From Paraburkholderia aromaticivorans (GTDB taxonomy: Bacteria > Pseudomonadota > Gammaproteobacteria > Burkholderiales > Burkholderiaceae): a DNA stretch of 64,000 nt. The position numbers and the translations under genes are program-made. Below are positions 1-64,000 of the stretch, in pieces. Below the pieces are notes generated by a model that saw nothing but the letters and a program-made list of their open reading frames with translations, was not told where the DNA came from and ran no database searches. The DNA is taken from assembly GCF_002278075.1 (NCBI RefSeq), contig NZ_CP022990.1, positions 1,798,001 through 1,862,000 on the forward strand, read 5' to 3'. The first letter of the stretch is position 1. Every line of letters starts with the position of its first letter.

Positions 1-1
1 G

Positions 2-169
2 ACAACCAGAGGCCGGGTCACACCAGTAGGAACGTCGCAGCATGAAGAGAATCACGGCATCAGCAAGCCGATGACCGTGTTCATCGACGGTCCAACCGGT
101 TTTACCTACGTCTGGAGCCAGGACGGCGGCTGGACGTTCGCCGGGCGTGTCACCGACCGGATTCAATGA
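2..169 (+). CDS. C-terminal end of a hypothetical protein (partial)
   Basis: An open frame enters from the left edge and ends at TGA 167-169. The last 32 residues after an internal Met (position 71) read as a compact Trp/Gly/Tyr-rich tail (FIDGPTGF, then VWSQDGGW). I do not recognise a family. The frame is open to the edge, so the start lies outside the window, although the Met at 71 could start a very small protein. About 170 bases without a gene follow before the SRPBCC gene, and I see nothing in them. Confidence is moderate because only the tail is visible. Confidence 0.4.
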   Translation, partial: TTRGRVTPVGTSQHEENHGISKPMTVFIDGPTGFTYVWSQDGGWTFAGRVTDRIQ

Positions 170-341
170 GCGATGCGCGGGATGCAGCCTGCGCCCGCGA
201 ATCTCCCGGCACCAGCGTAGCCGTCTGATCGGATGCGCTGCCGCGAACGGCCAGCGTCACAACGTGGGCGCCAATGCCTGCCTCGCGGCGCGAATCGGCC
301 AACTAGCCGGCGTTGCCGCATTCAGGTCCGGGCCGTAGCCC

Positions 342-788
342 TCAGCCCGGAATCTCGGGCTCGACCAGCTTCGCCAGCTGAACCAGCGACTCCTGCCAGC
401 CGAGGTAGCACATCTCGACAGGAATGACCTCGGGCACGCCCTCCTGCACGACGGTGAGCTCGGTGCCGCAAGACACCTGGCGCAATGAGACGGTGGTGAC
501 CATCTGGCCGGGCAGGTTCGGATCGTCGAACCGGTCCGTATAGCGGATCTTCTCGGACGGCGTCAGTTCGAGGTATTCGCCGCCGAACGAGTGGCCGTTA
601 CCGGTGCCGAAATTTCGGAAGGACATCTTGAAGGTGCCGCCCACCCGAGGATCCATGTGGTGAACCTGACAGGTGAATCCGTAAGGAGGAAGCCACTTTG
701 CCAGCGCATCGGCTTCGAGAAATGCCCGGTACACGCGTTCAGGCGTAGCGCGCAACACGCGATGAAGATTGACGGTTCCGGTAGTCAT
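342..788 (-). CDS. SRPBCC / AHSA1-like ligand-binding domain protein
   Basis: A 148-residue protein that is one START/Bet v1-like domain of the Aha1 C-terminal (AHSA1, COG3832) type. Supporting segments are TPERVYRAFLEADALAKWLPP near the N-terminus, a central DPRVGGTF strand, and the C-terminal GWQESLVQLAKLVE helix that closes the hydrophobic cavity. The ATG at 788 was chosen over an in-frame upstream codon because AAAGG precedes it and family similarity begins there. It lies 115 bases downstream of the acetoin-operon lipA paralogue on the same strand, so it may be co-transcribed. Family members bind lipids or small hydrophobic ligands; no specific role can be read here. Confidence 0.8.
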   Translation of the reverse strand: MTTGTVNLHRVLRATPERVYRAFLEADALAKWLPPYGFTCQVHHMDPRVGGTFKMSFRNFGTGNGHSFGGEYLELTPSEKIRYTDRFDDPNLPGQMVTTVSLRQVSCGTELTVVQEGVPEVIPVEMCYLGWQESLVQLAKLVEPEIPG

Positions 789-903
789 GGTGTGTTCGCC
801 TTTCACTAAGGAAGTTGGACATACTCCTACGACGAACCGGCGCCGGCAATCTCGACATGACGACTCTCCGTGAAAACCCGAAGGTGTCAATGGCTTTCAC
901 GCG

Positions 904-1896
904 CTATCGCAACTCCTGAGCTGTGGCCGTCACTGTATCGGCCGCACGATCCGCGTGATACGACGAACGCACCAGCGGTCCCGCCACCACCTCGCGAAAG
1001 CCCATTTTCAAACCCTCGTCGCGCCACGACGCAAACTGTCCGGGCTCGACATAGCGACGCACCGGCATATGAAAACGCGACGGTGCAAGATATTGACCGA
1101 TAGTCAGGATATCGACATGATGCGCGCGCAAATCGCGCATGGTGTCGAGTAACTCCTGGTCGGACTCGCCAAGTCCGACCATCAATCCCGACTTCGTCAA
1201 CACGGCCACATTCTCCTCTTTGACGCGCGCCAGCAAGCCGAGCGAGCCGCGATAGTCCGCGCCGGCACGCGCGGCCCGATACAGCGACGGCACCGTTTCG
1301 ATGTTGTGGTTGAACACATCCGGCCACGCGCGCGAGAGTTCGGACACGGCCCGCTCTACGCGTCCGCGAAAATCCGGCGTCAGCACTTCGACCCGAATAC
1401 CCGGCACGCGCTCGCGCAGCAACGCGACACACCGCGCAAAATGCGCAGCGCCGCCGTCGCGCAAATCGTCACGATCCACCGACGTCACGACGACATAGCG
1501 AAGACCGAGCGCCGCCACCGCGTCGGCGAGCCTCGCCGGCTCGCCGTCGTCCAACGGCGCCGGCCGGCCGTGCGCGACGTCGCAGAACGCACAACGCCGC
1601 GTACAGATGCCGCCCATGATCATGAACGTGGCGGTGCGCTGTGCAAAACATTCGCCGATGTTCGGGCACATCGCCTCCTCGCAGACCGAATGCAGCCGAT
1701 GCTCGCGCAGGATCGCCGCCACGCCGGCGACCGTCTCGCTCATCATCGGCCTTGCATGCAGCCATGGCGGTTTCGGCAAGGCCTCGCCGCCGGCGAGCGG
1801 CACGATCTTCACCGGAATTCGCGCGAGTTTGTCGCCACTGCGCTTGCCGTGCTGGCCAAGGGCGGTGACGCTATCGCCATGCAGGGCGGCGTCCAT
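904..1896 (-). CDS. lipA: Lipoyl synthase paralogue of the acetoin operon (LipA/AcoS)
   Basis: A 330-residue radical-SAM enzyme that inserts two sulfurs into octanoyl-lysine to make lipoyl groups. Both iron-sulfur sites are visible: the auxiliary cluster motif C72-x4-C77-x5-C83 ([12 protein letters not shown]) and the radical-SAM motif C98-x3-C102-x2-C105 (CTRRCAFC). NHNIETV and the C-terminal tail are also conserved. It begins one base after the acoC stop, so it belongs to the acetoin operon and presumably serves the lipoyl domain of that E2; Pelobacter acoS is a known precedent for such a gene. The housekeeping lipA is probably elsewhere. The C-terminus lacks the usual RSS(Y/F)xA end context only slightly (RSSYHADR is present). 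Confidence 0.92.
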
Positions 1897-1897
1897 G

Positions 1898-3010
1898 TCA
1901 ACGCCCCAGGAAGTCGTTGAGCAGACGGTTCACTTCCGAGGCCGCCTCCATCTGCACCATATGCCCTTTTCCTTCCAGCACATGAACGCGGATATCGCCA
2001 TGGAGTCCCTGCGCGTGCGAAGCCGGAATGATCCGGTCTTCAGCACCCCAGATCACCAACGCCCGAGGCACCAGCTCCGCAAGCCGGTCGCGATAGCCCG
2101 TGCGTTGGACATCGCCATCGAACGCGGACGCGGCAATCTTGCGCAACGTGTCCTGCACGCCTTCGAGCCGCTTGTATTTGACAATGTCCTCCACGAGTTG
2201 CCGCGTCACGAGCGCGGGGTCGGCAAAGAGCTTGGCGAGCTGCGGCTTGAGGGCGTTGCGATTGCTGCCTTCCGTGAACCCGCTGATGTACTCGCCATTG
2301 ATTTCTTCGCCGAGCCCCGCGCCGGCGATCAGCGAAAGCGACGCAACCCGCGCTGACGCCTTCGCGGCCACCGTCATGGCGACCAGCGCGCCCATCGAAT
2401 GACCGATCAGATGCGCGTTGCCGATGCCGCGGTCGTCCATGAACGCGATCACGCTGTCCGCCAGTTCTTCAGCACTGCCGGTCTCGACCGCCTTGCCCGA
2501 TTCGCCGTGGCCGGGCAAATCCAGCGCCCACACGGTGCGATGCGCGGCGAGATCGGCATGATTGAAGAGCCAGTTGTTGAGGTCGCCGCCAAAGCCGTGA
2601 ATCAGCAGCGCGGGCGTGCCGCCGTCGCCCAGTTTCAGGTAGCGCACGGTCCGCCCGCCGATCTGCGCTTTTTCCGGCTGCGGACCCGTTTCGCCGGCCT
2701 CGGCGCTGGCCGGGACAAAATCGCGCTGAAACGCTTCGACCGCTGCATCGATCTCCGCATCCGCGGTTTCCGGGTCGGCCACCACCGCGAGCAAGGCGCC
2801 GATCGGCAACGTGTCGCCCTCCTGCGCGATCCGCCGGCGCAAGATGCCGTCGAATGCGCACTCGACGCCGGACGAGATCTTGTCCGTCTCCACGTCGAGT
2901 ATTTCCTCGCCTTTCGCGACCTTGTCGCCGATCGCCTTGAGCCAGCCGTTGACCTGCCCCTGCTCCATGGAAAGGCCCCACTTGGGCATCGTAATCATAT
3001 GAATCGGCAT
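1898..3010 (-). CDS. acoC: Acetoin dehydrogenase E2: lipoyl domain plus alpha/beta hydrolase domain
   Basis: A 370-residue dihydrolipoamide acetyltransferase-type subunit of the acetoin:DCPIP oxidoreductase/dehydrogenase complex. Residues 1-80 are a biotinyl/lipoyl domain with the lipoyl-lysine at K44 (VETDKISSG). Residues from about 130 to the end form an alpha/beta hydrolase fold ([10 protein letters not shown] oxyanion region, nucleophile elbow GHSMGA, late HMVQ histidine). This swap of the normal E2 catalytic domain for a hydrolase fold is typical of AcoC. The start has GAGG 7 bases upstream. It is 3 bases from acoB and 1 base from the lipA paralogue, so translation is probably coupled. 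Confidence 0.93.
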
Positions 3011-3013
3011 CGC

Positions 3014-4018
3014 TTAACCTCTCACTTTCAACACGGCGTCGGCAATCTGCTTGGGCGACGGGATGTACATGTCTTCGAGCACGCCGGCAAACGGCGTGGG
3101 CGTATGCGGCGCGGTCACCATTTCGATTGGCGCCTTCAGCGAGTGAAACGCGCGTTGCGCGATCAGCGCGGAGATGTCCGTGGCGATCGAGCAGCGTGGA
3201 TTCGCCTCGTCCACCACCACGACACGACCCGTGCGATTCGCGCTTTCGAGGATGGTGTCTTCGTCGAGCGGCGAGGTGGTGCGCAAATCGATCACCTCGA
3301 CTTCGAGGCCGTCTTTCGCGAGTTTTTCCGCGGCTTCCGTGGCGTAATGCACCATGCGGCCGTATGTGACGATCGTGACGTCGTCGCCGTCACGCACGAC
3401 GTTCGCTTCGCCGAACGGAATCGCATACGACTCTTCGGGCACGTCGCCTTCGCGGCTATAGAGCAGCTTGTGCTCGCAGAAGATCACCGGGTCGTTGTCG
3501 CGGATCGCCTGGATCAACAGGCCTTTCGCGTCGTACGGTGTGGAGGGGCACACCACCTTGAGGCCCGGTATGTGCGTAAACAGCGAGGTCAGCATCTGCG
3601 AGTGCTGTGCGGCCGCGCGCAAACCGGCACCCTGCATGGCGCGAATCACCACCGGTGTCACCGCCTTGCCGCCGAACATGTAGCGGAACTTGGCGGCCTG
3701 ATTGAAAATCTGGTCGAAGCACACCCCCATGAAGTCGATGAACATCAATTCCGCCACCGGCCGCATGCCGCACGCGGCCGCGCCCACCGCCGCGCCGATA
3801 TAACCGCCTTCGGAGAGCGGCGTATCGAGCACGCGGCCCGGATACTTGTGAAACAGGCCCTTCGTGACGCCGAGTACGCCGCCCCACGCGTCCTGTTCGC
3901 CGGGGGAGCCCGCGCCGCCCGCGTTGTCCTCGCCCATCACGATGACGGTTTCATCGCGGGCCATTTCCTGACTCAGCGCTTCGTTGATTGCCTGAGAAAA
4001 TGTGATCTTGCGTGCCAT
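3014..4018 (-). CDS. acoB: Acetoin dehydrogenase TPP-dependent E1 beta subunit
   Basis: A 334-residue E1 beta subunit of the 2-oxoacid-dehydrogenase-like acetoin-cleaving complex. It has the pyrimidine-binding fold near the N-terminus (ITFSQAINEALSQEM, MGEDN), the conserved DTPLSEGGYIGAAVGAA segment, and the C-terminal transketolase domain (VIDLRTTSPLDEDTILES, RVVVVDEA). With AcoA it cleaves acetoin to acetaldehyde and an acetyl group that is passed to lipoyl-AcoC. It lies between acoA and acoC, 89 bases after acoA. Length is normal and no defect is visible. Confidence 0.94.
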   Translation of the reverse strand: MARKITFSQAINEALSQEMARDETVIVMGEDNAGGAGSPGEQDAWGGVLGVTKGLFHKYPGRVLDTPLSEGGYIGAAVGAAACGMRPVAELMFIDFMGVCFDQIFNQAAKFRYMFGGKAVTPVVIRAMQGAGLRAAAQHSQMLTSLFTHIPGLKVVCPSTPYDAKGLLIQAIRDNDPVIFCEHKLLYSREGDVPEESYAIPFGEANVVRDGDDVTIVTYGRMVHYATEAAEKLAKDGLEVEVIDLRTTSPLDEDTILESANRTGRVVVVDEANPRCSIATDISALIAQRAFHSLKAPIEMVTAPHTPTPFAGVLEDMYIPSPKQIADAVLKVRG

Positions 4019-4107
4019 GTCTGTCTCCTGTGGACCGGTGTTAGCGGCTTGGCGCCGACTTCGGTCACATCCAAGTTTGCGAATCGTTCAGGTCTGCAGC
4101 GGACGCG

Positions 4108-5091
4108 TTACGGATAGGACACGTAGACGTCGCTCAGCAGGTCTTCGGCGGTCGGCAGCGGCGCGGCCTTGGCTTCGGTCACGGCGCTGTCGATCAACGT
4201 CTTCACTTGTTCATCGACACTGCGCAGCTGATCCGCGCCGAGCATTTCCGCTCGCACCACACGCTCCTCGAAGCGCTTCAGGCAGTCTTTCTCGTCACGC
4301 AGTTTCTGCACTTCGCCAGGCGCGCGATAAGTTTGCGCATCGCCTTCGAAGTGGCCGAAATAGCGCGAGAACTTCACTTCGACGAGCGTCGGTCCGCCGC
4401 CGTGACGCGCCCGCTCGATCGCCTCGCCGAGCGCCTCATGCACTGCGAAGAAATCGAACCCGTCCACGATCACGCCCGGCATGCCGAAGCCGCTCGCGCG
4501 ATCCGCGATGTTGTCCGTCGCCACGGACCACGTCGAAGAAGTCGCTTCGGCGTAACCGTTGTTTTCCGCGACGAAAATCGCGGGCAGCCGCCATACCGAG
4601 GCCAGGTTCATCGATTCGAAAATCACGCCCTGATTCGATGCACCGTCGCCGAAGAAACACACGCCCACGCCGCCCGACTTCTTGTACTTCGCCGCCAACG
4701 CCGCCCCGCAAATGAGCGGGCCGCCCGCGCCGACAATGCCGTTCGCGCCGAGCATGCCCTTCGACAAATCGGCGATATGCATCGAGCCGCCTTTGCCGTG
4801 GCATACGCCGGTCTTGCGACCGTAGATTTCGGCCATCATGCCGCGCACATCGACGCCCTTGGCAATGCAGTGACCGTGGCCGCGGTGCGTGGTCGCCACA
4901 TAGTCCGCATCGTTCAGATGCAGCATCGCGCCGACCGCCGACGCCTCCTCGCCCGCATACAGGTGCACGAAGCCGGGTATTTCACCGGTCGCGAACTCGA
5001 CGTGCAGGCGCTCCTCGAACTCGCGGATCGTGCGCATCATGCGATACGCCTTCAGCAGTTCGTCCTTGCTCAACTCTGTTGAAACCGACAT
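4108..5091 (-). CDS. acoA: Acetoin dehydrogenase TPP-dependent E1 alpha subunit
   Basis: A 327-residue E1 alpha subunit. The thiamine-diphosphate/Mg binding motif is visible as GDGASNQG with a downstream NN (AENNGYAE). GGKGGSMHI and the N-terminal REFEERL helix are typical of the family. It forms the alpha2beta2 E1 with AcoB and carries out TPP-dependent cleavage of acetoin. It starts about 40 bases after acoX. No E3 (AcoD/AcoL) gene follows in this cluster, so the complex presumably borrows a dihydrolipoamide dehydrogenase encoded elsewhere. Confidence 0.94.
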   Translation of the reverse strand: MSVSTELSKDELLKAYRMMRTIREFEERLHVEFATGEIPGFVHLYAGEEASAVGAMLHLNDADYVATTHRGHGHCIAKGVDVRGMMAEIYGRKTGVCHGKGGSMHIADLSKGMLGANGIVGAGGPLICGAALAAKYKKSGGVGVCFFGDGASNQGVIFESMNLASVWRLPAIFVAENNGYAEATSSTWSVATDNIADRASGFGMPGVIVDGFDFFAVHEALGEAIERARHGGGPTLVEVKFSRYFGHFEGDAQTYRAPGEVQKLRDEKDCLKRFEERVVRAEMLGADQLRSVDEQVKTLIDSAVTEAKAAPLPTAEDLLSDVYVSYP

Positions 5092-5131
5092 GGTGTGTCT
5101 CCTTGGAATGAATGCACTGCTTGCCTACCAC

Positions 5132-6196
5132 CTACGTTTGACGCGCAACCACATTTGCCACTTCGCGAACCAGTTGCCGCGACGCCGAGTAACGCAGCGT
5201 GCGCTCGACATCGACGGTGAGCGGCCCGTCCCAGTCCAGCGAAATTTCGTATTGATCGCCGCGCTCCAGTTCGATTTCGCGCTCGCCGTCGAAAGCGAGC
5301 GTGCCGCGTTCGGCATCGAGCGGCGTCCAGCCGCCCACTTCGAAACGCTCGCAGGTGCGCATGAAAACCCGCTCGACGCGGCCCGGCGCTACCGGCGCGA
5401 CCAGCGGCACGCCGGATTCTCCGGGCCGCGCAAAACGCAGATGCAAGCCGTGCGAGGCCGTACGCTCGACAGGCGCCCACGCGCCGCCGATCGACGACAG
5501 GCCGATCCCGTCCGGCGACGCGAAGGTGAGAAACAGCGTGTCGATATCGGCCGGATCGGAGACGGCGCGAGCGCCGACGAAGCGTTGCCGGCTCACGCAC
5601 ACGTCCACTAGCGCGATCTCTTCGCGGCCGCGGTTGGGGCCGGCGACGCAGCGCACCACAAGACGCTTGTTGCGCGTGAGCGCGACGTCTGGCGGCACCG
5701 CGCCAGTCGCGGTCAGTGCACCCGCAAGACCGACGACAGTCGCTTCGCGCAGATCGGGAAACGCGTTATTCGTGCCGGTCGACAAGGTCAGCAACGGCAC
5801 CCGGCCGCAATGCGCGGCAACCGCGCGATGCGTGCCGTCGCCACCCAGTACCGCGATCAGTTCGACGCCCGCCCGCCGCATCGCGGCGACACCCGCATGT
5901 GTGTCGGCGGCGCTATCGGTAATCGGTTGGTCGATGAACTCGACCGCGGGCCAGCGTTGTTGCGAGGCGACCGCGGCGTGGGTATCGAGCGCACGCAGCA
6001 GCAGCGCGGCGACGCCGGTGCGGTCGCGCATGGTCAGCACGCGATCCACGCCGAGCACCCCCAGCCCCGCCAGCAACCGGACGACCATGTTGGCTTTCTC
6101 GGCCGTCGGGAACACGGATGCGTACGTGGTGAGGCGGCGAATGTCGCGACCGGATGCGGGGTTCGCGATCACGCCGACCGTAATGGGCGATGGCAC
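5132..6196 (-). CDS. acoX: AcoX, NAD-kinase-fold protein of the acetoin operon
   Basis: A 354-residue AcoX protein related to ATP-NAD kinases, with the GGDGTHR signature in the middle and VGVIANPASGRD near the start. Its biochemical role in acetoin catabolism is not established for the family. I choose the GTG at 6196 because AGGAG (minus strand, 6205-6209) lies 8 bases upstream and conserved sequence follows at once. Upstream in-frame ATGs at 6271, 6232 and 6220 are poorly placed; the one at 6271 falls at the transcription start predicted from the sigma-54 promoter. It is the first gene of the acoX-A-B-C-lipA unit. Confidence 0.85.
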   Translation of the reverse strand: MPSPITVGVIANPASGRDIRRLTTYASVFPTAEKANMVVRLLAGLGVLGVDRVLTMRDRTGVAALLLRALDTHAAVASQQRWPAVEFIDQPITDSAADTHAGVAAMRRAGVELIAVLGGDGTHRAVAAHCGRVPLLTLSTGTNNAFPDLREATVVGLAGALTATGAVPPDVALTRNKRLVVRCVAGPNRGREEIALVDVCVSRQRFVGARAVSDPADIDTLFLTFASPDGIGLSSIGGAWAPVERTASHGLHLRFARPGESGVPLVAPVAPGRVERVFMRTCERFEVGGWTPLDAERGTLAFDGEREIELERGDQYEISLDWDGPLTVDVERTLRYSASRQLVREVANVVARQT

Positions 6197-6281
6197 AGGC
6201 TTGTCTCCTGCCCGCGTCATGCGCGGACTCATATCAGGAGCGCCGTATTCGAACCACGGCGCTTTTTTCATGAGTCGAACA

Positions 6282-6299
6282 CTGCAAGGGGTATGCCAA
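6282..6299 (-). promoter_or_regulatory. Sigma-54 (-24/-12) promoter of the acetoin operon
   Basis: On the minus strand the sequence reads TTGGCATACCCCTTGCAG, which fits the RpoN consensus TGGCACG-N4-TTGCW with the GG and GC elements correctly spaced. It lies immediately upstream of acoX, opposite an AcoR-type sigma-54 activator gene. The predicted start near 6272 leaves a leader of about 75 bases to the GTG start of acoX. Confidence 0.8.
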
Positions 6300-6500
6300 T
6301 TTCGCCGAGCAGCCTCGAAACCTTGCGAAAGTGTCTTGTTTAAAGGGACTTACGCACGGAACGGGTTACGCTGTCTGGCGCGCGCGCCGTGCGCCGCAAC
6401 GCGCGGTGCGTCTCACGCGCTCGCTCCGCGACCCCAGGCGCCCGGCATCGGACTCTGTGTAAGACGCGCGAACCCTTGTACCGCCTGTATCGAAGCAACG

Positions 6501-6515
6501 TGAGACGGCGTCTCA
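6501..6515. promoter_or_regulatory. Palindrome, putative AcoR enhancer site 1
   Basis: TGAGACG-G-CGTCTCA is a perfect 7+1+7 inverted repeat, about 235 bases upstream of the predicted acoX transcription start, the usual distance for a sigma-54 activator site. Assignment to AcoR is inference from position and from the second copy close by. Confidence 0.7.
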
Positions 6516-6523
6516 GCCGGGGT

Positions 6524-6539
6524 TGAGACGAACGTCTCA
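6524..6539. promoter_or_regulatory. Palindrome, putative AcoR enhancer site 2
   Basis: TGAGACG-AA-CGTCTCA has the same arms as site 1 with a 2-base spacer. The two centres are about 23-24 bases apart, roughly two helical turns. Half sites (GCGTCTC) also occur at 6541 and near 6408. The pair fits cooperative binding of AcoR dimers and possible autoregulation of acoR. Confidence 0.7.
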
Positions 6540-6635
6540 CGCGTCTCGCGTGCTGCATTGCAGTGTGATTGATCGAACGGGATGTGCTACAAGAACAGCC
6601 TGACCTGACTGCGTGTCGCTCGACTGGAGCCGACC

Positions 6636-8600
6636 ATGCCTTACGTTTCGCAAAACCAGCACATTGAACGCGTGCGCGGCGCCATAGAAGGACGGCTTCC
6701 CGCGCCCGCCGACTCCACGCGCCTCGTATCGTCATGGCAGCGCTCGTTCGAACAATACCGGCTCGATCCCGGCGCGGTGATCGGCCCACGCGTGCTTACG
6801 TCTGCTGAATTGCGCGAAGTGCAGGGAAAAGAAGAAGCGTTCCTGCGTGCCTCGGGCCAATGCCTGAGCCGCCTGCACGACATGATTCGCGTAGCCGACT
6901 ACTGCGTGATGCTCACGGATGCGCACGGCGTCACGATCGATTACCGAATCGAGCGCGACCGCCGCAGCGATTTCAAGCACGCGGGACTGTATATCGGCTC
7001 TTGCTGGTCCGAGCGTGAAGAAGGCACATGTGGCGTGGCGAACGTACTGACCGATCTCGCGCCGATTACCGTGCACAAGACCGATCACTTCCGTGCCGCC
7101 TTCACGACCTTGACCTGCAGCGCCGCGCCGATTTTCGCCCCGACCGGCGAAATGATCGGCGTGCTCGACGCCTCCGCCGTCCGCTCGCCGGACAACCGCG
7201 ACAGTCAGCGGCTCGTGTTTCAACTGGTGCGCCAGAGCGCCGGTTTGATCGAGGATGGCTATTTCCTCAATCAAACCGCGCAACACTGGATCCTGTTCGG
7301 CCATTCGAGCCGTAATTTCGTCGAGGCCCAACCCGAGGTGCTGATTGCGTTCGACGAATGCGGCAATCTGGTCGCCGCCAATCGCAAAGCGCGCGAATGC
7401 ATTCCGGCGTTGAACGGCCCGCGCCATATCGACGAGATATTCGACACCGCCGAGGTGCGTCTGCACGATGTCGCGCGGACCGACGCGATTGTCTGCCTGC
7501 GTCTGCGCGCGACGGGCGCTGTTTTGTATGCGCGCATTCGCGCGCCGCTCAAACGCCCATCGCGCACGGCAAATGGCGCGGCCGCCGGTGCCACGCGGCA
7601 ATCGCACGGCGAGACGCAAGACGATCTGCAAGTCGGCGCCTTGGGCCGCTTTCTGAGAAGCGCCGACACGCGCATTGCTCACAACGCGTCGGTGGCATTG
7701 CGCATCATCGGCAAACGGTTGCCGATTCTGATTCTCGGCGAGACCGGCGTCGGCAAGGAAGTCTTCGCGCACGCGGTGCACGACTCGGGCGCGCGGCGCA
7801 CGCGGCCATTTATCGCGGTGAATTGCGGCGCGATTCCTGAATCGCTGATCGAGAGCGAACTGTTCGGCTACGCGCCCGGCGCCTTTACCGGCGCACGCAG
7901 CCGCGGCGCTCGCGGCAAGATCGCGCAGGCGCATACCGGCACGCTGTTTCTCGACGAAATCGGCGATATGCCGCTCAATCTGCAAACACGGCTGCTACGC
8001 GTGCTGGCGGAAGGCGAAGTCATGCCGCTCGGTGGCGATGCGCCCGTGCGCGTCGATATCGACGTGATCTGCGCCACCCACCGCGATCTCGCGCAGATGG
8101 TGGCGGAAGGATCGTTCCGCGAAGATCTCTATTACCGGCTAAGCGGCGCCAGTTTGCCGATGCCGCCGTTGCGCGAACGCGCGGATATCGGCGACGTGAT
8201 CGCGGCCGTGTTCGAAGAAGAAGCGCAAATGGCCGGCCACGTCCTCACGCTCGACCCGCGCCTCGCCGAGCGCCTCGCAACCTTCGCATGGCCGGGCAAC
8301 ATTCGCCAGTTGCGCAACGTCCTGCGTTACGCGTGTGCGATGTGCGATACCGCGCGTGTGGAATTGCGCCACTTGGCGCCGGACGTCGTCGCAATGCTGG
8401 AGCCCGAGGGCGCGGGCAATCGCGCATTGACGTCGGCCCTCGCGCAGCAGGACCCGCGCGACGAGCGCACGCGCATTATCGACGCGCTGACGCGGCATCA
8501 ATGGCGGCCCAATGCCGCCGCGCAATCACTGGGAATGTCGCGTGCGACCTTATACCGGCGCATCGCCAAGCTGGGCATCGTCGGGCCGCATCGCTGCTAA
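6636..8600 (+). CDS. acoR: Sigma-54-dependent activator of acetoin catabolism
   Basis: A 654-residue enhancer-binding protein. Residues about 70-200 form a GAF-type sensory region. The AAA+ domain has Walker A (GETGVGKE, about residue 367), the sigma-54 contact loop GAFTGA (about 414) and Walker B (TLFLDEIGD, about 437). A Fis-type helix-turn-helix ends the protein (AAAQSLGMSRATLYRRI). It is divergent from acoX, whose promoter is of the -24/-12 class, with two palindromes between them. It presumably activates the acetoin operon when acetoin is bound by the GAF region. The ATG has GGAG about 7 bases upstream. Confidence 0.92.
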   Translation: MPYVSQNQHIERVRGAIEGRLPAPADSTRLVSSWQRSFEQYRLDPGAVIGPRVLTSAELREVQGKEEAFLRASGQCLSRLHDMIRVADYCVMLTDAHGVTIDYRIERDRRSDFKHAGLYIGSCWSEREEGTCGVANVLTDLAPITVHKTDHFRAAFTTLTCSAAPIFAPTGEMIGVLDASAVRSPDNRDSQRLVFQLVRQSAGLIEDGYFLNQTAQHWILFGHSSRNFVEAQPEVLIAFDECGNLVAANRKARECIPALNGPRHIDEIFDTAEVRLHDVARTDAIVCLRLRATGAVLYARIRAPLKRPSRTANGAAAGATRQSHGETQDDLQVGALGRFLRSADTRIAHNASVALRIIGKRLPILILGETGVGKEVFAHAVHDSGARRTRPFIAVNCGAIPESLIESELFGYAPGAFTGARSRGARGKIAQAHTGTLFLDEIGDMPLNLQTRLLRVLAEGEVMPLGGDAPVRVDIDVICATHRDLAQMVAEGSFREDLYYRLSGASLPMPPLRERADIGDVIAAVFEEEAQMAGHVLTLDPRLAERLATFAWPGNIRQLRNVLRYACAMCDTARVELRHLAPDVVAMLEPEGAGNRALTSALAQQDPRDERTRIIDALTRHQWRPNAAAQSLGMSRATLYRRIAKLGIVGPHRC

Positions 8601-8641
8601 TGGCGTTCCAGCGGTCGACGACGATCCGCCGGCCCTGGCGG

Positions 8642-8971
8642 TCAGTGGCTGATCATCCAAGGCCTGCCTGCGGGATTGGTCTTCAAGCCGCCTGCGGTCG
8701 TCGCCCCCTTAGTCCTGCTCGACCCGCATCCACAACCGGGCCCGTGCCGGTGGGTGTACTCGCCTGAGCGTTGCGGCGCATGCGCCGAACGTTCGTTGAT
8801 CTGATGCCCGGTGCGTGCGCTTGCCGCCATCAACGACAACGAAGGCAGACTCAAGGTACGTTGCGCCGGTGCGTCGCAGGTGGGGCATGCGCAAGGCACG
8901 TCGCGCTCGGCGACGCGGCGGATCGCGGCGAATGGGCCGCAGTTTTCGCAACGGTAATCGTATGTCGGCAT
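8642..8971 (-). CDS. fmdB: FmdB-type zinc-ribbon protein
   Basis: A 109-residue protein with the N-terminal FmdB zinc ribbon (MPTYDYRCENCG, then CACPTC, two CxxC-type knuckles), followed by a variable tail with a second cysteine group (GPGCGCG). The ATG at 8971 begins the conserved domain; an upstream in-frame start adds 21 unrelated residues. FmdB proteins are found next to formamidases and amide transporters and have been proposed as regulators; their function is not firmly known. It is downstream of fmdA on the same strand and convergent with acoR. Confidence 0.88.
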   Translation of the reverse strand: MPTYDYRCENCGPFAAIRRVAERDVPCACPTCDAPAQRTLSLPSLSLMAASARTGHQINERSAHAPQRSGEYTHRHGPGCGCGSSRTKGATTAGGLKTNPAGRPWMISH

Positions 8972-9082
8972 GGTGCGCTCCTTGAATGCCTTAAGTCTTT
9001 CTCCGATGACCGCCGCTACTGCGACATCCAGCACGGCGGTCTTCCGGGCACGGCCCTCTCAGGTGTTTCGACAAAACCTACG

Positions 9083-10315
9083 TCAGACCAGATCCGGTGA
9101 CAAAGGCAGATCCACGCCGCCGGTAATATGCTTGACGGGTCCCGCGGAAGTCGGCCTGATATCGAAGTCGAAAATCTGCGTTGGCAACCAGAGCGTCGCG
9201 CACGCGTTCGGCACGTCAACGACGCCGCTGATATGCCCCTGCACCGGTGCCGTGCCCAGAATCGAGTAAGCCTGCGCGCCCGAGTAGCCGAACTTCTTCA
9301 GATACTCGATCGCATTCAGACACGCCTGGCGGTAGGCGATATGCACGTCCAGATAGTGCTGCTTGCCCTGTTCATCGACGGAGATGCCTTCGAAGATCAG
9401 GTAGTCGTTGTAGTGAGGCGTGATCGGGCTCGGCTTGAAGATCGGGTTCTTGATGCCGTATTTCTCCATGCCGCCCTTGATCAACTCGACCTTCATATGC
9501 ACCCAGCCGGCCATTTCAATGGCGCCGCAGAAGGTGATTTCGCCGTCGCCCTGACTGAAGTGCAAGTCGCCCACGGACAGACCCGCGCCGTCCACGTACA
9601 CCGGGAAATACACCTTCGAGCCGCGCGACAGGTCCTTGATGTCGCAGTTGCCGCCATGCTCGCGCGGCGGCACCGTGCGCGCCCCTTCGGCGGCGGCTTT
9701 GGCGCGCTCGTCGCCGGCGAGACGCCCCATGTGCGCAGTGGCGGCGAACGGCGGATTGGCGAGGCCGGGCACGCGCTGCGGGTCCGTGGCGATCAGCGCG
9801 GCTTCGCGCTCGTTCCAGGTGGCCAGCATCTTCGGATCAGGCAGGCAGCCGATCAGCCCCGGGTGGATCAGTCCCGCGAAGTTCACGCCGGGAATATGGC
9901 GCGAACTGGTGTAGAGACCATGAAAATCCCAGATCGACTTTTGCGCCTGCGGGAAATGATCGGTCAGGAAACCACCGCCGTTCTTCTTCGAGAAGAAGCC
10001 GTTGAAGCCCCATTGGCTCTCCTGCTTCGCGCCGATGTCGAGCAGGTCCACCACCAGCAGATCGCCCGGCTCCGCGCCCTTCACGCCCACCGGTCCGGAC
10101 AGGAAGTGCACGATGGAGAGATCGATATCGCGCACGTCGTCGGCACTGTCGTTGTTCTTGACGAAGCCACCGGTCCAGTCGTAAGTCTCCAGAATGAAAT
10201 CGTCGCCCGGATTGACCCAGCAGGCCATCGGAATATCCGGGTGCCAGCGGTTGTGGACGTTCTCGTTGTCGTAGGCCGACTGGTTCAGATCGACCTTGAT
10301 TAGCGTTTCAGCCAT
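9083..10315 (-). CDS. fmdA: Formamidase / acetamidase family enzyme
   Basis: A 410-residue FmdA_AmdA-family amidohydrolase that hydrolyses formamide or other short aliphatic amides to the acid and ammonia. Recognisable family segments include HNRWHPDIPM near the N-terminus, the IVHFLSGPVGVKGAEPGDLLVVDLLDIG stretch in the middle (start of which is shown here only in part), and the FSQGDGEI region. Length is full. It is the sixth gene of the transporter operon, 36 bases after urtE. The context says the imported substrate is an amide, with ammonia as nitrogen source. Confidence 0.93.
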   Translation of the reverse strand: MAETLIKVDLNQSAYDNENVHNRWHPDIPMACWVNPGDDFILETYDWTGGFVKNNDSADDVRDIDLSIVHFLSGPVGVKGAEPGDLLVVDLLDIGAKQESQWGFNGFFSKKNGGGFLTDHFPQAQKSIWDFHGLYTSSRHIPGVNFAGLIHPGLIGCLPDPKMLATWNEREAALIATDPQRVPGLANPPFAATAHMGRLAGDERAKAAAEGARTVPPREHGGNCDIKDLSRGSKVYFPVYVDGAGLSVGDLHFSQGDGEITFCGAIEMAGWVHMKVELIKGGMEKYGIKNPIFKPSPITPHYNDYLIFEGISVDEQGKQHYLDVHIAYRQACLNAIEYLKKFGYSGAQAYSILGTAPVQGHISGVVDVPNACATLWLPTQIFDFDIRPTSAGPVKHITGGVDLPLSPDLV

Positions 10316-10351
10316 TGCAAACTCTCCTCTTGGAAATTGCAGACAGTCGGC

Positions 10352-11041
10352 TCACACCGACAGGTACTCGCGGATCTTCGCGGTGTCGGCGTCGCTGCGC
10401 GTGCTCTCATGCACGAGGCGCCCGCCTTCGATGACGAAGAGCCGGTCGGCCACATCGAGCGCGAAACTCAGGACCTGCTCGGACACGACGATCGTGATGT
10501 CGCGCAGCTTGCGGATCTCGTTCAACGCGCGCGCGATGTCCTTGATGATGGACGGCTGAATGCCCTCGGTGGGCTCGTCGAGCAGCAGCACCTTGGGCTC
10601 CGTGACCAGCGCGCGGGCAATCGCCAGTTGTTGCTGCTGGCCCCCGGACAGGTTGCCGCCCTTGCGCGAGCGCATCTCGTAGAGCACCGGAAAGAGCGCG
10701 TAGATTTCGTCGGGCACGCGCTTCGTGGGCGAGTTCTCCAGACCGGTCTGGATGTTCTCCTCCACGCTCAACGTGGCGAAGATTTGCCGCCCCTGTGGCA
10801 CATACGCGATACCTTTGGCGACGCGCCGAAAGCTTTCATCGCGCGATACGTCTTCGCCATCCACCTGCACCGAGCCCGCCTTGAGCGGCAGGATGCCGAT
10901 CAGCGACTTGAACAGCGTGGTCTTGCCCATGCCGTTGCGTCCCATGATCGCCACGGTTTCGTTGCGCGCGGCGTTGAAGCTGATGCCGTGCAAGGCCTCG
11001 CTTTGGCCGTAACTGACGAATACGTCGTCGACATTCAACAT
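10352..11041 (-). CDS. urtE: Urea/short-chain amide ABC transporter ATPase UrtE
   Basis: A 229-residue LivF-like ATP-binding subunit. It shows Walker A (GRNGMGKTT), the signature LSGGQQQ, and Walker B (VLLLDEPTEG) with the EGIQPSI continuation seen in UrtE. It pairs with UrtD to power the UrtBC permease. It is equivalent to one of the FmdDEF transporter components of methylotroph amide operons. It sits between urtD and fmdA. Confidence 0.92.
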   Translation of the reverse strand: MLNVDDVFVSYGQSEALHGISFNAARNETVAIMGRNGMGKTTLFKSLIGILPLKAGSVQVDGEDVSRDESFRRVAKGIAYVPQGRQIFATLSVEENIQTGLENSPTKRVPDEIYALFPVLYEMRSRKGGNLSGGQQQQLAIARALVTEPKVLLLDEPTEGIQPSIIKDIARALNEIRKLRDITIVVSEQVLSFALDVADRLFVIEGGRLVHESTRSDADTAKIREYLSV

Positions 11042-11097
11042 GCTGGGCTCCTCTTTGCTCGTTTCACCGTGCCCTCCCGTTCCGTTTCGCCAACCGC

Positions 11098-11841
11098 TCA
11101 GTGGCCCAGATAAACGTCGATCACGCGCGGGTCGTTTTGCACCTGCTCCATCGCGCCTTCGGCGAGAATCTTTCCCTGGTGCATCACCGTGACCTTGTGG
11201 GCAATCTGCTCGACAAATGCCATGTCATGTTCGATCACGATCATCGAGCGGTTCTGGCAGATGCGTTTGAGCAGCTCGGCCGTGATCTCGCGCTCGCGCA
11301 CGCTCATGCCGGCAATCGGCTCGTCGAGCATCAGCAGTTCCGGCTCCTGCATCAGCAACATGCCGATTTCGAGCCACTGTTTCTGACCGTGCGACAGCAA
11401 GCCTGCTTCGAGGTCGAACTGACCAGCGAGGCCAATCTCTCCGGCCACGCTTCTCACGCGGTCCATCACGTCGTCGGTGCGGCGAAACGCCAGCGCGCCG
11501 AACACGCCGCGTCCGCGCGGAAACGACACTTCGAGGTTCTGAAACACGGAGAGGTTTTCGTAAATCGACGGCGTCTGGAACTTGCGGCCGATCCCTTTTC
11601 GTACCCGGCGAAACTCGGGCAATTGCGTCATCTCTTCGTTGCGGAACTTGATGCTGCCCTGGGTCGCCCGCGTCTTGCCGCAGATAAGGTCGAGGAGCGT
11701 CGTCTTACCCGCGCCGTTCGGTCCGATCACCACGCGCAGTTCGCCGCGATCCACATACAGGTTCAGCGAATCGATCGCCTTGAAGCCGTCGAAGGACACG
11801 CTCAGTTCTTCCACCGCCAGCACGAAATCAGTATTGCTCAT
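11098..11841 (-). CDS. urtD: Urea/short-chain amide ABC transporter ATPase UrtD
   Basis: A 247-residue LivG-like ATPase with Walker A (GPNGAGKTT), an SHGQKQWLEIG signature of the UrtD type (H in place of the usual second G), and Walker B (LLMLDEPIAGM). I choose the ATG at 11841 because AAGGAG lies 6 bases upstream and the stop of urtC overlaps it by 4 bases (ATGA type). A longer in-frame extension to 11991 is inside urtC and not conserved. Confidence 0.92.
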   Translation of the reverse strand: MSNTDFVLAVEELSVSFDGFKAIDSLNLYVDRGELRVVIGPNGAGKTTLLDLICGKTRATQGSIKFRNEEMTQLPEFRRVRKGIGRKFQTPSIYENLSVFQNLEVSFPRGRGVFGALAFRRTDDVMDRVRSVAGEIGLAGQFDLEAGLLSHGQKQWLEIGMLLMQEPELLMLDEPIAGMSVREREITAELLKRICQNRSMIVIEHDMAFVEQIAHKVTVMHQGKILAEGAMEQVQNDPRVIDVYLGH

Positions 11842-13001
11842 GAGGCGCTCCTTGCGCCGCGGCGCGCGAGCCACGGCTTCACATGACTGTCGTAGAGACC
11901 GGCGAGCCCGTTCGGAAACGCCATCACCACGCCGATAAAGAGCGCAGCCATCAGGAACAGCCACAGATTCGGAAAGCTCTCCGAAAACCACGTCTTGCCG
12001 AGATTGACGAGCACCGCGCCGTAGACCGCGCCGACCAGCGACATGCGCCCGCCGACCGCGGCATAGATCACCATTTCGATGGACGGCACGATCCCCACGA
12101 ACGACGGTGACATGAAGCCCACCTGCAACGTGAACATCGCACCACCGATCGCGGCGAGCACCGCGGCGACACAGAACGCGAACACCTTGAACATGGCCAC
12201 GTCATAACCGGAAAAACGCACGCGGTCTTCCTTGTCGCGCATGGCCAGCAGCAGCGTGCCGAGCTTGCTGCGCTGGATTTGCCGGCAACACAGAATCGCC
12301 ACCAGCAGCAGCACCGCGTTGACGAAGTACAGGATCAGCTTCGCACCGTCGCCGCGAATGTCCCAGCCAAGCAGGGTGCGCAAATCCGTGATGCCGTTCA
12401 CGCCGCCCGTGTAGCCCTGCTGGCCGATAATCAGCACCGACAGAATCAGCGCCACCGCCTGCGTGATGATGGCGAAGTACACGCCGCCCACGCGCCGCTT
12501 GAACATGGCGAAGCCCACCACGAACGCCAGCGCGCACGGCACGACCACCACCGCCGCAAGGGCGAACGGCAGCGAATGAAACGGCTTCCACCAGAACGGC
12601 AAGGCGGTGAGCTGGTTCCAGTCCATGAAGTCGGGAATGCCGGGCGTCGACTGGATCTTCGTGCTGACCGGGTCGGAGGCCTCGAGCTTCAGGAACATGG
12701 CCATGCAATAGCCGCCGAGTCCGAAAAACACGCCTTGCCCGAGACTCAGCACACCGCCGTAGCCCCACGCCATCACGAGGCCGACGGCGACGAACGCGTA
12801 GGTCAGATACTTGCCCATCAGGTTCAGACGGAACACGTCGAGCGCGAGCGGAAACACCACCAGAATCAGCGCCGCCAGCACAGCGAGGCTGCCGTAGCCA
12901 TCGGTGGTCAGCCAGCGCCACGGCGCGGGCCGCAAGCCGGCACGAGCGGCGGCACGATCCGGCGATGCGGGCACACCGGCGGAAGGGTTCAGCGGGTCCA
13001 T
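11838..13001 (-). CDS. urtC: Urea/short-chain amide ABC transporter permease UrtC
   Basis: A 387-residue LivM-like inner-membrane permease with about ten hydrophobic segments. Characteristic UrtC segments are GYGGVLSLGQGVFFGLGGYCMAM and DKEDRVRFSGYD (each shown in part of a longer match). It forms the channel together with UrtB. It starts 60 bases after the urtB stop and overlaps urtD by 4 bases. Length is normal. Confidence 0.92.
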   Translation of the reverse strand: MDPLNPSAGVPASPDRAAARAGLRPAPWRWLTTDGYGSLAVLAALILVVFPLALDVFRLNLMGKYLTYAFVAVGLVMAWGYGGVLSLGQGVFFGLGGYCMAMFLKLEASDPVSTKIQSTPGIPDFMDWNQLTALPFWWKPFHSLPFALAAVVVVPCALAFVVGFAMFKRRVGGVYFAIITQAVALILSVLIIGQQGYTGGVNGITDLRTLLGWDIRGDGAKLILYFVNAVLLLVAILCCRQIQRSKLGTLLLAMRDKEDRVRFSGYDVAMFKVFAFCVAAVLAAIGGAMFTLQVGFMSPSFVGIVPSIEMVIYAAVGGRMSLVGAVYGAVLVNLGKTWFSESFPNLWLFLMAALFIGVVMAFPNGLAGLYDSHVKPWLARRGARSAS

Positions 13002-13061
13002 ATGCGTTTCTCCGGACTGAAGCGATTGACGGAACGGTTCAGATGCGCACTCGATGAAAGA

Positions 13062-13979
13062 TCACGCACGGCGCACCTTCGACGCGAAGAGTCCCTGCGG
13101 CCGCAGCATCAGCACGATCACAATGGTCAACAACGTCACCACGCGCGCCGACGAGCCCGTCATGAAGAACTCGCTGATCGACTGCATCTGCGCAATGCCG
13201 AAAGCGGATGCCACCGTGCCGAGCAGGCTCGCGGCGCCGCCGAACGTCACCACGAGGAACGAATCGACGATATACAGCGAGCCGCTGGTCGGCCCGGTGG
13301 AGCCGATCGCAGTGAACGCGGCGCCCGCGACGCCCGCCATGCCGCAGCCGATCGCGAAGGTCAGCCGGTCGGTCTTGCGCGTATCAATGCCCGCGGCATT
13401 CGCCATCTGACGGTTCGCCACGGTGGCTCGCACACGCAAGCCCCAGCGCGAGCGGTACAGCGCCAGCAGCACGCCGCCCGTCATCAGCACGGCAAGGCTC
13501 ATCACGAAGAGGCCGTTGATCGGAATGTCGAGCCCCGGCTTCGGCGACCACGAGCCCATGAGCCAGTCCGGCAAGGTCGGACTCACTTCTTTCGGGCCGA
13601 ACACCGAGCGGAATACCTGCTGCATGCCGAGGCTCAGCCCCCACGTGGCCAGCAAGGTGTCGAGCGGTCGCCGGTAGAGATGGCGGATCAGCGCCCACTC
13701 GGCGACCCACCCGGCCGCGAACGCGAGTGCGAAGGCGGCACAAATGGCGAGCGGGAAATACACGGGCGCGAAGCCGTGCCAATAGTTGTCGGCCAGCTGC
13801 GAAAACATGTAGATCGTATAAGCGCCGATCGTCATGAATTCGCCGTGCGCCATATTGATGACGCCCATCTGGCCGAAGATCACCGCCAGCCCCAGCCCCA
13901 TCAGCAGCAGCACGCTGAAAAGGCTCAAGCCCGCGAAACCCTGCATCAGCGTGATGTTAAGAATGTCCGAAGCCGACAT
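13062..13979 (-). CDS. urtB: Urea/short-chain amide ABC transporter permease UrtB
   Basis: A 305-residue LivH-like permease with the conserved AVIFGQMGVINMAHGEF loop and many transmembrane helices. The ATG at 13979 is preceded by AGGAG at 8 bases; an in-frame upstream Met has no such site. It lacks the long periplasmic N-terminal domain of some annotated UrtB proteins, which is normal for the amide-type transporters. It is the second gene of the operon, after urtA. Confidence 0.92.
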   Translation of the reverse strand: MSASDILNITLMQGFAGLSLFSVLLLMGLGLAVIFGQMGVINMAHGEFMTIGAYTIYMFSQLADNYWHGFAPVYFPLAICAAFALAFAAGWVAEWALIRHLYRRPLDTLLATWGLSLGMQQVFRSVFGPKEVSPTLPDWLMGSWSPKPGLDIPINGLFVMSLAVLMTGGVLLALYRSRWGLRVRATVANRQMANAAGIDTRKTDRLTFAIGCGMAGVAGAAFTAIGSTGPTSGSLYIVDSFLVVTFGGAASLLGTVASAFGIAQMQSISEFFMTGSSARVVTLLTIVIVLMLRPQGLFASKVRRA

Positions 13980-14053
13980 ATGGCTCTCCTCGAATTGATC
14001 GGCGCGCGCCCGCACTGCGGCGAGCGCGCTTCACGCGTGGCTTGCTGGGGCGA

Positions 14054-15319
14054 TTACTGATAACCCTTCGGGAACGGGTTAGGCTCGATCAGATCCGGCG
14101 ATTCCGCGACCACCTTGAACTGGCCGTCCGCCTGCGCCTGTCCGATCCGCGTGCGGCTCCACAAGTGATGGTTGGCGTGGATCTTCACGTAGCCTTCCGG
14201 CGCGCTCTTCAGTTCGATGCCAGGCGAGGCCGCCACCACCTTGTCGACGTCGAAGCTGCCGGCCTTTTCCACCGCCGCTTTCCAGAGCCACGGTCCGAGA
14301 TAGGCCGCCTGGGTGACGTCGCCGATCACGGATTTCGGCCCGTATTTCGCCTTGAATGCCGCGACGAATTTCTTGTTGTTGTCGTTCTCGAGCGACTCGA
14401 AATACTTCATGGCCGAATAGAAGCCCGCGAAGTTTTCGCCGCCAATGCCGAGCACTTCGTCTTCCGTCACCGAGATGGTCAACAGGAACTGCTTGTCCGC
14501 GGTGATGCCGGCCGCTTTGAGCTGCTTGTAGAACGCCACGTTCGAACCGCCGACGATAATCGCGTAGATGCAATCCGGCTTGGCGATCTTGATCTTGTTG
14601 ATCAGCGAATTGAAGTTGGTGGTGCCGAGCGGGTAGTACTCCTCGCCCACCACCTTGCAGCCGCTCAGATGCTGCTCGATGTGCTTGCGCGCAATCTTGT
14701 TCGAGGTGCGCGGCCAGATGTAGTCCGAGCCGATCAGGAAGAAGCTCTTCGCCTTCTTCGTCTGGTTCGCCCAGTTCAGCCCCCAGAGAATCTGCTGGGT
14801 CGCTTCCTGGCCGGTGTAGAACACGTTGTGCGACTGCTCCAGGCCTTCGTAGAAGGTCGGGTAGTACAACAGGCCGTTGTCGCGTTCGAAAATCGGCAAC
14901 ACCGCCTTTCGCGAGGCCGACGTCCAGCAGCCGAACACGGCGGCGACGTGATCGTTTTCCAGCAGCTTCTTCGACTTTTCAGCGAACGTCGGCCAGTCGG
15001 ATGCGCCGTCTTCCTGAATCACCTTGATCTTGCGGCCGAGAATGCCGCCCGCCGCGTTGATCTGTTCGATCGCAAGCCGCTCGGCCTGAATCGAGCCGGT
15101 TTCGGAGATGGCCATCGTGCCGGTCGCCGAGTGCAACTGACCCACCGTCACTTCCGTGTCGGTGACGGCAAGGTGAGTGGTGTTGACTTTCGCGGTCGGA
15201 AACTGCTGGGCCCGCGCGATGCCGGACACGGCCAGCGCGGGCGCGGCAGCGAGTCCCATCAACAGTTTGCGGCGCAGGGCCGAGGGCATGCCGGACTCGT
15301 TCTGATCATCGTGTGACAT
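14054..15319 (-). CDS. urtA: Urea/short-chain amide ABC transporter substrate-binding protein UrtA
   Basis: A 421-residue periplasmic binding protein. The N-terminus has a twin-Arg-like signal (RRKLLMGLAAAPALAVSG then ARAQQ), consistent with Tat or Sec export. The mature part matches UrtA/FmdD-type binding proteins (VGQLHSATGTMAISE, FGCWTSASRKAVLP, YYPTFYEGLEQS). The ATG at 15319 has AAGGAG 7 bases upstream; a GTG at 15385 has none. It is the first gene of urtABCDE-fmdA-fmdB. The ligand is probably a short amide or urea, inferred from fmdA. Confidence 0.93.
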   Translation of the reverse strand: MSHDDQNESGMPSALRRKLLMGLAAAPALAVSGIARAQQFPTAKVNTTHLAVTDTEVTVGQLHSATGTMAISETGSIQAERLAIEQINAAGGILGRKIKVIQEDGASDWPTFAEKSKKLLENDHVAAVFGCWTSASRKAVLPIFERDNGLLYYPTFYEGLEQSHNVFYTGQEATQQILWGLNWANQTKKAKSFFLIGSDYIWPRTSNKIARKHIEQHLSGCKVVGEEYYPLGTTNFNSLINKIKIAKPDCIYAIIVGGSNVAFYKQLKAAGITADKQFLLTISVTEDEVLGIGGENFAGFYSAMKYFESLENDNNKKFVAAFKAKYGPKSVIGDVTQAAYLGPWLWKAAVEKAGSFDVDKVVAASPGIELKSAPEGYVKIHANHHLWSRTRIGQAQADGQFKVVAESPDLIEPNPFPKGYQ

Positions 15320-15416
15320 CGAATTCTCCTTGTAGTCGTGGTCGGGCGACCCGCGCCGTGAACGGGATGGCGGTGTCGACGCCACGAAAGGTAGGTAGCC
15401 AAATTGCGCCGCCCAA

Positions 15417-15432
15417 TACGTCAGTTGACGTA
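15417..15432. promoter_or_regulatory. Inverted repeat between amide operon and its two-component genes
   Basis: TACGTCA-GT-TGACGTA is a perfect 7+2+7 inverted repeat in the divergent intergenic region. Its centre is about 43 bases upstream of the start predicted for the plus-strand kinase promoter and about 105 bases before the urtA ATG. Size and position fit a LuxR-type response-regulator site, presumably for the regulator at 19030-20094. Confidence 0.6.
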
Positions 15433-15455
15433 GGGCGTGACAAAAATCCGCTCCC

Positions 15456-15461
15456 TATAAT
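15456..15461 (+). promoter_or_regulatory. -10 element (TATAAT) of the sensor-kinase promoter
   Basis: A perfect TATAAT lies 112 bases before the chosen kinase start. No -35 hexamer is present at 16-18 bases (the position reads GGGCGT). The inverted repeat at 15417-15432 sits just upstream, so activation by a bound regulator in place of a -35 contact is plausible. Confidence 0.5.
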
Positions 15462-15572
15462 CGCGGCGGCGTGGCGTGCCTCGGCGGCATGAGGGCAGGG
15501 AGGCGAGCGTGAATGGAATGCAATTTGCATGGCCGCACCGCTAGTCACGGAATCCGCCGACGAAAGGCCCCG

Positions 15573-18500
15573 ATGCACCAAACGCAACCACAGAACCCGC
15601 TGCCCGCCGGTCCGGCCACCCAAGCTGGGGCATCGCGCCCGCCGGCAGCCGGCACGCAGCGCATCGTCAAAATCCGCCGCGACTACAACGCGTGGGTCGG
15701 CGACGAGACGCTCGAGGATTACGCGTTGCGGTTCACGCCGCGCACGTTCCGGCGCTGGTCGGAATTCCGCGTCGCCAATACGGCGATCGGCGCGGTGTCG
15801 TTTCTCGTGCTCGAAGCGATTGGCGGCGCGCTGGTCGTGAACTACGGCTTCACCAACGCAATCTGCGCGATTCTCGCTGTCTCCCTGCTGATCTTCTTGA
15901 CGGGCATCCCGATCAGCTATTACGCCGCACGCAACGGCGTCGACATGGATCTGCTCACGCGCGGCGCGGGCTTCGGCTACCTGGGTTCGACGCTCACTTC
16001 ACTGATCTATGCGGTCTTCACCTTCGTCTTTTTCGCGCTGGAAGCGGCCATCATGTCGCTCGCGCTGGAGCTGTATCTGAAGGTGCCGCTTTCCGTGGCT
16101 TATGTGATCAGCGCGCTCGTCATCATTCCGGCCGTGACCTTCGGCATCACGTTCATCAACCGTCTGCAGGGATGGACCCAGCCGTTGTGGCTCGTGCTGC
16201 TGGTCGTGCCCTACGCGGTGGTGTTGTGGCGTGAACCGCACGTGCTTGCGGAATGGGTGACGTTTGGCGGAATCTCAGGCAGCGGCCATGAATTCAACCT
16301 CGTCGCTTTCGGCGCGGGGTGCACGGTGGTGTTTTCGCTGATCGTGCAGATTGGCGAGCAGGTCGACTATCTGCGCTTTCTACCGCCGCGCACGCGCGCC
16401 AATCGCTTTCGCTGGTGGGCCGCGCTGATCGCGGCCGGGCCTGGCTGGATCGTGCCGGGCGCGATGAAGATGCTGGGCGGCGCGTTCCTCGCCTTCCTCG
16501 CCATCCAGCACGAGATCGATCCGGTCAAGGCCGTCGAACCCACGCAGATGTATCTGGTCGCATATCACTACGTGTTCCACTCGCCTGAAGGCGCGCTCGC
16601 CGCGATGACGCTGTTCGTGATCGTGTCGCAACTGAAGATCAACGTGACGAACGCCTACGCCGGCTCGCTCGCGTGGTCGAATTTCTTTGCGCGGCTCACG
16701 CACAGCCATCCGGGGCGCGTGGTGTGGCTCGTGTTCAACGTGCTGATTGCGTTGCTGCTCGTCGAGATGGGCGTGTTCGAGGCCATCAGCAAAGTGCTTG
16801 CGCTGTATGCCAACGTGGCGATCGCCTGGATTGGCGCGGTGGTGGGCGACCTCGTCATCAACAAGCCGCTCGGGTATAGCCCGCGCCACGTCGAGTTCAA
16901 ACGCGCGCATCTGTACGACGTCAATCCGGTCGGCGTGGGCGCCATGCTGTTCGCTTCGCTGATTGCCGCGCTTTCGCATGCGGGCGTTTTCGGCACCACG
17001 GCTGAGGCGCTGTCGTCGTTCATTGCGTTGCTGGTCGCGTTCATTTGCGCGCCGCTGCTGGCGATCGCCACACGCGGACGCTTCTATCTGGCGCGCGATG
17101 GCCGCGACCTCGAAGCAGGCGCGATACTGCGCTGCGTGATCTGCGAAAACACCTTCGAACGCGAGGACATGGCGCACTGCCCGGCTTACGCCGGTTCGAT
17201 CTGTTCGCTGTGCTGCTCACTCGACTCGCGCTGCAACGACTCCTGCAAACCGCACGCACGGCTGCCCGCGCAATTCGGCAATTCCATGCGCACCCTCTTT
17301 CCCAAGCTCAAGCTCGGGCCGGCGGGCTTGCGGCTCGCGCAGTACGCCGGCTTGCTGATTGCCGTGGTGACGCTACTCGGCGGCGTGCTGGCGGTGCAGT
17401 GGTATCAGAGCGTGCGCACCCTGCCCAATCTCGACACGACCGTTCACGACGTGCTGTTGCAGGGCTATCTGAAGGCGTTCTTCGCGCTGGCGCTGGTCGG
17501 ATGCATTGCCGCGTGGTGGCTCGTGCTCGCCAACGAAAACCGCAAGGTCACCCAGGAAGAATCGCAGCGGCAAGCCGAATTGCTGATGCAGGAAATCGAG
17601 GCGCACCGCAAGACCGATGCGGCGCTTCAGCGAGCGAGCGCCGCGGCCGAATCCGCCAACCGCGCAAAGAGCCGCTATGTGACGGGCCTGAGTCACGAGT
17701 TGCGCACGCCGCTCAACAGCATCCTCGGTTATGCGCAACTGTTGCTGCAAGGCACCGACGAACTGCCGCCGGCGCGACGCAATGCCGTGGCGACCATCTA
17801 TCGCAGCGGCGAACATCTGCTGGCGCTGGTGGATGGCCTGCTCGACGTGGCGCGGATCGAGGCCGGCAAGCTGCAGTTGAATGTGACCGAAATCTCGCTG
17901 CCCGATTTCGTCGCGCAACTCTCCGCGATGCTGGAACCGCAGGCCACCGACAAGGGACTGCAGTTCGAATTCCACACGAGCGGGCGCATGGCGGACGTGG
18001 TGCGCATCGACGAAAAGCGCGTGCGGCAGATTCTCATCAACCTGATCGGCAACGCGATCCGCTTCACGTCGCACGGTTCCGTGAAGGTGCGCGCCGGCTA
18101 TGCGTGGGAGACCATTACTTTTGAAATCGCCGATACCGGCCCCGGCATGCCGGCCACCGAACTGGAGCGGCTATTCCTGCCATTCGAGCGCGGTGCCGCG
18201 GCGCGCGAACACGATCACGGCGCCGGGCTGGGACTGACCATCTGCCGCATGCTCACGGAATTGATGGGCGGCAACCTGGACGTGCAAAGCGAAGTGGGCA
18301 AAGGCACGCGCTTTATCGTCAAGCTGTTCGCGCCTGAAGTGCGCGCGCCGCAGTTGCTGGCGAGCGGCCCGCTCAACGTGAAGGGTTACGACGGTCCGCG
18401 CCGCACCGTGCTGGTGGTGGACGATCTCGCGGAGCAACGCCGCATCGTGGTGCAGACGCTGGCGCCGCTCGGCTTTAACGTGGTGGAAGCGGCTAGCGGA

Positions 18501-19037
18501 CCGGAGGCGCTGCAGTGGCTCGGCACCGCGTCAGCGGACCTGATCGTGATGGACGTGTCGATGCCGGACATGGACGGCTTCGAGGCGAGCCGCCTGATTC
18601 GCGACAACCATCTGTCGGCGGCGCCGGTTCTGATTCTGTCCGCCAACGCATTCGCCGATGACCGCGACAAAGGCGCCGCGGCCGGTTGCGACGACTACCT
18701 CGCCAAACCGCTCTACATTCCGCTCCTGCTCGACAAACTGGCCGCGCTGCTGCAACTGCACTGGATCGTCGAGCCGACCGACACCGTGGCAACCGCCTCC
18801 GCCGTTGCACGGATCGACGTGACGGCGAGCCTGCCCGCCCCGCTGCGCGAAAAGCTGCAGGCGCAACTGGAAATGGGCTACGTGCAGGGTTTTATCGAAC
18901 AACTCGACGCCGCCGAACATGGCGCGCCGGAACTCGCCAGCGTGCTCGAACCGTTGCGCGCGTTGGCGCGCCGCTTCCGGTTGACTGAACTCGCGCATCT
19001 GCTCGCGCCCACCCAGCAGGTCAATCCCGATGCATGA
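15573..19037 (+). CDS. NCS1-type permease fused to Cys-rich module, histidine kinase and receiver
   Basis: A 1154-residue membrane hybrid sensor kinase. Residues about 65-500 form a 12-helix nucleobase:cation symporter-1 (cytosine/allantoin permease) domain. Residues 521-558 hold eight cysteines (CVIC, CP, CSLCC, C, C), probably binding metal. Two more membrane segments follow at about 590-610 and 637-655, then a coiled coil. The kinase core has HisKA with H708 (LSHELRTPLN), an N box (NLIGNAI), DTGPGMP and GAGLGLTI. The receiver at about 945-1065 has phospho-acceptor D994 and K1045. The ATG at 15573 has AAAGG upstream. It overlaps the LuxR-type regulator by 8 bases and diverges from the amide operon, so it probably senses amides, urea or a related compound. 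Confidence 0.9.
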   Translation: MHQTQPQNPLPAGPATQAGASRPPAAGTQRIVKIRRDYNAWVGDETLEDYALRFTPRTFRRWSEFRVANTAIGAVSFLVLEAIGGALVVNYGFTNAICAILAVSLLIFLTGIPISYYAARNGVDMDLLTRGAGFGYLGSTLTSLIYAVFTFVFFALEAAIMSLALELYLKVPLSVAYVISALVIIPAVTFGITFINRLQGWTQPLWLVLLVVPYAVVLWREPHVLAEWVTFGGISGSGHEFNLVAFGAGCTVVFSLIVQIGEQVDYLRFLPPRTRANRFRWWAALIAAGPGWIVPGAMKMLGGAFLAFLAIQHEIDPVKAVEPTQMYLVAYHYVFHSPEGALAAMTLFVIVSQLKINVTNAYAGSLAWSNFFARLTHSHPGRVVWLVFNVLIALLLVEMGVFEAISKVLALYANVAIAWIGAVVGDLVINKPLGYSPRHVEFKRAHLYDVNPVGVGAMLFASLIAALSHAGVFGTTAEALSSFIALLVAFICAPLLAIATRGRFYLARDGRDLEAGAILRCVICENTFEREDMAHCPAYAGSICSLCCSLDSRCNDSCKPHARLPAQFGNSMRTLFPKLKLGPAGLRLAQYAGLLIAVVTLLGGVLAVQWYQSVRTLPNLDTTVHDVLLQGYLKAFFALALVGCIAAWWLVLANENRKVTQEESQRQAELLMQEIEAHRKTDAALQRASAAAESANRAKSRYVTGLSHELRTPLNSILGYAQLLLQGTDELPPARRNAVATIYRSGEHLLALVDGLLDVARIEAGKLQLNVTEISLPDFVAQLSAMLEPQATDKGLQFEFHTSGRMADVVRIDEKRVRQILINLIGNAIRFTSHGSVKVRAGYAWETITFEIADTGPGMPATELERLFLPFERGAAAREHDHGAGLGLTICRMLTELMGGNLDVQSEVGKGTRFIVKLFAPEVRAPQLLASGPLNVKGYDGPRRTVLVVDDLAEQRRIVVQTLAPLGFNVVEAASGPEALQWLGTASADLIVMDVSMPDMDGFEASRLIRDNHLSAAPVLILSANAFADDRDKGAAAGCDDYLAKPLYIPLLLDKLAALLQLHWIVEPTDTVATASAVARIDVTASLPAPLREKLQAQLEMGYVQGFIEQLDAAEHGAPELASVLEPLRALARRFRLTELAHLLAPTQQVNPDA

Positions 19038-20094
19038 CGACACTGTGCTCCTGCCGCCCGAGACGCAACCGGACTTGCCCGACGGCAAGCCGGTAGTGCT
19101 GATCGTCGACGACACCCCCGACAATCTCGCGCTGCTCTCCGAAACGCTGCAGGCGGCCGGCTACGCGGTACTGGTGGCGCTGGACGGCCAGTCCGCGCTG
19201 CAACGTCTTGCGCGCATCACGCCTGACGCCGTCCTGCTCGACGCGCTGATGCCTGGCCTCGACGGCTTCGAGACGTGCCGGCTAATCAAGGCCGATCCGC
19301 GCAACCGGCATCTGCCCGTGATCTTCATGACCGCACTGACCGATAGCGAACACGTGGTGCAGGGTTTTCGCGTGGGCGGCATCGATTACGTCACCAAGCC
19401 CGTCAAGCCCAGCGAGGTCAGCGCGCGAATTGCCGCGCACGTGCAGCGCTCGCGCCAGCAGCGTCAGGCGGACATGGTGCTGGAGATCGGCATGCGCGCA
19501 GCGCTGATCGCGGCGGCGAGCGGCGAGATCAGGTGGCAGAGCGATCTGGCGCGGCAACGGCTGGCGTGGTACGAGATGGCGCGCACGCCGACGGATGCGC
19601 GAAATGGAGACACTGGCGATCTGGAGCCGGCTTCGGCTTCGTTGGCGTCGGGATGTGTCGACACAGCTTCGCCATTGCAGCACCCGCTCATCGAAGCCGG
19701 TCCGCGTTTGCCGACGACGCTGGAGCAGTGGTTCGTGCGCTGGATCGAAGCCGGTTGCGACTTGCAAGCCGCGTTCGAGACCGCCGCCGACGGCGTGCGC
19801 CGCGTTGCGCGCGTACTGGGCCCCGCAACGCGTGGCGAATGGGTGATCCTGCTGGAAGAATTCGACGATGCCGCTCATACCAGCGCCCTCGCCTCGCAAT
19901 TTGGCCTGACAGCACGCGAAGCGGAGGTGCTGCTGTGGCTCTCGCGCGGCAAGACAAACCGGGATATCGGCGACATTCTCGGGATGGCGCCGCGCACGGT
20001 GAACAAGCACCTCGAACATGTGTTCGGCAAGCTGCATGTCGAAACGCGCGCGGCTGCCGCGGCGATTGCGGCTAAGGCGAGCACGCGGTATTGA
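19030..20094 (+). CDS. LuxR-family response regulator of the permease-kinase
   Basis: A 354-residue response regulator. The N-terminal receiver has the acidic pair (LIVDD), phospho-acceptor D71 (AVLLDALMP), T (FMTA) and K (VTKPVKP). A linker of about 130 residues follows, with a low-complexity part between about 180 and 215. A LuxR/NarL helix-turn-helix ends the protein (LTAREAEVLLWLSRGKTNRDIG). It overlaps the kinase gene by 8 bases, so the two are translated together. Its likely target is the inverted repeat at 15417-15432 and thereby the urt/fmd operon; this is inference. Confidence 0.9.
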   Translation: MHDDTVLLPPETQPDLPDGKPVVLIVDDTPDNLALLSETLQAAGYAVLVALDGQSALQRLARITPDAVLLDALMPGLDGFETCRLIKADPRNRHLPVIFMTALTDSEHVVQGFRVGGIDYVTKPVKPSEVSARIAAHVQRSRQQRQADMVLEIGMRAALIAAASGEIRWQSDLARQRLAWYEMARTPTDARNGDTGDLEPASASLASGCVDTASPLQHPLIEAGPRLPTTLEQWFVRWIEAGCDLQAAFETAADGVRRVARVLGPATRGEWVILLEEFDDAAHTSALASQFGLTAREAEVLLWLSRGKTNRDIGDILGMAPRTVNKHLEHVFGKLHVETRAAAAAIAAKASTRY

Positions 20095-20400
20095 GGCTCA
20101 CCGCGCGGGAGGCAAACTCGCAAGCGACGGCGCAATACAGTCCGTCGTCTGGATGGGCATAGCCGAGCGCAGGCACAGGCCACCGACGGTGGATGATTGC
20201 AGCCCAACATTTCATTGCACCATCGAATTCTTATGGAAACCTTAACGAACAGGCTTGAACACGTATTTTTTTAGACCATGGATCGGCGCCTCGCTGAGTC
20301 AGGTAATCGAAAGCGCCGCTTCATCTTGACGACTCAATCGAACTGCACATTCATTCCCCGGTTACCAGATATTTCATGACAACGTGAAAAAGGACGGGAA
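20095..20400. other. Intergenic region, 306 bases
   Basis: No gene is seen. A TTGACG at 20326-20331 is a possible -35 but no good -10 follows. Short inverted arms TTTCA/TGAAA occur near 20374-20391. The end carries AAAAGGA, the ribosome-binding site of the next gene. Confidence 0.4.
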
Positions 20401-22074
20401 ATGATGACGATCAGGATAGGGAAACGTAAGCGAGTCGCCGCCAGCGTGGGCGCTGTCGTGCTTGCCGGGCTGTACTCGATGGGAGCGGCAGCAGCCGAAG
20501 ACCACGACCGCGATCACCAGCATGAATCGGTGAAGCGTGTACTGCTGATCAGCTTCGATGGTTTGCATGAGCAGGACGTCGCACGTTGTATCGGTTCCAA
20601 TGCATGCCCGAATCTTGCGTTGCTGGCCCGGTCGGGAACGACTTACACCAACGCACACACGCCAGGCCTGTCGGATTCATTCCCCGGCCTTGCGGCGCTC
20701 GTGACCGGCGGTTCGCCCAAATCCGCAGGCCTGTTCTACGACGTGTCTTATGACCGCACGCTGTACGCGCCGTCCGATACCAATTGCACCGGCAAGCAAG
20801 GCTGGAACGTCGTATTCGACGAGACCACCGGTATCGACGGCGAGAACGGCGGCGCATTGACGCATCTCGATGGTGGCGGCGCGTTCAATCCGCAGGCCAT
20901 CCCGCATGCTTTGGTCAACGGCATCTGTACGCCCGTCTATCCGCACAATTATGTGAAGACCAACACGATCTTCGAAGTGGTCAAACGCAACGTGAAAGGC
21001 GCGCGCACCGCCTGGGCCGACAAACACGCATGGGGCTACGACTGGCTCAATGGACCGTCCGGCACGGGCGTCGACGATCTTTCGCGCACCGAGATCAATT
21101 CGATTGATCCGGCTACGAACACGAACTACACCGACGTCTACACGCACACGGAGCAGTTCGACAATCTCCACGTGCAGTCGTTGATCAATGAGATCGACGG
21201 CAAGGATTCGACGGGTCAATCCAGCGCAGAGGTGCCCACCGTCTTTGGAACCAACTTCCAGACCTTGAGCGTCGCCCAGAAGGCGACAGTCGCCGCTGGC
21301 GGAGGCTATCTGGATGCGAGTTTCACGCCGGGGCCACAGGTCACCAACGCCATTGCCTATCTGGACAGCGCCTTGGGCCGCATCGTTTCCGAACTGAAGC
21401 AGCGCAACCTCTATTCGTCGACAGCGATCATCGTCACGGCGAAGCACGGGCAATCCCCGACCGATCATTCGAAGCTGATCAAGAACGGCGACACGCTCTC
21501 AAAACTGCTTGAAGCAAACAACTATCTGGATCCGAACGGCAACTTCGGGCAGAACAGTACGAAGAGCGGCAACCTCAATGACGGAACGGGCCTTGTCGGT
21601 ACGGGTTTCGTGCAGACCGACGACGTCGGCCTGATCTGGTTGCGCGATCAAAGCCAACTGCCCGCGGTGGTGAAATCCTTGAAAGACAACCTGGGTTGCA
21701 ACGCTCCCGGCATTTGCGCGGACGGCCCGCAGGCGTACATTCTGTACGGCCCGCAGTTGAGTGGCCGGTTCGGCGATCCTGCGGGTGGACGCACGCCTGA
21801 CATCGTCGTCCAGCCGAACCCGGGGGTCATCTATACCTCGAGCAAGACCAAGGACGAAGAGCACGGCGGCAACGCTCCCGACGACAGCCATCTCGGACTG
21901 GTGATCTACGTGCCTCACGCCCATCACGCTGGACGGATGAACGACGAGCATGTCCTGACCACGCAGGTTGCGCCGACGATTTTGCGTTTGCTCGATCTGA
22001 ACCCTGAATTGCTGCACTCGGTCGCGATTGAGGGAACGCGTGCGCTGCCGGAGTTCGATCGGGAGCGCTTCTAG
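20401..22074 (+). CDS. Exported type I phosphodiesterase / alkaline phosphatase superfamily protein
   Basis: A 557-residue protein with a signal peptide (hydrophobic AGLYSMGAAAA region, cleavage near residue 32). The mature protein starts the phosphodiesterase/nucleotide-pyrophosphatase fold with metal ligand D53 (LLISFDGL). The nucleophile region is SDSFPG at 91-96, where the classic family has a Thr/Ser before FPN. The second metal site has TAKHGQSPTDH, and a late EEHGG/DDSH region also contributes ligands. It probably hydrolyses phosphodiester or phosphonate bonds in the periplasm; the substrate is unknown. AGGA is placed well for the ATG at 20401; an adjacent ATG at 20404 is also possible. 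It appears to be a single-gene unit followed by a hairpin. Confidence 0.85.
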   Translation: MMTIRIGKRKRVAASVGAVVLAGLYSMGAAAAEDHDRDHQHESVKRVLLISFDGLHEQDVARCIGSNACPNLALLARSGTTYTNAHTPGLSDSFPGLAALVTGGSPKSAGLFYDVSYDRTLYAPSDTNCTGKQGWNVVFDETTGIDGENGGALTHLDGGGAFNPQAIPHALVNGICTPVYPHNYVKTNTIFEVVKRNVKGARTAWADKHAWGYDWLNGPSGTGVDDLSRTEINSIDPATNTNYTDVYTHTEQFDNLHVQSLINEIDGKDSTGQSSAEVPTVFGTNFQTLSVAQKATVAAGGGYLDASFTPGPQVTNAIAYLDSALGRIVSELKQRNLYSSTAIIVTAKHGQSPTDHSKLIKNGDTLSKLLEANNYLDPNGNFGQNSTKSGNLNDGTGLVGTGFVQTDDVGLIWLRDQSQLPAVVKSLKDNLGCNAPGICADGPQAYILYGPQLSGRFGDPAGGRTPDIVVQPNPGVIYTSSKTKDEEHGGNAPDDSHLGLVIYVPHAHHAGRMNDEHVLTTQVAPTILRLLDLNPELLHSVAIEGTRALPEFDRERF

Positions 22075-22080
22075 CACTGC

Positions 22081-22114
22081 GGGCTATGCTCTGTACGCTG
22101 GCAGAGCACAGCCC
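22081..22114 (+). terminator. Hairpin after the phosphodiesterase gene
   Basis: Arms GGGCTATGCTCTG and CAGAGCACAGCCC pair over 13 positions with one mismatch around an 8-base loop, a few bases after the stop codon, followed by TTTCGC. The U-tract is short, so termination strength is uncertain. Confidence 0.5.
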
Positions 22115-22303
22115 TTTCGCCTGGCCGTCCATCGCTGCCCGTTGGTGATGGACCCTTGCCACGTAGTTTCGCGAGTTTTGAAGAACACCCGAGCCTGAAC
22201 GGCGATCGGAAAATGCTACAAGTGCTTACAAATCTTGCGGACTTTATGTCCACCGGTTTGTCAGCTCCCGCGTTCTTGCTGACACACGTCAACGGAGCGC
22301 GAG

Positions 22304-22999
22304 ATGAACACCAACCTCACACCCAATCTGCCGCAACGCAATCGTATTCACCCGCTGGTTGCCGGGGCGGCCGTGGCCGTCATCCTGGCGAGTGCGACAG
22401 GCATTGCTGCAATGACCGGCATTCTGCCGACCTCGCGCGCAACGACCGCGCCGTCGACGCCAGTTGCACCGGTGGCCGCCCAAATTCCAAGCGCCCCTGC
22501 GACTTCACCGCAACCTGCTGCGGAGCAACGCGTCACGCGTGAGGGCACGGCAGCGCAACCCCGCGTCCCTCATCACCGCAGCGCGACGGTCGAGCAGGCT
22601 CCGAGGTATGCGAACGACAATAGCTATCAGAGCCTGGCACAACCCGCCCCAAGGCCGGTTGCCGTCGACCCGAATGCGGGCGAAGTGGTGGCCGTCAATG
22701 CGGTGCAGGAAGCCGAACCGACCACGGGTCTCGGAGCCGTGGGCGGAGCTGTCGCCGGCGGTCTGTTGGGAAATCAGGTGGGAGGCGGACGCGGTCGCGT
22801 TCTGGCCACGATTGCAGGCGCGGTAGGCGGCGGACTGGCGGGTAACGGCATCGAGCATGCGGTGCGCAAGGCGACGAGCTACCAGGTGCAGGTAAGAATG
22901 CAGGACGGCAGCTACCGCAATTTCAATTACTCGACGCAGCCGCCGGTGCAGGTGGGTGAGCGCGTCCATGTCTCCGGCGACACGCTGAGCACGTCGTAA
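22304..22999 (+). CDS. Glycine-zipper (2TM/SlyB-like) membrane protein
   Basis: A 231-residue protein with one N-terminal hydrophobic segment (about 18-42), a Pro/Ala-rich linker to about 135, and a glycine-zipper domain at about 143-187 (GAVGGAVAGGLLGNQVGGG then GAVGGGLAGNGIE). A beta-rich tail ends with VQVGERVHV. This layout is common among beta-proteobacterial envelope proteins related to SlyB/PcP outer-membrane lipoproteins, although no lipobox is seen here. It is probably anchored in the inner membrane by the first segment. Function is unknown beyond envelope association. Confidence 0.8.
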   Translation: MNTNLTPNLPQRNRIHPLVAGAAVAVILASATGIAAMTGILPTSRATTAPSTPVAPVAAQIPSAPATSPQPAAEQRVTREGTAAQPRVPHHRSATVEQAPRYANDNSYQSLAQPAPRPVAVDPNAGEVVAVNAVQEAEPTTGLGAVGGAVAGGLLGNQVGGGRGRVLATIAGAVGGGLAGNGIEHAVRKATSYQVQVRMQDGSYRNFNYSTQPPVQVGERVHVSGDTLSTS

Positions 23000-23151
23000 T
23001 CACGATCAGCGCCGGCAGTATCCCAAGCAGCTTACTGCCGGTTACAGAATTGACATTTCAGCCGCACCTGCGGCCGCGTGTCACGCCTAAAATCCGCGTC
23101 ACTTCGCCATTGTCTGGCATCCGTCGGAAGTGGGCAGAACAGGAGAACTCC

Positions 23152-23442
23152 ATGAAACGCGCTACCCTTTTTCTGGCAGTCGGCATATCCGCTGCGTGCG
23201 CATCCAGCGCGGCTCTCGCGCACGCGGACATTGGCGTGTTTCTGGGCGTGCCGGGACCCGTCTATGCCGCGCCGCCCCCCGTCGTGTACGAGGCTCCGCC
23301 GCCAGTGGTCTATGCACCCGCCCCCGTCTATGGCTACGGCTACGGATATCGCTACGACCAGGATTACGGCGACGGTCGCCGGTGGCATGACCACGGTCGC
23401 CATCGCGGATGGGAACACCATCGTCATGACGACGACGACTGA
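23152..23442 (+). CDS. Small secreted Pro/Tyr- and His-rich protein
   Basis: A 96-residue protein with a clear signal peptide (MKRATLFLAVGISAACASSA, cleavage after ALA-HA). The mature part has tandem PPPVVYEA/PPPVVYAP repeats, then a Tyr/Gly run, and ends in a His/Asp/Arg-rich tail (HDHGRHRGWEHHRH, DDDD). The ATG at 23152 has AGGAG upstream; a longer in-frame start is unlikely. Similar small Burkholderiaceae periplasmic proteins are annotated as hypothetical. The tail could bind metal ions, which is inference. Confidence 0.75.
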   Translation: MKRATLFLAVGISAACASSAALAHADIGVFLGVPGPVYAAPPPVVYEAPPPVVYAPAPVYGYGYGYRYDQDYGDGRRWHDHGRHRGWEHHRHDDDD

Positions 23443-23495
23443 GTCGCCTAAGCCGCCCGCCGCCAGCCAATGCGCTCAAACGGGCAGGCGCGGCT

Positions 23496-24716
23496 TCACG
23501 TTTTACCCCCGAGCGTCGTGGCGGTGGTCGTTCTGCTGATGGCCAGCGCAAACAGCGTCGCGATACAGAATCCCGCCCCGGCGTAAAACGTCGTGCTGGC
23601 GCCGAGTCGCTCCCAGAGTTCGCCGGCCACGACGCTCGCAACGAGCATCGCCAACCCGCTCATCAGGTTGAAGAAACCGAAGGCAGTGCCTTTCAGTTCC
23701 GGCGGCGCCGAACGCGCCACCATGGTCGCGAGGAGACCCTGCGTCAGCCCCATATGCAGCCCCCAAAGCGCCACGCCGATTATCACGACTGGCCAGGAGG
23801 TGCCGTGCGCGAGCACGATGTCCGACGCAATGAGCACGACGAGGCCCACGGACAGCAACTTTGTGTGGCTCATCGAGTCGGCCAGTTTCCCGAACGGATA
23901 CGCTGAAAGCGCGTACACGACATTCATGGTGACCATGACGAGGGGGACCAGCGCTACCGGAACGCCGGCTTGCATAGCGCGGAGCACAAGAAAGGCTTCA
24001 CTGAACCGCGCGAGCGTGAAGACCGCGCCGACGCCGACCACCCACCAGTATGCGGCCGAGAGTTTCTTCAGGTTGTCGCGCGTGACCGGATTGACGCGTT
24101 TCGTATCCGGCTGCCGCTCGGGTTCCCTGATACCGCAAGCCAATAGCGCAACGGCAAAGAGCCCCGGCACCATCGCGATCCAGAACACCAGGCGGAAGTT
24201 ATTGGCCCACAGCAGCATCAACCCGACCGCAAACAGTGGCCCGAGAAGCGCGCCGACCGTGTCAAGAGACTGCCGGAGGCCATAAGCCGCGCCACGGAGA
24301 TGCGCGGGGGTGATGTCCGCCACGAGCGCGTCGCGCGGCGCCCCTCGAATGCCCTTTCCGATGCGGTCGACGACACGAGCGGTCAGCACGAACCCGGCCG
24401 TGGGCGCGAGCGCAAATAGCGGCTTGCTCAGTGTGCCCAGGCCGTATCCCACCACAGCAAGCCACTTGCGGTTGCCGAGGTAGTCGCTCAGCACGCCCGA
24501 AAACACCTTCACGATCGGCGCTGCAGCCTCGGCGAAGCCTTCGATCAAACCGACCATCACGGCGCTCGCACCCAGACTCGTCACGAGGAACATCGGCAGA
24601 AGGCTGTGGATGATTTCCGACGAGATGTCCATGAACATGCTCACGAAACCGAGCATCCAGATGCCGCGCGGAATTTGACGGAGCGTACCGTAGCGCTCGG
24701 TGGTATCGGTCTGCAC
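23496..24716 (-). CDS. MFS transporter
   Basis: A protein of about 406 residues with twelve predicted transmembrane helices. MFS motif A is seen as GVLSDYLGNRKW between helices 2 and 3, and RVVDRIGKGIRGAPRDAL fits the loop of a drug/metabolite subfamily. No ATG precedes the conserved N-terminus (RGIWMLGFVSMFMD). The GTG at 24716 is chosen because it gives a normal length; a TTG at 24818 would add 34 residues. The substrate is unknown. It is convergent with the small secreted protein gene. Confidence 0.8.
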   Translation of the reverse strand: MQTDTTERYGTLRQIPRGIWMLGFVSMFMDISSEIIHSLLPMFLVTSLGASAVMVGLIEGFAEAAAPIVKVFSGVLSDYLGNRKWLAVVGYGLGTLSKPLFALAPTAGFVLTARVVDRIGKGIRGAPRDALVADITPAHLRGAAYGLRQSLDTVGALLGPLFAVGLMLLWANNFRLVFWIAMVPGLFAVALLACGIREPERQPDTKRVNPVTRDNLKKLSAAYWWVVGVGAVFTLARFSEAFLVLRAMQAGVPVALVPLVMVTMNVVYALSAYPFGKLADSMSHTKLLSVGLVVLIASDIVLAHGTSWPVVIIGVALWGLHMGLTQGLLATMVARSAPPELKGTAFGFFNLMSGLAMLVASVVAGELWERLGASTTFYAGAGFCIATLFALAISRTTTATTLGGKT

Positions 24717-24961
24717 GTGTCGCGGTTCGTGGTGTTTGTCGGGGCTGGTTGGTACGGCAGAAGTCCGAATGTACTGATACTCAGAGCTCGGAGCGAGTTG
24801 GCCGAATGCTGGCCTCAAGCCGGGCGGTGACGCGCGCGCATCTGAATCGATACCGCGCCTGTCAGATGCTTTGTAGCCGAAAAAAATGCCGCTCGTGGCC
24901 GCTCCTGCAGTGGGCGCCCCTTTAAGGTTGAGAGGTCGTCCGCGATCGATTCTTCAGTAGT

Positions 24962-25486
24962 CTACTGTGTTCCGGCAGGCGGTGGCCCCATCCGGTATTG
25001 CTGTTGCAACATCATGTTGTTCATCATCTCCTGCTGCATCCGCAGGTATTGGTCAGTCATGTATTGACGTTGGCGCAGTTGCTCGGGCGTCAGGTGTGAG
25101 TAATAGCCGCCCATATGCCCCCAGCCCCCCATCATCCCGGGACCGGCGCCACCCATCACTCCCGGGCCCATTCCATGACCCATCATCCCCGGGCCCCACA
25201 TGCCGTGCATGACTGTCATCGCGCTTTGCATCGTGGCCCAATGCCGCTGGAGTAGCTTCTCGCGTTCCTGGGGGTCTTGAGTCTTACGAATCTGCTCCAT
25301 CTGCGCTTGCATTGTTTTCATTTGCTCCTGAAGCTGGGCCAGATTCCTGTCGAATTCAGCGGCGCTGGAGGGTGGCGTTTTCGAACTGCTCGGTGGGGTA
25401 GCCGTGTCCCTGGATGCAGCTTGCAGAACCGGGGACGTCAACGCGACACCGATACCAACAGCGGTCGCAACTAGAAGCGTTTTCAT
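24962..25486 (-). CDS. Exported Met/Gly/His-rich protein
   Basis: A 174-residue protein with a signal peptide (residues 1-24, ending in LQAA). A helical Gln/Glu-rich segment (about 45-85) has coiled-coil character. It is followed by a low-complexity stretch rich in Met, Gly and His (GPGMMGHGMGPGVMGG and similar) and a Met/Gln-rich C-terminal helix. Such composition is common in periplasmic copper- or silver-handling proteins, but no defined metal domain is recognised. It is transcribed alone, with promoter-sized spacing on both sides. Confidence 0.75.
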   Translation of the reverse strand: MKTLLVATAVGIGVALTSPVLQAASRDTATPPSSSKTPPSSAAEFDRNLAQLQEQMKTMQAQMEQIRKTQDPQEREKLLQRHWATMQSAMTVMHGMWGPGMMGHGMGPGVMGGAGPGMMGGWGHMGGYYSHLTPEQLRQRQYMTDQYLRMQQEMMNNMMLQQQYRMGPPPAGTQ

Positions 25487-25704
25487 ATTTCCTCCCTATA
25501 GCGTGCGGAATCTCGACGAAGCGCGTGTGGCGATCGTCCACTACAAGGCTACATGCCAGGAGGGACCTTTTCTTGACGCTTGTCAACGAAGCACGGGAGT
25601 CGATTGGCCCGCTATCGGGCTTTCCATACAGGGAGATGCCGTGCCATCGTCTGCAACCTGGACGAGGTCGATGACACGTCCGTCAGGGAACGGCGAATGA
25701 GACG

Positions 25705-25732
25705 ACGGCGGCGCTCTCTTGGCCGCCGCCGT
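25705..25732 (-). terminator. GC-rich hairpin after the MFS gene
   Basis: Arms ACGGCGGCG and CGCCGCCGT form a 9-bp stem with a 10-base loop, 28 bases downstream of the minus-strand MFS stop. No proper U-run follows in that direction. Confidence 0.4.
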
Positions 25733-25759
25733 AATAAAGTTTGCCGCAGGTGAGCGCCG

Positions 25760-27079
25760 TCACGCAGCGTCAATCTGTCCGCCGGTCGCGCGAACGCGTC
25801 TGCGGTGACCCGTAAGCGTCCACGCAATCGCGGTCCCGATCGCGAGAGCAAACAGGCATGCAGTGGGAACAAGCATAGGCGCAACGTGACTGTTGGTCAC
25901 TTTCCCGACGTACGGCATCAGGTTCTGCCCGAAGAACCCACCAAGATTGCCGATGCAGTTGATGGCGGCGACACTCGCCGCGGCTCGAGCGCCAGAGAAG
26001 AAGCGCGGGGGAAGCGACCAGAAGCACGGGTATAACAGCGGAATACAGGCGCCGCCCAGACAAAGGGCAACGAAACGCCATGCCACCGTCGGCAGGACGA
26101 GGCTCGATGCGAAGCAAACCACGCCAATGCCGGCAATGACGACCATTGCTTTCAACACCACCTGTTCGCGTTTGAGCTTGCCGGGAAGCCACAGCAGTAA
26201 AAGCGTCGCCAGTGCCCATGGAATCATGTTCAGCAACCCGTTTGCGCTCGACGAAGCACCCCAGCTTTTCACCAATGTGGGCATCCAGTACGTAACGCCA
26301 TACAGCGACGTGGACATCAGCATGTAGGTCGCTGCAAACATAATGACCTTGGGGTCAAGCAAGGCGGCCCAAGGCCTGGATCCTTTCGCTTCAGGCGAGG
26401 CTTCGCGCTCGAGCGCCGAGAGTACGAGGTCCTTTTCCTCTTGCGAAAGAAAGTTTGCTTCCTTCACCGAGCTTGGCAGGTACTTCAGCGCGACCACGGC
26501 AATCAGGATTGCCGGAATACCGGTGGCAAGGAAGACCCACTGCCAACCCGCCATGCCGAATGTGCCGCCCAAAGAGAGGAGCAGGCCACCCACCAGGGAG
26601 CCTAGCATATTGGCCAGTGAACTGCCGAGCGTGAACAGACCGAGCACACGAGTCCGCGCGCTCTGGGGAAACCACTGCGTCAGGTAGTAAATGACGCCAG
26701 GATAGAAACCCGCTTCAGCGACACCCAATGCAAAGCGAAACGAGTAGAAGACAGGAAGCGATTTTGTGAAGGCCATCAGCACGGTGACGATGCCCCACGT
26801 CATCATGATGCGCGCGAGCCAGGTGCGGGCGCCGAAGCGATGCAGGGCTAGCGTGCTGGGCACCTCGAACAGCAGATACCCGATGAAGAACAACGACGCG
26901 CCGAGGCCGTAGGCCGCTTCCGTCATGCCAAGAGCCTGCACCATTTCCAGTTTGGCGAAGCCGACGTTCTGGCGGTCGATGAACGCGATAAGAAACATGA
27001 CAATCAACAGCGGCATCAGCCGCCATGCCATTTTCCTCATCACTTGCTGCTCGCGTGTCGCGGAGGTAGACATTTTCAT
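25760..27079 (-). CDS. MFS transporter, anion:cation symporter (tartrate/phthalate-type)
   Basis: A 439-residue carrier of the ACS family of the major facilitator superfamily. It has the typical N-terminus (MRKMAWRLMPLLIVMFLIAFIDRQNVGFAK), shown here only as a pattern of a Lys/Arg-rich start followed by helix 1 and the DRxNVGFA loop, and twelve helices. ACS carriers import organic anions such as tartrate, galactarate or aromatic acids. It shares a 17-bp operator with the MFS/amidohydrolase operon on the other side of the GntR gene, so it probably imports the same or a related compound. Confidence 0.85.
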   Translation of the reverse strand: MKMSTSATREQQVMRKMAWRLMPLLIVMFLIAFIDRQNVGFAKLEMVQALGMTEAAYGLGASLFFIGYLLFEVPSTLALHRFGARTWLARIMMTWGIVTVLMAFTKSLPVFYSFRFALGVAEAGFYPGVIYYLTQWFPQSARTRVLGLFTLGSSLANMLGSLVGGLLLSLGGTFGMAGWQWVFLATGIPAILIAVVALKYLPSSVKEANFLSQEEKDLVLSALEREASPEAKGSRPWAALLDPKVIMFAATYMLMSTSLYGVTYWMPTLVKSWGASSSANGLLNMIPWALATLLLLWLPGKLKREQVVLKAMVVIAGIGVVCFASSLVLPTVAWRFVALCLGGACIPLLYPCFWSLPPRFFSGARAAASVAAINCIGNLGGFFGQNLMPYVGKVTNSHVAPMLVPTACLFALAIGTAIAWTLTGHRRRVRATGGQIDAA

Positions 27080-27153
27080 TCCGGGGTCCGTGGCCGCTCA
27101 CGCTCGACTGTTTTGAACCAGAAACCTTCAGCCAGACGAAGACAAGCCAATTG

Positions 27154-27170
27154 ATATAGTCATATATATG
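27154..27170. promoter_or_regulatory. Putative GntR operator upstream of the minus-strand MFS gene
   Basis: ATATAGTCATATATATG is identical to the 17-mer at 28199-28215 and contains the palindrome CATATATATG. It lies about 75 bases upstream of the carrier start. Assignment to the GntR regulator encoded between the two copies is inference. Confidence 0.65.
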
Positions 27171-27363
27171 TTTGTATGTTTTGCACGGCATTGCAATGAG
27201 GTCTAACCCGGACTCATGCATGGAGGGGGCGATGCGCTGGTAGATGGTGATGCCGCATGTCGGAGCCGGCTGGCGAGCGAAAATGCCGCCTCCGGCCTGG
27301 CAGGGCGCCGGCCGAGCGCGGTAAGGCGATGACTGCATTAGCCGGGCGGCGGCGATCGTGTTT

Positions 27364-28107
27364 TCAGCGAATATCGACCTGATACTGGAACCCGGAGGCG
27401 GCGCCGCGAGTGGTACGCCACTCGATGGGCGTCCCGGCAAAATCCGCTGCCACGCGTTGCACGAGGATGACCGGGCTGCCGACATCGATACCCAGCAGCG
27501 CCGCATCATCTTCAGTGGCCTGTTCGACGTTCAGAATCTCGGTGGCGGACGCCACGATCTGGCGGCAAAGCCGCTCGTAGAGCGGATACAGCAAGTCCTC
27601 GAAGTCGCCGAGGCGCAGACCCGTCAGCGCTTCGAAACGATTTCGCGGGAGCCATATTTCTTCCGATAAAACAGGCCGCCCTTCAATGAGCCGCACGCGG
27701 GAAAGATGAATGGTCTTGTCGCTCCCCTTCAACTGCAAGGTTGAGCGAATCGCCTCGTTCGGCTTCACGATCTCGCGTCTGAGCACCTTTGCCGTCGGCC
27801 GGACCGGCTTGCCGTCAACCGATTTGAACCGGAAAAATCGGAACAACGACGAATCGAAGCGCGGACGCCGGACGAACGTGCCTTTGCCCTGAGTGCGGGT
27901 AAGCACGCCGTCGGCCACCAGGAGATCAATGGCTTTACGGACCGTGCCGGTCGATACGTTATAGAACTGTCCCAGTTCAGCCTCCGTGGCGATCGCCGTG
28001 TCCGGCGCCCACTCGCCCTGCGCGAGGCGGCGCACCAGGTCGTCGCGCATCTGCTGGTATCGAGGCAGTCGATCATCCGGTTTGCCCGAGAACGCTTGCA
28101 TATCCAT
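27364..28107 (-). CDS. GntR-family (HutC subfamily) transcriptional regulator
   Basis: A 247-residue regulator. Residues about 12-80 are the GntR winged helix (LPRYQQMRDDLVRRLAQGEW and YNVSTGTVRKAIDLLVADGVL, each a fragment of the domain). Residues about 95-240 form a UTRA ligand-binding domain (LSRVRLIEGRPVLSEEIWLP). It lies between two transport genes that carry the same 17-base AT-rich operator. A related TCATATAGTT sequence at 28111-28120, just before its own start, suggests autoregulation. The effector is unknown and is probably the compound handled by the neighbouring carriers and amidohydrolase. Confidence 0.88.
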   Translation of the reverse strand: MDMQAFSGKPDDRLPRYQQMRDDLVRRLAQGEWAPDTAIATEAELGQFYNVSTGTVRKAIDLLVADGVLTRTQGKGTFVRRPRFDSSLFRFFRFKSVDGKPVRPTAKVLRREIVKPNEAIRSTLQLKGSDKTIHLSRVRLIEGRPVLSEEIWLPRNRFEALTGLRLGDFEDLLYPLYERLCRQIVASATEILNVEQATEDDAALLGIDVGSPVILVQRVAADFAGTPIEWRTTRGAASGFQYQVDIR

Positions 28108-28198
28108 GATTCATATAGTTGTTCACAGGAATACCCACTTTACAACATCTGTCCCGCAAGGGTAAATCCTCAATGACAACCGACCAGACGGGTTTAAC

Positions 28199-28216
28199 AT
28201 ATAGTCATATATATGA
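28199..28216. promoter_or_regulatory. Putative GntR operator upstream of the plus-strand MFS gene
   Basis: Second copy of ATATAGTCATATATATG, here extended by an A so that TCATATATATGA forms a perfect 12-bp palindrome. It ends 33 bases before the carrier ATG, overlapping the likely promoter, as expected of a repressor site. Confidence 0.65.
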
Positions 28217-28248
28217 ATACATGAATCATCTTTTTGTGGAGACAGCCG

Positions 28249-29553
28249 ATGCTCACCTGGTACAAAAGAGGGACGCCTCTTGAACGCAGCACCTTCTGGG
28301 GATGTTTCGCCGGCTGGGGTCTCGATGCGCTCGATGTACAAATGTTCACCCTGGCAATCCCGGCCATCATTGCGTCTTATGGCATCGACCATACGCAGGC
28401 GGGTGCAATCAGTGGCGTGACATTGGTGTCGTCGGCCCTGGGTGGCTGGCTGGCGGGCGCCCTGTCGGACAGGATCGGGCGTGTGCGGACATTGCAGATG
28501 ACGATTCTCTGGTTTGCAGGGTTCACCTTTCTCTGTGCGTTTGCCCAAAGTTTTCCTCAACTGCTGGTCCTGAAGGCCTTGCAGGGATTCGGGTTTGGTG
28601 GAGAGTGGGCAGCCGGTGCCGTGCTGATGGCGGAGACGATCCGCACGGAACATCGTGGCAAGGCCATGGGGGCCGTGCAGAGCGCGTGGGCGGTCGGCTG
28701 GGCCGGTGCCGTGCTTCTATACGCAGCAGCCTTTTCATGGTTGCCGTCGGACACAGCGTGGCGTGTCATGTTCGGGGTCGGCCTTCTGCCGGCGCTTCTC
28801 GTTCTTTACGTGCGCCGCCATCTTCGCGAACCGGCGCGAACCGCGCCGGCTTCCGCTGAACCGACTGTTTCCGTGTGGACGCAAATCGCGCAGGTATTTC
28901 AGCCGCGCGTCATCAAGACCACCGTTATCGGCGCGATCCTGGGCACAGGCGCCCACGGCGGCTACTACGCCATCATGACCTGGCTGCCGACCTTCCTCTC
29001 CAAGGAGCGGCATCTGTCGGTGCTGAATACGGGCGGATACCTGGCTGTCGTTATCGTGGCGTTCTGGTGCGGCTGCATGGCAAGCGCCTACCTGCTCGAC
29101 CGCATTGGCCGCCGTCGCAACATCGCCTTCTTTGCCTTCTCATGCATTGTCACGGTGCTGGCTTACGTGATGCTGCCGTTGAGCAACACGGAAATGCTCG
29201 TTCTGGGCTTTCCGCTCGGCTTTTTTGCCGCCGGCATTCCGGCGAGCCTCGGCGCACTGTTCAACGAACTCTATCCCGCGGACATGCGAGGCGCGGGCGT
29301 CGGCTTCTGCTACAACTTCGGGCGTATCGCCTCGGCAGGTTTTCCGGTGCTGGTCGGGTACATGAGTCATTCAATGTCGCTGGGGGCAGCCATTGGTATC
29401 GATGCGGCAATCGCATACGGACTGGCGATGATCGCCGTGCTGCTCATTCCCGAGACGCGTAGCAAGCGACTGCAACCCTCTGGCGTTGAACAGACATCGC
29501 AGCCTCCCGCCGACGCCGAATTCGCACTCGACCATTCGCGGGGCCAACGATGA
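28249..29553 (+). CDS. MFS transporter, aromatic acid/sugar-acid type
   Basis: A 434-residue carrier with twelve predicted helices. The GWGLDALDVQMF motif in helix 1 is typical of the AAHS (aromatic acid:H+ symporter) and related families. Motif A reads GALSDRIGRVRT and its repeat LDRIGRRRN. The ATG at 28249 has GGAGA upstream. It overlaps the amidohydrolase gene by 4 bases (ATGA), so the two form an operon. The second carrier in the same regulon at 25760 belongs to a different MFS family. Confidence 0.87.
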   Translation: MLTWYKRGTPLERSTFWGCFAGWGLDALDVQMFTLAIPAIIASYGIDHTQAGAISGVTLVSSALGGWLAGALSDRIGRVRTLQMTILWFAGFTFLCAFAQSFPQLLVLKALQGFGFGGEWAAGAVLMAETIRTEHRGKAMGAVQSAWAVGWAGAVLLYAAAFSWLPSDTAWRVMFGVGLLPALLVLYVRRHLREPARTAPASAEPTVSVWTQIAQVFQPRVIKTTVIGAILGTGAHGGYYAIMTWLPTFLSKERHLSVLNTGGYLAVVIVAFWCGCMASAYLLDRIGRRRNIAFFAFSCIVTVLAYVMLPLSNTEMLVLGFPLGFFAAGIPASLGALFNELYPADMRGAGVGFCYNFGRIASAGFPVLVGYMSHSMSLGAAIGIDAAIAYGLAMIAVLLIPETRSKRLQPSGVEQTSQPPADAEFALDHSRGQR

Positions 29554-30422
29554 ATCAGCCTACTTCGAATGCGAGGCCTCGGTTGGCACGCATCGACACT
29601 CATGCGCACGTGTTCACAAGAACACTCCCGCTCGCGGACGGTCGGCGCTATGCACCCGACTATAACGCGACCATCGACACGTACCGAAAGCTGCTCGATG
29701 ACAGCAATATTGACAACGCAGTCCTCGTGCAACCGAGCTTTCTCGGCAACGACAACAGCCATCTCCTGCAAGCCCTGGCGACGGACCGAACCAGATTGCG
29801 CGGTGTAGCGGTCGTATCCCCGGATATTTCGGAAGACGACCTGACGCAATTGAACGACCAGGGTATTACCGGGGTGCGCCTGAACCTCGTCGGGCAACCG
29901 CTCCCGGACATCAATGCAGCGCCTTACACGAGGCTATGGCGGCAATTGTCGAAACTCGGCTGGCATGTTGAATTGCACAGGGCCGCGTCGGACCTGCCGC
30001 CCCTCGTCAATGCTCTCGTGGATGCCGGCTTGGCCGTCGTGGTTGACCATTTCGGCCGCCCGGACCCACACAGCGGAACAAGCGATCCGGGCTTCAGGAA
30101 CCTGCTGAAGACCGGGCGTTCGGGCCGCGTATGGGTGAAGCTTTCGGGAGCTTACCGCTGTGCGAATCCGGTCGCCGGTTTTGTGCATGATGCTACCGAC
30201 CAGCTCATCAATGCATTCGGCCCGGAACGCCTCATGTGGGGCAGCGACTGGCCGCACACGCAATATGAAGAGATCACGGACTACGGCAAGACCCTCTCCA
30301 CTTTGCTGGACCTGGGTCTTGAGCCGTCACTCGTCGATACGATCCTGTGCACCACGGCTCGTGAGTTCTACCAATTCGACAAAGCGCCCGCAGGCGTGAT
30401 TGCCGCTTACCTTTCCCGGTGA
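29550..30422 (+). CDS. Amidohydrolase, 2-pyrone-4,6-dicarboxylate lactonase-like
   Basis: A 290-residue COG3618 metal-dependent hydrolase with a TIM-barrel fold. Metal-site motifs are visible: DTHAHVF near the N-terminus (HxH), VVVDHFGRPD in the middle, and LMWGSDWPHTQ with the catalytic Asp. The family includes PDC lactonase (LigI) and lactonases of sugar-acid pathways, so the natural substrate may be a lactone. It is co-transcribed with the MFS carrier under the GntR operator. A perfect hairpin follows the stop codon. Confidence 0.85.
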   Translation: MNQPTSNARPRLARIDTHAHVFTRTLPLADGRRYAPDYNATIDTYRKLLDDSNIDNAVLVQPSFLGNDNSHLLQALATDRTRLRGVAVVSPDISEDDLTQLNDQGITGVRLNLVGQPLPDINAAPYTRLWRQLSKLGWHVELHRAASDLPPLVNALVDAGLAVVVDHFGRPDPHSGTSDPGFRNLLKTGRSGRVWVKLSGAYRCANPVAGFVHDATDQLINAFGPERLMWGSDWPHTQYEEITDYGKTLSTLLDLGLEPSLVDTILCTTAREFYQFDKAPAGVIAAYLSR

Positions 30423-30447
30423 TAACGGCCGAACGTTTTGCAGTTGC

Positions 30448-30469
30448 GCCTGTCGACCTGACGACAGGC
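30448..30469 (+). terminator. Hairpin after the amidohydrolase gene
   Basis: GCCTGTCG-ACCTGA-CGACAGGC is a perfect 8-bp stem with a 6-base loop, 26 bases after the stop. No U-tract follows. The remaining 210 bases to the HxlR gene show nothing else. Confidence 0.45.
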
Positions 30470-30680
30470 AGGTGCTCAGCCATTCGTCGCAAGCAACCGC
30501 CATTGCGGGATTGCGGGTGGCAGTCACGCGCCCGGTATCAGTGGCACGACATTAAGCTGCTCCACGGTCGCTCGCACTGTTCCAACGGCGAATGTGCCGA
30601 CTCGTGCTGTCAATCACCGAGCCTTTCGGACCCTGAACAGCCGCTGGAGTGGATGCGACCTTGATGGCGGCTTCACTTGC

Positions 30681-31133
30681 TCATTCCTTGCTCACAGGAA
30701 AGACACACCCGCCATTGCGGACCAGCGCCTTCACCTCTTCGCTCACTTGCATGGGACTTCGACTTAATCGAGCAAAAAACTCCTTGCTTTGGCGCACGTA
30801 CGACTTCGAGTCATACTTCGCACTCCAAATGACTATATTAAACATGATTGGAATGAGGTCGAGGCCCTTCTCGGTCAGAGTGTAGAAGTCCTTGCGCCCG
30901 TCGGCGGGGCTAGGCGCTCTCGAGAGAATTCCCTGCTCCTCAAGAAAGGCAAGGCGGGAAGCAAGAACATTGGTCGCGATTCCCTCTTCCGATTTCAGGA
31001 ACTCGCCATACGTCTTTTTGCCAACAAAAACGATGTCGCGAATGATCAGGAGCGACCACCGGTCGCCGAAGATCTCCACACCGTAGTTCACTGCGCAATG
31101 GGACCGAACGTCCTCTTTAGATGTCGTCTTCAT
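30681..31133 (-). CDS. HxlR-family winged-helix regulator
   Basis: A 150-residue regulator. It matches the HxlR domain at residues about 10-105 (CAVNYGVEIFGDRWSLLIIRDI, in part, and LEEQGILSR, DGRKDFYTLTEKG). It has a Cys at position 13, a site that senses electrophiles or redox in some HxlR proteins (HypR, YodB); sensing here is inference. It is divergent from the three-gene oxidoreductase operon, with two inverted repeats between them, and probably represses that operon. Confidence 0.87.
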   Translation of the reverse strand: MKTTSKEDVRSHCAVNYGVEIFGDRWSLLIIRDIVFVGKKTYGEFLKSEEGIATNVLASRLAFLEEQGILSRAPSPADGRKDFYTLTEKGLDLIPIMFNIVIWSAKYDSKSYVRQSKEFFARLSRSPMQVSEEVKALVRNGGCVFPVSKE

Positions 31134-31151
31134 AACTAGATCCTAACATCG

Positions 31152-31166
31152 CTTGCATGACGCAAG
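31152..31166. promoter_or_regulatory. Inverted repeat, putative HxlR operator 1
   Basis: CTTGC-ATGAC-GCAAG is a perfect 5+5+5 inverted repeat 19 bases upstream of the hxlR start, suitable for autoregulation. Confidence 0.5.
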
Positions 31167-31179
31167 TTAATTTTCATGT

Positions 31180-31200
31180 TTACTTGTTATTTGCAAGTAA
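31180..31200. promoter_or_regulatory. Inverted repeat, putative HxlR operator 2
   Basis: TTACTTG-TTATTTG-CAAGTAA is a perfect 7+7+7 inverted repeat 60 bases upstream of the oxidoreductase operon. It shares the CTTG/CAAG core with operator 1. HxlR sites are often of this size. Confidence 0.6.
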
Positions 31201-31259
31201 TGTGGTTAGCATGACCTTTAGAGAATGCGAACACCAACCAGCTCACAGGGGGACTGCAC

Positions 31260-31895
31260 TTGAGCACTATCAGCGTCATTGGCGCAGGTGGCATGGCCGC
31301 AACGATCGGCGGCCTCGCCGTCAGGGCCGGACACACCGTCGAGGTGACGAGTCGCGACGCCGTCAAGGCGCGGACGCTGGTCGGGCAACTCGGAGCCGGC
31401 GCGACGACAGGAACGTTCGGCGCCGCCCCGGCCGGGGACATCGTTATCCTGGCGGTCCCCTACGCAGCCGTTCTCGACGTGGTGAAGCAGTACGGCGAGG
31501 AGCTGGCAGGCAAGCTCCTCGTCGACATCACCAATCCCATCGACGCCGACTTCAAGGGCTTTGTGATCCCTGAGGACAGTTTCGGCGCGCAGGAGATCGT
31601 CAAGGTCGCCCCCGCCAATGCGGACGTCGTCAAGGCGTTCAATACCCAGTTCTCTCACGTACTGGCTGCCCGTCCAGGCGGAGGCAACCCGGTGGACGTG
31701 TTCCTCGCCGGGGGCGACGCGCGGGCCAAGGGACGCGTCTCGGCGTTCATCGAGAGCCTCGGACTGCGCCCGATGGATACCGGGCTGCTGCCCATGGCGC
31801 GGACGCTGGAGCACGCCGCTCTGCTGACGCTGCGCCTCGTCACCCACTCCGTCAACCACACCAACTTCTCACTCGGTATCGGCCTTCCCGGCTGA
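31260..31895 (+). CDS. NAD(P)-binding protein, F420-dependent NADP reductase-like (copy 1)
   Basis: A 211-residue Rossmann-fold protein of the NADP oxidoreductase (F420-dependent) family, COG2085. It begins MSTISVIGAGGMAATIGGLA with the GxGxxA nucleotide motif, and continues with DIVILAVPY and VVKAFNTQFSHVL. The start is TTG at 31260, preceded by a GGGGG ribosome-binding site; the paralogue at 32988 has ATG at the same place, which supports the choice. F420 itself is unlikely in this organism, so NADP is the probable cofactor. It is the first gene of an operon under HxlR control. Confidence 0.83.
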   Translation: MSTISVIGAGGMAATIGGLAVRAGHTVEVTSRDAVKARTLVGQLGAGATTGTFGAAPAGDIVILAVPYAAVLDVVKQYGEELAGKLLVDITNPIDADFKGFVIPEDSFGAQEIVKVAPANADVVKAFNTQFSHVLAARPGGGNPVDVFLAGGDARAKGRVSAFIESLGLRPMDTGLLPMARTLEHAALLTLRLVTHSVNHTNFSLGIGLPG

Positions 31896-31940
31896 GCGCA
31901 CGGGTACCACCACTTCTCACCTAATCAAAAGGACAGTTAC

Positions 31941-32912
31941 ATGCACGTTTTCATCACTGGCGGGACCGGCCACGCCGGTTCGCACGTCATCCGCGACCTC
32001 GTCGCGGCCGGCCACGAGGTCACCGCCTTGGCCCGAACGGACGAGTCGGCCGCTGCGGTGTCCGCTCTCGGCGCCAAAGCGCGTCGTGGGGATCTTGGCG
32101 ACCTCGATGGACTCAAGGCGGCAGCGGCCGGGTCCGACGGCGTCATCCACGTCGGATACCGGGCCGACCTGCTTCAGGCCGGTGGGATCGCCGCCTTAGC
32201 CGGTTCGGAGCTCGCAATCGTGCTCGCTTTCGGCGAGGCGCTGGCGGGGACCGGAAAACCGCTGGTCGTTGCAGGCAGCATCGGCGCACCCACGAACGTG
32301 GGTCGGGAGGCCCCTATCGTCGCACCGGTCAGCCTGGGCCGACCCGCGACAGAGGATGACCCCGCCCTTCCTGCCAGGCCCCTGGACGCAGGCACCCTGC
32401 GGGCCCGCAACGTCGTGGAGACCGCTGTCGTTGGCCTTGCCGAGCAAGGCGTGCGGTCGTCGGTCGTGCGGATTCCCCTCATCGCACACAGCACGGCCGA
32501 TCGCGTCGGCTTCCTCCAGATGCTGATCGGGCTTGCGAAGGAGAAGGGCGTCATCGGCTACCCCGGAGACGGCGAGAACCGGTGGCCCGCGGTGCACATC
32601 CGCGATCTGGCCTCTTTGTTCCGCCTGGCATTGGAGAAAGGTTCTGCCGGCAAGACCTGGCACGCGGTTGCCGACGAGGGTATCCGGTTGCGCGAGATTG
32701 CCGAGGCCATCGCCGCTCGCCTGGGCGTGCCCGCTGTGAGCATTCCCGCTGACGAACTGATGGTGCCGGGCTACTTCGGGTTCCTCTCGGCTGTGGTCAC
32801 GGGCGACTTCCCGGCGTCCAGCGCCATCACGCGCAAGGCTCTCGGCTGGGAGCCTGCTCAGCCAGGCCTGCTCGAGGACATGGGCAACGGTCATTATTTC
32901 CCCGCCGGCTGA
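31941..32912 (+). CDS. SDR/NAD-dependent epimerase-like oxidoreductase
   Basis: A 323-residue atypical/extended SDR with GGTGHAGSHV at the N-terminus for dinucleotide binding, GDLGDL after strand 3, and a VVRIPLI segment. The expected catalytic YxxxK is not evident in the right place; the region reads LRARNVVETAV, so this may be an NmrA- or YwnB-like reductase with altered chemistry. It lies between the two NADP-binding paralogues, 45 bases after the first and 75 before the second. Substrate unknown. The operon style resembles actinobacterial genes. Confidence 0.8.
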   Translation: MHVFITGGTGHAGSHVIRDLVAAGHEVTALARTDESAAAVSALGAKARRGDLGDLDGLKAAAAGSDGVIHVGYRADLLQAGGIAALAGSELAIVLAFGEALAGTGKPLVVAGSIGAPTNVGREAPIVAPVSLGRPATEDDPALPARPLDAGTLRARNVVETAVVGLAEQGVRSSVVRIPLIAHSTADRVGFLQMLIGLAKEKGVIGYPGDGENRWPAVHIRDLASLFRLALEKGSAGKTWHAVADEGIRLREIAEAIAARLGVPAVSIPADELMVPGYFGFLSAVVTGDFPASSAITRKALGWEPAQPGLLEDMGNGHYFPAG

Positions 32913-32987
32913 ACACGGCTGACGGTAGAGAGCCGGCTCAGAACGAGCCCGGCGGACAGCAATGCCCCAACTAACGAGGAACTGCAC

Positions 32988-33608
32988 ATGAGCACTATCA
33001 GCATTATCGGATCAGGAGGGATGGCCACTGCGATCGCTGGCCGTGTCGCCACGGCTGGACAGATTGTCGAGGTGATCAGCCGCGATAACGCAAAGGCGCA
33101 GGCACTGGCCGACCAGCTCGCGTCCGGAGCGATCACAGGAAAGTACGGCGCCGCGCCGGCGGGCGACATCGTCATCCTCGCCGTGCCGTACGCCAGCGCG
33201 GCGGCGGTCGTGGCCGACTTTGGGGAAGCGCTCGACGGCAAGGTGATCATCGACATCGCCAACCCGGTTGCCCCCGACCTTTCGGGCCTCGTGACCCCGC
33301 CCGGCAGTTCCGCTGCGCAGGAGACCGCCAAGCGCATCCCCGCCAGCGCGCACGTGGTGAAGGCCTTCAATACCATCTTCGGTCACGTACTTGCCAAAGG
33401 TGGACGCCTCGACGCGTTCATCGCAGCCGACGATGCGAAGGCGAAGGCCCGCGTCTCGACCTTCCTCGAAAGTCTCGGGCTGCGTCCGTTTGATGTCGGC
33501 GGCTTGCAGATGGCCCAGACGCTGGAGGCGCTCGGCCTGATGATGATCGGCGTGGCCAAAAACGGCGCCGGCACATGGGACTTCGCCCTGAACGTCGATC
33601 TCGGCTGA
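32988..33608 (+). CDS. NAD(P)-binding protein, F420-dependent NADP reductase-like (copy 2)
   Basis: A 206-residue paralogue of the protein at 31260-31895. It begins MSTISIIGSGGMATAIAGRV and keeps DIVILAVPYA, VDIANP-type (IDIANPVAPD), VVKAFNTIFGHVL and FLESLGLRP. The two share an obvious common origin, so the operon arose by duplication or the copies were acquired together. It ends the operon. Nothing obvious separates the specificities of the two copies. Confidence 0.83.
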   Translation: MSTISIIGSGGMATAIAGRVATAGQIVEVISRDNAKAQALADQLASGAITGKYGAAPAGDIVILAVPYASAAAVVADFGEALDGKVIIDIANPVAPDLSGLVTPPGSSAAQETAKRIPASAHVVKAFNTIFGHVLAKGGRLDAFIAADDAKAKARVSTFLESLGLRPFDVGGLQMAQTLEALGLMMIGVAKNGAGTWDFALNVDLG

Positions 33609-33923
33609 ATCGCCGGCCACGGCCTCACCAGCAGATGCACGCCACCCTTGAGAGCAAGTCAGGAGACAGCAGCCACTACAGGACGGATTCAAGATGCCTC
33701 GCGATGAAGACCCCGTCTGCGTCTCGCTCCCCACGGCCGCCGGTTGGTCTCCCTGACGCATGCCGAACCATTGCTCGGACCAACTTCATCGTCGCTGACC
33801 GACTTTATTCTCTCGCGCCAGCTCAACCCCATCGACACGGGCCCTCACCCACATTTACTTGACATCTAAACTATATAAACCTAAATTATCCCCATCGGCA
33901 GCGTTCACATTTGGGGAACAAGC
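33609..33923. other. Intergenic region, 315 bases, ending in an AT-rich promoter
   Basis: No gene is seen. Positions 33850-33890 are strikingly AT-rich against the GC-rich surroundings and hold the promoter listed separately. The first 240 bases look like non-coding sequence. Confidence 0.5.
33859..33887 (+). promoter_or_regulatory. Sigma-70 promoter of the aminobenzoyl-CoA operon
   Basis: A perfect TTGACA (33859-33864) is followed after 17 bases by TAAATT (33882-33887, four of six matches). The predicted start is about 30 bases before the ATG at 33924. The AT-rich spacer (CTAAACTATATAAACC) could hold the site of the operon's MarR protein; no perfect palindrome is seen. Confidence 0.6.
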
Positions 33924-36296
33924 ATGCGCATCGTTTGTATCGGCGGCGGCCCGGCCGGGTTGTACTTCGGTCTGTTGATGAAGGGCCGCAACCCGGCCCA
34001 TGACGTCACGGTGGTCGAGCGCAACCGTCCCTATGACACCTTCGGCTGGGGCGTCGTCTTCTCCGACCAGACCCTCGGCAATCTGCGCGCCGCCGACGCC
34101 CCCAGCGCCGATGCGATCCTCGACGCGTTCAATCACTGGGACGACATCGAAATCAATTTCCGCGGCCGGCAGATCCGCTCATCGGGTCACGGCTTTTGCG
34201 GCATCGGCCGCAAACGTCTGCTGAACATCCTGCAAGCGCGCTGCGAAGAACTCGGCGTGAAGCTGGTCTTCGAAACCCAGGTCACGGACGACAGCGTCTA
34301 CAAAGCCGATCTGATCATCGCCTGCGACGGCGCCAACAGTGCGATCCGTCAAAAGTACGCCGCAACCTATCGCCCCGCCGTCGACATGCGCGATTGCCGC
34401 TTCGTCTGGCTGGGCACCAAAAAACTTTTCGACGCCTTCACCTTCGCCTTCGAAGAAACCGAATTCGGCTGGTTCCAGGCGCATGCCTATCGTTTCGACG
34501 ATCAGACTTCCACGTTCATCGTCGAAACGCCGGAGCGCGTGTGGCGCGCCGCCGGCCTCGACGAAATGAGCAAGGAGGACAGCATCGCCTTCTGCGAAAA
34601 GCTGTTCGCCAGGTATCTGGACGGCAACCCCTTGCTCTCGAACGCGGCGCATTTGCGCGGCTCGTCGCAATGGATTCGCTTCCCGCGCGTGGTCAACGAG
34701 GAGTGGGTCCATTGGCGCGGCAACGCGGACGGCACGCAAACGCCGGTCGTCCTCATGGGCGACGCCGCGCACACCGCTCACTTCTCGATCGGCTCGGGCA
34801 CCAAACTCGCACTCGAAGACTCGATCGAACTCGCCAACAGCATCGGCGCGCATCCCGGCGATCTCGCCGCCGCGCTGCAGCATTACACCAACGTACGCAG
34901 CGTCGACGTCTTGCGGATTCAGAACGCCGCGCGCAATTCGACGGAATGGTTCGAGCATGTCGATCGCTATACGTCGTTCGAACCGGAACAGTTCGCGTAT
35001 TCGCTGCTCACGCGCTCGCAACGCATCTCGCACGAAAATCTGCGTGAACGCGACGCCAACTATCTGTCCGGCTTCGAAGACTGGCTCGCCCGGCGCGCAG
35101 GCGTCGAGCGCGCGCCGGAAAAGCATTCGGTGCCGCCCATGTTCACGCCCTTCACCTTGCGCGGCGTCACGCTGAAAAACCGCGTGGTGGTGTCGCCCAT
35201 GGCGCAATATTCGGCCGTCGACGGCATTGCGGGCGACTATCACCTGATGCACCTCGGCGCCCGGGCAATGGGCGGCGCAGCGCTGGTCATGACGGAGATG
35301 ACCTGCGTCTCGCCCGAAGCGCGTATCACGCCCGCATGCCCCGGCATGTATGCGCCCGAGCATCTGAGCGCGTGGAAGCGCATTGTCGATCTCGTGCATC
35401 GTCAGTCGGATGCGAAGATCGGTATTCAGCTCGGCCATTCCGGCGCGAAAGGGTCGACACGTGTCGCGTGGGAGGGCATCGATCAGCCGCTTACGCAGGG
35501 CAACTGGCCGCTCGTCTCGGCGTCGCCGCAACAATATCTGCGCGGCGTCAGCCAGCATTCGCGCGAAGCCACGCAGGACGAGTTGCGCGAAATCGAGGCG
35601 CAGTTCGTGCGCGCCGCACAGATGTCGGCCGAAGCGGGTTTCGACTGGCTCGAACTGCATTGCGCGCACGGCTATTTCCTGTCGAGCTTTCTGTCGCCGC
35701 TGACCAACCAGCGCACTGACGAATACGGCGGCTCGCTGGAGAATCGTCTGCGCTACCCGCTGCGGGTTTTCAAGGCGATTCGCGCGGTCTGGCCGCAGGA
35801 CAAGCCGATTTCCGTGCGCATCTCCGCGAACGATTGGGTCGAAGGCGGCACGACACCCGACGATGCGGTCCAGATCGCCCGGGCCTTCAAGGCAGCCGGC
35901 GCCGACATGATCGACGTGTCGTCCGGCCAGGTCAGCAAGGAAGAAAAACCCGTATTCGGCCGCATGTTCCAGACGCCGTTCGCCGACCGCGTGCGCAACG
36001 AAGCGGGAATCGCGACCATCGCGGTGGGCGCGATCTCCGAAGCGGATCACGTGAACAGCATCATCGCGGCAGGCCGCGCCGATCTGTGCGCAATTGCTCG
36101 CCCGCATCTGGCCAATCCCGCGTGGACGTTGAACGAAGCCGCCAGGATCGGCTATTTCGACGTGACGTGGCCGAAGCCCTACACCGCGGCGAAATCTCAA
36201 CTCGAGCGCAACCTCGAACGCGAGCGCGCCCAAGCCGCCGCGAACGCCGGTTTGTCGCCGCAAGAACGCGCGCAACGCGCTGAAGGAACCACGTGA
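33924..36296 (+). CDS. Bifunctional aminobenzoyl-CoA monooxygenase/reductase (salicylyl-CoA 5-hydroxylase-like)
   Basis: A 790-residue fusion. Residues 1-400 form an FAD monooxygenase of the salicylyl-CoA 5-hydroxylase type: GGGPAGLY for FAD near the start, [16 protein letters not shown] for the FAD ribityl site. Residues 410-780 form an Old Yellow Enzyme-type FMN reductase ([40 protein letters not shown], each partial). This architecture is that of 2-aminobenzoyl-CoA monooxygenase/reductase, which hydroxylates and partly reduces the ring using O2 and NADH. The neighbours (CoA ligase, RidA, enoyl-CoA hydratase, acyl-CoA dehydrogenase) support anthranilate as substrate; salicylate is the alternative. 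Confidence 0.9.
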
Positions 36297-37066
36297 ACAC
36301 ACTCCATTCCACGCTCTCCGGACAGCACGCCGTGGTCACCGGCGGCGGCAGCGGCATTGGCGCGGCCGTCGCGCAAGCCCTGCTACGCGCCGGCGCGCGA
36401 GTCACCTTGATGGGCCGCAACGCGCAGCGGCTCGACGCGCAGCGCGAGAAATGCCGCGCGTTGGGCGACGTGGCTTGCCTCAGCGTCGACGTCACGCAGG
36501 AAGACTCCGTCGCGAATGCGTTCCGTGAAGCCGGCGCGGTCGATATCCTCATCAACAACGCAGGTCAGGCGCAAGCCGCTCCGTTTTCGCACACCGACAT
36601 GGCGCTCTGGCAGCGCATGCTGGACGTGAACCTCACCGGCGTCTTTCTCGGCACGCGCGCGGTGTTGCCCGGCATGCTCGAGCGCGGTCACGGCCGCATC
36701 GTCAACGTGGCGAGCACGGCGGGACAGATCGGTTATGCGTACGTCGCCGCTTATTGCGCCGCGAAACATGGCGTGATCGGCCTCACGCGTTCGCTCGCGC
36801 TGGAAGTCGCGACCAAAGGCGTCACCGTGAACGCCGTGTGCCCCGGCTATACGGAAACGGAACTGCTGCACGCATCGCTTGAACAGATCACCAGCAAGAC
36901 CTCGCGCACCGAACAGCAGGCGCGCGAAACTTTGCTTCGCTCGAATCCGCAACATCGCTTCGTGAGTCCCGAGCAGGTCGCCAATGCGGTGCTCTGGCTT
37001 TGCCAACCCGGCTCGGACGCCGTCACGGGGCAATCCATTTCCATCTCCGGTGGAGAAGTCATGTGA
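36293..37066 (+). CDS. SDR-family 3-hydroxyacyl-CoA dehydrogenase-like enzyme
   Basis: A 257-residue classical short-chain dehydrogenase: cofactor motif [15 protein letters not shown], catalytic Ser (STAGQIG) and YxxxK (AAYCAAKH, where the YCAAK motif is intact). The GTG start at 36293 overlaps the TGA of the previous gene (GTGA), so translation is coupled. In the aminobenzoyl-CoA route it probably oxidises a hydroxyacyl-CoA ring or side intermediate after hydration. It overlaps the downstream MarR gene by 4 bases. Confidence 0.88.
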
Positions 37067-37623
37067 CCAAGTCAACGAACATCAGGAAGCCCGCGGCGGC
37101 GGCTGACACGAAGCCGCCGCGCAAAGGCGTCGCCAAACCCGCGGAGAACGTCGTGGACCTCGAAATGAGCACCGGCGCGGATAGTCACATGGGCTTGCGC
37201 CTGTGGCTGCGCATGCTGACCACGACCAACCTCGTGCAGGCCGAATTGCGCAAGCGTTTGCGCAACGAATTCGACACCACATTGCCGCGTTTCGATCTGA
37301 TGGCGCAGTTGGAGCGCCATCCTGAAGGCCTGAAGATGACCGAGCTGTCGCGCCGCTTGATGGTGACGGGCGGCAACGTCACCGGCATTACGGATCAGCT
37401 CGAAAAAGAAGGGCTGGTGTCGCGCGACACCGATCCGAACGACCGCCGCTCGATCAGCGTGTGTCTGACGCCCGCGGGCCGCAAAGCGTTCGACAAGATG
37501 GCGGTCGCGCATGAGCAATGGGTGGTCGAGCTGTTCGGTGGTTTGAGCCTCGAGGAAAAATCGCGTACCCATCAGCGCCTCGGCAAACTCAAGCAACATC
37601 TGCTCGATAGTCTGAAAGACTGA
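37063..37623 (+). CDS. MarR-family regulator inside the aminobenzoyl-CoA operon
   Basis: A 186-residue MarR regulator. The N-terminal 45 residues are Lys/Ala-rich and disordered. The winged helix spans about 80-150 ([39 protein letters not shown]). The GTG at 37063 overlaps the SDR stop codon and has GGAG 7 bases upstream. MarR proteins embedded in CoA-dependent aromatic operons often respond to the aryl-CoA thioester, as BadR and related proteins do; that response is inference here. It probably controls the promoter at 33859-33887. Confidence 0.88.
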
Positions 37624-37648
37624 GCCGCATCGAAACGAGGAGACATTC

Positions 37649-38500
37649 ATGACACGATCCAATGCCGACGCGCTGCTGGCCGGCAACCGCCTCACGCTGG
37701 CGGATTACGAAGCACGGCACTTCGGCTGGTCGGTCGCCGGCAAGGTCGCGACGATCACCCTCAACCGGCCGGAACGCAAGAACCCGCTGACCTTCGAGTC
37801 ATATGCGGAGTTGCGCGACCTGTTCCGGCAATTGACCTTTGCAACCGACGTCAAGGCCGTCGTGATTCACGGCGCAGGTGACAATTTCTGCTCCGGTGGC
37901 GACGTGCACGACATCATCGCGCCGCTGATCGATCTGCCCATGCCGGAACTGCTGCTCTTCACGCGTATGACCGGCGATCTCGTCAAAGCCATGCGCCATT
38001 GTCCGCAACCGGTGATCGCCGCCGTCGACGGGGTTTGTGCCGGCGCCGGCGCGATCCTCGCGATGGCCTCCGACATGCGGCTCGGCACGGCCCGCAGCAA
38101 GCTCGCTTTCCTGTTCTCGCGCGTTGGCCTCGCCGGCTGCGATATGGGCGCTTGCGCGATCCTGCCGCGCATCATCGGTCAGGGGCGCGCCGCCGAACTG
38201 CTCTTCACCGGTCGCTCGGCAAGCGGCGACGAAGGCCACACATGGGGCTTCTATAACCGCCTGTGCGAACCCGCCGCGCTTCTCGAAGAAGCGCACAAGC
38301 TCGCCGCGGATCTTGTCGCCGGCCCGACTTTTGCGCACGGCATCACGAAGAAGATGCTGCATCAGGAATGGAGCATGAGCATCGACGAAGCGATCGAATC
38401 GGAAGCGCAAGCGCAGGCGATCTGCATGAGCACCCGCGATTTCGAGCGCGCTTATAGCGCGTTTGCCGCAAAGTCGCGTCCGGTGTTCGAGGGAGATTGA
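37649..38500 (+). CDS. Enoyl-CoA hydratase/isomerase family protein
   Basis: A 283-residue crotonase-fold enzyme. Oxyanion-hole and CoA-binding motifs are visible ([15 protein letters not shown] and [19 protein letters not shown]). Glu/Asp positions in the family catalytic site appear altered ([14 protein letters not shown] in place of the usual PExG), so it may hydrolyse or hydrate an unusual ring-derived substrate. The ATG has GAGGAG upstream. It likely acts on the ring-hydroxylated, partly reduced aminobenzoyl-CoA derivative. Confidence 0.88.
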
Positions 38501-38501
38501 A

Positions 38502-39710
38502 TTGAGCGCCAACACCGAACTGGATCCGCATGGCGCGCTGGCGTGGCCGTTTTTCGAGCCTCGTCATCGCGAACTGGCCGCGGGTATTGAAGCGTGGTGC
38601 CGCGAAAAGCTGAAGCACGAAGACCACAAGGACGTCGATGCAACGTGTCGTCACCTGGTGCGTGAACTCGGCGCGGCAGGCTGGTTGAAATACGGCGTGG
38701 GCGGCGTAGCCTACGGCGGCCACGGCGACACGATCGACACGCGCGCCGTCTGCCTGCTGCGCGAAACGCTCGCCAAACACTCAGGGCTCGCGGACTTCGC
38801 GCTGGCGATGCAAGGACTCGGTTCGGGCGCCATCTCGCTCGGCGGCACCCACGAACAAAAGACGCGTTATCTGCCGCGCGTCGCCAACGGCACTGCCATC
38901 GCGGCGTTCGCGCTGTCCGAGCCCGAGGCCGGATCGGACGTCGCCGCCATGGCGCTCTGCGCTCGCGAAGACGGCGACGCCTACGTGCTCGACGGCGACA
39001 AGACGTGGATCTCCAATGGCGGCATCGCCGATTTCTACGTGGTGTTCGCGAGAACCGGCGAAGCACCGGGCGCACGCGGCATCAGCGCATTCATCGTGGA
39101 CGCGGATACGCCGGGACTGGAGATCGCGCAGCGCATCGACGTGATCGCGCCGCATCCGCTCGCGCGTCTGCACTTTGCCGGCGCACGCGTGCCGCGCGGC
39201 CAGATGCTCGGTGCGCCCGGCGAAGGTTTCAAGCTCGCCATGCGCACGCTGGATATCTTCCGCACGTCGGTGGCGGCGGCGTCGCTCGGCTTCGCCCGTC
39301 ATGCAATGGCCGAAGGTCTCGCGCGCGCCGCGTCGCGCAAGATGTTCGGGCAGACGCTCGGCGACTTTCAACTGACGCAGGCCAAACTCGCGCAGATGGC
39401 CTTGACCATCGACAGCAGCGCATTGCTGGTCTATCGCGCGGCGTGGTTGCGCGATCAAGGCGAAAGCGTCACACGCGAAGCCGCGATGGCGAAGTGGCAC
39501 GCAAGCGAAGGCGCGCAACAGGTGATCGACGCCGCCGTGCAACTCTACGGCGGCATGGGCGTGCAAAGCGGCACGGCCGTCGAGATGCTGTACCGCGAGA
39601 TTCGCGCGCTGCGCATTTACGAAGGCGCGACCGAAGTGCAGCAACTGATTGTGGGGCGTGATCTGTTGAAAGCGCATGCTGCCGCAACCGCCGGAGCGAA
39701 CGCGAAATGA
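38502..39710 (+). CDS. Acyl-CoA dehydrogenase
   Basis: A 402-residue flavin acyl-CoA dehydrogenase. FAD and substrate motifs include [34 protein letters not shown] (in part), QLYGGMGV and [19 protein letters not shown]. The start is TTG at 38502, one base after the hydratase stop, with GGGAG 6 bases upstream; the earlier ATG in this frame lies in the previous gene without a ribosome-binding site. It probably oxidises a cyclic acyl-CoA intermediate. Confidence 0.88.
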
Positions 39711-40150
39711 ACGCGTGTTTCGAACGGCCCGTGCGTATCCGCTTCTCGCATTGCGACCCGGCGGGCATCGTGTTCTTCCCGCAATATCTGGTGATGACCA
39801 ACGCACTGGTCGAAGACTGGTTCAACGAAGGCCTGCACATCGACTACGCGCAGATGATCGCACAGCGCCGCGTCGGCTTGCCGATCGTCAAACTGGAGTG
39901 CGAGTTTTCGCGGCCGAGCCAGATGGGCGAAACAATCACGCTGGCACTTCATGTCGCGGCTATCGGGCGGCGCTCGATCAGCATCGAGATCGTCGGCCAT
40001 TGCAACGGCGAAACGCGTTTCCGCGCGAAACAGGTGCTCGTGACGACCTCGCTCGAAAGCGGCACCTCCATCGATATTCCCACCGACATTGCGAGCACGC
40101 TCGCGACGTTCGCCCCGCACCCCGACTCCATTGAGGCGCATCGCTCATGA
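39707..40150 (+). CDS. Acyl-CoA thioesterase (4-hydroxybenzoyl-CoA thioesterase family)
   Basis: A 147-residue hotdog-fold thioesterase. It has [18 protein letters not shown], a variant of the family motif in which the Asp (CDPAG) is the catalytic residue. It overlaps both neighbours by 4 bases (ATGA). Thioesterases in such operons release CoA from dead-end thioesters or the pathway product. Full length. Confidence 0.88.
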
Positions 40151-40542
40151 AAAAAGCTCTTCTCCCCGCTGGTTGGGTCAAGCCGCGTGGCTACGCGAAT
40201 GGCGTCGCGGCGAGCGGCACGCAGGTGTTCATTGCCGGCCAGATCGGCTGGGACGAACAGGCGCGCTTCCAGACGACCGACTTCGCCGCGCAAGCCATCC
40301 AGGCGCTCAAGAATGTGCTCGCCGTCCTGCACGAAGCGGGCGGCAAGCCCGAGCACCTGGTGCGACTGACGTGGTACGTCACCGACAAACGCGAATATCT
40401 CGCGTCGTTGAAGGACATCGGCCGCGCGTTTCGCGAGCTGATCGGCGACTACGACATCGCGATGAGCGCGGTCCAGGTGGTCGCGCTCATCGAAGACGAA
40501 GCGAAAGTCGAAATCGAGGCGACCGCCGTGGTCCCGCAGTAA
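40147..40542 (+). CDS. RidA-family enamine/imine deaminase
   Basis: A 131-residue YjgF/YER057c/UK114-family protein: PAGWVKPRGYANGV, FIAGQIGWDEQ, VLHEAGGKPEHLVRLTWYV (partial) and a C-terminal VEIEATAVV strand. The family hydrolyses reactive 2-aminoacrylate-type enamines and imines. In an aminobenzoyl-CoA pathway this makes chemical sense, because removal of the ring amino group passes through an enamine/imine; that link is inference. Overlaps the thioesterase by 4 bases and precedes the ligase by 95 bases. Confidence 0.9.
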   Translation: MKKALLPAGWVKPRGYANGVAASGTQVFIAGQIGWDEQARFQTTDFAAQAIQALKNVLAVLHEAGGKPEHLVRLTWYVTDKREYLASLKDIGRAFRELIGDYDIAMSAVQVVALIEDEAKVEIEATAVVPQ

Positions 40543-40637
40543 CAGAGCAACACAGCACGCGACACGAAACCACGAAACCACGAAGCCGCCAAGCCAACCG
40601 AAGCGCATCTAGCCGGCTCAACGCCCGGGAGACCATG

Positions 40638-42278
40638 ATGGAACCGTCAGCACACGTCGATACCTTCGCGCGCGACAATCTTCCGCCGCAGGATCAGTGG
40701 CCCGTCTTTCTGCTCGACAACCCCGACGTTGCCTATCCGGCGCGCCTGAACTGCGCGACGGAGTTGCTCGACCGGACCATCGAAGCGGGCCACCGCGATC
40801 GTCCCGCGATCTGGTCCGATGTGGACGGCACGCCGCGCGCCACGACTTACGGTGAACTGCTCGCGCTCGTGAATCGCAGCGCGCACGTGCTGGTCGACGA
40901 AATGGGATTGCGGCCGGGCAACCGCGTTCTACTGCGCGGCCCGAACACGCTGCATATGGCGGTGACCGCGCTCGCGGCGCTCAAGGCAGGCCTCGTCGTG
41001 GTGCCGACCATGCCTCTGCTGCGAGCCAAGGAACTGAAGCAGATCATCGACAAGGCGCAGGTCGGCGCGGCATTGTGCGACGCCCGCTTGACCGCCGAAC
41101 TGGCGCGCTGCACCGACCCGCAAGACGAGTTTTTCTGCGCGGGCCTGAAGCAAACGCGCCTGTTCCACGACGACGCCGCCGATTCGCTCGACACGCTCGC
41201 GATCAACAAGTCCGACCAATTCACCGCCTGCGACACCGCCGCCGACGACGTCTGCCTGATCGCTTTCACCAGCGGCACGACCGGCGCGCCGAAAGGCTGC
41301 ATGCACTTTCATCGCGATGTCGTGGCCATGTGCGATCTGTTCCCGCGCCATGTGCTCAAGCCCACCTCGAGCGATATCTTTTGCGGCACGCCGCCGCTCG
41401 CGTTCACGTTCGGCCTCGGCGGCCTGCTGTGCTTTCCGCTGCGGGTGGGTGCCTCCACGGTACTGATCGAGAAGCTCACGCCCGAGACGTTGTTGCAGAC
41501 CGTCGAGCGTTTTCACGCGACCGTCATGTTCACCGCGCCAACCTTCTACCGGCAAATGGCGCCGCTGGTTGCGCACCACGACGTTTCGACCTTGAAGAAA
41601 ACCGTCTCCGCGGGGGAGTCATTGCCGGATTCGACAAGGCGCCTCTGGCACGACGCGACTGGGATCGACATGATCGACGGCATCGGCGGCACCGAGCTGA
41701 TCCACATTTTCATCTCGGCGCAAGGCGATGAGATTCGCCCGCATGCTATCGGCCGCGCGGTGCCGGGTTACGTCGTGCAGGCCGTGGACGACGACATGCA
41801 ACCGGTCGCGCCCGGCACCATCGGCAAACTCGCGGTGCGTGGCCCGACCGGTTGCCGTTATCTTGCCGACGAACGGCAAAAGAAGTTCGTGCGCGACGGC
41901 TGGAATCTGCCCGGCGATTCCGTCTATCTCGACGAAGACGGCTACGTGTTCTATCAGGCGCGCGCCGACGACATGATCGTCTCCGCCGGCTACAACATCT
42001 CCGGCCCCGAAGTGGAGAGCGTCCTGCTGCAACACGATGCGGTGTCCGAATGCGGTGTGATCGGCGTGCCCGACGAAACCCGCGGGCAGATCGTCAAGGC
42101 GTTCGTCGTGGTCAATCCCGGCTATGTCGCGGACGACAAACTGGTGGCGCAATTGCAGGATTTCGTGAAAAACAGCGTGGCGCCATATAAGTATCCGCGC
42201 GAGATCGTCTTCATCGATGCCCTGCCGCGCACCGAAACCGGCAAGCTCAAACGCTTCGAGTTGCGCACGATGGCCTAG
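40638..42278 (+). CDS. Benzoate/2-aminobenzoate-CoA ligase
   Basis: A 546-residue ANL-superfamily ligase that activates an aromatic acid with ATP and CoA. It shows the P-loop TSGTTGAPKG with following CMHFHRD, the core YFGTPPLAFTF-like CGTPPLAFTFG, DGIGGTELIHIF (A5) and the C-terminal hinge/lysine motif PRTETGKLKR. The second ATG (40638) is preferred because GGGAG is 6 bases away; the first (40635) is only 3 bases from it. It is the last gene of the operon and supplies the CoA thioester used by the monooxygenase. A decayed copy of its 3' end lies at 44288-44425. Confidence 0.9.
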   Translation: MEPSAHVDTFARDNLPPQDQWPVFLLDNPDVAYPARLNCATELLDRTIEAGHRDRPAIWSDVDGTPRATTYGELLALVNRSAHVLVDEMGLRPGNRVLLRGPNTLHMAVTALAALKAGLVVVPTMPLLRAKELKQIIDKAQVGAALCDARLTAELARCTDPQDEFFCAGLKQTRLFHDDAADSLDTLAINKSDQFTACDTAADDVCLIAFTSGTTGAPKGCMHFHRDVVAMCDLFPRHVLKPTSSDIFCGTPPLAFTFGLGGLLCFPLRVGASTVLIEKLTPETLLQTVERFHATVMFTAPTFYRQMAPLVAHHDVSTLKKTVSAGESLPDSTRRLWHDATGIDMIDGIGGTELIHIFISAQGDEIRPHAIGRAVPGYVVQAVDDDMQPVAPGTIGKLAVRGPTGCRYLADERQKKFVRDGWNLPGDSVYLDEDGYVFYQARADDMIVSAGYNISGPEVESVLLQHDAVSECGVIGVPDETRGQIVKAFVVVNPGYVADDKLVAQLQDFVKNSVAPYKYPREIVFIDALPRTETGKLKRFELRTMA

Positions 42279-42311
42279 CCCGCATTGCCCGAGCAGCCAG
42301 TTGGCATGGGA

Positions 42312-43166
42312 TCAGACGTTCGATATCCGGTCGATTGCGAGGTCGAGAAACGCCCGCAATCTGCCCAACCTGCGCAGGTCGCGATGGTAGCCGAACCAGA
42401 CATCTCGTCCTGGCGGTGCTTCCCCAAGGTCGATGCGTTCAATCCCCGCGGTGTTGTCGCCCAACGGGCAAGGCAGCACGGCCAGCCCGCCTCGTTCGGC
42501 GCACATGCGCGCCTGCGCCTCGCGGTTGTTGCTGCCGAATGCCACATGCGCGTTCGGCAAAATTTGACGCAGCCATTTCACGTCGGGCAGCGTTTCGAAG
42601 GCGCTGTCCATGGTTAGCAGCGCGTATCCCGCGCCGTCGCCGCGCTGCGGGGGAACGAGGTTCGACGGGCCGTACAGCGCGTAATCCATTTTGATGAACT
42701 TTCGCTGGATGACGTCGGCCTCATCGAAAGGCGTGATGCGGAACAGCAGATCGGCGTCGCGGCGCGCCAGATTGAGGCGCCGCGAATCGGTCACGAGTTC
42801 GATCGACACCAACGGGTTCGCACGAAGAAACTCCGCCACGACCGGCGTCAACACATGCACCCCGAACCAGTCCGAAGACGAGATCCGCAACAGGCCGGTG
42901 AGCTGTTGCTGTTTTCCCGCCAGCGCGCGCTCGAACGCGTGCGCCTCGTCCTCCATCCGCTCGGCAGCCGCGAGTACGGCGGCGCCCTCCTCCGTCAGCA
43001 CGAAGCCGTCCGCGGTGCGCTGAAACAGCGTCTGCCCGACCGATGCCTCCAGCATCCGCAGCCTGCGACCGATAGTCGGCTGGGTCTGCCCAACCTGCTT
43101 TGCCGCGCGGCCTAAGGTCCCCTCGCGGGCAATCGCCAGAAAGATCCGAACGTCGTTCCACTCCAT
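42312..43166 (-). CDS. LysR-family transcriptional regulator
   Basis: A 284-residue LysR-type regulator with the N-terminal winged helix (NDVRIFLAIAREGTLGRAAKQV in part, QPTIGRRLRMLEA) and a substrate-binding domain of normal length. It is divergent from the oxidoreductase gene at 43278, with 111 bases between, so it probably regulates that gene. The effector is unknown. Together with the oxidoreductase it interrupts what may once have been a continuous ligase-dienelactone hydrolase arrangement (see the remnant at 44288). Confidence 0.9.
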   Translation of the reverse strand: MEWNDVRIFLAIAREGTLGRAAKQVGQTQPTIGRRLRMLEASVGQTLFQRTADGFVLTEEGAAVLAAAERMEDEAHAFERALAGKQQQLTGLLRISSSDWFGVHVLTPVVAEFLRANPLVSIELVTDSRRLNLARRDADLLFRITPFDEADVIQRKFIKMDYALYGPSNLVPPQRGDGAGYALLTMDSAFETLPDVKWLRQILPNAHVAFGSNNREAQARMCAERGGLAVLPCPLGDNTAGIERIDLGEAPPGRDVWFGYHRDLRRLGRLRAFLDLAIDRISNV

Positions 43167-43277
43167 ACCTGCCCATGCAATTTTGTTTAGTCAACGTGCA
43201 AAAACGTCAATTTACATACTTTCTCGCATGAACGACCATTAATCAAGCCGTTCCGACACACCACCGAGAGAAATGCC

Positions 43278-44264
43278 ATGACGATGAAAGCGCTTGTCCT
43301 GAACCGTTACAACGGTCCCCTGGAACTCACCGCCGTCCCCATGCCGAAAGCCGAACGCGGCCAGGTGCTGGTGCGCGTCAAGGCTAGCGGACTCAATCCG
43401 CTCGACACCAAAATCCGCTCGGGCAATGCGGCGCATGCGAAGCACCCGTTGCCGCTGGTGCTTGGCATCGACATGGCCGGGACGATCGAAGCAGTCGGCG
43501 AAGGCGTAACCGGGTTCAGCGTGGGCGACGACGTTTACGGTATGACGGGCGGTGTGGGCGGCCTGCAAGGCTCGCTCGCCCAGTTTCAGGCCGTGGACGC
43601 GCGATTGCTCGCTCATAAGCCGTCGAATCTCTCGATGAAAGAGGCGGCAGCGATTCCGTTGAGCTTCATCACATCTTATGAAGGCATCGCGGACCGGGCG
43701 AAGTTGAAGGCGGGTCAAACGGTACTCGTGCAGGGCGGAGCCGGCGGCGTCGGACATGTTTCCGTTCAGTTGGCCATTGCGATGGGCGCACGGGTGTTTG
43801 CAACGGTCAGCGAAAGGGACTCGGACCTGATCAAGGCGTATGGCGCCACACCCATCGACTATCGTGCGAATTCGGTCGACAAGTATGTCGAGGCGCTTAC
43901 CCAGGGCGAAGGGTTCGATCTCGTCGCGGATACAGTGGGCGGTGCCTCGCTGGATGCATCGTTCAAGGCGGTTAAACAGTTCGGCCACGTTGTCAGCGCA
44001 TTGGGCTGGGGAACGCATGCGCTGGCGCCGCTGTCGTTCCGCGAAGCCACGTATTCGGGCGTGTTCACGCTGTCTGCGCTGCTCACCGGGAAACATCGCG
44101 AGCACCACGGCGAGATGCTGCGGATTGCGACGCAACTCATCGAGGAAGGCAAGCTGATGCCGAAACTGGACCCGCGTAGCTTCGACCTCGGCAACGCGGA
44201 GCTCGGCTACAAGGCAATCGTCGATGCGACCAACACCGGAAAGATCGTCGTCGACGTGGAGTGA
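43278..44264 (+). CDS. Medium-chain NADP-dependent oxidoreductase (quinone-reductase-like)
   Basis: A 328-residue MDR protein. Motifs are GLNPLDTKIRSG at the substrate side, LGIDMAGTIEAVG, and the cofactor motif GGAGGVGHVSVQLA. Neither the structural nor the catalytic zinc Cys ligands of alcohol dehydrogenases are present, so it is a quinone oxidoreductase or crotonyl-CoA-like reductase rather than a true alcohol dehydrogenase. It is divergent from the LysR gene, presumably its regulator. Confidence 0.87.
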   Translation: MTMKALVLNRYNGPLELTAVPMPKAERGQVLVRVKASGLNPLDTKIRSGNAAHAKHPLPLVLGIDMAGTIEAVGEGVTGFSVGDDVYGMTGGVGGLQGSLAQFQAVDARLLAHKPSNLSMKEAAAIPLSFITSYEGIADRAKLKAGQTVLVQGGAGGVGHVSVQLAIAMGARVFATVSERDSDLIKAYGATPIDYRANSVDKYVEALTQGEGFDLVADTVGGASLDASFKAVKQFGHVVSALGWGTHALAPLSFREATYSGVFTLSALLTGKHREHHGEMLRIATQLIEEGKLMPKLDPRSFDLGNAELGYKAIVDATNTGKIVVDVE

Positions 44265-44287
44265 GACTTGGGTGGACATCGGGCGAA

Positions 44288-44425
44288 GACGAAACGGGTC
44301 GCGCAGGCGCGGGATTTCGTGAAAAATAGCGTGGCGTCGCACAGATAGCCACGCGCCATCGTTTTCGTCGATGCCCTGCCGCGCAGCGAGGCCGGCAGTG
44401 CAAACGCTGCGCGTTGCGAACGATG
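44288..44425 (+). pseudogene. Remnant of the 3' end of an aryl-CoA ligase gene
   Basis: This untranslated stretch aligns codon by codon with the end of the ligase gene at 42156-42272. By hand it matches at roughly 80% over about 117 bases. It reads RDFVKNSVA where the gene has QDFVKNSVA, then an in-frame TAG, then IVFVDALPRSEAG where the gene has IVFIDALPRTETG, and a one-base deletion before the terminal LRTM. It lies between the oxidoreductase and the dienelactone-hydrolase gene. Confidence 0.85.
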
Positions 44426-44459
44426 ACATCGCCCCCATTTCTTGTCGGAGACATACCGC

Positions 44460-45683
44460 ATGGCCGCCTCTTTTATCGAAGTCGTCGCCCAGGATGGCGG
44501 CCGGTTCAACGCCTACGTCGCGCGTCCGGCGCAAGGGTCGGGTCCGGGACTCGTGCTGCTGCAGGAAATTTTCGGTATCAACGACAGCATGAAGGCGACG
44601 GCCGACCGCTTCGCCGAAGAAGGTTACGTGGTGCTAGTGCCGGATCTGTTCTGGCGCATCAAACCGGGCATCGCGCTCGGTTATGGCGAAGCCGACATGA
44701 AACAGGCACTCGACTATCTCGGCCAGTTCGACACAGACCTTGCCATCGACGATATCGCCGCCACGATCGCGGCGTTGCGCGCCCTGCCCGAACAGGCGGG
44801 CAAAGTCGGCACGGTGGGTTACTGCCTTGGCGGCAAGCTCGCGTTCCTGAGCGCCGCGCGCACCGATGTCGACTGCGCGGTCAGCTACTACGGTGTGGGC
44901 CTCGAGGCGTACCTGGACGAAGTGCCGGCGATTCGCTGCCCGATGGTGTTTCACTTCCCCGAAAACGACTCGCACTGCCCGCCGCCAACCCGCGAGCGGA
45001 TCAGCGCCGCGTTGCGCACGCGGCCGCAAATCGAGCAATACGTGTACCCGGGTTGCGATCACGCATTCGCCGCGCCGGCGCGCGCACAATACGACAAACC
45101 CGCCGCGATGATGGCGTACTCGCGCACGCTCGCGCTGCTGCGCAAGGTGCTCGGTCCGGTCTACGATCTCAACGCGCTGTGGGAAGCTCACTGCTACCAC
45201 GAGTTCGCCACGCGCGACGTGGATGCGGTCATGCCGACCATGGTCGCGCAGCCCTACGTCAATCACGTTCCGACCATGACGGGTGGAGTCGGCCACGACA
45301 ATCTGAAGCGCTTCTATACGCATCACTTCGTCAACTCGAATCCCGTCGATACGAAGCTGATTCCGATTTCGCGGACCATCGGTGCGGATCGCATCGTCGA
45401 CGAATTTATTTTTAGCTGCACGCATAGCTGCGAAATCGACTGGCTGCTGCCCGGCGTCGCGCCGACCGGTAAGTATTTCGAGGTGCCGATGCTGGCAGTC
45501 GTGTGCTTTCGCGGCGACAAGCTCTATAACGAGCACATCTATTGGGATCAGGCTTCCGTACTCGTGCAGGTCGGCTTGCTGAACCCCGAGGGACTGCCCG
45601 TCGCCGGGATCGAAAGCGCGCGCAAGCTGCTCGACGAAACGCTGCCCTCGAATCAGTTGATGGGCAGCAAGTCACGCGTGTGA
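44460..45683 (+). CDS. Dienelactone hydrolase fused to a SnoaL-like domain
   Basis: A 407-residue two-domain protein. Residues 1-230 are a dienelactone hydrolase: nucleophile Cys in GYCLGGKLAF, Asp around 170 (VFHFPENDSHC) and His in GCDHAF. Residues about 240-400 form an NTF2/SnoaL-like domain (LWEAHCYHEFATRDVDAVMP, DNLKRFYTHHFV, each part of the match). The ATG at 44460 has GGAG 9 bases upstream. The fusion occurs in other Burkholderiaceae. It likely opens a lactone or related ring product late in aromatic degradation, and the neighbouring ligase remnant suggests it was once directly behind a CoA-ligase gene. Confidence 0.87.
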   Translation: MAASFIEVVAQDGGRFNAYVARPAQGSGPGLVLLQEIFGINDSMKATADRFAEEGYVVLVPDLFWRIKPGIALGYGEADMKQALDYLGQFDTDLAIDDIAATIAALRALPEQAGKVGTVGYCLGGKLAFLSAARTDVDCAVSYYGVGLEAYLDEVPAIRCPMVFHFPENDSHCPPPTRERISAALRTRPQIEQYVYPGCDHAFAAPARAQYDKPAAMMAYSRTLALLRKVLGPVYDLNALWEAHCYHEFATRDVDAVMPTMVAQPYVNHVPTMTGGVGHDNLKRFYTHHFVNSNPVDTKLIPISRTIGADRIVDEFIFSCTHSCEIDWLLPGVAPTGKYFEVPMLAVVCFRGDKLYNEHIYWDQASVLVQVGLLNPEGLPVAGIESARKLLDETLPSNQLMGSKSRV

Positions 45684-45692
45684 GCGACGACT

Positions 45693-45706
45693 AGAGGCCC
45701 GCCTCT
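45693..45706 (+). terminator. Small hairpin after the dienelactone-hydrolase gene
   Basis: AGAGGC-CC-GCCTCT, a perfect 6-bp stem with a 2-base loop, 10 bases after the stop. No U-tract; weak evidence. Confidence 0.25.
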
Positions 45707-45755
45707 GCACAACGTCCTTATGATGTGACACTTCATTGGCCAAGATCCCTAACCC

Positions 45756-46433
45756 ATGCTGACCGTTCATCATCTGAACAACTCCCGCTCGCAACGCGTC
45801 TTGTGGCTGCTCGAAGAACTTGGCGTTCCCTATGAGATCAAGCGTTACGAGCGCGATCCGAAAACGATGCTCGCGCCGCCCGAGTTGCGCGCGGTGCATC
45901 CGCTCGGCAAGTCGCCCGTCATTACCGACGATGGGCAGACAATCGCCGAATCGGGCGCGATCATCGAGTACCTGATCGGCAAATACGGGCAGGGACGCTT
46001 TGCGCCGGCGCCGGGCACGCCAGAGCGGCTGCGCTACACCTACTGGCTGCACTACGCGGAAGGTTCGGCGATGCCGCCCTTGCTGCTCAAGCTCGTGGCG
46101 CTGCGTATTGCCAGCGCGCCGATGCCGTTCTTCGCGAAGCCGATTGCCCGCAAGATCGCCGCCACGCTGCAATCGAGTTTCATCGATCCGCAGTTGAAAC
46201 TGCACCTTGGCTATATCAATCAGGAATTGGGCAAAACCGGCTGGTTCGTCGGCAACGATTTCACCGCGGCGGACGTGCAGATGAGTTTCCCGCTCGAAGC
46301 CGCCACGGCCCGCGGCGGCATGGAAGGACAGATTCCGGCGGTGGTCGATTTTCTCAAGCGCATTCATGCAAGACCGGCTTATCAGCGGGCGCTGGAGTGT
46401 GGCGGGAAGTACGAACTGCTCGGCGGCGATTGA
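45756..46433 (+). CDS. Glutathione S-transferase
   Basis: A 225-residue GST. The thioredoxin-like N-terminal domain (NNSRSQRVLWLLEELGVPY, HPLGKSPVITDDG, ESGAIIEYL) contains the glutathione site, with Ser/Asn near position 9-10 in place of Tyr. The C-terminal helical domain is of normal length (GWFVGNDFTAADVQMSF). It may take part in the neighbouring aromatic pathway or act in general detoxification. Ribosome-binding site is weak. Confidence 0.9.
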   Translation: MLTVHHLNNSRSQRVLWLLEELGVPYEIKRYERDPKTMLAPPELRAVHPLGKSPVITDDGQTIAESGAIIEYLIGKYGQGRFAPAPGTPERLRYTYWLHYAEGSAMPPLLLKLVALRIASAPMPFFAKPIARKIAATLQSSFIDPQLKLHLGYINQELGKTGWFVGNDFTAADVQMSFPLEAATARGGMEGQIPAVVDFLKRIHARPAYQRALECGGKYELLGGD

Positions 46434-46651
46434 GATCGGCGCGGCCCTGGAACTCGTAGTTGTTGGCCCAAAGTCGCGGATGCTAGACTGAAAAGTCTCA
46501 TTGTCGTCAACGCTGTGTTGTCAACGGGTCGTCAACGAGTCGCCAACTGGTTGGTCGGCATTGCGCCGGGTTGTGTTTCTTTTGGCGCGTTGCCGACTTC
46601 AGCAGCGGCGCGTCCGGCATCCGGTCCACCAGCGCCAAAGGAGCCGCCTGC

Positions 46652-48136
46652 ATGACCCATTCCATCCACGGCAACAAACGCTGGCTCGCACTGGTCGTGC
46701 TGTGCCTGGGCGTGCTCATGATCGTGCTCGATACCACGATCGTGAACGTTGCGCTGCCGTCCATCGCGGCGGATCTCGGCTTTACCGAGACTTCCCTCGT
46801 GTGGGTAGTCAATGCGTACATGCTGACGTTTGGCGGCTGTCTGCTGCTGGGTGGACGGCTCGGTGATCTGTATGGGCATCGCAAGCTGTTTCTTATCGGC
46901 ATTACTTTGTTTACGCTCGCGTCGCTTGCTTGCGGGATTTCGAACTCGCAGGCGCTGCTGGTGTGTGCGCGTGCGGTTCAAGGCGTGGCGGGCGCCATCG
47001 TCTCGGCGGTTTCGCTGTCGCTCATCATGAATCTGTTCACCGAACCCGGCGAGCGCGCGAAAGCGATGGGCGTGTACGGGTTTGTGTGCGCGGGCGGCGG
47101 CAGCATCGGCGTGTTGCTCGGTGGGCTGCTGACCAATCTGCTGAACTGGCATTGGATCTTTCTCGTCAATCTGCCCATTGGTATTGCCGTGTACGCGCTC
47201 TGTGTCGCGCTGTTGCCTTCCGCGCGCGGTCATGCGCATGGCGAGCGACTCGATGTGGCCGGCGCAGTCTCCGTCACCGTTTCGCTGATGCTGGCTGTGT
47301 ACGCCGTGGTGAATGGGAATGAAGCCGGATGGACTTCGGCGCAGACGCTCGGTTTGCTGTTTGCGGCGCTGGCTCTGCTGGCCGTGTTCCTGGTGATTGA
47401 ATCGCGCGTGCAGCATCCGTTGATGCCGCTTGGCCTGTTCCGCCTGCGTAATGTCGCGACGGCAAATGTGGTCGGGGTGCTGTGGGCGGCGGCGATGTTC
47501 GCCTGGTTCTTTATCTCTGCGCTCTATCTGCAGCGTGTGCTCGGCTATCGCCCGTTGCAGGTCGGGCTTGCGTTTCTGCCGGCTAATCTGATTATGGGCT
47601 TCTTTTCGCTCGGGTTGTCGGCGCGGGTGGTGATGCGGTTTGGACTGCGTATTCCACTGGCCGCGGGACTGCTGGTCGCGGCTTGCGGTCTTGCGTTGTT
47701 CGCTCGCGCGCCGGTTGGCGGCAGTTTTGTGCTCGATGTCATGCCGGGGATGATTCTGCTGGGCTTCGGCGCAGGTATTGCGTTTAACCCGATGCTCCTC
47801 GCGGCTATGAGCGATGTCGATCCGAGTGATTCAGGGCTCGCGTCGGGGATCGTCAATACGTCGTTCATGATGGGTGGGGCGCTCGGGCTTGCGGTGCTGG
47901 CGAGTCTTGCCGCGGCGCGGAGTGAGGCAGTGCAGGCGTCGTCTGCGGATGCCGTGGCCGCGCTGAATAGCGGGTATCACGTCGCGTTTTTGTTTGGGGC
48001 GATTTTTGCGGCGGTGGCGGGGATTTTGGGCGGGGTGTTGTTGCGGACGGGGCACGCAGGAGGAACTGGGGTTCAGGAAGGTGGCCGCAGTCAGCAAGTG
48101 TCGCCCACAGATAAGACTGCAACAGAAAGTTATTGA
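46652..48136 (+). CDS. MFS transporter, DHA2 (EmrB-type) drug:H+ antiporter
   Basis: A 494-residue carrier with about 14 predicted helices. The helix-1 motif LDTTIVNVALPSI is characteristic of DHA2/EmrB exporters, as is GGRLGDLYGHRKLF (motif A). The ATG at 46652 has AAAGGAG 8 bases upstream; the first in-frame start upstream gives a non-conserved tail. It likely exports toxic organics; no adaptor (EmrA) or regulator is adjacent. The last 40 residues are Gly-rich and variable. Confidence 0.9.
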   Translation: MTHSIHGNKRWLALVVLCLGVLMIVLDTTIVNVALPSIAADLGFTETSLVWVVNAYMLTFGGCLLLGGRLGDLYGHRKLFLIGITLFTLASLACGISNSQALLVCARAVQGVAGAIVSAVSLSLIMNLFTEPGERAKAMGVYGFVCAGGGSIGVLLGGLLTNLLNWHWIFLVNLPIGIAVYALCVALLPSARGHAHGERLDVAGAVSVTVSLMLAVYAVVNGNEAGWTSAQTLGLLFAALALLAVFLVIESRVQHPLMPLGLFRLRNVATANVVGVLWAAAMFAWFFISALYLQRVLGYRPLQVGLAFLPANLIMGFFSLGLSARVVMRFGLRIPLAAGLLVAACGLALFARAPVGGSFVLDVMPGMILLGFGAGIAFNPMLLAAMSDVDPSDSGLASGIVNTSFMMGGALGLAVLASLAAARSEAVQASSADAVAALNSGYHVAFLFGAIFAAVAGILGGVLLRTGHAGGTGVQEGGRSQQVSPTDKTATESY

Positions 48137-48189
48137 GCGGCCAGCTATGACACACTTAGCCTGGTCCCCTCGCCGAACGGCCTCGACGT

Positions 48190-48450
48190 CTAGTCGATCG
48201 GATCATACGTCATGCTCATGTATTGCTTGATGTCCGGCTGGCCTAGTGCAATCAAGCTGAACATGGCTGCTCCAAGCCGTCGCGCGAACGCGTCGTCAAG
48301 CTTGAAATCGAACTCATCCAGCGTTATCGGCATTTCGAGTTTTCCGGCGACGATTGTAGTCAGCCTGGCCGGGTCAACTGCCTGCACGATCAACTGTTGG
48401 CGATCTTCTGCATAGGTCACAATTATCGAGTAGGGCATATGCTTGACCAT
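48190..48450 (-). CDS. Hypothetical protein
   Basis: An 86-residue protein with no recognised family. It is mixed alpha/beta, with a mid-protein acidic stretch (LDEFDFKLDDAF) and a C-terminal QYMSMTYDPID. The ATG at 48450 is chosen because AGAGGA precedes it by 6-7 bases; an in-frame start at 48498 has none. It is transcribed convergently with the DHA2 gene. The coding frame is well used, so it is probably real. Confidence 0.55.
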   Translation of the reverse strand: MVKHMPYSIIVTYAEDRQQLIVQAVDPARLTTIVAGKLEMPITLDEFDFKLDDAFARRLGAAMFSLIALGQPDIKQYMSMTYDPID

Positions 48451-48903
48451 CAGTATCCTCTGCACTGGTTGTAATTTCCGAATGCATTCTGCTTGCACTG
48501 GGCGACGCCACGCGCCCCGAGCGCACCTTCTGCGCCGCCGTGACTTCCAGGGAAATACAAATGTGTGGAAATCCGATAATTCTTAAATAGTTGTGACGTC
48601 GTTTTGTTCCTACAAACACACCGTCAATGGAGAAGCAATCCGTAGGAAAACACTCGCCTTTTCACCAGACATGGCTGAATCACGGCGATGACTATGGGAA
48701 TGGCAGAACGCCCGGAATCCGCGACAACGCATCCTCAAAGAGAGACGACTCGCGTGTCGTTTATGATGAGCAGGTACGTTGACGTCTCGCGATGCAGACG
48801 AGTTTCGCAGCGACGGCAGTCATTCGTCATGCTTGGCATCTGAAAACCGCAATCCCGATCAAACACGGCTGCCCGCGTCCCGCTATGCTGGTTCCATGCT
48901 GAC
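48451..48903. other. Intergenic region, about 450 bases
   Basis: No convincing gene. Several short frames end after a few dozen codons. The right-hand part presumably carries the promoters of the AraC gene. No clear repeat or palindrome was found. Confidence 0.4.
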
Positions 48904-49749
48904 ATGAGAGTCCACATGAACCCCGTTGGAAAAGCGCTCTGGTTTATCGAAAGCCACTTCGCCCGCGAATTGACGCTCGACGAGATCGCCAACTGCGGAT
49001 GCGTGTCGCGCTTTCATCTGGCGAGGGCTTTCGAAGCGGCCACGGGGTTTTCGGTGATGCGCTATGTGCGCGGGCGTCGCTTGAGCGAAGCGGCGCGTCG
49101 GCTGGCAGGCGGCGCGCCGGATATCCTCGCGGTCGCCATCGACGCCGGTTACGGTTCTCACGAGGCATTCACGCGTGCATTTCGCGAGCAATTCGGGCTC
49201 ACGCCCGACGCGCTGCGCGCGCGTGGTCATCTCGACAATCTCGCCCTCGTGGAGCCGATCAAAATGGACGAAACCCTGCTTACCCATCTCGAACCGCCGC
49301 GCTTTGAAGACGGCAAAGCGTTTCTCGTCGCGGGTCTGAGCGAGCGCTACACCAGCGAAACCTGTGCCGCGATTCCGTCGCAGTGGCAGCGGTTTGGTCA
49401 CTACTTCGGCAAGGTGCCGGGGCAGATCGGCAATGTGGCGTATGGCGTTTGCTATAACGCGGACGACAGTGGCAATATCGATTATCTGTGCGGTGTTGAA
49501 GTGAGCGACTTCTCGGCATTGCCGGCTGAGCTGAGCCGTTTGCGCATTTCGCCGCAGCGGTATGCAGTGTTCAGCCATCGCGAGCATGTTTCGACTATCC
49601 GGCGCACGTGGAATACGATCTGGAATCAGTGGCTGCCGGCATCGGGCCATATTCCTGCCGACGCGCCGAATTTTGAGCGCTACGACGAGAAGTTCGATCC
49701 CGTCAGTGGGATGGGCGGCCTTGAGATCTGGTTGCCATTGAAGAGCTGA
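48904..49749 (+). CDS. AraC-family regulator with GyrI-like effector-binding domain
   Basis: A 281-residue regulator with an N-terminal AraC/XylS double helix-turn-helix at residues about 8-105 (CGCVSRFHLARAFEAATGFS, AIDAGYGSHEAFTRAFREQF, each part of the domain) and a C-terminal GyrI-like/BmrR effector-binding domain (about 125-280; VAGLSERYT, YLCGVEVS, YAVFSHREH). The start could be 48904 or the in-frame ATG at 48916; neither has a strong ribosome-binding site. GyrI-like domains bind hydrophobic drugs; the DHA2 exporter is close but on the other side of a hypothetical gene. Confidence 0.88.
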   Translation: MRVHMNPVGKALWFIESHFARELTLDEIANCGCVSRFHLARAFEAATGFSVMRYVRGRRLSEAARRLAGGAPDILAVAIDAGYGSHEAFTRAFREQFGLTPDALRARGHLDNLALVEPIKMDETLLTHLEPPRFEDGKAFLVAGLSERYTSETCAAIPSQWQRFGHYFGKVPGQIGNVAYGVCYNADDSGNIDYLCGVEVSDFSALPAELSRLRISPQRYAVFSHREHVSTIRRTWNTIWNQWLPASGHIPADAPNFERYDEKFDPVSGMGGLEIWLPLKS

Positions 49750-49897
49750 GGCGCCGCACACTCGTCCCGGTGAAGCATGTGGCGGGTGCGTCGCCGGTAA
49801 GCCCGCGATCGGCTGACAGGATGGGCGCCGTGCAACCGATGTGCCCATCCATATGCCTGCTCGTTTCTCCGCGCCTACCGTGTCCAATTCGGTTTGA

Positions 49898-50905
49898 GTG
49901 ACGACAATGATGCACGCCGCCGTGAGATTGCTGACCATTGTCACCCTGCTTCTGGGTCTGATGGCCCCGTCCGTCTTCGCGGCCAATGTCGGCTTTGAGG
50001 AGGTCAAGATACCGAATGGTGCTGAGGCGCCGCTCACTGCCGGCATCTGGTATCCGACTAATGCGCCGGCGACGCCACACGTCTTGGGCAATTTCACCCA
50101 GACTGTGGCAGCGGACGCACCCATCGCTGGCAATCGCCTGCCACTCGTGGTGATGTCGCACGGCGGCGGAAGCTGGTACGGCGGTCATGACGATACGGCT
50201 CTCGCGTTGGCTCACGCAGGCTTCGTCGTGGCAGCGCTCAGTCACGCCGGTGACACTTTCGACGATCAGAGCAGGGTGCTGCAACTGTGGCGCCGTCCTG
50301 CCCAGCTTCACGGGCTGGTTGATTACATGCTCGACAAGTGGCACGGGCACGCACAGTTGGATGCGGCGCGCGTCGGTGCGTTTGGCTTTTCCAACGGCGG
50401 CTTCACCGTGCTCGTGGCGCTAGGTGGTGTCCCGGATCTTTCGACAATCGCCCCGTTTTGCGAGGCTCATCCGGATCAGGATCTGTGTGAAGCCCTCGAG
50501 CACGCCGGCGTCGACCTCCATATCGGCGCGAATGTCCCCGCCGACGCCTGGGTCCACGATCCGCGCATCAGGGCCGCCGTTATCGTGGCGCCCGCGTTCG
50601 GGTTTGCGTTCAGCGGCGCGAGACTAAGCGGCGTTCGCGCCCCGGTCCAGCTCTGGAGCGCTGCCGACGATCGTCATCAGCCGCATCCCTACTATGACGA
50701 GGCCGTGCGCGACAACTTGCCCCACGCGCCCGACTTTCACGTTGTTGCCAACGCAGGCCACTACGACTTCCTGCCCCCCTGCGATGCGCGTCTTTCCCGG
50801 CCACGGCCGGAAATTTGCAGCAGCCTGCCGAGCTTCGACCGCGAGGCGTTTCATGAGCAATTCAACGCCGACGTGGTGCGGTTCTTTGAGGCAACGTTGC
50901 GATAG
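49898..50905 (+). CDS. Exported alpha/beta hydrolase (dienelactone-hydrolase-like)
   Basis: A 335-residue protein with a signal peptide (about residues 1-28, ending PSVFA-A). The mature part is an alpha/beta hydrolase: oxyanion region VMSHGGGSWYG, nucleophile Ser in GFSNGGFT, Asp in WSAADDRHQP and His in ANAGHYDFL. Platelet-activating-factor acetylhydrolase-like and cutinase-like periplasmic proteins have the same layout. The substrate is unknown. It is a single gene with the short gap to alanine dehydrogenase on the opposite strand. Confidence 0.85.
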   Translation: MTTMMHAAVRLLTIVTLLLGLMAPSVFAANVGFEEVKIPNGAEAPLTAGIWYPTNAPATPHVLGNFTQTVAADAPIAGNRLPLVVMSHGGGSWYGGHDDTALALAHAGFVVAALSHAGDTFDDQSRVLQLWRRPAQLHGLVDYMLDKWHGHAQLDAARVGAFGFSNGGFTVLVALGGVPDLSTIAPFCEAHPDQDLCEALEHAGVDLHIGANVPADAWVHDPRIRAAVIVAPAFGFAFSGARLSGVRAPVQLWSAADDRHQPHPYYDEAVRDNLPHAPDFHVVANAGHYDFLPPCDARLSRPRPEICSSLPSFDREAFHEQFNADVVRFFEATLR

Positions 50906-51081
50906 GAAACTTATCTTCTCGCCACGCTGGCCCGTACGCGGTGCCAAATCCCTCGCAACGCTTCCCATAAATCTCGCGAGTGTTTCACTGCGTTATCGCT
51001 AGAAAATCCCGAGAGGTCGCATGCTGTTGCGACCGCCCCGGAAACAGATTGCCCTCGGATTACGAACCAAGCGTTAGCTAC

Positions 51082-52200
51082 TCAGGCGGCGAGCACGTCA
51101 CTGATGTCCCAGCTATCTATCCCCAACGCGTCACCGACCGGTTTGCAGGTGAGCCGGCCTTCGTGAACATTCAGGCCGGGGCGCAGGTACACATCGTCAA
51201 GCAATGCCTGCTTCCAGCCTTTGTTCGCGATGTCGACCACGAACGGCAGCGTGGCGTTGTTCAGGGCGAATGTCGACGTTCTTGCCACCGCGCCCGGCAT
51301 ATTCGCCACGCAATAGTGCACTACGCCGTCGACGACGTATGTGGGCGCGTCGTGCGTTGTCGGCCGCGAGGTCTCGCAGCAGCCGCCTTGATCGATCGCG
51401 ACGTCGACAATCACCGAACCCGGTTTCATGCGCGCCAACATTTCCCGCTTGATCAACTTCGGCGCCGCCGCGCCGGGCAGCAACACGCATCCGATCACGA
51501 GATCGGCCCTTTCAAGCAGCTCCTCGACCTGAGCCTGCACCGAGAAGACCGTCTGGATCGCGCTGCCGAACTGCACTGTCAGACGCTTCAGAACGTCGGC
51601 GGACCGGTCGACCACGGTCACCCTCGCGCCCATTCCGAGCGCAATCGTCGCCGCGTGAGTGCCGGACACGCCGCCCCCCAGAATCACCACCTCTGCCGGT
51701 GGCACGCCGGGCACACCGCCGAGCAGCACGCCGCGGCCACCCATCGATTTTTCGAGGCAACGCGCTCCCGCCTGTGGCGCGAGCCGCCCCGCCACCTCCG
51801 ACATGGGTGTCAGCAAAGGCAAACCGCCTGAACGCGAGGTCACTGTTTCGTAGGCAATGCAGGTCGCGCCGCTCCTGATCAGATCGGCTGTCTGATCGGC
51901 GTCGGCCGCGAGGTGCAAGTACGTGAACAGGATCTGGCCGCGGGACAAACGCGCGCGCTCTATCGCCTGCGGTTCCTTGACCTTGACGATCAACTCCGCC
52001 TCCTTCCACAGAAGCTCAACCGAATCCTGGATGCTTGCACCCGCCCTGACGTAGTCGCTGTCAGCAATGCCTGATCCCTCGCCCGCACTTTTCTCGACGG
52101 CGACGCTATGGCCATGTCGAACCAACTCGGCGACCGACACCGGCGTCAGACCGACCCGGTACTCCTGCGTTTTGATTTCCTTTGGTACGGCGATTTTCAT
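51082..52200 (-). CDS. ald: Alanine dehydrogenase
   Basis: A 372-residue NAD-dependent alanine dehydrogenase, catalysing L-alanine to pyruvate plus ammonia. The start MKIAVPKEIKTQEYRVGLTP is typical, and conserved sites include KVKEP (substrate Lys), YLHLAAD (His) and ILGGGVSGTHAA for NAD. The C-terminal DVYLRPGLNVHEG is also conserved. The ATG has GAGGAG upstream. The usual Lrp-type regulator is not next to it in this window. Confidence 0.93.
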   Translation of the reverse strand: MKIAVPKEIKTQEYRVGLTPVSVAELVRHGHSVAVEKSAGEGSGIADSDYVRAGASIQDSVELLWKEAELIVKVKEPQAIERARLSRGQILFTYLHLAADADQTADLIRSGATCIAYETVTSRSGGLPLLTPMSEVAGRLAPQAGARCLEKSMGGRGVLLGGVPGVPPAEVVILGGGVSGTHAATIALGMGARVTVVDRSADVLKRLTVQFGSAIQTVFSVQAQVEELLERADLVIGCVLLPGAAAPKLIKREMLARMKPGSVIVDVAIDQGGCCETSRPTTHDAPTYVVDGVVHYCVANMPGAVARTSTFALNNATLPFVVDIANKGWKQALLDDVYLRPGLNVHEGRLTCKPVGDALGIDSWDISDVLAA

Positions 52201-52755
52201 TTTATGTCTCCTCGGAGTGGATTCAGGCGCTCGCTTGTGGCAAGTGCGCTTGTGCTCGCGTCGATTGCGCCCGGTGTTGCGTCGACGGTGGCAGTCGCCT
52301 TCGCGTGGATCGGATAAAGCGAAGGCGTGGAGTCCAGAATATCGCTTTGAAGGAGGGCGCGTCTAATGACGTCGTTGTCAAGGAGCGGCGCAGCAATGGG
52401 TGGGATGGCCGGGAGCGACGGATTGAAGAAGACGAGGTCATTCCGATTGGCGATCAGGCCTGATGGCAGTCGGCATTCCCTTGCCGCGCTCATCGCCCAT
52501 GATTGGGCTTCCGCCAGCGGATCGCGTAACGAGTCGCTCGAGAGACGGCCCACTTTCCGCGCGTTTCTGACGCGGAGCGGTGAATCGAGCCGGTTGAAAT
52601 TCGCTACACCTGCTGCTTTGCACAATGGGTATGACGACAGGTTCAGTCGGCTGATTGGCCCGATCTTCTCCGCGCCCTGCTCCGGCGTCTTCCTTGGCGA
52701 TTGCGATCAGGCCGGGGTATAGCCTTTTTTCAACCTGGCGCGATTTCTCGATCGC
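52201..52755. other. Region of about 555 bases without a confident gene
   Basis: Long frames exist on both strands (minus 52197-52625, 142 codons; plus 52366-52722, 118 codons) but overlap each other and have no recognisable domain. The minus frame also covers the ald ribosome-binding site. Either could be a small hypothetical gene or decayed sequence. Confidence 0.35.
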
Positions 52756-53220
52756 TCAGTGAGGTGCACCGGCAGGTTGCTGCGCCGCGCCGGCGTTTGA
52801 CGTCGCTGGACCTTTTGATGAAGAGCTTTTGCGCTTTGGCTCGCTTGCGGCGGCTTCGGATGCTTTCGCTTTCCGCGATGCCTCGGCCAACAGGTTTGCT
52901 GCGTGGCGCGCCGTGATGCGGCTTTGGGAGACGCCCTTCGCATCGAGTGCGATTATCTGGAACAGTTCGCGGTCGTATTCGAGTTCCTGCTGATACTGTT
53001 CGGCCGTGTCCACCAGCAGTTCAAGGAGCGTTTGACGACGCCGCCGCTCATCGCTCGTGATGGCGGGATTCCTACATATCGAGGACGCAAGTATGATCAA
53101 GGTGTCCAGTTGGTCTACTTGCCGGTCGCATAAGTGGAATGCGGATAGGGCGAGTTTTTCGTACTGGAGTGCGTCGACGGGCGGACGTGATGATGCTTGA
53201 TTTTTGATGGACTTGGTCAT
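52756..53220 (-). CDS. Hypothetical protein with charged C-terminal tail
   Basis: A 154-residue protein of unknown family. Residues about 20-115 look helical (QYEKLALSAFHLCDRQVDQLD, partial, and LLELLVDTAEQYQQELEYDRE). The last 45 residues are low-complexity Ala/Ser/Lys and Gln/Pro. No signal peptide or membrane segment. It lies next to the IS3 element, so it may be part of mobile or accessory DNA. The codon use looks coding. Confidence 0.55.
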   Translation of the reverse strand: MTKSIKNQASSRPPVDALQYEKLALSAFHLCDRQVDQLDTLIILASSICRNPAITSDERRRRQTLLELLVDTAEQYQQELEYDRELFQIIALDAKGVSQSRITARHAANLLAEASRKAKASEAAASEPKRKSSSSKGPATSNAGAAQQPAGAPH

Positions 53221-53265
53221 GGTGCGTGACCTTGCCCTCGTTTGACGAATCCCATCGCTGGGTGA

Positions 53266-54090
53266 TTATGCGGCTTCGCCTCTCTGAGCTGCGAACCAGT
53301 TCTTTTCGAATGTCATGGGGCTGACGTAATCGAGCGTTGATTGTAACCGGCGCGCATTGTAAAAGCCCAGCCAGTCAATTACCTCATCCATTGCTGCTCG
53401 CCGAGTGGCGAAGTGTCGTCCGTGCATGCGTGCTACCTTCAGCGAACCCCATAGACTTTCCGTCGGCGAATTATCCCAACAATTTCCACGTCGGCTCATC
53501 GACGAACGCATACCGTAGGCCTCCAACGTGTCCTGAAACAGGCCGCTGCAATATTGGCTGCCCCTGTCGCTATGCACGATTAAGCCGGCGTCAGGGCGAC
53601 GCCGGAACCACGCCATTCGCAATGCGTCCGTGACCAGGTCAGCTTTCATGTGCGGCTGCATCGACCAGCCCACCACCTGCCTGCTGAACAGGTCGATGAT
53701 AACCGCGAGGTAGACCCAGCCTTCGGCTGTCGCCAGGTACGTGATGTCGGTCGTCCAGACCTGGTTCGGTGCGTTAGCGGTGAAGTTGCGCTCCAACGGA
53801 TTCGGCGCCACCGGCAAATCGTGGTTAGAGTTTGTCGTCGCAATGTACTTGCGCTTGTGGCGAGCTCGAATGCCATGCTGCGCCATCAGTTTGCGAACCC
53901 GTTCTTTACCCACGCGCACGCCTTGTGTGAGCAACTCTTTCCACATGCGGGGCCAGCCGTATTCGCCTTTAACCTGCGCGTGAATTGCCTTGACTTGCGC
54001 GAGCAGTGCATCGTTGCTTACGCGGCTTCGGTGCGGCTTGTCGTGCGCGGTGCGTTGACGCCGCTGATGATATCCGCTGGGGCTGACTTC
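53266..54090 (-). pseudogene. IS3-family transposase OrfB, 5' end lost
   Basis: The DDE integrase core is intact by eye: first Asp in TTDITYL, second in HSDRGSQY, Glu in SPTESLWGSLK. The N-terminus is broken after EVSPSGYH, where the IS256 element interrupts it. The interrupted gene continues after the insertion as GEVLEV with matching frame. A TTG-initiated frame that starts in the IS256 end (54141) fuses 17 IS256-encoded residues to this OrfB fragment; whether it is expressed is unknown. OrfA is missing. Confidence 0.8.
54083..54090. repeat. 8-bp target duplication of IS256 copy 1 (left)
   Basis: CTGACTTC directly flanks the left end of the element and recurs at 55463-55470 directly after the right end. 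It shows that insertion took place in the IS3 orfB. Confidence 0.9.
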
Positions 54091-55462
54091 GGACCTGTCC
54101 GCATTTTCGTGGGCGAGGCGGTTAAAAACCCTCGTGCTCAACGGGCCTGCGTAAATCGTTCACCGAACAGAATAGCAAACTGGTTCATCGCGGATTTCCA
54201 ATCAAAGGTGCTCCGCACCGATTTCGCCAACATGTTGCGTAGCGCGAGCCAGAGCAGCTTGACGGCCGCCTCGTCGTTCGGGAAATGGCCTCGCGTCTTG
54301 ATGATCTTGCGCAGTTGCATGTTCAAACTCTCAATGGCGTTGGTGGTGTACACCACCCGTCGAATGTCCGGGGGGAACACGAAGAACGGTATGACGTGCT
54401 CCCAGGCACGCTGCCAGCATTGGACGATCATCGGGTATTTGGCGCCCCATGGCCCTTCGGCGAAGTCGCGTAACGCTTGCTCTGCGGCCTCTGCGCTGGC
54501 GGCAGCATAGATCGGTCTCAACGCTTGGGCGAGCGCTTTGCGGTCCTTGTAGTTGGCAAATTCCAGGCTATTGCGGATCAAATGCACGATGCAGGTCTGC
54601 ACGGTGGCACGGGGGTAGACCGCAGCGATTGCCTCGGGCAAACCCTTCAGACCATCCACCACGGCGATCAGGATGTCCTGACAGCCGCGCGTCTTGAGTT
54701 CGTTGAACACCTTGAGCCAGAACTTCGCGCCTTCGGTCTGCTCGATCCAGAGCCCCAGCACGTCGCGCTGGCCGTCGGCCTGGATGCCCAGCGCCAGGTA
54801 CACGGCCTTATTGCTGACCATGCCGCCGTCGCGAATCTTGACCCGCAGCGCGTCGAAGAACACCACCGGATACATCGTCTCGAGCGGACGACTTTGCCAG
54901 GCGAAGGCTTCGGCCATGACTTCGTCGGTCACCGAACTGATGAAATCGGGCGAGACCTCGGTTCCGTAGCTCTCGGCTAGAAAAGCGCGGATCTCACGCA
55001 CACTCATGCCACGCGCGTACATCGCGATGATGCGCTCGTCGAAGCCGGTAAAACGGCGCTCGTGCTTGGGAATGAGGATCGGCTCGAAGCTGCCGTCCCG
55101 GTCGCGTGGGATCTCGACCCGAACCGGGCCGCGGTCGGTCATGACGGTTTTGCCACTGGCGCCGTTGCGTTCGTTGACCTGACCGAGCGGCTTGACCTGG
55201 CCGGACGGGTAACCCAGATGCAGATTCATCTCGGCGCCCATCGCCCGTTCGATGATGGCCTTGTTGAATGCCAGCATCAGGTCTTGAACGTCGCCGGGCG
55301 ACATAGGCCCTTTGACCAGTTGATCCATCAACTCATCTGGCAGTTCAGGCAGCGGCCCGCGGGCCGCTGCCTGAGACGCTGCTGTCCGTTTCTTTTTCAT
55401 CGGCATATCCATGACCTTGATCCCTCATGATATGCCCCGCCCACGAAATCGCGGATAGGTCC
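54091..55462 (-). mobile_element. IS256-family insertion sequence, copy 1
   Basis: A 1372-bp element whose ends are imperfect inverted repeats of about 28 bases with roughly four mismatches (GGACCTGTCCGC at one end, GGACCTATCCGC at the other, both followed by TTTCGTGGGCG). It is flanked by the 8-bp duplication CTGACTTC. It carries one transposase gene on the minus strand and appears identical to copy 2 at 59198-60569. Confidence 0.92.
54138..55412 (-). CDS. IS256-family transposase (Mutator-type), copy 1
   Basis: A 424-residue DDE transposase with the IS256/Mutator fold. The catalytic region includes FFDALRVKIRDGG (first Asp), VVDGLKGLPEAI (second Asp region) and a late Glu. The Arg/His-rich N-terminus and NERNGASGKTV segment are typical of the family. 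Its sequence is the same as that of copy 2, residue for residue, so transposition was recent. Confidence 0.93.
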   Translation of the reverse strand: MDMPMKKKRTAASQAAARGPLPELPDELMDQLVKGPMSPGDVQDLMLAFNKAIIERAMGAEMNLHLGYPSGQVKPLGQVNERNGASGKTVMTDRGPVRVEIPRDRDGSFEPILIPKHERRFTGFDERIIAMYARGMSVREIRAFLAESYGTEVSPDFISSVTDEVMAEAFAWQSRPLETMYPVVFFDALRVKIRDGGMVSNKAVYLALGIQADGQRDVLGLWIEQTEGAKFWLKVFNELKTRGCQDILIAVVDGLKGLPEAIAAVYPRATVQTCIVHLIRNSLEFANYKDRKALAQALRPIYAAASAEAAEQALRDFAEGPWGAKYPMIVQCWQRAWEHVIPFFVFPPDIRRVVYTTNAIESLNMQLRKIIKTRGHFPNDEAAVKLLWLALRNMLAKSVRSTFDWKSAMNQFAILFGERFTQAR

Positions 55463-55470
55463 CTGACTTC
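55463..55470. repeat. 8-bp target duplication of IS256 copy 1 (right)
   Basis: CTGACTTC, identical to 54083-54090. Confidence 0.9.
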
Positions 55471-55557
55471 CAGCACTTCGCCAGATTTCGGGCTCCTCCC
55501 CCCGAGCCTTTTACGATGACGAGCAGCGCGTACCCCCCGGCAAAAAGAAAACCCGCC
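55471..55557 (-). other. Short continuation of the IS3 remnant
   Basis: In the interrupted orfB frame the bases after the target site read back as PKSGEVLEV on the minus strand, joining EVSPSGY. VLEVSPSGY is a good match to the IS3 OrfB start region. Beyond about 30 bases it is not recognisable, and the aminotransferase stop is at 55558. The IS3 element was therefore already truncated. Confidence 0.45.
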
Positions 55558-56685
55558 CTAAAGAATGGCGTCCAGCCCCTTCTCGAGCCTCCCCACCGCC
55601 CCCTCAACATCATGCAGCTTATCCAACCCAAACAACCCAATCCGAAAGGTCTTAAAATCCTCCGGCTCATCACACTGAAGCGGAACCCCAGCCGCAATCT
55701 GCAACCCCGCATCGGCGAACTTCTTGCCGGATCGAATCCCATCATCGTCCGTATAACTAACAACAACACCCGGCGCCTCAAACCCTTTAGCCGCCACGCT
55801 TCTAAATCCCTTCTCCATAAGAAGTGACCGAACCCGCTTCCCAAGCTCAAGCTGCTCCGCTCTCACCTTATCGAAGCCGTAAGCCTCAGTCTCCTTCATA
55901 ACGTCGCGCAACGTCGCGAGACCGTCCGTGGGCATCGTCGCGTGGTACGCGAAACCACCGTTCTCGTAAGCTTCCATGATCTGCAGCCATTTGCGAAGAT
56001 CACAAGCGAAACTGGTGCTAGTCGTTCCATCGATTCTTTCACGTGCAAGCTCACCAAGCATAACCAGCCCGCAGCACGGCGACGCGCTCCATCCCTTTTG
56101 GGGCGCGCTGATCAGAACGTCGACGCCGCTCGCCTGCATGTCGACCCAAACCGTGCCGGAGGCAATGCAATCCAGTACAAACATACCGCCGACAGCATGC
56201 ACAGCGTCGGCCACCGCGCGCAAATAAGGGTCCGGCAGCATGATCCCGGACGCGGTTTCGACATGCGGCGCAAAGACCAGATCCGGCTTGTGTTCCCTGA
56301 TCGCCGCGACCACCTCTTCGATCGGCGCCGGTGTATAGGCAGCCTGCCTCCCTTCTTCGACTGGACGCGCCTTCAGTACGATCGATTCAGACGGAATGCC
56401 GCCCATGTCGAAAATCTGCGTCCAGCGATAACTGAACCAGCCATTCCGGATGACCAGACACTTCCTGTTCGTTGCGAACTGCCGCGCAACGGCTTCCATG
56501 CCGAACGTCCCGCTGCCCGGGACGACAACGGCCGACTTCGCGTTGTAGACCTTCTTCAGAGAATCGGAAATATCGCACATGACTCCTTGAAAGAGCTGCG
56601 ACATATGATTGATTGATCGGTCGGTATAAACGACTGAATATTCGAGGAGCCCCTCGCGGTCGACATCGGGAAGTAAGCCTGGCAC
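55558..56685 (-). CDS. Class V aminotransferase
   Basis: A 375-residue PLP-dependent aminotransferase, likely of the alanine/serine-glyoxylate type. The PLP Lys is K197 (ISAPQKGWSASP) and the ring-stacking/proton-shuttle Asp is D172 (FVLDCIASG). PHVETASGIMLPD is the usual substrate loop. The start at 56685 is short for the family and follows an open region; an earlier start is not seen. It ends 95 bases from the IS256/IS3 junction and points towards it. Confidence 0.88.
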   Translation of the reverse strand: MPGLLPDVDREGLLEYSVVYTDRSINHMSQLFQGVMCDISDSLKKVYNAKSAVVVPGSGTFGMEAVARQFATNRKCLVIRNGWFSYRWTQIFDMGGIPSESIVLKARPVEEGRQAAYTPAPIEEVVAAIREHKPDLVFAPHVETASGIMLPDPYLRAVADAVHAVGGMFVLDCIASGTVWVDMQASGVDVLISAPQKGWSASPCCGLVMLGELARERIDGTTSTSFACDLRKWLQIMEAYENGGFAYHATMPTDGLATLRDVMKETEAYGFDKVRAEQLELGKRVRSLLMEKGFRSVAAKGFEAPGVVVSYTDDDGIRSGKKFADAGLQIAAGVPLQCDEPEDFKTFRIGLFGLDKLHDVEGAVGRLEKGLDAIL

Positions 56686-56916
56686 GTTTGTCTCCGGTTA
56701 TGGACGAATATAAGTTTCAACAACAGATTCTAGCGAAAGCCACTTGTAGCGGCAGCAAAAGGCGTCTGATGTCGGCCCTTCGAGCCGGTCGCCACCAAGC
56801 CAGCGGGAACGCCGCCTCGCTTGACAGAAAGAGCCGAGCCATCGGTTTGAGCATTGCCATGCCTTCCACAGACCAAGCTCCAACTTGGAACTATACTGGG
56901 ACACCTGGAGGATCCA

Positions 56917-57720
56917 ATGGCCGATCACGAAAAACCGCATCCACTACGCCCGTTCCTGAAAAACTGGGTTTGGGAGCATGGACGAGTCGGCACTCGCTAT
57001 CTGGACTGCGTGGATGGCGAAATCAAGTTCGACGAAGGCAAGAAATCCCACTTCGCAGCCGAGAAATACACCTACGTGCCCCTCGGTAAGGATGCTCAAG
57101 ACGATGCATCCAAGGATAGTCCTGCAATCCAGGAAGCGGGACTCGCCAGATTTCTGCGAGCCGCGCAATTGGGAACACCTGCGGAAGCGGGTTCCGTAGC
57201 GGAAGTTCAACGCGCCGTGCAGGACTGCATCGAACTCGGCCTGTTCAGCGCATATCAACATGCGGCTCGAGAGGCATGGGCCCGCTACGCGCAAGAACCC
57301 ATGTTCGAGGACGAGATCCGCGCGGCCGTTGTCGACGATATCCGGCGCATCTACGCGGGCATGCCGGAGCAACTGGCGCTGTACGATTTCAGCGTGCTTT
57401 ACGGCTTGCCCACACCGCTGCTTTTCAGCGAGTCGCCCTTCATCGACTGGCGCGTGCGCATCAGTCCTGCGCTCCCGTTTGTATCGCTTCCGCTGGGACC
57501 CTACTGCCTGCTCGTGGGCGCGCCGTCGGGCAGACAGAGCCGCGTCGGCTCGGTGGTCTGGAAGGCCGCCTCCGCGATGGGCCCGTTGAAGGACCACAAC
57601 CGCCAGATCGCGGAGCACGCACGTCTGTGGCTGGTGGCGACAACCGATGATCAACTCGTCTCTGCACAAAGCCGCATTGCTGCGGGCACGGGCTCCAAGC
57701 AGGAGGAGGCGAAGCGTTAA
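56917..57720 (+). CDS. Hypothetical protein, possibly DUF4238-like
   Basis: A 267-residue protein. The N-terminal PLRPFLKNWVWEH and the C-terminal part (LLFSESPFIDW, then a PLGPYCLLVG strand) loosely recall DUF4238, a poorly understood family with a nuclease-like layout; I am not sure of this. The ATG at 56917 has GGAGG 8 bases upstream. It is divergent from the aminotransferase. Between it and the DUF4148 gene lie 268 bases with no other gene. Confidence 0.6.
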   Translation: MADHEKPHPLRPFLKNWVWEHGRVGTRYLDCVDGEIKFDEGKKSHFAAEKYTYVPLGKDAQDDASKDSPAIQEAGLARFLRAAQLGTPAEAGSVAEVQRAVQDCIELGLFSAYQHAAREAWARYAQEPMFEDEIRAAVVDDIRRIYAGMPEQLALYDFSVLYGLPTPLLFSESPFIDWRVRISPALPFVSLPLGPYCLLVGAPSGRQSRVGSVVWKAASAMGPLKDHNRQIAEHARLWLVATTDDQLVSAQSRIAAGTGSKQEEAKR

Positions 57721-57988
57721 GCGCTTCGCAAAGCAAACATCGGCGGCGAGTGAGTACTGGTCGTGAATATCGCGGTATCGCTGGCGTCTATGCGCGCCGG
57801 CGTCATGGTGGTGTGATGGCGAACGCAAGCTGCTGCGCGCGTGACGATAGGATCTAAGGGTTTGTACCAACTTCTACAACATTGTTTTGTTTTGCAGATA
57901 CTTAATTGCGAGCGGACCCCAGCCTAGACTGCAATCACTGAAACGCAAACGGGCGTTTGCGGACAAACGAAGTCTAGAGGCAAGCATC

Positions 57989-58291
57989 ATGAAACTCGTT
58001 CAATCGCTCATCGTCGCAACTGCTCTTGCAATTCCCGCTGTGTCAGCTTTTGCTCAATCGAACGAAGGAGTTGCTCCGACCAACGTTCAGGCCGCACAAA
58101 CCAGCCTGAATACAGGAAGTGGCGCTGCAACCGATCGTGGCGGCGTCGCTGACGGTACTTCAGCGTCAGGCAGCCACCATCAACTGCGTTCGTTGGGCAC
58201 CGCTGTCTCCCGCTTGGAACACAAAATTCAAGGTTCTATTCGCCCGGACCCGAATGATGGAATGAAGCCCGTATTCTTCGGCGGCGCGTAA
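57989..58291 (+). CDS. DUF4148-like small secreted protein
   Basis: A 100-residue protein with a Sec signal peptide (MKLVQSLIVATALAIPAVSA, then FAQS). The mature part is Gly/Ser/Ala-rich and ends with RPDPNDGMKPVFFGGA. Small secreted proteins of this style (DUF4148 and relatives) are numerous in Burkholderia and Paraburkholderia, where their role is unknown. The ATG at 57989 has AGAGG upstream. It carries its own promoter-sized space upstream. Confidence 0.7.
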   Translation: MKLVQSLIVATALAIPAVSAFAQSNEGVAPTNVQAAQTSLNTGSGAATDRGGVADGTSASGSHHQLRSLGTAVSRLEHKIQGSIRPDPNDGMKPVFFGGA

Positions 58292-58378
58292 CCTGACCGG
58301 ATCGATCGGCAGCAACGTGTTCATCCAAGCCCGACGATCATCATCGCGAGTCGAGTTTCGTTGCTTGCCTTTCTTCAA

Positions 58379-59095
58379 CTAGCCCACGTGTGCGACAACA
58401 CGTGGCGAGCGAACCCTGGATGGCCGCTCGCGCAGCAGCAGGGGCATCAACCGCCGGCTGGCTGTCTGCGCGGCCCACTCGCAATACGCGGCGCTGCCGA
58501 GCACCCAGCCCTCGAGCGTCGACTGCATCAGATCATTGACCTCGCGTTCGTCAAGCGGCTGCGCGCTCAAATCCCGATACGCCTGGTGACGCTCGCACGG
58601 TGTACTTCCGAGCGCCCGGTAGAGTGAATGGTCCTTGATGAAGCTGTCGACACGCAGCCCGATGTGGTGCGTGTAACTCGACCACCGGTAGTTTCCCGGC
58701 TCGGCTACAAGGCGGTTGCGCACGGGCGCATGATCGATGACCTGGCTCGCGAGCAGGAAATAGCGGTCGGGCTCGATCACTGTTGCCCGGTACTCGCCAC
58801 GCCACACCGTACCGCGGCGTCCATGGCGGCGGTTGAATGTCTCGACATAGCGACGGCCGACCGCCTGCATCGCCATGGCCACGCTGGACTCGTATGAAGG
58901 CGTCACGAGGAACTGCACCGCGTCGGGCATGAGTACCCAGGTGTGGACTGCCAGATCGGCGACGCGCGCTGCGTCTGCCAGACAGGCGAGGAAATACAGA
59001 TAGTCTCCCTCGTCGAGGAAAGCGGGCCCTGTGAGCCCCTGCAAGATAACGTGCTGCGGTTGGTCTGGGACGTAGTGCCGTGCGAGCCGTGTCAT
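58379..59095 (-). CDS. Y1/REP-associated (RAYT-like) transposase-family protein with lost HUH motif
   Basis: A 238-residue protein of the Y1_Tnp superfamily (RAYT / IS200-type). The catalytic Tyr region is normal in outline (YVETFNRRHGRRGTVWRGEY). At the HUH site the family has MPNHVHLL, but this protein reads MPDAVQFL: N becomes D and both His become A and Q. Without the metal-binding His pair, nicking activity is not expected. YVP-Q-PQHVILQG at the N-terminus and the DHAPVRNRLVAEP region are otherwise conserved. Either decayed or domesticated. An inverted repeat overlaps its 3' end. Confidence 0.82.
   Translation of the reverse strand: MTRLARHYVPDQPQHVILQGLTGPAFLDEGDYLYFLACLADAARVADLAVHTWVLMPDAVQFLVTPSYESSVAMAMQAVGRRYVETFNRRHGRRGTVWRGEYRATVIEPDRYFLLASQVIDHAPVRNRLVAEPGNYRWSSYTHHIGLRVDSFIKDHSLYRALGSTPCERHQAYRDLSAQPLDEREVNDLMQSTLEGWVLGSAAYCEWAAQTASRRLMPLLLRERPSRVRSPRVVAHVG
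58384..58405. repeat. Inverted repeat at the 3' end of the RAYT-like gene
   Basis: CCACGTGT-GCGACA-ACACGTGG, perfect 8-bp arms with a 6-base loop, covering the last codons and ending 5 bases from the stop codon. It could be a transcription terminator or a REP-like palindrome; no further copies were found in the window. Confidence 0.5.
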
Positions 59096-59189
59096 GCTGA
59101 AGTAACCGGAAATCCGATGTGAGAAAACGATCCGACAGGTCTCGCGCCGTGACGGCGTATAACCTGCGTATTGGAAGGAATTCTATCGG

Positions 59190-59197
59190 TCATGCGT
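59190..59197. repeat. 8-bp target duplication of IS256 copy 2 (left)
   Basis: TCATGCGT directly precedes the element and recurs at 60570-60577. Confidence 0.9.
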
Positions 59198-60569
59198 GGA
59201 CCTATCCGCGATTTCGTGGGCGGGGCATATCATGAGGGATCAAGGTCATGGATATGCCGATGAAAAAGAAACGGACAGCAGCGTCTCAGGCAGCGGCCCG
59301 CGGGCCGCTGCCTGAACTGCCAGATGAGTTGATGGATCAACTGGTCAAAGGGCCTATGTCGCCCGGCGACGTTCAAGACCTGATGCTGGCATTCAACAAG
59401 GCCATCATCGAACGGGCGATGGGCGCCGAGATGAATCTGCATCTGGGTTACCCGTCCGGCCAGGTCAAGCCGCTCGGTCAGGTCAACGAACGCAACGGCG
59501 CCAGTGGCAAAACCGTCATGACCGACCGCGGCCCGGTTCGGGTCGAGATCCCACGCGACCGGGACGGCAGCTTCGAGCCGATCCTCATTCCCAAGCACGA
59601 GCGCCGTTTTACCGGCTTCGACGAGCGCATCATCGCGATGTACGCGCGTGGCATGAGTGTGCGTGAGATCCGCGCTTTTCTAGCCGAGAGCTACGGAACC
59701 GAGGTCTCGCCCGATTTCATCAGTTCGGTGACCGACGAAGTCATGGCCGAAGCCTTCGCCTGGCAAAGTCGTCCGCTCGAGACGATGTATCCGGTGGTGT
59801 TCTTCGACGCGCTGCGGGTCAAGATTCGCGACGGCGGCATGGTCAGCAATAAGGCCGTGTACCTGGCGCTGGGCATCCAGGCCGACGGCCAGCGCGACGT
59901 GCTGGGGCTCTGGATCGAGCAGACCGAAGGCGCGAAGTTCTGGCTCAAGGTGTTCAACGAACTCAAGACGCGCGGCTGTCAGGACATCCTGATCGCCGTG
60001 GTGGATGGTCTGAAGGGTTTGCCCGAGGCAATCGCTGCGGTCTACCCCCGTGCCACCGTGCAGACCTGCATCGTGCATTTGATCCGCAATAGCCTGGAAT
60101 TTGCCAACTACAAGGACCGCAAAGCGCTCGCCCAAGCGTTGAGACCGATCTATGCTGCCGCCAGCGCAGAGGCCGCAGAGCAAGCGTTACGCGACTTCGC
60201 CGAAGGGCCATGGGGCGCCAAATACCCGATGATCGTCCAATGCTGGCAGCGTGCCTGGGAGCACGTCATACCGTTCTTCGTGTTCCCCCCGGACATTCGA
60301 CGGGTGGTGTACACCACCAACGCCATTGAGAGTTTGAACATGCAACTGCGCAAGATCATCAAGACGCGAGGCCATTTCCCGAACGACGAGGCGGCCGTCA
60401 AGCTGCTCTGGCTCGCGCTACGCAACATGTTGGCGAAATCGGTGCGGAGCACCTTTGATTGGAAATCCGCGATGAACCAGTTTGCTATTCTGTTCGGTGA
60501 ACGATTTACGCAGGCCCGTTGAGCACGAGGGTTTTTAACCGCCTCGCCCACGAAAATGCGGACAGGTCC
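59198..60569 (+). mobile_element. IS256-family insertion sequence, copy 2
   Basis: A 1372-bp element in the opposite orientation to copy 1, with the same inverted-repeat ends and its own 8-bp duplication TCATGCGT. The 3.7-kb segment between the copies (aminotransferase to RAYT-like gene) could be inverted by recombination. The separate, self-matching duplications show that each copy inserted on its own and that no net inversion has occurred. Confidence 0.92.
59248..60522 (+). CDS. IS256-family transposase (Mutator-type), copy 2
   Basis: A 424-residue transposase identical in translated sequence to copy 1, with the same Asp-containing motifs (FFDALRVKIRDGG, VVDGLKGLPEAI). It ends 47 bases before the right terminus. 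The gene reads in the plus direction, towards the hypothetical gene at 60714, which lies on the other strand. Confidence 0.93.
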   Translation: MDMPMKKKRTAASQAAARGPLPELPDELMDQLVKGPMSPGDVQDLMLAFNKAIIERAMGAEMNLHLGYPSGQVKPLGQVNERNGASGKTVMTDRGPVRVEIPRDRDGSFEPILIPKHERRFTGFDERIIAMYARGMSVREIRAFLAESYGTEVSPDFISSVTDEVMAEAFAWQSRPLETMYPVVFFDALRVKIRDGGMVSNKAVYLALGIQADGQRDVLGLWIEQTEGAKFWLKVFNELKTRGCQDILIAVVDGLKGLPEAIAAVYPRATVQTCIVHLIRNSLEFANYKDRKALAQALRPIYAAASAEAAEQALRDFAEGPWGAKYPMIVQCWQRAWEHVIPFFVFPPDIRRVVYTTNAIESLNMQLRKIIKTRGHFPNDEAAVKLLWLALRNMLAKSVRSTFDWKSAMNQFAILFGERFTQAR

Positions 60570-60577
60570 TCATGCGT
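60570..60577. repeat. 8-bp target duplication of IS256 copy 2 (right)
   Basis: TCATGCGT, identical to 59190-59197. Confidence 0.9.
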
Positions 60578-60596
60578 CGGCGTCTGCGTCACGAAC

Positions 60597-60614
60597 AGGC
60601 CTTTTTTGTGGCCT
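60597..60614 (+). terminator. Small hairpin downstream of IS256 copy 2
   Basis: AGGCC-TTTTTTGT-GGCCT is a perfect 5-bp stem followed by CTTTTC. It would act on transcripts leaving the element. Weak. Confidence 0.3.
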
Positions 60615-60713
60615 CTTTTCGCTGATTTGCCAATCGCAACCCATTTTCACCACATGGCGCCGCCGGCCGCGGCGTTTGCTCCTCCGGTTAGGGCTGCTTC
60701 GATCGCCCCTTCT

Positions 60714-61028
60714 TCACGCCTCTTTCAACCAGGGCATTTCCACAGGCGACACCACCAGCTGTCGACCCTCGCGCTTCAGTTCGAAGATGAACCCCACCAG
60801 AATCATGGAATCGGCATAAGGGATCGGAAACACGTGCGGATTTTCCGCGGCGCGCAGCGGCCGGGCCGGCGTGTCCGCCGTCGCCGCAGCGTTCTCGCGG
60901 ACGCTCTCCAGTTCGTCAGCCATGGCCTGACCACTCACTTTCACGACACGGCTACGCAGGTCGCTGAAGGGTTCGATACGCGCCCCATCTTCGTTGTATT
61001 CGGGCACTTCATAGATGAACCAAGACAT
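60714..61028 (-). CDS. Hypothetical protein
   Basis: A 104-residue protein without recognised family. It has MSWFIYEVPEYNEDG at the N-terminus, a central Ala-rich segment (ENAAATADTPARPLRAAENP) and a beta-rich end with ILVGFIFELKREGRQLVVSP (partial). No signal or membrane segment. The ATG has GGGAG upstream at a good distance, which supports expression. It is located 144 bases from IS256 copy 2 and convergent with its transposase. Confidence 0.6.
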   Translation of the reverse strand: MSWFIYEVPEYNEDGARIEPFSDLRSRVVKVSGQAMADELESVRENAAATADTPARPLRAAENPHVFPIPYADSMILVGFIFELKREGRQLVVSPVEMPWLKEA

Positions 61029-61136
61029 GTGCAGCTCCCAAGGAAAGGGCAGCCATTCTAACAGCGGCGTAATCGGTCACGGATTCGACCGGTCGATGCA
61101 ATAGCATGATCGAATCGCGCGGCCACCGCCTCGAGC

Positions 61137-63212
61137 CTACGCTTTCCGGCCCACTTTCTCCAACTCGAACGGCGTATCGCGCAACCGCTTCCCCGTCGGC
61201 CTGAACACCGCATTGGCAACCGCCGGCGCCTCCGCAGGACTCGACAACTCTCCTACGCCACCCGGTTTCGACGTATCCCCCTGCACAATCAGAACGTCGA
61301 GCTCGGGCATATCGCTCATCCGGATGACACGGTAAGTATCGAAGTTCTTCTGCTCCACCTGCCCATGCCGAATATCAACGCGATCCGCCGTCGCATGCCC
61401 GAGCCCCCACATCAACCCGCCGTCAAACTGTTCTTCGACACCACCGGGCGAAACAGCCAACCCGCAATCCGCAACACAGGTGAGTTTCTCGACCACAATC
61501 CCATCGCCCTTCCGAACCACCCGCACCACGACCGCAACATAACTGCTATATGCCTGGTCTTCGCCACGCCCAAGGCAGTCCCAGCAGGCAGCGCGTTCCC
61601 CCAGCCCGCCCGCTTTGCCGCCTCCCGCAAAACAGCCTGATGCCTCGGATCCTTCATATGCGCGAGCCGAAACTCAATCGGATCGCGACGCCCCGCATGC
61701 GCAGCCTCATCCATAAACGACTCGACCGCAAACGCATTCGGTATATAGCTCACCGCCCGCAACTGCAACGTCGTCAAATTCCCGCGCGAATCGAGCACCG
61801 CCTTCGCTCGATGAAAACTCGCCGAGTGGTAATAAAGCGCACGCATGTCATCTTCACGGCTATTCATCAACTTGACCGGCTTCCCGACTTTCAGCGCGAG
61901 CCACGTCACTTCAAAGAGCCAGTACTTCGACTCACGCGACCCAAAGCTGCCGCCTGAAACAAGCTCATGCAGCACGACACGATTCGCCGGAATACCGCCG
62001 ATCACCTCAGCCGCCTTCTGCACCGCCGACGGCACTTGCAGCCCACCCCAATACTCGATCGAACCGTCCTTCCTCGCCCACGCAGTCACGTTAATCGGCT
62101 CGAGCGGACACTGCGCCTTATAAGGCATCGAATAGGCCGCCTCGATCACCCGCGCCCCGTGCGGAAACGCAGTCTTCACATCCCCACTCTGAATAGTCGA
62201 CACCACCCGCGTCGCGGGATCATCGAGCCACGCCGCCTGACGCGCAGCAAGCGTGCTGCTGTCGAAAGTTTCAAGCGGACTGTCGTCCCATTGCACACGC
62301 AATGCCGCCTGCCCCTTATGCGCGGACCAATAATCATCGGCCAGCACAGCAACGCCCGCCTGATTGCCGCCGAGAATGTCGGGCCGCCCTGGAATCTGCA
62401 ACACCTGTCGCACGCCCGGCACGGCCAACGCGGCTTTGGCATCCACGCTGCGCACGCGTGCATCGATCACCGGCGCACGCGTGCCGACCGCGACCAGCAT
62501 GCCCGGCAACGACACGTCGATGCCGTACGGAAACGCGCCCCTCGCCTTCTCCGCGGCGCCGCGTTTCTTCAGCAATTTGCCGATGTATTTGAACTGCGAC
62601 GGATCTCTCAACATGACGTCTTTCGCCGCAGGCATTTGCGCGGCGACCTGCGCAAGCGACCATAGTTCGCGCGCTTGCCGTTGGCCTCATTGACCACGAA
62701 GCCGTTCTCGGTCGCACACGTCGACGGCGCCACCTTCCATAGCTTTGCCGCAGCGGCAATCAACATGGCGCGCGCCGTCGCACCCGCACGCCGCAAGCGC
62801 TCGTATTCCAACGAGACACTCGTACTCCCGCCCGTCGAATAGACTTTCCACAACGGATGAAGGTAGTCGCCGTAAAACGGATTCTCCGGTGTGATCACAT
62901 CGACGCGAAACGGATCGACATCCAACTCTTCCGCGACCAGCGCAGCGAGCGCGGTACGCGTCCCCGTTCCGGAGTCGTGTTTATGGACGACGAGCTTGAT
63001 CGTATCGTCGGGTAGCACGCGCACCCACGCATTCGGTTCGAATTCACCGGCCTCGGTTTGGGGTCGCCGCTTGGGTTATCAGCGTTGGCGAGCGCTTCAG
63101 GCAACTGGAAGCCGATCGCGAGCCCCGAAGCCAACAGCGCCGAACTCTGTTTGATGAAGCGACGGCGCGCGGCGCCGCGAGCGCTGGTCAGCGCTTCTTT
63201 GTCGTGGCGCAT
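61137..63212 (-). pseudogene. Isoquinoline 1-oxidoreductase beta-type molybdopterin subunit, frameshifted
   Basis: This decayed gene matches the xanthine-dehydrogenase-family molybdenum subunit of the isoquinoline 1-oxidoreductase type. It starts at 63212 with a Tat signal (RRRFIKQSSALLASGLAIG). Parts of the protein continue in different frames: to about 63050, then 63050-62665, then 62665-61570, then 61570-61137. Each junction is explained by a small indel; two look like single-base losses. The segment between LTTLQLRAV and PNAFAVESF appears to lack about 100 residues of the family. It adjoins the iorA-like fragment upstream. Confidence 0.88.
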
Positions 63213-63605
63213 TCAAGCCTCCTCGTTCGTAGCGAGAAACGAGCAGGCGGCCGCGCAAGCAGGCGTCTCCACAGCCGCCAACGCCCCATCACCCGACGCC
63301 GCCCGCTTGATCGCCTTGCGAATTCGCGAGTACGTGCCGCATCGACAGATGTTGCCCGACATCGCGGCCGTGATGGTTTCATCGTTGACGGTCGGCTTGT
63401 CCTTGAGAAACGAGGCCGCCTGCATCAACTGACCGGACTGGCAGTAGCCGCATTGCGGCACATCCTCGGCGACCCACGCGAGTTGCAACAGATGCCGCCC
63501 GTCCTTCGACAATCCCTCGATCGTCGTGATGCGTTTGCCGGCCACCGCGGCAATCGGCAGCAAACAGGAGCGCACCGCCTCGCCTTCCCGTTGATCGACG
63601 TGATC
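63213..63605 (-). pseudogene. Isoquinoline 1-oxidoreductase alpha-type 2Fe-2S subunit, 5' truncated
   Basis: A fragment of the 2Fe-2S subunit (CoxS/IorA type). The C-terminal [2Fe-2S] domain is present: CGYCQSGQ and CRCGTYSRIRKAIKRAA. Upstream the frame can be followed back only to HVDQREGEAVRSCLLP, and the N-terminal ferredoxin domain with its C-x4-C-x2-C ligands is missing or scrambled (CDQSAD in its place). Its stop abuts the iorB-like start. Sequence before about 63605 belongs to the LysR fragment. Confidence 0.82.
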
Positions 63606-63637
63606 CGCGGACTGGTCGCACGAACTGACAGCGCGCG

Positions 63638-63835
63638 TTAGTCCGTACTGGCCGCCACTTCCCGCACAGTATCGAGAAAGAGCGACAGCACCGGCGAAGG
63701 CGCCTCCGCACTATAGCGCGCGTGCAGCGACACCTCGGGACAAGGCGCCGCCACCGGCACGACCGCGACACCGCCCGTCGACAATTGCCGCGCAGAAGAA
63801 GGCAGCAACGCCACGCCCAGCGCGTGATCGACGCG
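63638..63835 (-). pseudogene. C-terminal fragment of a LysR-family regulator
   Basis: The last 66 or so codons of a LysR-type effector domain: ALGVALLPSSARQLSTGGVAVVPV, then LHARYSAEAPSPVLSLFLDTV (both partial), ending TAA at 63638-63640. The preceding sequence (about 63836-63866) does not continue a LysR protein. No helix-turn-helix is present in the window. Confidence 0.75.
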
Positions 63836-63866
63836 CGGTCCTGCGTCATCTATCTGGGCTGGGTGA

Positions 63867-64000
63867 ATACCCACCACCGAAGCGACCGGCATTCCCGCAA
63901 CGACCTCGGCGCTGGCGCTCAACGAGATCTTCGGAAAGACCGAAGTAAAACGCTTCGGCCTGGTATCACCTTATACCGACGATGTTCAAGAGCGGATCAT
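63867..64000 (+). CDS. Asp/Glu racemase (maleate isomerase/decarboxylase) family fragment
   Basis: On the plus strand, after TGA at 63864-63866, an open frame runs to the right edge. It reads TEATGIPATTSALALNEIF followed by VKRFGLVSPYTDDVQERI, matching the central part of the Asp/Glu racemase, arylmalonate decarboxylase and maleate cis-trans isomerase family. The N-terminal half, with its first catalytic Cys, is absent, so the gene is 5'-truncated at a junction near 63836-63866. The 3' end lies outside the window, so intactness cannot be judged. Confidence 0.6.
   Translation, partial: MPTTEATGIPATTSALALNEIFGKTEVKRFGLVSPYTDDVQERI

Follow-up and report, generated by a model that had tools for sequence, protein, structure and literature searches.

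Introduction

In the SLC5/STAC kinases CbrA and CrbS, a transporter-type membrane domain is joined to a histidine kinase (PMC7096432, PMC5715377, PMC13022988). CrbS is a hybrid SLC5-kinase; its partner CrbR, a LuxR-type regulator, needs an inverted repeat immediately preceding the promoter (PMC5715377). Signalling by CbrA of P. putida does not require the SLC5 domain, and transported histidine leaves kinase activity unchanged (PMC7096432). The Amt-type ammonium sensor kinase of Kuenenia likewise combines the transporter domain for a nitrogen compound with a kinase (PMC5764959). Amide genes under amide-responsive control are exemplified by the aliphatic amidase system, in which AmiC is a periplasmic-binding-type sensor and AmiR an RNA-binding antiterminator (PMC13209695). 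The same paper describes a formamidase gene with urtABCDE on a chromosome of P. veronii, for which it proposes a role in formamide uptake; 'histidine kinase' does not appear as a term in its text. Among the literature matches listed, all open-licence, no description of an NCS1-kinase fusion was found.

Here, we describe such a fusion in a stretch of 64,000 nucleotides from Paraburkholderia aromaticivorans (contig NZ_CP022990.1, positions 1,798,001 to 1,862,000), referred to as the window. Its kinase carries an NCS1 rather than an SLC5 domain, with an eight-cysteine module and two helices where CbrA has STAC (and PAS), and its presumed targets are amide or urea genes rather than the acetate or histidine genes and global carbon control of CbrA and CrbS. 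It differs from the Kuenenia sensor in having NCS1 instead of Amt and a presumed amide or urea signal instead of ammonium, and from AmiC/AmiR in pairing a membrane kinase with a LuxR-type regulator. GrtK/GrtR of B. glumae was set apart by its description as another, ammonia-responsive system (PMC12918730). Computation establishes the architecture of the fusion, its NCS1 kinship, its gene linkage and a promoter motif, and we consider it likely that the window encodes a two-component system dedicated to short-chain amides or urea, with a transporter-derived input.

Gene organization of the locus

The kinase gene (15513–19037, + strand; 1174 aa) overlaps by 8 nt the gene of a 354-aa response regulator (19030–20094, +), which consists of a receiver (PF00072) and a LuxR-type helix-turn-helix (GerE, PF00196). 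Codon 21 of the kinase frame is a second ATG and a possible start. Along this frame lie an NCS1-type permease domain, the eight-cysteine module, two hydrophobic segments, HisKA-HATPase and a receiver, so that a transporter-type domain and a kinase core share one open reading frame. The preliminary description of the DNA had read the frame and the overlapping LuxR gene in the same way, and open reading frames, Pfam and hydropathy bear it out. The order permease, Cys module, kinase recurs in relatives from many families and the cysteine spacing is identical at 72/72 loci; the architecture therefore exceeds chance. The genome also encodes a full-length paralogue, 71% identical to the window kinase.

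Divergent from the kinase gene, on the − strand, is urtABCDE-fmdA-fmdB, as had been proposed. All five Urt-like proteins score above their NCBIfam cut-offs: the binding protein UrtA (14054–15319; TIGR03407, about 531 bits, cut-off 492.75), the permeases UrtB (13062–14015; TIGR03409, 392.1 bits, cut-off 250.3) and UrtC (11838–13001; TIGR03408, 447 bits, cut-off 296.2), and the ABC ATPases UrtD (11098–11991; TIGR03411, 369.3 bits, cut-off 304.1) and UrtE (10352–11041; TIGR03410, 335 bits, cut-off 285.8). The same holds for the formamidase FmdA (9083–10315; NF045496, 778.6 bits, cut-off 500; also PF03069) and for FmdB, an FmdB-family zinc ribbon with an RPWMISH domain (8642–9034; NF053663 and TIGR02605). 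Read from the sequence, the likely start of urtA is the ATG at 15319, behind AAGGAG, within a frame that extends to 15385. The urtD frame overlaps urtC and matches its family from residue 57 onwards, so its true start probably lies downstream. Another UrtA of the same genome (C1:344196) scores higher (592.4 versus 531.6 bits), and because of this and of the formamidase gene in the operon, we infer that the divergent transporter is as likely to take up amides as urea.

Kinship and conservation of the membrane domain

The permease domain (15660–17096, +; about aa 50–528) had no match in the Pfam scan or in a PDB sequence search, and no permease was assigned to it among the 25 NCBIfam matches listed. 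Profile–profile comparison by hhalign nevertheless aligned it with four NCS1 permeases that this genome encodes (probability 96%, E 2.8e-9, 421 columns), and a free-standing permease that Pfam does recognise (L194) bridges it to NCS1. Homology to NCS1 (PF02133) thus extends over the whole membrane domain, in agreement with the NCS1-like permease domain first suggested. An SLC5/SSF identity was rejected, as Pfam found neither an SSF nor a STAC domain and hhalign places the domain with NCS1.

The membrane domain is homologous to Mhp1 and the NCS1 family; it differs in escaping Pfam, in having Glu for Gln121 and Lys-Ile for Ser312-Thr313, and in its C-terminal kinase. Glu at the Gln121 position distinguishes the sensors and their close cousins from 4/5 classical NCS1 sequences, and Lys at the Ser312 position from 5/5. 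Glu177, Lys375 and Asn380 are common to sensors and close cousins, and the alignment places them at positions of the Mhp1 substrate and Na2 sites. The Na2 site of Mhp1 includes a Ser/Thr pair in TM8, in place of which the sensors have Lys375 (23/23) followed by Ile (22) or Val (1) at residue 376; since the exact pair is also missing from three of the four remaining classical sequences, its absence does not exclude NCS1 membership. Mean identity to the window across 48 loci is 66.5% for the permease domain versus 48.3% for the kinase part.

Free-standing cousins of the domain are named 'purine-cytosine' or 'allantoin permease' in databases. Eight of the 11 examined adjoin urease, formamidase or amidase genes; the other three are without such an enzyme, one standing beside the kinase itself and two showing no link. 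In PMC4617892, msmeg_3402 ('cytosine permease') and msmeg_3403 (formamidase) are among the genes changed under nitrogen limitation.

Cysteine module, kinase core and receiver

The cysteine module (17133–17246, +; aa 541–578) has the pattern C-x2-C-x11-C-x7-C-x2-CC-x5-C-x3-C, its eight cysteines (aa 541, 544, 556, 564, 567, 568, 574 and 578) occupying 38 residues, the length originally estimated. A profile of the module matched 62 times in 398 genomes, 58 times within these kinases and 4 times in short-frame fragments. Comparison with the PDB gave weak matches, mostly to zinc fingers and aligned to the first part of the module. The module may hold metal, most likely two Zn, in a structural or coupling role. 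The two additional membrane helices of the preliminary description appear as Kyte-Doolittle hydropathy peaks (17313–17543, +; aa 601–635 and 644–677).

Pfam places HisKA at aa 718–785 and HATPase_c at aa 833–938 (together 17664–18326, +), with an SHELRTPL box at aa 727, and a receiver (Response_reg) at aa 966–1075 (18408–18737, +), with a candidate phospho-Asp in DVSMPDMDG at aa 1014. Phospho-His box, receiver Asp and an adjoining regulator with receiver and helix-turn-helix are those of a hybrid two-component system. The receiver of a hybrid kinase usually needs a separate Hpt domain, which counts against the two-component reading; Pfam found no Hpt domain in the kinase, and two His (aa 1136 and 1162) occur in the tail that follows its receiver.

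At two loci (L190 and L191), the permease-Cys unit sits on a different kinase core, again adjacent to fmdA. The 19.9-kb stretch of L195, a related kinase without a permease, gave no match to urt or fmd genes, a single case from a neighbourhood listing that left out kinase-part matches below 30% identity. For L187 and L188, one stop codon each was reported in the match, and none occurs within the 680 codons translated.

Distribution and gene linkage

Seventy-two homologous loci were compared: 56 (L138–L193) of 58 regions fetched, the other two being L194 and L195; 15 (L028–L042) of 80 loci returned, kept for holding the NCS1 domain while 65 that matched elsewhere only were dropped; and L027, the additional copy carried by the window's genome, for which fmdA and the majority of the urt genes are found on L026, with which it overlaps. 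Within the stretch read, 71/72 loci have formamidase, urt or urease genes, the remaining one being a 4.8-kb contig.

The linkage with fmdA and urt suggested by the window was examined in 398 Pseudomonadota genomes, and the refuting case set out with it, homologous kinases never adjoining amide genes, did not arise. The kinase is present in 52 of them (53 before dropping the genome of L195, G288) and in 39/40 that encode FmdA (p 1.4e-41, 15 families), and it is no more than 15 kb away from 40/44 FmdA genes. With partner labels assigned by identity thresholds, 18/72 loci are accompanied by urease genes, urea-type urt genes or both in place of amide genes. At three loci, amide-type UrtA is the only such partner: L154 and L036, which are at contig ends, and L027. 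Four two-copy genomes (G246, G379, G225 and G158) have one amide-linked and one urease-linked copy. When the partner labels are placed on a tree built by a quick method and having several long branches, each label requires four changes, at least two of them forced by strongly supported branches, against a shuffled mean of 16–17. No residue clearly separates amide-linked from urea-linked sensors; the changes seen are weak and mostly conservative, such as 342 Glu to Asp.

The permease domain also matches 525/72,556 plasmid records (342 from Klebsiella), free-standing permeases included; a single Klebsiella region was read, and its genes are annotated as formamidase, urea ABC transporter and 'ATP-binding protein'.

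A shared promoter palindrome

A 16-bp palindrome, TACGTCAGTTGACGTA, of the form TACG-N8-CGTA, lies between the divergent genes at 15417–15432 (no strand assigned) and is a candidate binding site of the regulator. The motif occurs once in the window and in the divergent promoter of 45/54 amide-type loci, the window being one of the 54, against 0.13 in shuffles. In a further 11 loci, it precedes a separated fmdA (L162, L169 and L172) or a urea-type urtA (8/18 urea-type loci). At the target promoter of 16 loci, six amide-type (L166, L168, L175, L183, L190 and L191) and ten urea-type, it is absent. The 8.9-Mb genome holds the strict palindrome in two places, both at copies of the module; allowing one mismatch adds one place, not above a reversed control pattern. 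Five permease loci have a urease, formamidase or amidase gene but lack the kinase; the motif was not found in four of them, and the fifth has one far-off match. No sigma-70 consensus was found within 15250–15700, and no consistent sigma-54 match near urtA across the 14 loci listed. The region delimited in the preliminary description begins at 15417, the first base of the palindrome.

Discussion

In the earlier proposal, the permease domain senses an amide or other nitrogen compound, perhaps while transporting it, and controls the divergent operon. The link to the operon gains from the linkage and the shared palindrome; 'amide' proved too narrow, and 'short-chain amide or urea' fits better because 18/72 loci sit with urease or urea-type urt genes. 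In the mechanism we envisage, an amide or urea would bind the NCS1 pocket, the ligand here probably being formamide or another short amide, and urea in the urease-linked branches. The binding change would reach the kinase by way of the Cys module and the two helices, and the overlapping LuxR-type regulator would then be phosphorylated. Once phosphorylated, the regulator may bind TACG-N8-CGTA and would activate, rather than repress, urtABCDE-fmdAB.

The division of labour in CbrA, which transports histidine yet signals without needing its SLC5 domain (PMC7096432), offers an analogy for a different reading, in which the role of the NCS1 domain is amide transport or only anchoring, and the kinase input is the Cys module, intracellular nitrogen state, ammonium or the like. 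The Cys module varies no more than the rest of the protein, and the substrate-site residues match those of free-standing permeases, making transport possible. Against this stand the specifically amide or urea character of the neighbouring genes, the permease domain being the better conserved half, and the single permease-less kinase found without urt or fmd genes nearby, and we regard such a split as rather unlikely. A signal of another kind, a cyclic ureide or nucleobase (hydantoin, allantoin or uracil) with the amide genes as one output, would suit a fold related to that of the hydantoin, allantoin and cytosine permeases, and source-record names of cousins such as 'allantoin permease'. The Glu and Lys at the Gln121 and Ser312 positions depart from most or all classical sequences, however, and the adjoining genes recognised were those for amides or urea, making this very improbable. 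We give still less credence to mere neighbourhood, that is, a nitrogen island, often on plasmids, in which the kinase controls something else: the plasmid matches do indicate a mobile module, but the palindrome stands before fmdA or urtA in many families even with genes between kinase and target, is confined in its strict form to the module copies in the window's genome, and was not found in four of the five kinase-less permease loci.

For the family as a whole, we slightly favour a scenario in which an NCS1 subfamily handles urea and short-chain amides, one of its branches having turned into a membrane receptor whose pocket drives a kinase via an eight-cysteine (two-metal) module confined to it in the 398 genomes, paired more than once with formamidase or urease operons in Pseudomonadota and accompanied by a conserved palindrome. 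If this is true, a membrane receptor for urea and amides, and a sensor kinase from a transporter family for which none was described in the literature found, would be added to those known. The formamidase-urt module would have a likely regulator named for it, one that accompanies it in 39/40 cases in the 398 genomes, and a role in urea or amide handling would be suggested for an NCS1 subfamily that databases call 'purine-cytosine' or 'allantoin' permease. As a fusion of transporter and kinase that involves neither SLC5 nor Amt, the protein would also offer a case for studying how a transporter changes into a receptor.

The sensor kinase and its NCS1-type domain

The preliminary description envisaged one open frame joining an NCS1-like permease, a cluster of eight cysteines, a histidine kinase core, and a receiver, overlapped by a LuxR-type regulator gene; two ORFs on the forward strand of this 8.9-Mb genome, at 15513–19037 (1174 aa) and 19030–20094, match it. 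The closest homologue over sensor residues 50–700 is 98% identical (source name P. xenovorans), and one source names homologues ‘signal transduction histidine kinase/purine-cytosine permease-like protein’. The permease domain has no Pfam match, and no permease appears among the NCBIfam matches listed or in the PDB sequence search. Four NCS1 permeases encoded in the same genome align with a profile of 56 sensors at 96% probability (E 2.8e-9; 421 columns). The sensor profile also found a free-standing permease (L194; E 2.6e-40), which itself scores 36.4 bits against PF02133, above the Pfam cut-off of 23.5 bits. A type I phosphodiesterase/nucleotide pyrophosphatase gene (20401–22074) follows the regulator gene, and beyond fmdB lies the gene of a sigma-54 activator (6636–8600) that has a GAF domain and a Fis-type HTH.

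Distribution and gene neighbourhood

Among 398 Pseudomonadota genomes, drawn evenly, the sensor profile matches 53, with the permease domain present in 52. FmdA occurs in 40 of the 398, and the kinase is found in 39 of those 40 (p 1.4e-41; 15 families), the sole exception being G114. Forty of the 44 FmdA genes lie within 15 kb of the kinase on the same contig; of the remaining four, two are in G111, whose kinase lies at the end of a contig, one is an additional copy in G196, and one is that of G114. UrtA, in contrast to FmdA, is present in 169 of the 398 genomes.

Beyond the window, the analysis covered 72 loci: the sample supplied 56 and named genomes 15, and one more is the second module copy of the window's own genome. 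The kinase is divergent from urtA, with urtBCDE and fmdA following on the urtA strand, in 48 of them, although other genes intervene before fmdA in some. Urease genes are present at seventeen loci, ten of which also have a urea-type urtA in the stretch; one (L167) has a urea-type urtA only. At L190 and L191, fmdA is on the opposite flank and the kinase core is a different one; three loci have an amide-type UrtA and no fmdA within the stretch, and one (L193) is on a 4.8-kb contig. Two of those three lie at contig ends, and the third is the second module copy of the window's genome, with its fmdA on L026. Four genomes (G246, G379, G225, and G158) each carry one amide-linked and one urease-linked kinase copy.

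That second copy of the whole module (L026 and L027, on the 152-kb contig C6) adjoins genes for a CN-hydrolase (amidase), a VWA protein, and an AmiC-like binding protein, beside a PF02133 permease with an alpha/beta hydrolase; together they form a further amide island of this genome. At L195, a kinase (10357–12213) that has lost its permease domain, along with most of the Cys module, keeps the same type of regulator next door on the opposite strand, and the urease-linked kinases of L174, L181, L192, and other Comamonadaceae-like loci are longer, with open frames of up to 1365 aa. On plasmid pKPN3-307_typeB (L199), the annotated formamidase measures 1008 nt, versus 1233 nt in the window, and an IS1 transposase gene lies about 200 bp from it.

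A palindrome at proposed target promoters

Between urtA and the kinase gene lies the palindrome TACGTCAGTTGACGTA (15417–15432). In the 460 bp upstream of the permease match, its general form TACG-N8-CGTA is present at 45 of 54 amide-type loci (window counted), against a mean of 0.13 in dinucleotide shuffles, and at 1 of 18 urea-type loci. A scan of the whole stretch at 28 loci, including those without an upstream site, placed it before fmdA where fmdA is separate from urt (L162, L169, and L172). It also precedes a urea-type urtA in L171, in L178, and throughout an alphaproteobacterial clade of six loci (L149, L161, L163, L164, L167, and L040); a simple gene caller had extended the urtA frame across it in L040 and L171. 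Matches within a gene occur in L149 and L183. No palindrome was found at the target promoter in six amide-type and ten urea-type loci. Several of the Comamonadaceae-like urease loci with longer kinases lack it, and their regulators may use another site.

The palindrome also lies in the urtA–kinase gap of the Klebsiella plasmid L199 and the Burkholderia plasmid L202, in the gap that the kinase shares with a divergent free-standing permease in Acinetobacter (L200), and just before the likely urtA start in L201, a Sinorhizobium megaplasmid locus with other genes between kinase and urtA. Five permease loci (L198 and L217–L220) carry urease, formamidase, or amidase and gave no kinase in tblastn; four of them have no palindrome, and L220 has one match far off. 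In the window's genome, only the two module copies carry the strict form TACGTCNNNTGACGTA; allowing one mismatch adds one place, and a reversed control pattern also yields such matches.

Free-standing cousins

Eleven free-standing permeases related to the sensor domain were examined, eight close (about 44–46% identical to that domain) and three distant (25–30%). Urease, formamidase, or amidase genes lie beside 8 of the 11, counted with an incomplete PLSDB gene table. In Arthrobacter U41 the close cousin adjoins genes for acetate-CoA ligase and an aliphatic amidase, and in Acinetobacter ursingii a urease operon; others are divergent from fmdA-fmdB in Moraxella and, in Acinetobacter baumannii, from the kinase itself, or lie near fmdA in Tsukamurella. 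In Klebsiella (L218, NZ_CP129771.1, a record that includes rpoD and dnaG), the permease directly follows ureG and could be a urea permease of that urease locus. No urease, formamidase, or amidase neighbour was seen in Streptomyces or Arthrobacter NicSoilB11. Of the distant cousins, L194 has nitrilase-like and AmiC-like neighbours (read by eye), that of Pantoea a nitrilase-related hydrolase, and that of Rhodococcus an amidase.

Mapped on the hydantoin permease Mhp1, at low identity and with TM6 not mappable, the positions of Gln121, Ser312, and Asn318 are occupied by Glu, Lys, and Asn in 23/23 sensors and 9/9 close cousins. The two groups differ in TM1: Glu101 is invariant in the 56 aligned sensors, and the two close cousins listed have Asp one position earlier.

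The Cys module and a proposed mechanism

The spacing C-x2-C-x11-C-x7-C-x2-CC-x5-C-x3-C is conserved in 72/72 loci. Across the 398 genomes, a profile of the module has 62 matches; 58 fall in these kinases, and the other four are fragments (frames of 28–57 aa, E >0.001). The C-terminal end of the free-standing cousins is a recognisable version of this stretch with most cysteines missing, matched by tblastn in five of the eight close cousins (E 1e-5 to 1e-6). Tails of 121 listed actinobacterial-type sequences, 16 of which were read, have one cysteine in 116 cases, two in four, and none in one. Comparison with the PDB gave no solved structure convincingly similar to the module, and we infer that eight thiolates may hold two Zn.

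Across 48 loci, mean identity to the window is 66.5% for the permease domain, 48.3% for the kinase part, and 47.9% for the regulator, as expected if the permease domain holds a constrained ligand site. At L190 and L191, the same permease-Cys unit is joined to a shorter, receiver-less kinase that the window's kinase part does not match, with different regulators alongside. Recurrence of the unit on another kinase core, again near fmdA, points to it as the probable input. A ligand would bind in the NCS1 pocket, the signal would be coupled from there through the Cys module, the LuxR-type regulator would be phosphorylated, and it would activate from the palindrome as its candidate site. For the input role of a transporter domain, CbrA is a precedent for caution (PMC7096432). 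Like the sensor, CbrA, CrbS, and the Amt kinase are transporter–kinase fusions; no NCS1–kinase fusion was found described in the open-access papers searched, and the sensor would add an NCS1 member to these known fusions.
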